Positions 1 to 22,463 of a stretch of DNA of 22,463 nucleotides are shown piece by piece. A program made the translations under genes and the position numbers. The notes below the pieces were generated by a model. That model saw only the letters and a list, made by a program, of their open reading frames with translations. It did not search any database and had not been told where the DNA came from. Every line of letters starts with the position of its first letter. Position 1 is the stretch's first letter. Source of the stretch: a virus; IMG/VR virus record IMGVR_UViG_3300046809_000137, positions 1 to 22,463 of that record; one strand, written 5' to 3'.

Positions 1-64
1 TGAGGTCCAGGCGCATGGCCTCGATGCGGTGGGCGAGCTCGCCGTTCGTCGGATCGGTGGGCAC
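1..64 (-). CDS. Start of an unknown small protein downstream of the holin (partial)
   Basis: Only the first 21 codons lie in the window. The GTG start at 64 is preceded by GGAG six bases upstream, and it begins 17 bases after the holin-like gene ends, so it is very likely translated as the next lysis-region gene. The visible residues read VPTDPTNGELAHRIEAMRLDL, a polar amphipathic start that could open a coiled coil. Short proteins with this kind of N-terminus followed by one membrane segment are common beside actinophage lysins, but the rest is outside the window, so no function is assigned. Confidence 0.6.
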   Translation of the reverse strand, partial: MPTDPTNGELAHRIEAMRLDL

Positions 65-81
65 GTGCTACTCCGTCTGGC

Positions 82-456
82 TCAGACGACGTCCTGTACG
101 GGCCGGTTGGCCCGCGGCACGACGGCCGGGCTCGCCGGGGATACCTGGCCGCGGGTGATGAACATCAGGACGGCGAGGACCAGGCCGTTGATGGCTGCGG
201 TCGTCGTGGGTGCGACGTTGTACCCAAACGCGGCCACGGCGGAGGCGATGGTGGCGACGAGGGTGGTGAAGGCTTGCACGGCGATCGGCCGGGTCACCGC
301 AGCGGCGATCGCGCCGAGGATCGCGGAGACACCGGCGACGGTCCAGCCCGCTTCGTTCTGGGTGAGGCCGACGTTGAACGTGACGACGAGGCCGAGGATG
401 GCGCTGAGGGAGTTCAGTGCCAGCGCGGGCTCTCGCCCGAAGATCAGGATCTTCAT
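82..456 (-). CDS. Holin-like membrane protein
   Basis: A 124-residue protein with about four hydrophobic segments, near residues 15-33, 38-57, 60-81 and 87-105, and a short polar C-terminal tail rich in Pro and Val. It follows the endolysin gene at once (18 bases between stop and start). Size, multiple membrane spans and position make it a likely holin, the inner-membrane pore that lets the amidase reach the cell wall. The ATG at 456 has only a weak upstream GAGAA. Holins are not conserved in sequence, so the assignment rests on topology and neighbourhood. A structural or superinfection-exclusion membrane protein is the alternative. Confidence 0.65.
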   Translation of the reverse strand: MKILIFGREPALALNSLSAILGLVVTFNVGLTQNEAGWTVAGVSAILGAIAAAVTRPIAVQAFTTLVATIASAVAAFGYNVAPTTTAAINGLVLAVLMFITRGQVSPASPAVVPRANRPVQDVV

Positions 457-474
457 GGGGTTCTCGTTTCTGGT

Positions 475-1299
475 TCAGGCGACGACGGTGAAGCCGTGTC
501 TCGCCGCGAGCTTGCTGAGGGACGTCTGGCCGGGGATGCCGTCGGCCGAGCTGCCGCTGTAGGAGCCGCCCGCCTTGGAGCGCTGCCATGCCTTGTAGGC
601 GGTGACGGTGAGGCTGCCGAAGCTGCCGTCGACGTACTGCTGGTCGAGGAGGCCTTCGGCGTGCAAGGCCTTCTCGACGAGGAGGGTCTCCGCCCGGTAG
701 GTGGCGTGGCCCTGCGCGGCCGACGGGTCCTTCTTCGCCGCGGCCACCACGTGGGCGACGCTGACCTTCGGCTTGGCGGCGGGCTTGGGGGTGGGCGTGA
801 TGCCGAGGATCGCCTTGGCGCGCGCGATGATCGCAGGTCGCTGCGCCTTGATCGCGTCGCCGGGGCATCCGGTGTGGCCGCCCCAGGCTGCGCCGCCCAT
901 GCCGTGCCAGCCGAGGCCCTTGCCGTTGGGGTCGTCGATCGACTGGAGCGGCACCGCGTACTCGGTGTGCAGCCACGCGAGCAGGTGCGCGGCGTTCTCG
1001 ACCTGGGAGGCGGTGAGAGCGGCCGGAACGAACCCTTCGTTCTCGATCGACACCCAGTGACTGTTGCCGTCAGCCTCTGCCCAGGCTCGATCCTTGGTGT
1101 CGACGAGCTGGCGCAGGCCGCCGGTCTTCGGGTTGAGGAAGTGGCTGGACGCCTGCGACTTGGGGTTCTTGAACCAGGCCTCCGATCCGGCTTCGGTGCC
1201 CTGCTGGATGTGAAGGAGGAGGCCACGGACCTCGACCATGCCGTCGACGCGCTTGTTCGGGGTGGGGCCAATGAAGGTGGCCCCGGGCATGAGCGCCAT
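475..1299 (-). CDS. Endolysin, N-acetylmuramoyl-L-alanine amidase with C-terminal wall-binding domain
   Basis: A 274-residue lysin that should cut the amide bond between muramic acid and the stem peptide at the end of infection. The N-terminal part (about 20-165) looks like an Amidase_2/PGRP fold: LLLHIQQ gives a first zinc ligand at H30, and the GWHGMGG...GGHTGCPGD stretch gives H132, H142 and C145 as candidates for the other ligands. After a Lys/Pro/Ala linker (about 165-185) comes a C-terminal repeat-type peptidoglycan-binding domain (about 195-274) with the VDGSFGSLTVTAYKAWQ signature. The ATG at 1299 has an ACGGAG site overlapping the end of the preceding gene. A longer in-frame start at 1335 lies inside that gene and has no better site. 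There is no signal peptide, so export depends on a holin. Confidence 0.9.
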   Translation of the reverse strand: MALMPGATFIGPTPNKRVDGMVEVRGLLLHIQQGTEAGSEAWFKNPKSQASSHFLNPKTGGLRQLVDTKDRAWAEADGNSHWVSIENEGFVPAALTASQVENAAHLLAWLHTEYAVPLQSIDDPNGKGLGWHGMGGAAWGGHTGCPGDAIKAQRPAIIARAKAILGITPTPKPAAKPKVSVAHVVAAAKKDPSAAQGHATYRAETLLVEKALHAEGLLDQQYVDGSFGSLTVTAYKAWQRSKAGGSYSGSSADGIPGQTSLSKLAARHGFTVVA

Positions 1300-1301
1300 G
1301 G

Positions 1302-2219
1302 TCAGGCTCCGTTCGCGTTGTTGCTGGGCGCCCACGGCCGCATCAGATCCGCCAACTCCTGGGCAGCAACAGCCGCCTCAGCCAGTCGAGGATTCGGAGC
1401 AGGAGTGGGCGCGGGAGGAGGGGTCGGCACCGGGACGGGCTGGGGCTGCGGCACGGGGTTGGCGGCGCCGGTCAGCGCCGCGAAGTCCGTGCCGAGGGTG
1501 TACAGGTCGAATCCGGAGATGTCCTTGCCGGACTTCGGGTCGATCATGTCGGGGGTGACGATGACCCAGCCCTCGTCGAAGTACTTCCGGAAGAACGCCC
1601 AGGTCAGCTTCTGGACGGCACCCCAGGTGACGCACTCCAGTTCGGTCTCGTCGTAGGCGCCGACGGTGACGCAGTGGCCGTCCCTCGGTGCGGGCGCGCC
1701 CTTGACGACGTCCCACCGCTGCCCGTTGTTGAACTGGCTCATCGCGTAGTCGGGGAAGTTGAACCCGCAGTAGATCTGCCCGAACAGGGTGATGGCCTGC
1801 TTGACCTGGGTCTGGTTGGACAGGTCGACCTTGGCGAAGGCGACGATCTTCTCGCCGAGGAAACCGTGCTTGCGCCAGTAGTCGAGGACGTCCTGACAGA
1901 CCGCGCCCTGGTCGGTGTTCGGGTCGGTGGGGTCGTATCCGGTGATCGCCGTGTAGAAGGCGAGCGCCTGGGCGGTGTCGACCTTCAGGACGGTGCCCTG
2001 ATTGACGTACACGTCGCCGATCCGCTTGTGAGCCACACCCGCACAGGTGCAGTCGCCGGCAACATCGTTCCCAAGCATCCCCCAGGCGCTGGCGGGAACC
2101 GGGTTGAGCCAGTCCGCCGAGGCGGGCGGGGCGGGCAGTGCGACGGCGTAGTTGCCGAACGCGAGGTGCAGCCGGGCAGGTTCGGCCGGACGCCGACCGC
2201 CCCGGAAGATGATGGTCAA
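1302..2219 (-). CDS. Papain-like cysteine peptidase-fold protein
   Basis: A 305-residue protein if started at the TTG at 2219, which has GGAG six bases upstream; an ATG at 2249 is in frame but has no visible ribosome site. Seen in the sequence: GNDVAGDCTCAG (51-61), which aligns with the papain nucleophile motif G-S-C-W-A and makes C57 the nucleophile; GHCVTVGAY with H182 as the base; and VTWG (197-200) at the place of papain NSWG, so the third catalytic Asn is replaced. A Pro-rich linker (about 250-272) leads to a short helical tail. It lies between tail-tip genes and the endolysin and ends 2 bases before the endolysin ATG. Role unknown: a tail-associated peptidase, a lysis accessory protein or a non-catalytic binding fold are all possible. 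Confidence 0.6.
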   Translation of the reverse strand: MTIIFRGGRRPAEPARLHLAFGNYAVALPAPPASADWLNPVPASAWGMLGNDVAGDCTCAGVAHKRIGDVYVNQGTVLKVDTAQALAFYTAITGYDPTDPNTDQGAVCQDVLDYWRKHGFLGEKIVAFAKVDLSNQTQVKQAITLFGQIYCGFNFPDYAMSQFNNGQRWDVVKGAPAPRDGHCVTVGAYDETELECVTWGAVQKLTWAFFRKYFDEGWVIVTPDMIDPKSGKDISGFDLYTLGTDFAALTGAANPVPQPQPVPVPTPPPAPTPAPNPRLAEAAVAAQELADLMRPWAPSNNANGA

Positions 2220-2254
2220 GGGTGGCTCCGAGAGGGCGCGTTGGGGCATGCGAA

Positions 2255-2279
2255 AGGCCCGCGCACCATGCACGGGCCT
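2255..2279 (-). terminator. Terminator-like hairpin after the 86-residue gene
   Basis: In the transcribed direction AGGCCCG (2279-2273) pairs perfectly with CGGGCCT (2261-2255) across an 11-base loop and is followed by TTTCGC. It sits 16 bases after the stop of the upstream gene and just before the papain-like gene. The T-run is short, so termination may be partial. Confidence 0.5.
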
Positions 2280-2295
2280 CGGGGTGACGGTGGGG

Positions 2296-2556
2296 TCAGA
2301 CGAAGACGGGCGGAACGGCCGCCAGGTCGGTCACGTAGCTGATCTGGTTGACGTCCGTCTTCTGGATGGTGATCTGCGCCGACGTTCCGGCAGGTGTCGC
2401 CACCCCGCGCAGCGCCGACAGCAGCGCCAGGGCCGTCGTGTCGTCGACGCCCGACTCGCCCCACAGTGTGAATGATCCGCTGGACTCGGCGCCGGTCGCA
2501 TTCTTCGTGAACCCGACAGTGAAGTCGTAGCGGGTCTGATCGTTGTTGCTGCTCAC
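2296..2556 (-). CDS. Small hypothetical protein between tail tip and lysis genes
   Basis: I do not recognise this 86-residue protein. It starts with GTG at 2556, four bases after a strong GAGGAG, and only 16 bases after the C1q-like gene, so it is probably co-translated with the tail-tip genes. It is soluble, without membrane segment or cysteine. The alternating pattern (TRYDFTVGF, GSFTLWGES, AQITIQKTD) suggests beta strands, with a short helix (TTALALLSAL) in the middle. A hairpin terminator follows it. It may be a small tail component or a tail-tip chaperone; nothing in the sequence decides this. Confidence 0.75.
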   Translation of the reverse strand: MSSNNDQTRYDFTVGFTKNATGAESSGSFTLWGESGVDDTTALALLSALRGVATPAGTSAQITIQKTDVNQISYVTDLAAVPPVFV

Positions 2557-2572
2557 AGGACTCCTCGCTTAG

Positions 2573-3103
2573 TCAGCTGGAGATCCGCCACAGGGACATG
2601 GTGGTCAGGATCGCGTTGGTTGTGGACGTGGCCAGCGTGCTGCCCGAGTTCTGCCACGCCGCCAGCTCGACGTAGTCGCCCACCGCCATCTGCACCATCG
2701 TTGCCGTGAACACGCTGGTGCCGTTGCTGCCTGAGGCAGCCGACTGCACGGCCGACCCGGTGACACCGACCCCGTTCAGGAACACCTGTAGCGTGCGCGT
2801 GCCGGTCGCGTTGGAGGCGAAGCACACGGAGCCGGTGACGATGTACAGGCCCGCGGTCTGGGCCGTGTAGCGGGACGTGTTGGTGGTGGTGGAGTGGCCG
2901 CCGTCGCTGTCGACGATTTCGGTGTCGAGGGTGAGGACCGCGGATGTGGTGGTGCTGGTGAAGGACTGCCCGGTGCTGGCGTAGCCCTTGAAGCGGACCG
3001 GTGCGAACAGGTAGTTGAGGCCACCCAGGATGTTGGCGTTCCACAGGGCGCTGGTGTTGAAGTTTCCGGGGACTTCGGTCGGGACGCTCGGGATGGTGGC
3101 CAC
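2573..3103 (-). CDS. Tail-tip protein with C1q/TNF-like jelly-roll domain (probable receptor binding)
   Basis: A 176-residue protein. After a short N-terminal region (about 1-35), residues 40-175 have a C1q/TNF-like pattern: YTAQTAGLYIVTGSVCF, then TLQVFLNGV, then VQMAVGDYVELAAWQNS, and a final hydrophobic strand SLWRIS. Such domains form compact trimers at the tips of tail fibres and often bind host surface sugars, so this is a good candidate for the receptor-binding tip. The GTG at 3103 follows GAGGAGG, which overlaps the stop region of the large tail gene upstream (10 bases apart). Fold assignment is from pattern recognition only. Receptor specificity cannot be read from the sequence. Confidence 0.7.
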   Translation of the reverse strand: MATIPSVPTEVPGNFNTSALWNANILGGLNYLFAPVRFKGYASTGQSFTSTTTSAVLTLDTEIVDSDGGHSTTTNTSRYTAQTAGLYIVTGSVCFASNATGTRTLQVFLNGVGVTGSAVQSAASGSNGTSVFTATMVQMAVGDYVELAAWQNSGSTLATSTTNAILTTMSLWRISS

Positions 3104-3112
3104 AGGCCCTCC

Positions 3113-6100
3113 TCAGTAGGCGAAGGCCGTGTAATCGAACCGGCTCGACTGGTCGTAGGTGGTGGGGTCGGTGACTCCGGCCGGAAGCGGCTCGCAGATG
3201 ATGTCGGCCGCCGTGTGGGCTTTGGTGGTGGCGGCGGTCAGGGTGATGACCGCCGTGGTCCAGCCCGGGGACGTGGCACCGACACTGAGAACCGTCACCG
3301 TCTCCTGGTTGGCGGTGTTCTGGCCGAGCACCAGCGTCTGGCCGGGGCCGAGCTGGGTCGCGAGCGGGTTGGTGGTGTCGGCCGACGCGTTCACCGTGAT
3401 CGACGTGACGCCTGACGACGGCGACGTGGCGAATGTGGTGTGCCACGCGGCGAAAACCCCGTAAGAGGTGAGGTCCGCCGGAGAGCACTGGAGCGTGCAC
3501 CAGGCGTCGCCGTCGTTGCCGAAGTCCCACTGGATGTTCTCGGCGAAGCAGTCCACCTGGATAGTCGGCAACCCGGGCGGCCGGCGCATCACCCGGACCC
3601 GGGTGCCGAGTTCCAGGCTCAGGCAGACCGCCCACAGCGCGGGGTTCGCGGACGGGTGCAGTTTGATGGAGCTGACGCGGGTGGCGGGCGCTTTGTAGCG
3701 GGAGAGCAGGTATCCGGCCGCGTCCTGGCATTCGGAAGTGCTGGTCGAGTTGATGGTGCGGGTCAGAGTCCTCGGGAAGTAGTTCGCAATCGAGGTGGCG
3801 TCGGTGTTGTAGAAGTTCTGGCCGCTCGACTCCTGGGTGACCGTGATCTGGTTCGACAGGTGCGTGCTGTCGAAGTCCAGCGTCACTTCCTCGTAGGGCC
3901 ACTCGCCTGCCGACGTGTTCTCGCCGAACGTGTACATCGGGACCATGGAGTTGTAGCGACCGGAGCGGGCCTTGAACTGGACAGTCCCGGCCCGGTCGAC
4001 GAAGTGGGCGCCGTTCTCTGTATCGACGACGGCCTGCAACGCCGACATGGCGTCCTGGCCGTCGAGGTTCGCCGGACCCATGCTTGCCGTCAGTCCGGTC
4101 TGCAGCGACGAGGCGCCGCTGAAGCCCGCGTAGCGCAGGATGCGGGCGTAGCGGGCGTTCGTCGACTCTCCGGAGCAGGAGGACTTCCACGCTGAGTACA
4201 AGTTACCCATGGCCGTCGACGACAGTTGCGTGGGAAATTCTGCCGCGAACGCGAGGTCGCCCTTGTAGTTGAAGGTGGTGCCGTTGCCGACGGTGATGTC
4301 GACAAAACCTCCCAGATTGTCGCCGACGAGCCCGCTCGGCATCGTTGCCGGGTTGACGCTGCCGAACGCCCAGGTGGTGCCGTCCAGTGACAGCCGGAAT
4401 GTTGCACTTGCCGCGTCGTAGCCGAAGATCGCAAGATGCCAGTCGCCGTTCACGACGTTCACGGCGCCGGGAAAATCGAGTGCCACGCTGGCTCCGGTGG
4501 GACCGTAGAGCCACACCTGGAGCAGGCTGCCGCTGGTGATCACGAGATACAGCTGCGAGCCGGACGGGTTTCCGCTCGCGCGCTGCGAGTCCATCGACGA
4601 CCACAGTGTCGCGTGTGCGGTCGGCACGGGCCCCGTGTATTTGAAGGCCAGCATGCGCGAGTACGAGCCGCTGTTGGCGGGCCCGGCGATCCCGGCGCTG
4701 GTCAGTTTGATGAAGGTGGCGCCGCCGGTGATGAGGACGGTGCCGGGATTCGAGTTGTTGAATGTGGCAACGGTTCCGCTGGATCCCGTGTAGAGACCAG
4801 TCGCATCCGTGGCCGTGATCGAGCTCCCGAACACCAGCGACCCGGCGCCGTATTTGCTGACGGCGAGCTGTGCGGCCGGATTGTTGCCCGTCCAGTCCGT
4901 CACCGCCACGGAACCGGCGGGGTCATCCAGCTTGTACACGAACCGCGGCGAATTCGCGTTGATCTCCTGCGTGAGCGGATCCGACAACGTCTGCTGCGAG
5001 AGCAGCGAAAACGTGTCGACCGCGGTCGGCTGCACGACGCCGTAGGTGCCGGACATGTCCCACGACGACGGCCAGCGTTCCGTCCAGCCCGCATACACCG
5101 GGAACCAGACGCCGGGCGCCGTCCAGGTGGTGGCCGTGGCGCCCTTCTCCAGCTGCCAGCCATCTACCTGGATGCTGCAGGTGGCCGCAGCCGCGGACGT
5201 GTCCAGTGCGAGGCCGCAGTTCATGGCTCCGGCCCCGGCCGGCAGCGTGAACGTTGCCGTGAATGTCGTCCAGGCTGCGGTCGCCGACCCGGTCAACGTT
5301 GCCGGGGTGCCGAAGTTGAGGGTGTTGGTGCTCACGGACGTGTAGTTGCCGATGAAGGCGCGAACCGCGAGCGTCGTCGCCGGGGTGATGTTCCTCGCCC
5401 GCAGCTGCACGGTGTACGTCTGACCAGGGAGCGCCGACCAGCGGGGCGTGTACACGATGCGTGTCGACCCGGCGGTGGCGTTGGGCACGCTGAACTGCAT
5501 GACCGTCGAGCCCTGCCAGGCCGTCGCCGAGGAGACGAAGCTGCCGCCCGTACTGTCGCTGATGGAGAAAATGTCCGGGCCGGTCACGCCCTGCGGAATG
5601 GCGCCGAGCGCATAGCCGCCCAGGTCGCCCGCGGTGGCCATGACCTGGTCGAGCACGTTGCGGGTGGCTGGCCACTGGGCGCGACGCCGGTAGGGCTGGT
5701 AGGGGGCGATGTGCCCGTACCAGGGGCCGGCCGCGTTGGTGGGGTCCAGGGCCGCGTCTGTGTTGGCGAGTGTCAGCGATGCTTCGCCGGTTCGTACCTG
5801 GTCGATTTCGTACTGCCGCCCCCGGGATACGGTCACGGTCTGCCGGGTGCGGTCGGAGACTTCGACATACCTGTCGAGTGGCTGGGTGCCCCCGTTGGCG
5901 TTCCAGAAAGCACCCCAACCGTCTTCGATGAGCGGCCAGTTCAGGTTGGGCATGCTGGGTGCCGACGTGGTGGTGTTGACGTGGTCGATGTAGGCGAACT
6001 GGCCTGCGGTTTCGGTGGCGTAGTAGCCGGTGACGAACTGGAACTTCGTGGCGGTCGCCGCCCAGGTGTAGGCGATAGTCGCGCGGGTGGTCCACGTGTA

Positions 6101-6562
6101 CGCGTCCGGCGACGTGGCGAACACGAAACTGCCGGAGACCTCCTGGATGCGCCACCAGGCGTAGCTATAGGCGTCGTAGGCGGCGGCCGACGCGGCGATC
6201 GTGATGGTGCTGTTGACGGCGGCGTTGACGACCCGGGCCTGGAACACCCCGCCGGAAACGAAGAGGCTGGCTTTGTTGTTGGCGTCGAGGAGCACCTCGA
6301 AGAACGTCTCAGTGCTGCCGTTCCCCACCGGGGTGGGTACGACGCGCGCGTAGATCCCGTTCGGGTTGGCTGAGGTGGCGGAGGTCGCGTCCCAGGGGGT
6401 AGAGGCGAGCGAGTAGTAGTTCGTGGTGCACGACACCGCCACCCGGTCCAGCACGGTGTCGACCTGGACGTTCGGGCTGGCCGAGGATGCGTTCCACAGG
6501 GTCGTGTTGAGCGCTGCCGCGCCGAACGTGTCGGCGAGCGTGGACAGCTTCGGGTTCGCCAC
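3113..6562 (-). CDS. Large tail hub/adhesin protein with two laminin-G-like lectin modules
   Basis: A 1149-residue protein directly after the tape measure, the place of the distal tail/tail-hub proteins. Rough layout: a LamG/concanavalin-like domain (1-200), a distal-tail-like segment (205-300, with VTVSRGRQYEIDQV and an ASLTLANTDAALDP stretch), a carbohydrate-binding-like beta sandwich (330-482, ending DGWQLEKGATATTW), a second LamG-like domain (541-794), a hub-like part (800-1045, with DGQDAMSALQAVVDTENGAHF) and a C-terminal beta module (1050-1123). It probably joins tail-end structure and host glycan binding in one chain. The GTG start at 6562 lies inside an 11-bp hairpin. The start is supported because the LamG domain begins immediately (MANPKLSTLADTF). 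Domain borders are estimates. Confidence 0.8.
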   Translation of the reverse strand: MANPKLSTLADTFGAAALNTTLWNASSASPNVQVDTVLDRVAVSCTTNYYSLASTPWDATSATSANPNGIYARVVPTPVGNGSTETFFEVLLDANNKASLFVSGGVFQARVVNAAVNSTITIAASAAAYDAYSYAWWRIQEVSGSFVFATSPDAYTWTTRATIAYTWAATATKFQFVTGYYATETAGQFAYIDHVNTTTSAPSMPNLNWPLIEDGWGAFWNANGGTQPLDRYVEVSDRTRQTVTVSRGRQYEIDQVRTGEASLTLANTDAALDPTNAAGPWYGHIAPYQPYRRRAQWPATRNVLDQVMATAGDLGGYALGAIPQGVTGPDIFSISDSTGGSFVSSATAWQGSTVMQFSVPNATAGSTRIVYTPRWSALPGQTYTVQLRARNITPATTLAVRAFIGNYTSVSTNTLNFGTPATLTGSATAAWTTFTATFTLPAGAGAMNCGLALDTSAAAATCSIQVDGWQLEKGATATTWTAPGVWFPVYAGWTERWPSSWDMSGTYGVVQPTAVDTFSLLSQQTLSDPLTQEINANSPRFVYKLDDPAGSVAVTDWTGNNPAAQLAVSKYGAGSLVFGSSITATDATGLYTGSSGTVATFNNSNPGTVLITGGATFIKLTSAGIAGPANSGSYSRMLAFKYTGPVPTAHATLWSSMDSQRASGNPSGSQLYLVITSGSLLQVWLYGPTGASVALDFPGAVNVVNGDWHLAIFGYDAASATFRLSLDGTTWAFGSVNPATMPSGLVGDNLGGFVDITVGNGTTFNYKGDLAFAAEFPTQLSSTAMGNLYSAWKSSCSGESTNARYARILRYAGFSGASSLQTGLTASMGPANLDGQDAMSALQAVVDTENGAHFVDRAGTVQFKARSGRYNSMVPMYTFGENTSAGEWPYEEVTLDFDSTHLSNQITVTQESSGQNFYNTDATSIANYFPRTLTRTINSTSTSECQDAAGYLLSRYKAPATRVSSIKLHPSANPALWAVCLSLELGTRVRVMRRPPGLPTIQVDCFAENIQWDFGNDGDAWCTLQCSPADLTSYGVFAAWHTTFATSPSSGVTSITVNASADTTNPLATQLGPGQTLVLGQNTANQETVTVLSVGATSPGWTTAVITLTAATTKAHTAADIICEPLPAGVTDPTTYDQSSRFDYTAFAY

Positions 6563-6592
6563 CGGGCACCGCCAATCCGGCGCCCGGTGGCG
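6557..6592 (-). terminator. Strong hairpin between tape measure and tail hub genes, covering the next start codon
   Basis: Bases 6557-6567 and 6582-6592 form a perfect 11-bp inverted repeat (CGCCACCGGGC / GCCCGGTGGCG) with a 14-base loop. It begins 22 bases after the tape measure stop. The GTG start of the tail hub gene (6562-6560) is part of the distal arm. No T-run follows, so it may act as an RNA-level control or stabiliser rather than a plain terminator. Confidence 0.55.
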
Positions 6593-6613
6593 CCCTCGAA
6601 CGTGTCTGCTGGG

Positions 6614-9600
6614 TCAGCGCTTGTAGGCGGCGTATGTCGTGGAGTTGCGCATGCCGAGCTTGAGCATCGACGACTCGACGACGTCCCGCAGATTTCGTTC
6701 CGTCATGACGTGGCCCTCGACAGTGAGGTGGAGGTGGTTGTGGACCACCGCTCCGCCCCCGCCGCCCGCCACGGCGAGGCCGGCACCCCCGAACCCTCCT
6801 TCCCCCACCACGGAACTCGCCAGCCGGCCGATGGCCCGCGTGGCGTGCTCGGCGCCGCTGTCGACCCCCTTGGCGAGGCCTTGCGGGATCCAGGTTCCGA
6901 TCTCCGCGAATACGGTGCTGGGGGACTTGATGCCGAGGGCCTTCTTGATGGCCTTCTCCATAGATTTGGCGATCTTCATCATCTGCTTCTCGATCGCCTT
7001 CTCCTGCGACTGCAAGCCCTTGACGAGACCCTGGGCGGCCTTGATTCCGGCCCCATACATACTGTCCGCAACGGCCTTCCCTGCACTGGTGGCAGCAGAC
7101 TTGGTGGTGTTGTTCAGGCTGTTGATCTGCTTGATCTGGGACGCCGACGCGTTCTGGAGCGCCGCCGCGGTGGCCCCGCCCTGGTCCACGCCGGCCGCCG
7201 CGATCTGTGCGATCAGATCGGAGGACAGCCCCTTCTTCTTCAGAGCCTGCAACTCGGCCGCGAACTGCACGGCCTTGGCCATCTGGTCGCGCATTTTGTT
7301 GACGACGTCCTGCGCGGTCAGCGCGAAGCCTTCCTGGGGGGCGTCGGTGACGATGGAGAAGCCCTGCATGACGCCGTCGGCAACCGACTTGACCTCGTCG
7401 GACCATTCCTTCTGGAGGGTGGCCAGCCTGGTCTGCGCCGACTTCAGCTTCGCGGCGACACTGTCCCTCTTGGCCGCGAGGCCGCGCAGGATCTTGTCTT
7501 CCTTGTGGGCGTAGCTCTCAAGGCGCTTGATGGCCTTCTCGTGAGAAGCCACCCACTTGTTGGAGACGCCCTTGTGGCCCTTCTGGTCGGCGACCTTGTT
7601 GTAGGTCTGGATGAGCAGCGACTCGATGCGCCGCGTTGCGGCCTTCACCTTCGCCATCGACCCGGTGAGGCCGTCGACGAGGCCCTCGTTGATGTAGATG
7701 CCGAGGCTGCGGAACACTTTCGACGGAGAGCTGATACCCATGGCGCTCTTGAAGGCACTGACTGCGCCGTGCGCGATGTTGGACAGCACTGACGACACGG
7801 AGACCGATTTGATGCCGCTTATCAGACCTTCGATCAGGGCCCGTCCCGCGCTGGTCAGCAGGTTGGCGAAACTGGAGCCCACATGCCGGAGCAGCGAGAC
7901 CGTGTCGCTCATCTGCTGGCCGACCAGCTTCTTCAGGTCGCCCCAGACCCGGGACCACTTGCCGGTGATCAGATCGAGAACCAGGCCGATCGTGTTCAGC
8001 ACCAGGTGCATCGCGGTCGTCGTGATGCCGGAGATGAGCGCCCAGGCCGTTTTCACGGTGGCCCCGACGACGCGCCACGTCGACTTCCAGGACGACGCCA
8101 GGATCGACAGCATCGGCCGCATGACGTTCGTCCACCAGGTTTTCGCGATCAGCCCGACGGCTCCGAAGGCGACCTTGGCGATCGTTTCGATCTGCGCGCC
8201 GTGGACCTTCCACCAGGCGGTCAGGTCCGCGATCCGGGCCTTCACCCACGCGATCACGTTCGTGTTGAACCAGTGGACGAGCGTCTGTACGCCCTTGACC
8301 ATCGAGTTCCAGGCGCCGACGAAGGTCTGCTTGTGCGCGGTGAACCATGTCACCAGTGCTTGGAAGCCCCGCTTGATGAGCGGGAGCACGCTGGTCACGA
8401 ACCAGCGGACGACTGTTGCTGTGGCCTGCCAAGCCACCTTGAAGACGGTGCCCAGAACGCGGGCGAGATCGTTGACGATCCGGCGGAACGTTGCGAAGTG
8501 GTTGTAGGCGTATACGAGGGCCGCGCCCACGGCCATGATTCCGGCCGCGATCAGCAACTCCGGCCCCAGGGCCGCGTACAGGGCACCCCCGAGGGCGATG
8601 ACCGCTGCGACCAGGGTGGTGCCCAGCGCGCCCGCGAGGGCCATCACGGCACCCTTGTGCTGCGACAGCCAGGTCACCCCGGTGCGGATCCAGCCGAGGA
8701 ACGTCTGCACATAGGGCAGCAGCATCGTGCCGAGGCGGATGCCCATGTTGACCAGGGCGGCCTCGGTCTGCTGCAGCTGAGTGCGGAACGTCTTCTGCGT
8801 CTTCGCCCACGATGCGTCGAACGCTGATTCCTTCGACGCCTTCTGGATGTCCCCGAACTTGGTCTTCAGACCGTCCAGGTTCTGCATCAGCGACATGATC
8901 GCCTTGTCGCTGCGGCCACCGCCGAAGATCTTCGCCAGGACCGAATCCGCCTCCGTGCCGCTGACCCCGGCCTTCTCCAGCGACGTCTTCAGATCGGTGA
9001 GCGCCACGTAGAGGCCGTCAGGCTTCTTCAAGTCCATGGCCAGCCGGTTCTGCGTGATCCCGGCCTTTTCCATCGCCGACTGCATCGCCGCGCTCGACGC
9101 ATGCACATCCGTCGATGCCACACCGAGCGCCGTCAGCATTTTCGTGGCCTTCTGCGACGGCGTGGTCATCATCGAGATGCCCATCGTCAACCGCGTCGCC
9201 GCAACCTCCGCGCTGTTGCCGCGGTCCGTCAGGTAGGCGAGGCCGGAACCCATCGAGTTGACGGAGATCCCCATCTGCGCGGCCGTCGGCGCCCAGTTCT
9301 TGATGGACTCGTTGAAGTCCTGGAAACGCATGTCGCCCTGGCCGACGATGGCATTCAGGCTGGCCATCGTCTGCTTCGCCGACGTCGCCGGGAAGTTGAA
9401 CGCCTTCATCACGCTGGATAGCGAGTAGGTGGTGTCCTCCAGCGACGCGCCGGAGATCTTCGCCTCCTTCGCGGACTCCGTCACCACCGCCAGCGCCGAC
9501 TTCAAGTCCAGGCCGGCGGAGATCGGGTGGTAGAGGGCCTCGGCCATCTGCGTGCCCGTGAAGCCGACCTGGGTGCCGAGCTTCAGCACCTGCTCGTTGA

Positions 9601-9889
9601 GCTGAGAGGAGGTCAGCCCAACCTTCTTCAGCTGGTCGTTCGTCAGCCCGGCCGCCGTCTGGAGGCGGGTCATGTGCTCCTGGAAGTTGGCGGCGGCCTT
9701 CACCGATGCGACGCCGATCGCGATCGTTGCCGCACCGGCGATCATGCCGAACCCGGCGAGTTTCTTGAACGCGCCGCCCATACGGGAGGTGGCGGCCTCG
9801 CCCTCGGCGGCGGCCCCCTTCATGCCCGCCTTGAAGGGGGCAGTCACCGCGCGGAGGACTACGTAGAGGTCTCCGACTTCACTGCCCAT
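6614..9889 (-). CDS. Tape measure protein
   Basis: A 1091-residue protein, by far the longest helical gene, placed after the tail chaperones as expected. It fixes tail length by spanning the tube and may help DNA cross the membrane. Residues 70-345 match the TP901-type tail tape measure core (EALYHPISAGLDL, KNWAPTAAQMGIS, ATRLTMGISMMTTPSQKATKML). Hydrophobic segments lie at about 44-66 and 413-462 (two or more membrane-spanning stretches). The C-terminal half is Lys/Ala-rich helix with two copies of a GIxSPSxVFxxIGxxI module, and the last part is a Gly-rich turn (GGGGGAVVHNHLHL) before a short beta end. ATG at 9889 has GAGGGG ten bases upstream. If about 1.5 angstroms per residue applies, the tail would be near 160 nm, an estimate only. 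Confidence 0.93.
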   Translation of the reverse strand: MGSEVGDLYVVLRAVTAPFKAGMKGAAAEGEAATSRMGGAFKKLAGFGMIAGAATIAIGVASVKAAANFQEHMTRLQTAAGLTNDQLKKVGLTSSQLNEQVLKLGTQVGFTGTQMAEALYHPISAGLDLKSALAVVTESAKEAKISGASLEDTTYSLSSVMKAFNFPATSAKQTMASLNAIVGQGDMRFQDFNESIKNWAPTAAQMGISVNSMGSGLAYLTDRGNSAEVAATRLTMGISMMTTPSQKATKMLTALGVASTDVHASSAAMQSAMEKAGITQNRLAMDLKKPDGLYVALTDLKTSLEKAGVSGTEADSVLAKIFGGGRSDKAIMSLMQNLDGLKTKFGDIQKASKESAFDASWAKTQKTFRTQLQQTEAALVNMGIRLGTMLLPYVQTFLGWIRTGVTWLSQHKGAVMALAGALGTTLVAAVIALGGALYAALGPELLIAAGIMAVGAALVYAYNHFATFRRIVNDLARVLGTVFKVAWQATATVVRWFVTSVLPLIKRGFQALVTWFTAHKQTFVGAWNSMVKGVQTLVHWFNTNVIAWVKARIADLTAWWKVHGAQIETIAKVAFGAVGLIAKTWWTNVMRPMLSILASSWKSTWRVVGATVKTAWALISGITTTAMHLVLNTIGLVLDLITGKWSRVWGDLKKLVGQQMSDTVSLLRHVGSSFANLLTSAGRALIEGLISGIKSVSVSSVLSNIAHGAVSAFKSAMGISSPSKVFRSLGIYINEGLVDGLTGSMAKVKAATRRIESLLIQTYNKVADQKGHKGVSNKWVASHEKAIKRLESYAHKEDKILRGLAAKRDSVAAKLKSAQTRLATLQKEWSDEVKSVADGVMQGFSIVTDAPQEGFALTAQDVVNKMRDQMAKAVQFAAELQALKKKGLSSDLIAQIAAAGVDQGGATAAALQNASASQIKQINSLNNTTKSAATSAGKAVADSMYGAGIKAAQGLVKGLQSQEKAIEKQMMKIAKSMEKAIKKALGIKSPSTVFAEIGTWIPQGLAKGVDSGAEHATRAIGRLASSVVGEGGFGGAGLAVAGGGGGAVVHNHLHLTVEGHVMTERNLRDVVESSMLKLGMRNSTTYAAYKR

Positions 9890-9972
9890 CGCGGGTGCAC
9901 CCCTCTTCCCTCAGGCCGATCAGGAGAGGTGTGGCGCAGGCGGGTGCAGCGAAGAGCGCCGGGCCGGCGGGG

Positions 9973-10437
9973 CTAGAACACGCGGCCCCATGCCGAGCCG
10001 TACAGCCGGTTGTAGATCGTCACCGCGCTGATGCGGCAGGCGAACTCGGCCGCCGGCTTCAGCCACGGATAGGTGGCCCCATTCCTGAGGCCGGTCTCCA
10101 GGTAGTAGCCGTACTTGTCGGCCGGCGTGGGGCGGGTCCCGTAGGGCGGGGTGAAGCCGAGCGTGGGTCCGACTTTCGTGATCCAGCCGAAGCCGTACTT
10201 CTCGATCGGCGTGTGCCCAATGGACTTCTTGAGCGTTCCCGAGATGACCGCGGGCCCGGCGCCGGGGTGGGCCGGGGTTTTGGTGCCGTACCTATGTCTG
10301 CCGACGGAGGCGTTGATGCGGGCCTGGCGTTCGACGGCGAGGGCGAGCGGTTCGAGCGCCAGGCGGGTGCGTGCGTCGCCCTCGACGGCGAGTTTCGCGA
10401 ACCCGGCGGTGAAGACGCCTGGCCTGAGTTCCGTCAC
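9973..10437 (-). CDS. HK97 gp10-like head-tail/tail completion protein
   Basis: A 154-residue protein. The pattern SGTLKKSIG followed by YGYYLETGLRNGATYPWLKPA resembles the HK97 gp10-like family (…G.L..SI…Y…vE.Gt…P.FL.PA), small proteins that complete or connect the head-tail interface. The GTG at 10437 shares four bases (GTGA) with the end of a short overlapping frame and lies 13 bases after the stop of the chaperone extension, with GGGGTG upstream. A longer frame reaching to 10548 overlaps the chaperone coding sequence and is not preferred. Its position between tail chaperones and tape measure is unusual: gp10-like genes normally sit upstream of the major tail gene. Confidence 0.7.
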   Translation of the reverse strand: MTELRPGVFTAGFAKLAVEGDARTRLALEPLALAVERQARINASVGRHRYGTKTPAHPGAGPAVISGTLKKSIGHTPIEKYGFGWITKVGPTLGFTPPYGTRPTPADKYGYYLETGLRNGATYPWLKPAAEFACRISAVTIYNRLYGSAWGRVF

Positions 10438-10450
10438 TCGGTCACCCCGT

Positions 10451-10711
10451 CTACGGCTGGCGTTGGGCCTTGGTGCGCTCGCGCTGCGCCTGTCGTTCCT
10501 CGTGCTCGGCGGCCATGTTGAGGAAGTCGAGGGCGTATCGGCGCACATACCAGGGGGTGGCCTGCAGCTCGTCCCATGACCAGCCCATGCGTTTCATCAG
10601 CAGGAAGTCGGACCATTCGGCCGGGGCTGTGTCGCCGCCCCACGTGCCCTCGATGATGGACTCAACGGGGATGAGGACGTCCTCGTAGTACGGCGAGCCC
10701 GGCCCTACTGA
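10451..10711 (-). CDS. Tail assembly chaperone extension (GT product, made by -1 frameshift)
   Basis: An 86-codon reading frame in -1 relation to the first chaperone gene, open from the slippery site to TAG at 10453-10451. It has no good start of its own at its 5' end, and reads SVGPGSPYYEDVLIPVES..., then an acidic/aromatic helix region (AEWSDFLLMKRMGWSWDEL, WYVRRYALDFLNMAAEHEE) with a basic end (RERTKAQRQP). This matches the lambda T/actinophage second-chaperone pattern, in which the fusion protein contacts the tape measure while the short form coats it. Expected full fusion: 132 residues of the first frame plus 86, giving 218. The function comes from position and the shift signal, not from sequence recognition. 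Confidence 0.8.
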   Translation of the reverse strand, partial: SVGPGSPYYEDVLIPVESIIEGTWGGDTAPAEWSDFLLMKRMGWSWDELQATPWYVRRYALDFLNMAAEHEERQAQRERTKAQRQP

Positions 10712-11106
10712 GGGTTTGTGACGCGCTGCACCTCATCCATGAGGCGGCCGAGGATGGCCATGGGGAGGCGGCCGACAGCGTCGGGAGTGACCTTGCCGAA
10801 ACGTTGCTGGGTGCCGATGCCGAGGCTCGCGAAGAGGGCTTCCGGGTCGGCGTCGGCGTCGACTTCCAGGGCGTCGGCGGGGTCGAAAACTTCGTAGACC
10901 TTCCAGGCGACGATCAGACCGGCCAGGAGTTTGTAGCTGGCCGCCAGGCCGTCCTTCGGGTTGAGGGGCTCACCCTTGTCGTTGAGCGGGACGTCCTCAG
11001 GGGAGAGCATGTCGGGGGGCAGGAGCTGCGGGTTCTTGATGAGGACGCTGACGTCGTCGCCGAGTTCGGGGAATGTCAGCAGCCTGTAGGGCTCGGTGTA
11101 GCTCAC
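10705..11106 (-). CDS. Tail assembly chaperone, short form (G-like)
   Basis: A 133-residue protein between the major tail protein and tape measure genes, the fixed place of the G-like chaperone in siphoviruses. The GTG at 11106 has AAGGAG seven bases upstream. An N-terminal extension to 11181 would run through a hairpin and is rejected. The protein is acidic and helical, with a DALEVDADADPEALFASLG region and a C-terminal helix PMAILGRLMDEVQRV. It should bind the tape measure and keep it soluble until the tail tube polymerises. A -1 slippery heptamer near its end yields the longer GT form. Confidence 0.85.
   Translation of the reverse strand: MSYTEPYRLLTFPELGDDVSVLIKNPQLLPPDMLSPEDVPLNDKGEPLNPKDGLAASYKLLAGLIVAWKVYEVFDPADALEVDADADPEALFASLGIGTQQRFGKVTPDAVGRLPMAILGRLMDEVQRVTNPQ
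10711..10717 (-). promoter_or_regulatory. -1 ribosomal frameshift heptamer A-AAC-CCT
   Basis: The minus strand reads A AAC CCT in the first chaperone's frame, a canonical X XXY YYZ slippery sequence two codons before its TAG stop (CAG TAG follow). After slipping to AAA CCC the ribosome enters the -1 frame, which stays open for 86 codons. The GC-rich DNA just downstream could form a stimulating structure, which I did not fold. Confidence 0.85.
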
Positions 11107-11145
11107 GGTGGTTCTCCTTGCGGGTGAGGACGTTGAGGGCGTAGA

Positions 11146-11189
11146 CCCTGGCCGTGCCGCGACGCCCTCATGCGCGGGCACGGCCAGGG
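11146..11189 (-). terminator. Strong hairpin behind the major tail protein gene
   Basis: A perfect 13-bp stem (11146-11158 with 11177-11189, CCCTGGCCGTGCC / GGCACGGCCAGGG), extendable by three pairs past one bulged base, lies ten bases after the major tail protein stop. No U-tract follows on the transcribed strand, so it may be a partial terminator, or a 3' stabiliser for the tail protein mRNA. Confidence 0.6.
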
Positions 11190-11191
11190 AG

Positions 11192-11205
11192 TTACTGATC
11201 AGTAA
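11192..11205. repeat. 14-bp perfect palindrome at the major tail protein stop
   Basis: TTACTGATCAGTAA reads the same on both strands and contains the TGA stop of the major tail gene (11201-11199). It could be a protein-binding site or chance; its AT content is far above the surroundings. Confidence 0.5.
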
Positions 11206-12362
11206 GCAGCGGCGGTGTAGTTCTTCAGCACGGCCTGCACCGAACCCGAGTCGGTGGCGTTGTAGATGCCGTTGATCGAGAAGTCGGCCGCCACATAGGT
11301 GCCACTGATGTCCGGCTTGCCCTTCGACCAGCCGCCCTGTGTCGTCGTCAGCGTCAGCGACGACCCGTTCGCATCGACACCGGCGCCGACCGGGGCGGTG
11401 AGCGCCATCGTCGTCGGGTTGCCCTGCAGGGCCTGCAGGTAGAGGTTGTAGTCGACGTCGGACTCGTAGATCGCCTTGTAGGTGATGTCCGCGTCGAGGA
11501 CGCCGGAGAACACCTCACGCGGCTGCTGCGTGCCGTTACTCGCATGGATGGCCTCGATGGGCCGCTTCAGCGCCAGCTCGTAGGACAGGCCGCGCGTCGA
11601 GGTGGCGCCCGCATTGGTCATGGCGAACTGCCAGCCCAGCAGCGGCGCAGGCTGCGAGAACGCGGGCGTGAACGGGCCCGCCTGGATGGCAGGGATCCAC
11701 CCCATGTACTTGGCGCTGCAGGTGACGATGCCCTTCGGGTCCACCTTGAGGCTGACGTCGGAGAGCATGCAGCCGGTGTAGCCCCACGCCTCCAGCACGT
11801 TCGACTCGGTGATCGAGTACGTCGGCTTCGCGACGGTCGCCGACTGCTTGAACGTGTGCGTCGTCTGCGAGACGACCGCCACGGCCGAGGTGTGGGCATA
11901 CGTCAGGCCGGTGGCGGGGGTGGCGATGGGGATCGTGTACGGGCCGGACCCGGTGGGGGTGCCGGTGGTGGCGTACTCGATCTTCGTACCGGTGTCGATC
12001 ATGATGGTGGAGCCGAGAGGAATCGACGCCGCCACACTGATCGATGTGGCCCCGGCGATCGTCGAGGCGGACAGGGTCGTCGAGATGCCCGCCGACACGG
12101 TGTCCGGCCCGATGATCCGCAGGGCGTAGCCGAGCGCGTCCGGGTAGCCGTTGAACTCAAGGTCGACCGTCGAGTCCCCGGCGCCCTGGTAGAGGCCCTG
12201 CAGGTTGGAGTCGTTGCTGCGGTACGACGTGTCCTGCAACTGGTCGTAGTTGATCTCGGGGTCGATTTTCGTGCAGGCCAGGAAGTACGAGGGCGTCACC
12301 CACGTGCCCTGCACAGTCTCCTTCGCGAGGCCCACATATCCGAGCCGTCCCAGCAGCGTCAC
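11199..12362 (-). CDS. Major tail tube protein with inserted beta module
   Basis: A 387-residue, beta-rich protein placed directly before the chaperone pair, as the tail tube protein is. The start region (GYVGLAKETVQGTWVTPSYFL) is typical of actinophage tube proteins of the 'KE..G..v.P..f' type. Residues 95-165 hold an extra beta module (AGATSISVAASIPLGSTIMID ... GLTYAHTSAVAVV) that may project from the tube. The C-terminal part (ADFSINGIYNATD...) closes the tube fold. GTG at 12362 overlaps the preceding stop by four bases (GTGA), with GAAGGTGAG upstream. A strong hairpin follows the gene. It should polymerise into the hollow tail tube around the tape measure. Confidence 0.85.
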   Translation of the reverse strand: MTLLGRLGYVGLAKETVQGTWVTPSYFLACTKIDPEINYDQLQDTSYRSNDSNLQGLYQGAGDSTVDLEFNGYPDALGYALRIIGPDTVSAGISTTLSASTIAGATSISVAASIPLGSTIMIDTGTKIEYATTGTPTGSGPYTIPIATPATGLTYAHTSAVAVVSQTTHTFKQSATVAKPTYSITESNVLEAWGYTGCMLSDVSLKVDPKGIVTCSAKYMGWIPAIQAGPFTPAFSQPAPLLGWQFAMTNAGATSTRGLSYELALKRPIEAIHASNGTQQPREVFSGVLDADITYKAIYESDVDYNLYLQALQGNPTTMALTAPVGAGVDANGSSLTLTTTQGGWSKGKPDISGTYVAADFSINGIYNATDSGSVQAVLKNYTAAAY

Positions 12363-12619
12363 CGCGACTCACCTTCGTCCTTCGTGTCGGTGTCCGCGGT
12401 GGTGGTGCGCTTCCTGGTGGGCTTCGGCGTCTCGTCGGCCTTCGCCTCGGCCTTCGGCGCCTCGACTGCCGTCCAGCCGTCGAGGAGCGCCGGGAAGGTG
12501 GCCTCGTCGCCCGGCAGGACGGCGTAGGCCGGGTGGCCTTCGGTCTCGGCGACGTTGTAGATGTAGGGGGTGGTGTTGCGCTGCCGCACCGGAGGCGGCG
12601 TCTCTTCGGACTCGGGCAC
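12359..12619 (-). CDS. Small hypothetical head-tail region protein with charged tail
   Basis: An 86-residue protein that I do not recognise. The GTG at 12619 has AGGAG five bases upstream, and the gene overlaps the major tail start by four bases, so the two are translationally coupled. The first 55 residues (PPVRQRNTTPYIYNVAETEG... VLPGDEATFPALLDGW) look like a short folded unit, and the last 35 are Lys/Glu/Thr-rich and probably disordered (KAEAKADETPKPTRKRTTT). Its place before the tube protein suggests a structural or assembly helper. The ribosome site lies partly in a potential 8-bp stem. Confidence 0.75.
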   Translation of the reverse strand: MPESEETPPPVRQRNTTPYIYNVAETEGHPAYAVLPGDEATFPALLDGWTAVEAPKAEAKADETPKPTRKRTTTADTDTKDEGESR

Positions 12620-12626
12620 GGGGGCT

Positions 12627-12668
12627 CCTCGCGGACATCTGCGGGCATGAAAAAGGGCCCCCGCGAGG
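12627..12668 (-). other. Inverted repeat covering part of the ribosome site of the 86-residue gene
   Basis: CCTCGCGG at 12627-12634 pairs perfectly with CCGCGAGG at 12661-12668. In the mRNA the downstream arm includes AGG of the AGGAG ribosome site for the GTG at 12619. A T5 run (12650-12655 region on the transcribed strand) lies in the loop, so an alternative terminator-like fold is possible but imperfect. Confidence 0.35.
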
Positions 12669-12694
12669 CGAGAGCCAGAAGGAAGGGCGCCGGG

Positions 12695-13186
12695 TCAGGA
12701 CGTGTAGTCCTGGTCGTCCGCCTGGTAGGTGATCGAGCACGTCAGGTCGGCGTTCGCCTGGATGGTCTGTTCCGGGTCCGCGAAGACGACGTTGATCGTC
12801 GTCGGATCCTCGGCGACGGACAGGAATCGCGCCCCGTGGGTCTTGTCCTGGAACAGGCCCGACACGCGCTGGATGACCAACTCAACGGCGACATCCAGGT
12901 CGGCCTGAACGGACTCGGCCTGCCCGGACGACGAGGTTTGCGGCCAGACGATCTGCAGCTCGAACCCGTAATGGTTGATCTTCCGGTTGAAGCCGAAACG
13001 CTCCGCTACGATCGATCGCCGCAGCACGTACAGGGACCGGCGCCGCTTGGCCGGAGTGCGCGGGCGACGCGCCTGCACCACATCGAACGGGCCGCCGTAT
13101 GCCGCCAGCAGCCCAGGCAGACCGTCGGCAGCGTCGTAGGCGGCCAGCCATGCTGCCTCGCGGTCCACGGCATCCGCTGAACTCAC
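12695..13186 (-). CDS. Head-tail joining/tail terminator-position protein (unassigned family)
   Basis: A 163-residue protein starting with GTG at 13186 behind a G-rich GCGGGGG site, 13 bases after the connector gene ends. Seen: a helical N-terminus, a basic patch (RRPRTPAKRRRSLYVLRRS), then alternating strands (INHYGFELQIVWPQ, DLDVAVELVIQRV, TTINVVFADPEQ, DLTCSITYQ). The alpha/beta pattern with repeated strands and its position between the head-tail connector and the tube protein fit a tail terminator or minor joining protein. I cannot tie it to a named family by eye, so this is inference from place and shape. Confidence 0.6.
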   Translation of the reverse strand: MSSADAVDREAAWLAAYDAADGLPGLLAAYGGPFDVVQARRPRTPAKRRRSLYVLRRSIVAERFGFNRKINHYGFELQIVWPQTSSSGQAESVQADLDVAVELVIQRVSGLFQDKTHGARFLSVAEDPTTINVVFADPEQTIQANADLTCSITYQADDQDYTS

Positions 13187-13199
13187 CAGGCACCCCCGC

Positions 13200-13868
13200 T
13201 CACGTGCGCTGGTAGTTGCAAAGGATCTTTTCCGCCTGCGCGGCTAGCGCCCCCTGGTCGTGAGAGAACTGCGTCCCGGCCGGGTCGATCTCACCGAGCG
13301 CGAGGACGGCGGCCTGCAACTTGCCGGCCCGCCCCAGATCCGCCGGGACGGTGGTGTAGCCGCCGTCGTAAACGGTTCGGATCAGGGAGCCGAGCGGGAG
13401 GAACGTGCCGAGCGTGAACCAGATGTGCCCGGAGTCCGGCTCGGCGCCGATCAGCGACGCGGCATTCATGATCTGCGAGCCGCCGTATGACCGCAGAATG
13501 GTGACCTGCAGGCCGGAGTAGGTCCACATGTCCGGGTAGCGGCCGGCGAACTCGTTGAGCCACACGTGCCGGACCTGGTCGCCAGCACCGAGCGCATTGG
13601 AGTACGACCTGCCGAGAGTCCCCTGAAGGTCCATGGGGAGGTTCGCGGCATCGGTGTACTCATCCGGGTCGATGCCCGTCGCCCTGTGAGTCTCCGGCAG
13701 GCCCGTGAAAGGCGCCAGGCGGCGTCCGCACATGCCCTCACACTGCCGGGTGGACTCGATCATCAACTGATCGAGGGCGTCCGCACTGTAGTCGCGGACC
13801 AGGTCGGCGAACTGCCCGGTCTGCATGTCCGCCGAGGTCGCAAGCGGGACCGGAGAGTCCGCGGCCAT
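13200..13868 (-). CDS. Head-tail connector (adaptor) protein
   Basis: A 222-residue protein in the position of the gp6/gp15-like adaptor that docks under the portal. The N-terminal helices (FADLVRDYSADALDQLMIESTRQCEGMCGRRL) and the later GDQVRHVWLNEFAGR and LRSYGG pieces fit a small helical connector with a beta extension; the central part (about 55-175) is longer than in HK97 gp6 and probably carries an extra beta domain. ATG at 13868 has GAGGAG six bases upstream, overlapping the end of the preceding gene. Cysteines at the N-terminus (CEGMCG) are a common feature of actinophage adaptors in my recollection. Assignment is moderate. Confidence 0.65.
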   Translation of the reverse strand: MAADSPVPLATSADMQTGQFADLVRDYSADALDQLMIESTRQCEGMCGRRLAPFTGLPETHRATGIDPDEYTDAANLPMDLQGTLGRSYSNALGAGDQVRHVWLNEFAGRYPDMWTYSGLQVTILRSYGGSQIMNAASLIGAEPDSGHIWFTLGTFLPLGSLIRTVYDGGYTTVPADLGRAGKLQAAVLALGEIDPAGTQFSHDQGALAAQAEKILCNYQRT

Positions 13869-13871
13869 CGG

Positions 13872-14225
13872 CTACTCCTCGACAGAGGCAGGCTTGCGGG
13901 CGGCCGTCTTCTTCGCCGCGGTCTTCTTCGCTGCAGGCTTCGCCTCGGGCTCGGCGGGCGGCGCGTCCGGGTCGATCTCAGAGATCTCCGGGTTCATGTC
14001 CGGCTCGACCGGCGATTCCGGGTCGTCGTCGACCGGCGGTTCCGGGTCGGTGTCGTCGGGCGCCGAATCGTCCTCAGCGTCCGGCAGTACGAGGGTGAAC
14101 CCGCCGTCGGGGATGGCGAGGAGTTCCTCAGCCTCCTCGTGCGGCATGTCGACGACTGCGCCGTCTTCGTCCCAGGCGTGACCGAACGAGTCGCTGCCCG
14201 CCCGGTCCTTGCGGATGAGCGGCAT
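13872..14225 (-). CDS. Small protein with acidic middle and histone-like Lys/Ala tail
   Basis: A 117-residue protein between capsid and connector genes. It has three parts: a folded-looking start (about 1-48: KDRAGSDSFGHAWDEDGAVVDM, EEAEELLAIPDGGF), a strongly acidic Pro/Asp/Glu middle (about 50-88), and a basic tail made of AAKKTA-type repeats (about 96-114) like histone H1 or HU tails. ATG at 14225 has AAAGGAG seven bases upstream. The tail could touch DNA inside or at the neck of the head, while the acidic part could mask it before assembly; both are inference. No enzyme motif is visible. Head-tail completion or head-interior protein are the main options. Confidence 0.7.
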   Translation of the reverse strand: MPLIRKDRAGSDSFGHAWDEDGAVVDMPHEEAEELLAIPDGGFTLVLPDAEDDSAPDDTDPEPPVDDDPESPVEPDMNPEISEIDPDAPPAEPEAKPAAKKTAAKKTAARKPASVEE

Positions 14226-14249
14226 GAGCGCGCTCCTTTCGGCGTTGGG

Positions 14250-14284
14250 ACGGTGGCGCGCAGCCGTGTGCCGCGCGCCACCGT
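14250..14284 (-). terminator. Strong hairpin behind the major capsid gene
   Basis: A perfect 12-bp stem (14250-14261 with 14273-14284, ACGGTGGCGCGC / GCGCGCCACCGT) with an 11-base loop, five bases after the capsid stop and 24 bases before the next start. On the transcribed strand it is followed by CCCAACG, not a U-tract, so read-through is likely and a role in mRNA stability is possible. Confidence 0.6.
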
Positions 14285-14289
14285 GGGAG

Positions 14290-15666
14290 TCAGCTCGTCA
14301 GCGACGAGGAGACGCGGCTGATCCGGCCCGTGTACTTCGGCGCCCGCACCGCGAGCGCGCAGTCCGAGACGATCGCGTAGGGCATCTGGTCCGGGGCGGA
14401 CGTCGTCGGATACACATCCAAGGGCTCCAGCTCTCGGACGTAGGGCCGCAGCAGGAACTGGGGGTCGCGGGCGATGAGGTAGATGTTCTCCGACCCCGCC
14501 GCCTGCGGCTTCATGGCCGCATTGGTGCCCACGTAGGCGGCCGGGATGTTGGCGGGAACGGTGGAGCCGTTCTTCGGGGTGAGCTTCGCGCCGTCGTCGA
14601 GGATCGACGTCGTGAGGATCGGCGTGACACCGTCCGCAGCGATACCGACGGTGGCGTCGACGTAGCCGAGGAACGTCTCCGCAGTCGTCGCCGTGGACCG
14701 GAACACCTTGTACAGGTTCGGCTGCGCGCCGTCGTAGCCGCCCGGCGTCGAGAACGACAGGGTGACCGTCGACGTGGCGCCCGTGGTGGTCTGGGAGACC
14801 TCGACGGACGGCAGGATCTCGCCCTGGCGGGCGATGACCGGCGCGATCTGGTAGTAGTACGTGGCCGCGGCCAGAGTGCCGCCGGTGGTGGCGGTCGCCG
14901 TGGTGACCGCACCCATCTGGTAGGACCGCGCCGACAGGAACGAGCTGGTCACCATCGGGATACCCCGGTAGGCCTGCACGTTGAGACCCGCGGCGACCTC
15001 GGTGGGGCTGAGGTAGCGCTGGTTGGCGATGGCGAGCTGCGCGATGCGCGACTCGGCGGTGGAGGACATGACGAACATCCAGCCCGGACCGTTGATCTTC
15101 ATGGCGGCCTGCTGCTCCACCATGTCGATGAGCTTGTCGAGCCAGCCCAGCGACAGCGAGGCGTTCGCGGCGTCGGCCGCGTTCTGGGTGCCGCCGGAGA
15201 ACGTGGACACGAGGCTGTCGAGGCCGTCGAACTGCGGGTAGCCGCCCAGCGACGTGGACCCGGAGTTGCCCCACAGGACGGCGTTCTCGATGTCCCAGTA
15301 CAGGCCCTGGATGGAGCCCTCGATCTCCTGCGCCCGCAGGTCCCCGGCAAGTCCGCGGGTGACGGCCTGCGCGTAGCCGGTGACGGCGCCGACGGACTGC
15401 AGGTTGCGGATCGTGAACTGGTTCTGCACGTAGGTCGAGTTGGTGACCGGGCGGGCCCCGCCGTCGGACACGAAGCCGCCTGCCGCGCGGGCGGTGCGCT
15501 GGTTGAAGTAGTAGACGTTGGAGTCCCACTTGCGGGTGGGGATGGCCCGCACGAGGGGGGCGTAGCGCCGCTGGTACTCCAGCAGCATCGGGTCGACGAT
15601 GGTCGGGGTGAGGGCGGCTGCGCCTGCGGCGGTCAGCGCCTCGCGGAGTTCGGCCTGGCTGGGCAT
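14290..15666 (-). CDS. Major capsid protein (HK97-type) with inserted Ig/FN3-like domain
   Basis: A 458-residue protein following the protease/scaffold gene. Residues 1-250 fit the HK97-like shell protein: an N-terminal helical arm, the P-domain helix region (DKLIDMVEQQAAMKINGPGWMFVMSS) and the IANQRYLSP-AYRGIPMVTSSFL strands. Residues 253-362 form a separate beta domain (TYYYQIAPVIARQGE, TVTLSFSTPGG, NLYKVFRST, TFLGYVDATVG) that looks like an FN3/Ig-type decoration on the capsid surface. The chain then returns to the core (IYLIARDPQFLLRPYVRELEPLDV, LAVRAPKYTGRISRV). ATG at 15666 has GGAAGG seven bases upstream; the open frame reaches 15738 but lacks a ribosome site and includes the upstream hairpin. 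No separate decoration protein is obvious downstream. Confidence 0.92.
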   Translation of the reverse strand: MPSQAELREALTAAGAAALTPTIVDPMLLEYQRRYAPLVRAIPTRKWDSNVYYFNQRTARAAGGFVSDGGARPVTNSTYVQNQFTIRNLQSVGAVTGYAQAVTRGLAGDLRAQEIEGSIQGLYWDIENAVLWGNSGSTSLGGYPQFDGLDSLVSTFSGGTQNAADAANASLSLGWLDKLIDMVEQQAAMKINGPGWMFVMSSTAESRIAQLAIANQRYLSPTEVAAGLNVQAYRGIPMVTSSFLSARSYQMGAVTTATATTGGTLAAATYYYQIAPVIARQGEILPSVEVSQTTTGATSTVTLSFSTPGGYDGAQPNLYKVFRSTATTAETFLGYVDATVGIAADGVTPILTTSILDDGAKLTPKNGSTVPANIPAAYVGTNAAMKPQAAGSENIYLIARDPQFLLRPYVRELEPLDVYPTTSAPDQMPYAIVSDCALAVRAPKYTGRISRVSSSLTS

Positions 15667-15700
15667 GGTGTTGCCTTCCGGCAGTGGTGGGTATGGCGAA

Positions 15701-15727
15701 GCCCCGCGCACGGGGTGCGGGCGGGGC
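15701..15727 (-). terminator. Terminator-like hairpin before the major capsid gene
   Basis: On the transcribed strand GCCCCGC (15727-15721) pairs with GCGGGGC (15707-15701) over a 13-base loop and is followed by TTCGCC. It lies in the 127-base gap between the protease/scaffold and capsid genes. The rest of the gap holds only the capsid ribosome site; I see no convincing promoter. Confidence 0.4.
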
Positions 15728-15793
15728 GGCGTGACCATCTCTGCCGAGCGGCACCAGCAGACGGCTGGCGGTCAGGTGGGGCGGGGCTGCGCG

Positions 15794-16255
15794 TCAGGCA
15801 CGGTCTCCGAGAATGGCGCTCACGGTCGCCGGGGAGACGTGCGTGCGGAACTCCTCGTCGGTGTACTCGTGGAGCGGCTTCGCGGGCCAGCCCTCAGGGA
15901 GGCCCGCACCGGCGACCGGCGCAGTGTGCTCGGTGACCGGGGCGACGAGACCCTTGCGGGCCGGCCCGCCGGTCGCTTCGACGTGCTCCTGCACGGCCTT
16001 CGGCAGGGCGGCGGCGAGACCTTCGGAGACGAGGCGGCTGATGCGCTGCTCTTCGGTCTCGGCCACCTCCGCCGCAGCCGGGGCCGCGGCCTCGACGACG
16101 GTGTCGGCCGCCGGAGCGGACTCGGTGGTGGGTGCCGGAACGGCGGCCGGGGTGACGGCGGCGAGGAGCTGCTTGAACTGGTCGTCGGTCAGGTGGACCC
16201 CACCAGCGGCGGGGGCGGCGGCCGTGTCGGCTGCCGGGGTGGTGGACTCCGCCAT
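15794..16255 (-). CDS. Possible separate scaffolding protein from an internal in-frame start
   Basis: Inside the protease gene, and in the same frame, ATG at 16255 is preceded by AGGAAGAGGAG (16262-16272) with a gap of about six bases, one of the best ribosome sites in the window. It would give a 153-residue protein, MAESTTPAAD..., made of the acidic, Ala/Glu-rich scaffold end with two helical pieces. This copies the lambda C/Nu3 plan, where a scaffold is made from an internal start in the protease gene. The exact start is clear in sequence, but whether it is used is inference. Confidence 0.5.
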   Translation of the reverse strand: MAESTTPAADTAAAPAAGGVHLTDDQFKQLLAAVTPAAVPAPTTESAPAADTVVEAAAPAAAEVAETEEQRISRLVSEGLAAALPKAVQEHVEATGGPARKGLVAPVTEHTAPVAGAGLPEGWPAKPLHEYTDEEFRTHVSPATVSAILGDRA

Positions 16256-17626
16256 GGCGGGCTCCTCTTCCTGGGTGGGGGTTTCGGCGACCGGTGAATC
16301 CGGCGCCGGAGTCTGGGTGCCGCCGTCGGCCAATCCAGCGGCAACAGCCGAACCGCTCTCGGCGAGTTGCACAGTCGGCGACTCAACGGCGGTCTCCATC
16401 GCGTCGTCGTCCTCGCCCATGCAGTGCACGCACTGGCCCTCGGCGCACTCGCACGGGCAGGCGCCAGGCGTCTCGGGGATCGCGCAGCCGCAGTCGCACG
16501 GGCACGGGGCGCCCGCGGCGGTCGCCGGTTCGTCGCCGTCCGGCGAACCCGGGGTGTCGACGTCGCCGTCCATGTCCGGGTCGATGTTCGCCAGGGTCTG
16601 GGCGGCACCGGCCATCGCAGCGCGGCCGACGGCGTCGAGGTCGTGGGGGTCGAGCGAGTACGAGGAGACGGTGACCGTGGTCGGCCCGTTCGTCAGCGAC
16701 ACGTACAGGTTTCCGGCATCACCGGAGTCCATGCCCCAGCACTCGGCGAGAGCCTCGGTCACCTGGATGGCGGGCTCGATCAGCCAGCCCTCTTGGGTGT
16801 CGACCGTGACGCCGAACTTCTTCAGGGCCTTGACGATGCGCTGCTTGATCCGCTTGAGCTGGGCGGAAGTGTAGTCGCGGGCGTTATCGGCCTGCCCGAT
16901 GTACGCCCATGCGGCTTTCGCCTTGGCCTTACTGGAGATGTCGTAGCGCTGCTTCTTGTCGGACTGGTAGCCCGGGTCGGCGTAGGCGGTGCTGTCTCCG
17001 GATAGGCCTGAGCCGCGCTTCGACACGGCCGGAGTGTCGGCCTCGGTCGTGGTGGTCACCAGCGCCTCCTGTACTGACTCATGGATCAGCACCCGTCCGT
17101 CGGATGCCGTCTCCGCCGGGGCGCTGGCGGCCTCCGCGGGGGTGAATGTGTCGACCTGAGCGCCGGGCACGCCGGGCTTCCTCGTGAAATCAAGCCCATC
17201 GAGTTCCAAGTCGTCACTGGTCTCAACGGGCGAGCCGTCTGGTCCCGGCTCCCGCCGCACCTTTCCCACCCACGCCCCGCGGATCGACACTCCGCGCAGG
17301 AACGGCGGCCCGTCGGTGTCGTCGACGAGAGCGGCGATCGTCTGGCCCGCCACCGTATTCACCAGGTCCGCGGTGTACTTCGCCGATCCGTCCTCCGCGA
17401 GGGTGACCGACGTGAGTCGACCGGCGATCTGCGTGGAATCGTCGTCGGCTGCATGGTGGGTGAGCATCGCCAGGGGCATCGAGCCCTCGTCGATGCGCTC
17501 TCGGGCCCGCTGTACGGCCTTCGCGATGTTCTCGACGGTGTAGAGGCGCCGGTTGCGGCTGATGCCGGGTACGAGCGCGGTCCCGGAGATGGTGCCGATC
17601 CGGCGCCCCATGATGCGTGCGGCCAC
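15794..17626 (-). CDS. Capsid maturation protease fused to scaffold, with Cys-rich insert
   Basis: A 610-residue protein just before the capsid gene. Residues 1-160 look like a prohead protease: SRNRRLYTVENI, then LTHHAADDD (H57/H58 as likely base) and FLRGVSIRG (S113 as likely nucleophile), the pattern of the S78/S80-type herpes-protease fold. About 213-275 is a compact basic helical domain (YADPGYQSDKKQRYDI ... QLKRIKQRIVKALKKFGV) common in actinophage proteases. Residues 375-402 hold nine Cys, 403-457 are disordered, and 458-610 form an acidic Ala/Glu scaffold-like end (DDQFKQLLAAV, EEQRISRLVSEGLAAALPKAV). GTG at 17626 has GGAAGG six bases upstream; the longer frame to 17998 overlaps the preceding gene. 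It should guide shell assembly, then cut scaffold and capsid termini. Confidence 0.8.
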   Translation of the reverse strand: MAARIMGRRIGTISGTALVPGISRNRRLYTVENIAKAVQRARERIDEGSMPLAMLTHHAADDDSTQIAGRLTSVTLAEDGSAKYTADLVNTVAGQTIAALVDDTDGPPFLRGVSIRGAWVGKVRREPGPDGSPVETSDDLELDGLDFTRKPGVPGAQVDTFTPAEAASAPAETASDGRVLIHESVQEALVTTTTEADTPAVSKRGSGLSGDSTAYADPGYQSDKKQRYDISSKAKAKAAWAYIGQADNARDYTSAQLKRIKQRIVKALKKFGVTVDTQEGWLIEPAIQVTEALAECWGMDSGDAGNLYVSLTNGPTTVTVSSYSLDPHDLDAVGRAAMAGAAQTLANIDPDMDGDVDTPGSPDGDEPATAAGAPCPCDCGCAIPETPGACPCECAEGQCVHCMGEDDDAMETAVESPTVQLAESGSAVAAGLADGGTQTPAPDSPVAETPTQEEEPAMAESTTPAADTAAAPAAGGVHLTDDQFKQLLAAVTPAAVPAPTTESAPAADTVVEAAAPAAAEVAETEEQRISRLVSEGLAAALPKAVQEHVEATGGPARKGLVAPVTEHTAPVAGAGLPEGWPAKPLHEYTDEEFRTHVSPATVSAILGDRA

Positions 17627-17631
17627 TGCGG

Positions 17632-18027
17632 TCACCTTCCGATCAGCGCGATGGATGCCTGCGGGTAGACCGGGTTGGTGCCGCCGAGGGTCCAGGTGAC
17701 GCGGCCCAGGTTCGGGAGGACCATGGCCGCCGTGCTGGGCATGTGGAGTCCGGCGAACGCGGAGGCACGCCCGGCCGATGTGGTCATCTGTGTGATCTTC
17801 GCGATGGCCGGATACCAGTTGCCGTCGGGGTCCTGCACGTCGAGTCCGACGTCGAGCGTGGGGGTCGTGCCGGTCGGCGTACCGACAACTGCGACGGCGA
17901 GCCACACATCGCTGATGTCGGTCAGGCTGATGACCGGGCCGTTCGTTGTGGCGGCGCCGGACAGGGTGGGCGGCGTGCCGGATGGGGTCAGGTTCCACAA
18001 GACCCGGGCCGGGCGGTAGATGCTCAT
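17632..18027 (-). CDS. Small beta-rich head protein (hypothetical)
   Basis: A 131-residue protein between the MuF-type gene and the protease. ATG at 18027 has TGGAG six bases upstream, and its TGA overlaps the ribosome site of the protease gene. The pattern of strands (GPVISLTDISDVWLAVAV, PTLDVGLDVQDPDGNWYP, MVLPNLGRVTWTL, YPQASIALIG) indicates a beta sandwich of about 120 residues with no membrane segment. The 'vqD.dG.wy..i......s' piece recurs in small virion proteins of actinophages in my experience, but no function is tied to it. It could be a head decoration or minor head protein. The family is not named here because I cannot confirm one. Confidence 0.7.
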   Translation of the reverse strand: MSIYRPARVLWNLTPSGTPPTLSGAATTNGPVISLTDISDVWLAVAVVGTPTGTTPTLDVGLDVQDPDGNWYPAIAKITQMTTSAGRASAFAGLHMPSTAAMVLPNLGRVTWTLGGTNPVYPQASIALIGR

Positions 18028-18040
18028 CGGGGTCTCCAGG

Positions 18041-19501
18041 TCATGTGAACCAGGCGGCGAAGTGGCCGAGGTCGACGGATGCGGATACGAAGCACCGGCA
18101 TCGCGGGTGCGCGGGCCACTCCGGCAGGTCGCCGGGCGCCCACGGATTTCCGGCTTCGTTGGCCTCGCAAGCCGGACAGACGCGGCCGTCGCCGACTGAC
18201 AGCCAGTCGCAGGTCAGTACGCCTTCGGACTGGTACAGGGCGAGCGCTCCCCCGGCGGCTGCGCTGGTGATGGCCCAGTCGGTGATGAAGCCGACGTCGT
18301 CGTCCGGATCGTCTTCGTCGGGGGTGAGAGCGTCTTCGGCGGCGTCGGTCATGGTGTCGCGGTCGTCGCCACGGTCGGCGCTCTGCTGAAGGATCCGGGC
18401 GAGCGAGGCTTCTGCTCGCCGGATGAGGCGGGTGAGCCATGTGTCCACGGCTGCGCCTGCGTCGTCGAGGCGTTGCACGTCCTGGTAGGCGTCGGCGAAG
18501 GCGGCGTTCCAGTCGAGGCCTGCGCGTCCTGCCTGCTCGGCGGCGACGGCCACAGCGTTGACCATGCCCTCGGCGTGGCCTGCATTGAGGGCGTCCCGGA
18601 GTGCGGCGCGGAGGGTGTGCCATGCGGGGAGGTTGGGGAGCGCGGCGAGCATGGCGGTTGCGGCCAGGGCTGCGGCGGTCTTCTGATCGTCGCTGTTGGC
18701 TTCGGTGAGTCCGACGCTGCGGCGGAAACTGTCGACGGTGGCGGTGATCGCGTCGCGGTCGACGAGTTGCCGCCAGGCGTCGGCGACGATCCGGGTGTGC
18801 TCGCGCAGTTTCTCCTCGCGGCGCCGGAAGAGGAGCGCCCACATCCCTTCGAGCTTGCCGAGGTCAACGGCGACTTCGAGGATGCGCGGATCGTCGGCAT
18901 ACTCGATCGCGGTCTGGACGGCGGCGGTGCTCGCGGCCTTCACTCGTTCCGTGAGCGGGCCTCCCGAGGCGGCCCACCCGGCAGCGAACGCCTCCCGCGC
19001 CGGGGCCGCGATGGGATGTTCCAGTGGGCTGTCGGTGCGGTCGGCGCCGTGGACTGCGGCCAGCGCGGCGAATTCCACCGGGGTAGCTTCGAGGCGGTCG
19101 AGAGGTGACGGCTCGTCGGCGGCGATGTAGGTCACGGTCATGTGGGCGCAATAGCCGTGGTCTCGCGGGATCTGGATGCCTCGTTCGGCGAGTGCGTCCA
19201 GGGTGTCGCGCCGCAGGTCTTCGAGGTCGGACGAGTCGATGAGAGCGACGATGACGTCCTTGTCACCGCCGGTGAAGCGAGCCAGTCCGGAGATCTGCGC
19301 CTTGACCGGCTTGCGGGCCGCCAGCTCTGCGACGACCTCGCGGAACTCGTCGCCATCAATGTCGTCCGCATCACCGAGGTAGACGACCGTGACGTGCATT
19401 TCGTCGGGCGGGAGGCCGCCTTCGACTGCCAGCTTCTCGGCGACTTCGGGCGGCGGATAGAGGGCGATCATGCAGCCGTCGGAGTAGTCCGGGGATGTCA
19501 C
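18041..19501 (-). CDS. MuF-type minor head protein fused to an N-terminal 2H phosphoesterase
   Basis: A 486-residue protein from GTG 19501, which has AGGGGG five bases upstream (a GTG two codons earlier at 19507 is possible). Residues 1-135 carry both signatures of the 2H/2'-5' RNA ligase superfamily: HVTVVYLG (H36, T38) and HMTVTYIA (H120, T122), about 84 residues apart, with the usual ferredoxin-like strand pattern between. Residues about 165-410 are helical MuF-like, ending in a Cys/His cluster CDWLSVGDGRVCPACEAN ... HPRCRC that is typical of the MuF C-terminus. MuF proteins bind the portal inside the head and are often ejected with the DNA. The 2H part could therefore act in the infected cell, on 2',3'-cyclic or 2'-5'-linked nucleotides. 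The substrate is not known. Confidence 0.8.
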   Translation of the reverse strand: MTSPDYSDGCMIALYPPPEVAEKLAVEGGLPPDEMHVTVVYLGDADDIDGDEFREVVAELAARKPVKAQISGLARFTGGDKDVIVALIDSSDLEDLRRDTLDALAERGIQIPRDHGYCAHMTVTYIAADEPSPLDRLEATPVEFAALAAVHGADRTDSPLEHPIAAPAREAFAAGWAASGGPLTERVKAASTAAVQTAIEYADDPRILEVAVDLGKLEGMWALLFRRREEKLREHTRIVADAWRQLVDRDAITATVDSFRRSVGLTEANSDDQKTAAALAATAMLAALPNLPAWHTLRAALRDALNAGHAEGMVNAVAVAAEQAGRAGLDWNAAFADAYQDVQRLDDAGAAVDTWLTRLIRRAEASLARILQQSADRGDDRDTMTDAAEDALTPDEDDPDDDVGFITDWAITSAAAGGALALYQSEGVLTCDWLSVGDGRVCPACEANEAGNPWAPGDLPEWPAHPRCRCFVSASVDLGHFAAWFT

Positions 19502-19516
19502 GGCCACCCCCTACCG

Positions 19517-19606
19517 TCAGCCGACTCGCTTCTTGATGAGCGGGAGGACGTCCTTTGCCCGCAGCGGGTGCGGGGGTTCCGGTGGCGGTTCAGGCGGCGT
19601 GCTCAT
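19517..19606 (-). CDS. 29-residue ORF overlapping the portal gene end
   Basis: ATG at 19606 is preceded by GGGAGGTGG with five bases to the start, an excellent ribosome site, and the frame ends with TGA at 19519-19517, filling the gap before the MuF-type gene. It overlaps the portal end by 17 bases. The peptide (MSTPPEPPPEPPHPL, then RAKDVLPLIKKRVG) has a Pro-rich start and a short basic helix. It could be a small head peptide, or a ribosome feeder for the next gene. No known family. Confidence 0.5.
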   Translation of the reverse strand: MSTPPEPPPEPPHPLRAKDVLPLIKKRVG

Positions 19607-21134
19607 CGACACCACCTCCCGGCAGTGATTCGAGCGCCTCACACAGGCGGCGCCGGTACAGGTCGCGGGCGGACTCGCGGGGTGGGTCGGCGCCCGGCGG
19701 CGGCTGACCTGCGGCCACCGCCTGCAACTGGGGCGGAACTGGGACCGGTTCCGGCTTCTGGACCGTTACCGGTTCGCCGTGTGCCGGGTCGGCCGGTTCC
19801 AAGGCGGTGCCACGCAGCTTGTTGGCGATGTTCGCCTTGCTCGCAGCGTCCATGTCCGCCCACTTGACCAGGTTTTCCCGGTCCACGAGCACGGCCTGGT
19901 CGCCACCGTCGACGGCAGGTTCGCCAATGTCGGCGCGGTAGCGGTCGAGCGTCCAGGAGCCGTTACGGAGCCGTGTGTCGCGGATCTTCTCGACGGTCTC
20001 ACTGTCGCGCATGTCGACATCACGGAACTTCAGCTTCCAGCCCTCGACGCCGAACCCGTTCTTCGCCAGGTGGAAGTTGAGGGCTTCCAGGACCAGTTCG
20101 GCGAGCGGCTGGCAGGTGTTGAGCATGAAGGTGCGGTCCTGCGCCTCACCCGTTCCGCCACCCAAGTTGCCGCTTTCGATGATGCCGACCTTCGACGGGG
20201 GCACACCGTAGGAGGCGATGATCTCGTCGCGCTTCTGGTTGAGGAACGCCAGGTAGTCCATGGTGCGGGACTGCGACAGCTCATCGACTGTCGCGCCGCC
20301 CTTGGTGTTGATCGGGTTGCCGATGTTGCGGGGTCCGATGTTGCGCTGTTGATACTGCGCGTTCCACCGGTTGATGTCCCCCGGCGAGGCCCCGGCCGGG
20401 TGGTCCACGTGCAGGACCGGCGGGCAGCCCTTCCGGAAGATCTCCTTCGACGTAGCAGCCGAGAAAAGCCACGACACGATCGGCAGCATCGCGGCCTGCG
20501 TCGGGCTGACACCGAACACCCCGGAGCGCGGCGAATCCAGCGAGATGTGGATGACGTCGCGCGGCTCGAACGTGGCCCGCTGGCCCAGCTCGGTCACCTG
20601 CACATAGCTGGTGATCGTGCCGTGCTCGTCGGCGATCGGCAGCATCGACGGGCAGTCCAGCGAATACAGGGCCACCGGCTGCTTACCGACCCACACCACC
20701 TCAATGAACGCGTCACCGAAGACGAGGAGGTCGGTGATGACGCCGCGGAGGATCTGCCGGATGTTCTCCCGCGGATTGCAGTAGCCGATCATCCGCTCCA
20801 GCAGCAGCACCTGCTGCGGCTTGTCCGGCTGCTCGTCGTCGCCTTCACCGTCATCGGTATCCCAGTCGGTGACGAGACCGCCCGCGGTGATGGTGCGGGA
20901 GATGGCGTTGACGGACGCCCACGACCAGGGGCAGGCGAGATAGGCCTCGTAGAGCTGGTTGAGCGTCGAGCGGCGGTCGGACTGGGTGGCCGCGCCGATG
21001 CCCTGGTTGGATTCGGTGAGGCCGCCGGGGCTGATGCCGTACTCGTAGCCCGCACGTTCCGGAAGCTTCGCCGGGGCGGTCTCCAGTACTTCGTCGCTGG
21101 AGCGCAGGCCGTTCCACCAGGTGCGCAGACTCAT
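19590..21134 (-). CDS. Portal protein
   Basis: A 514-residue protein next to the large terminase, overlapping it by four bases (ATGA), in the standard terminase-portal order. It forms the dodecameric ring through which DNA enters and leaves the head. Seen: LNQLYEAYLACPWSWASVNAIS near the start (clip/stem entry), the FIEVVWVGKQPVALYSLD strand, the ASYGVPPSKVGIIESGN ... AQDRTFMLNTCQPLAELVLEALN region of HK97-type portals, and a long polar, Pro-rich C-terminus (about 445-514) probably disordered. The ATG at 21134 has GGTGGAAG upstream. Size and motif order fit the Phage_portal family. Confidence 0.92.
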   Translation of the reverse strand: MSLRTWWNGLRSSDEVLETAPAKLPERAGYEYGISPGGLTESNQGIGAATQSDRRSTLNQLYEAYLACPWSWASVNAISRTITAGGLVTDWDTDDGEGDDEQPDKPQQVLLLERMIGYCNPRENIRQILRGVITDLLVFGDAFIEVVWVGKQPVALYSLDCPSMLPIADEHGTITSYVQVTELGQRATFEPRDVIHISLDSPRSGVFGVSPTQAAMLPIVSWLFSAATSKEIFRKGCPPVLHVDHPAGASPGDINRWNAQYQQRNIGPRNIGNPINTKGGATVDELSQSRTMDYLAFLNQKRDEIIASYGVPPSKVGIIESGNLGGGTGEAQDRTFMLNTCQPLAELVLEALNFHLAKNGFGVEGWKLKFRDVDMRDSETVEKIRDTRLRNGSWTLDRYRADIGEPAVDGGDQAVLVDRENLVKWADMDAASKANIANKLRGTALEPADPAHGEPVTVQKPEPVPVPPQLQAVAAGQPPPGADPPRESARDLYRRRLCEALESLPGGGVDEHAA

Positions 21135-22463
21135 GGGGCTTCCACCGTCCCCCCGGCGCGCGGCGCGTCATCGTCGTCGAACCACCAGGCGTCATCGTTC
21201 GGTGCGGTCTCCGCGGGGCGGACGGCCATCGTCGGGCCAAGCGGCTGCAGCACCTCGCCGATGGGCGCGGTCGGAACGTCGTCGAGGATGACGAATTCCG
21301 GGCCGGTGCCGAGGTTGGACAAGAGATAGCGAACAGCGTCGCTCGCATGATCATCTGCTGTGGTGTCGGCGTCCTCGGGGTCGCCCTTGGTGGCGTGCGG
21401 CAGGTTCGACAGCTCCCGGTACAGCTCGGTGACCGTCGAGAACATGTGCAGCTTCGGGCAGGTCGTCCAGCCGTGAGCCCGGTGGTGCGCACAGGCGGGC
21501 GCCTCGCCGAGGTAGGAGTGGACTCGCTGCCAGCCGTTGACGCGGCTCCCGGCGCCCTTGCCGGCCGGGGAGAGGTGTACGCCGTTGTCGGCGTACACCG
21601 AGGAGATCGGTTTGGCGTCGCCGCGGGTGGCCCACATGGCGTCGTCGGCGTACCGCACGGCGACATGTTCGCCGTCGGCTTCCGCTGCGAGGATCTGCTT
21701 GGCCTGCTCGTTTTCGCCGATGCCCCGCTGGTATATCTCCCGGTAGACCCAGACACGGCCGTCTTCGTCAACGGCTGCCCACAGGACAGCCCAGGGGGCG
21801 CTGAAGCCCCAGTCGATGCCGTTGTACCGCCGCCACGAGGCGGGCAGTGCGATCGGCTCGATGACGTGCCGGTCGCGCTTCAGCTCGGGGAACATCATTC
21901 CGGCGAACACGTCCCAGTCACCGTCCAGGAAGGCGGAGCGGAGTTTGCCGTCGAGGGCTTGGAGGTCTTGGGCGTACTCGGGGTTGACGTGCGGGTTGTC
22001 GGACAGCTTGGACGGGATGAAGCGCACGGTGCGGTTGCGGATGTCGGTGACGACGTTCGCCCCGTAGTTCGTGGGCTCGATATAGCGGGCCTTGACCGCG
22101 CCGTGGCCGGGGCCTCCCGGGTTGGTTCCGGAGCGGATCCCGAGGACGGGGATGTCGCGGCGGCCGGAGCGGAGGCGGGACTCCAGGAAGGAGCACACGT
22201 CGGGCGGGGTCAGGGTCCGCTCGTCGAAGATGAGCAGCTGGTACTGGCCGCCCTGACGCCGGGTGGCGTCCTGGACAGTCTCGGCATACCGGAACATGAT
22301 CAGGCTGCCGTTCGGGAACCGCAGCTCGTACTCGGTACCGTTCCAGCGAGCCCCAAGATCCTTCGCGAAGTTGAGGTTGACCAACTCGGCGATGAGCGAC
22401 TCTTTCAGCTCGCCGTAGGTGCGGCGGAAGGCGCCGACGCGCAGCCCCGGGTACTGCATACAC
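21131..22463 (-). CDS. Terminase large subunit (5' end cut by window)
   Basis: The gene runs off the right edge; the first in-frame ATG at 22459 is internal because the Walker A motif expected upstream is missing here. Counting from that Met: an adenine/sensor-like RRTYGELKESL (12-22), Walker B YQLLIFDE with D79/E80, a coupling motif SGTNPGG (110-116), then the nuclease domain with IDWGFS (D216), a VRYADDAMW acidic pair (D272/D273) and a C-terminal DDHASDAVRYLL (D369/D370, D374). This is the packaging motor ATPase plus the RNase H-like nuclease that cuts concatemers. The C-terminal end (DDAWWFDDDDAPR) is acidic and may bind the portal. It overlaps the portal start by four bases. Confidence 0.93.
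   Translation of the reverse strand, partial: CMQYPGLRVGAFRRTYGELKESLIAELVNLNFAKDLGARWNGTEYELRFPNGSLIMFRYAETVQDATRRQGGQYQLLIFDERTLTPPDVCSFLESRLRSGRRDIPVLGIRSGTNPGGPGHGAVKARYIEPTNYGANVVTDIRNRTVRFIPSKLSDNPHVNPEYAQDLQALDGKLRSAFLDGDWDVFAGMMFPELKRDRHVIEPIALPASWRRYNGIDWGFSAPWAVLWAAVDEDGRVWVYREIYQRGIGENEQAKQILAAEADGEHVAVRYADDAMWATRGDAKPISSVYADNGVHLSPAGKGAGSRVNGWQRVHSYLGEAPACAHHRAHGWTTCPKLHMFSTVTELYRELSNLPHATKGDPEDADTTADDHASDAVRYLLSNLGTGPEFVILDDVPTAPIGEVLQPLGPTMAVRPAETAPNDDAWWFDDDDAPRAGGTVEAP

Follow-up and report, generated by a model that had tools for sequence, protein, structure and literature searches.

A gene on the minus strand of the window, at 18041-19501, encodes a 486-aa protein in which a 2H phosphoesterase domain is fused to a MuF-like minor head body; the window is the whole stretch of DNA that was analysed, a virus contig of 22,463 bases. 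The two parts form one polypeptide, with neither a frameshift nor a stop between them, and this arrangement is kept in at least 18 relatives. The fusion had been reported at exactly these coordinates in a preliminary description, and it is real: a domain profile (PF13563), an AlphaFold2 fold and an invariant MuF Cys/His cluster all agree with it. The observation of a 2H-MuF protein is confirmed and chance is excluded. The explanation that we tentatively favour, giving it as a whole somewhat less than even credence, is that a MuF-type protein anchors a 2H phosphodiesterase, which would be delivered and would cleave a defence-related oligonucleotide.

The gene starts at a GTG at 19501, preceded by a ribosome site of the GGGGGT type, and ends with the stop codon at 18041-18043. 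Since the relatives have ATG or GTG at this same codon, the length of 486 aa and the numbering of the two catalytic histidines, H36 and H120, are correct. Another GTG, at 19507, was discarded as a start because the relatives begin at the 19501 codon. The minus frame is open along 18041-19501, and a reading of the plus strand was dropped, its frame being interrupted by stops.

The 2H domain occupies residues 1-160 (19022-19501, minus strand). PF13563 (2_5_RNA_ligase2) matches it above the cut-off, with E=2.2e-11, at residues 34-134 (32-132 counted from 19501), and phrog_2659 also matches the 2H part (5e-18). Two further profiles gave scores below their cut-offs: TIGR02258, the ThpR equivalog (3e-9, 36.8 bits against 65.7), and PF23474 (2e-4, 21.3 bits against 27), the profile of Acb1, an anti-CBASS nuclease that cleaves 3'3'-cGAMP and cyclic trinucleotides. 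The preliminary description had recognised two intact 2H motifs at normal spacing (HVTV at H36 and HMTV at H120), and structure prediction bears this out, as does the profile search: an AlphaFold2 model built on 63 aligned relatives has the 2H fold, with a pLDDT of 94.5. All the leading Foldseek and VIA matches of this model are 2H proteins, and every PDB match with E <=0.001 is a known or annotated member of the group. With its two HxT motifs, their normal spacing and a predicted bilobal 2H fold, the domain falls within the 2H superfamily.

Among solved structures, the highest VIA-align Z scores were obtained with the CPDase of D. radiodurans (drCPDase, 17.7), TT0787 of T. thermophilus (17.5) and a P. 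horikoshii protein (16.0), followed by E. coli LigT (about 15), human Usb1 and rotavirus VP3 (14 each) and Acb1 (11-12). The nearest folds are thus bacterial RNA 2',3'-cyclic phosphodiesterases, with Z from 17.7 to 15, and profile comparison gives the same order (drCPDase E=2e-11, phage Acb1 3e-3). These values, together with the place of Usb1, speak for the hypothesis that the domain acts on RNA, either opening 2',3'-cyclic phosphate ends in a LigT/ThpR-like healing reaction or working as a Usb1-like RNase; it would then counter RNA-cleaving defences or process host RNA after infection. An RNase role is also what the relevant passages of Iyer et al. 2017 (PMC5512222) favoured for fusions to MuF and portal proteins.

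The composition of the active site is less favourable to a role on RNA. The first motif, H36-V-T-V (19385-19396, minus strand), is followed by Y41, and the second, H120-M-T-V (19133-19144, minus strand), by Y125. In the alignment of 63 relatives H36, Y41, G43, F76 and H120 are invariant, T38 is conserved in 62, a Thr or Ser at position 122 in 61 and H115 in 55; in one of the relatives, L011, the first Thr is missing (HVP). If the domain works like LigT and Acb1, its two His would serve as general acid and base and the two Thr would hold the phosphate, a chemistry for which a metal would not be needed. Arg130 of the E. coli enzyme LigT lies five residues past the second His and coordinates both the phosphate and the water nucleophile (PMC5283653), and drCPDase, TT0787 and P. 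horikoshii PH0099 have Arg at the same H+5 position, their second motif being HITLAR or HITLGR. The window has HMTVTY there, as T4 Acb1 has HITLSY, and the first motifs of the two proteins are HVTVVY and HSTICY. With Tyr125 in place of Arg the domain therefore differs from LigT, and resembles Acb1, at a residue of the catalytic site, and this Tyr, found in 61 of the 63 relatives, argues against an RNA substrate.

RNA ligases are the usual partners of RNA end healing. Among 20 records carrying the 2H family, which may be incomplete, an RNA ligase (PF09414 or PF09511) was found in two and RtcB in none, and an RNA ligase is missing from all four records with the MuF fusion (54-81 kb, again possibly incomplete). 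This rarity also weighs against RNA healing, with the reservation that the records may be fragments and that a ligase of the host could do the work. On balance we give action on RNA less than even credence, but hardly less than the defence-related oligonucleotide to which we lean.

The link to Acb1 raised in the preliminary description found no support, since PF23474 does not reach its cut-off, bacterial 2',3'-cyclic phosphodiesterases are nearer in fold and the stacking and lid residues of Acb1 are not recognisable. The residues by which Acb1 contacts the nucleobases or forms its lid are Y12, W74, F107, E141 and W147 (PMC9117128). By motif register, a mapping at the level of sequence only, the first three fall on M11, T77 and H115, and the E141/W147 lid has no equivalent; outside the two motifs T4 Acb1 did not align to the 2H family profile. 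By its profile score, and as far as the sequence register shows, the domain does not look like an orthologue of Acb1, and it is not a standard LigT/ThpR enzyme either, because LigT Arg130 is replaced by Tyr, as in Acb1. We therefore class it as a 2H enzyme, and neither as ThpR nor as Acb1.

The rest of the protein, residues 162-486 (18044-19018, minus strand), is mostly helical and is joined to the 2H domain at an HPI motif. Its MuF identity is weak by single-sequence HMM: TIGR01641, aligned at residues 371-474, gave E=1e-3 and 19.5 bits against a cut-off of 39.65, and PF04233 matched six of 20 relatives (best E=1e-3) and not the window protein. As no family profile matched above its cut-off, the body is called MuF-like. 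A portal family, phrog_2662, matched residues 199-480 with E=5e-7. The identity is supported instead by a Cys/His cluster, by structural matches of the predicted model and by the place of the gene after the portal. The cluster, C442-x2-C445 ... H465-x2-C468-R-C470 (18092-18178, minus strand), never varies at C442, C445, H465, C468, R469 and C470 in 28 aligned relatives, and the full-length model (pLDDT 86) matches 'minor capsid protein' and 'phage head morphogenesis domain' models of BFVD over about 280 columns, in agreement with the MuF-like body and Cys/His end cluster first noticed in the sequence. With the body as query the phage collection yielded no match, so that its observed occurrences are confined to genomes of Streptomycetaceae and to viral contigs. 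When its profile was compared with solved structures, only chance matches came up, lambda integrase and others, and these were rejected.

The gene lies in a head operon on the minus strand, in the order terminase large subunit (21131-22459, reaching the window edge; phrog_2 E=1e-25), portal protein (19590-21134; PF04860 E=1.2e-28, phrog_12 E=3e-48), fusion gene, a 131-aa gene without Pfam match (17632-18027), a protein carrying DUF6582 that is probably the head maturation protease and scaffold (15794-17620; phrog_207 E=1e-7, PF20223 5e-11) and major capsid protein (14290-15738; PF17236 SU10_MCP E=2e-6). The fusion gene is directly downstream of the portal, as MuF and SPP1 gp7 genes are. A PADLOC search for defence systems returned no match. 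Two details of the cluster can be added. A 29-aa ORF, MSTPPEPPPEPPHPLRAKDVLPLIKKRVG, at 19517-19606 (minus strand), overlaps the portal stop directly upstream of the fusion gene; it ends in HPLRAKDVLPLIKKRVG and is kept between portal and MuF gene in relatives with and without the 2H domain. The probable protease/scaffold protein contains, besides DUF6582, a Cys-rich segment, CPCDCGCAIPETPGACPCECAEGQCVHC, which seems odd for a procapsid protein.

The relatives fall into fused and 2H-less alleles. A scan of viral contigs yielded 19 loci, of which 11 hold the complete fusion and eight only residues ~160-486; genome contigs added fusions in Streptomyces sp. ASQP_92 and S. xanthochromogenes and body-only proteins in S. 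turgidiscabies and Streptantibioticus, and a second scan added the fusions L031, L033-L035 and L037-L040. The 18 or more phages and prophages with the fusion include two Streptomyces genomes, and the MuF body stands alone in eight distinct relatives. Most 2H-less proteins start at the HPI motif, which in fused alleles stands behind the 2H domain. L018, for example, starts with GTG-GCG-CAT-CCC, and compared with the window it agrees at 83% in the upstream 136 bases and at 78% in the body, the 2H part being unmatched. In the tree of the body about five gains or losses are most parsimonious and at least two are forced by well-supported branches, the 2H-less L017 being nested in a fused clade. Median pN/pS is 0.35 for the 2H part and 0.42 for the MuF part, and the 2H domain is under purifying selection. 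The exact presence or absence, the tree and the pN/pS values together indicate that the 2H domain is a selected, exchangeable cassette. The comparison of related phages at the N-terminus, proposed in the preliminary description, thus showed gain or loss of the domain, the fused and 2H-less alleles sharing flanks and junction. No separate 2H gene occurs near the 2H-less MuF genes in the flanks examined.

A clean pattern of gain and loss argues against a need of the domain for assembly, and so against the view that its role is confined to structure or assembly, say in forming the procapsid vertex or in holding packaged nucleic acid, with no catalytic effector function. This view can appeal to the position of the domain on an assembly protein and to the broken first motif of L011, but a structural role alone would not require both catalytic His to be invariant, as they are in 63 diverse relatives with various carriers. 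We consider it improbable.

The place of the 2H domain is taken in some lineages by endonuclease genes. The upstream sequences of L017 and L009 agree at 96% as far as a point 18 bases ahead of the start codon; past that point L009 continues with the 2H domain and L017 with a gene for a 326-aa GIY-YIG endonuclease (4971-5951 of L017), followed by a bare MuF gene. The same GIY-YIG gene (83%) is present in L020 (4973-5953) and L021, and an HNH gene occupies the slot between portal and MuF in L022 (5091-5990) and L027 (7091-7990). In the 2H-less L018, L019 and L028 the slot is without an endonuclease gene. It may be that homing endonucleases drive the replacement of the 2H allele.

Beyond MuF, the same 2H family is found on several other head components. 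Among 49 ORFs with it, some counted under more than one domain, we found Phage_portal (6), Portal_Mu (2), Peptidase_S78_2 (6), Peptidase_S78 (5), a Mu-like protease (1), Phage_capsid_4 (4) and Phage_Mu_F (6), and a few ORFs with ART, zeta toxin or other enzyme domains. Its presence on portals, prohead proteases and capsid proteins fits a recruitment into the head, and the fact that many carriers are built into the procapsid is the best argument, short of proof, for packaging of the 2H domain. Phage LRRHood has a stand-alone 2H gene near thyX, outside the head cluster, so that head attachment is not required for every member of the family. The 2H genes of isolate phages mostly bear the label 'RNA ligase'; many of them adjoin portal, protease or capsid genes and sometimes an ADP-ribosyltransferase gene. 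Many GenBank genes of Gordonia, Mycobacterium and Arthrobacter phages called 'RNA ligase' belong by similarity to the 2H family, and the label is probably misleading for many actinophage 2H genes. The 'RNA ligase' of Thermobifida phage P318, which came up in the search for virion proteomics, was dropped, being an Rnl2-type enzyme and not 2H. In Gordonia phage Hanem (L003, 5749-7829) a 2H gene of the head region is followed at once by the gene of a VIP2-like ADP-ribosyltransferase, and Phlop (L004) has an ART-MuF fusion and a separate 2H gene.

Another possible substrate is Appr>p, in which case the domain would be tied to ADP-ribosylation. A 2H gene is near an ADP-ribosyltransferase gene of the head region in the two Gordonia phages examined, ART domains occur in some 2H ORFs, and the passages of Iyer et al. 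2022 (PMC9503650) on the subject place 2H proteins in this network. Against this, the scanned head genes of the window showed neither an ART nor a macro domain nor KptA, and the Z score with the plant Appr>p phosphodiesterase is only 12.6; we judge hydrolysis of Appr>p very improbable here.

In the favoured explanation, the MuF body would anchor a metal-independent 2H phosphodiesterase inside the procapsid, beside the portal. Packaging of the protein in the virion is likely, and its entry into the cell along with the DNA slightly more probable than not. Once in the cell, the 2H domain would hydrolyse an oligonucleotide made or cleaved by the host defence, and a signalling oligonucleotide (cyclic or 2'-5' linked, CBASS-like) is slightly more likely as substrate than a damaged RNA end. 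Purifying selection and the fusions of the same family to several head components support the plausible idea of a packaged, MuF-borne 2H domain that may counter nucleotide signalling. Counted against the favoured explanation are the fold, nearer to RNA 2',3'-cyclic phosphodiesterases than to Acb1, the Acb1 residues without clear counterparts, the HVP of L011, the stand-alone 2H genes that some phages carry and the existence of relatives without the domain. Literature searches found neither virion proteomics for phages with this 2H domain nor a packaging, ejection or substrate assay for this protein. A bolder proposal, which we think rather unlikely, is that the head-carried 2H proteins (HxTxxY/HxTxxY, Arg130 replaced, a conserved HG[YF]x[AP]H) are an enzyme class of their own with a substrate unlike those of LigT and Acb1: a virion-delivered anti-signalling phosphodiesterase, which head genes would gain and lose as the defences of the hosts change, with homing endonuclease genes in the slot in some lineages. 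If the 2H domain does enter with the DNA and destroy a defence signal, nucleotide-signalling immunity would be disarmed before the first phage gene is expressed, and the natural alleles with and without 2H in otherwise similar Streptomyces phages offer a clean way to test such a counter-defence.

Compared with known systems, the domain shares with ThpR/LigT enzymes (drCPDase 5h7e, TT0787 1iuh, E. coli LigT 5ldi) the nearest fold, the HxT/HxT set and an aromatic residue after the first motif, but it differs from them by Tyr at Arg130, His115 at Arg120, fusion to a head protein and a ThpR score below cut-off. With Acb1 (T4 57B, FBB1; Hobbs et al. 2022, PMC9117128) it has in common the 2H fold and HxTxxY in both motifs; T4 57B, however, is a stand-alone gene, whereas the window domain sits on a head protein, and no head-carried Acb1 was found in a literature search. 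The actinophage 'RNA ligase' genes of phrog_2659 and phrog_14859 (Gordonia, Mycobacterium, Streptomyces, Arthrobacter) belong to the same 2H family, at ~30-37% identity, but stand alone or are joined to a protease or to other proteins, unlike the MuF fusion of the window. Effectors on MuF-type head proteins of temperate and actinobacterial phages are likewise known from the MuF polymorphic toxins (PMC5576092) and the VIP2 ART-MuF proteins of actinophages (PMC7302621); there the effector is a C-terminal toxin with an immunity gene, while here it is an N-terminal 2H phosphodiesterase.

The closest precedent is the work of Iyer and colleagues, whose 2017 paper (PMC5512222), in the passages on these proteins, describes 2H domains fused to MuF or portal and proposes an RNase role or the degradation of defence nucleotides, and whose 2022 paper (PMC9503650), in the corresponding part, adds packaging and injection against immune signalling. 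The idea of a virion-borne 2H enzyme acting on signalling, put forward in the preliminary description, had therefore already been published. The window protein has the pairing described in 2017, a 2H domain and a MuF-like body in one polypeptide within a packaging cluster, as well as the same head context, proposed delivery and two candidate functions. It differs in its Streptomyces-phage lineage, its N-terminal 2H domain, the exact 2H-less alleles and the signal of selection, whereas the passages of Iyer et al. are predictions without biochemistry. The window is a well-supported further example of the fusion described in 2017, in a Streptomyces-type phage, and what is new is the lineage, the exact presence or absence of the domain together with estimates of selection, the slot taken by endonuclease genes and the change from Arg to Tyr with respect to LigT.
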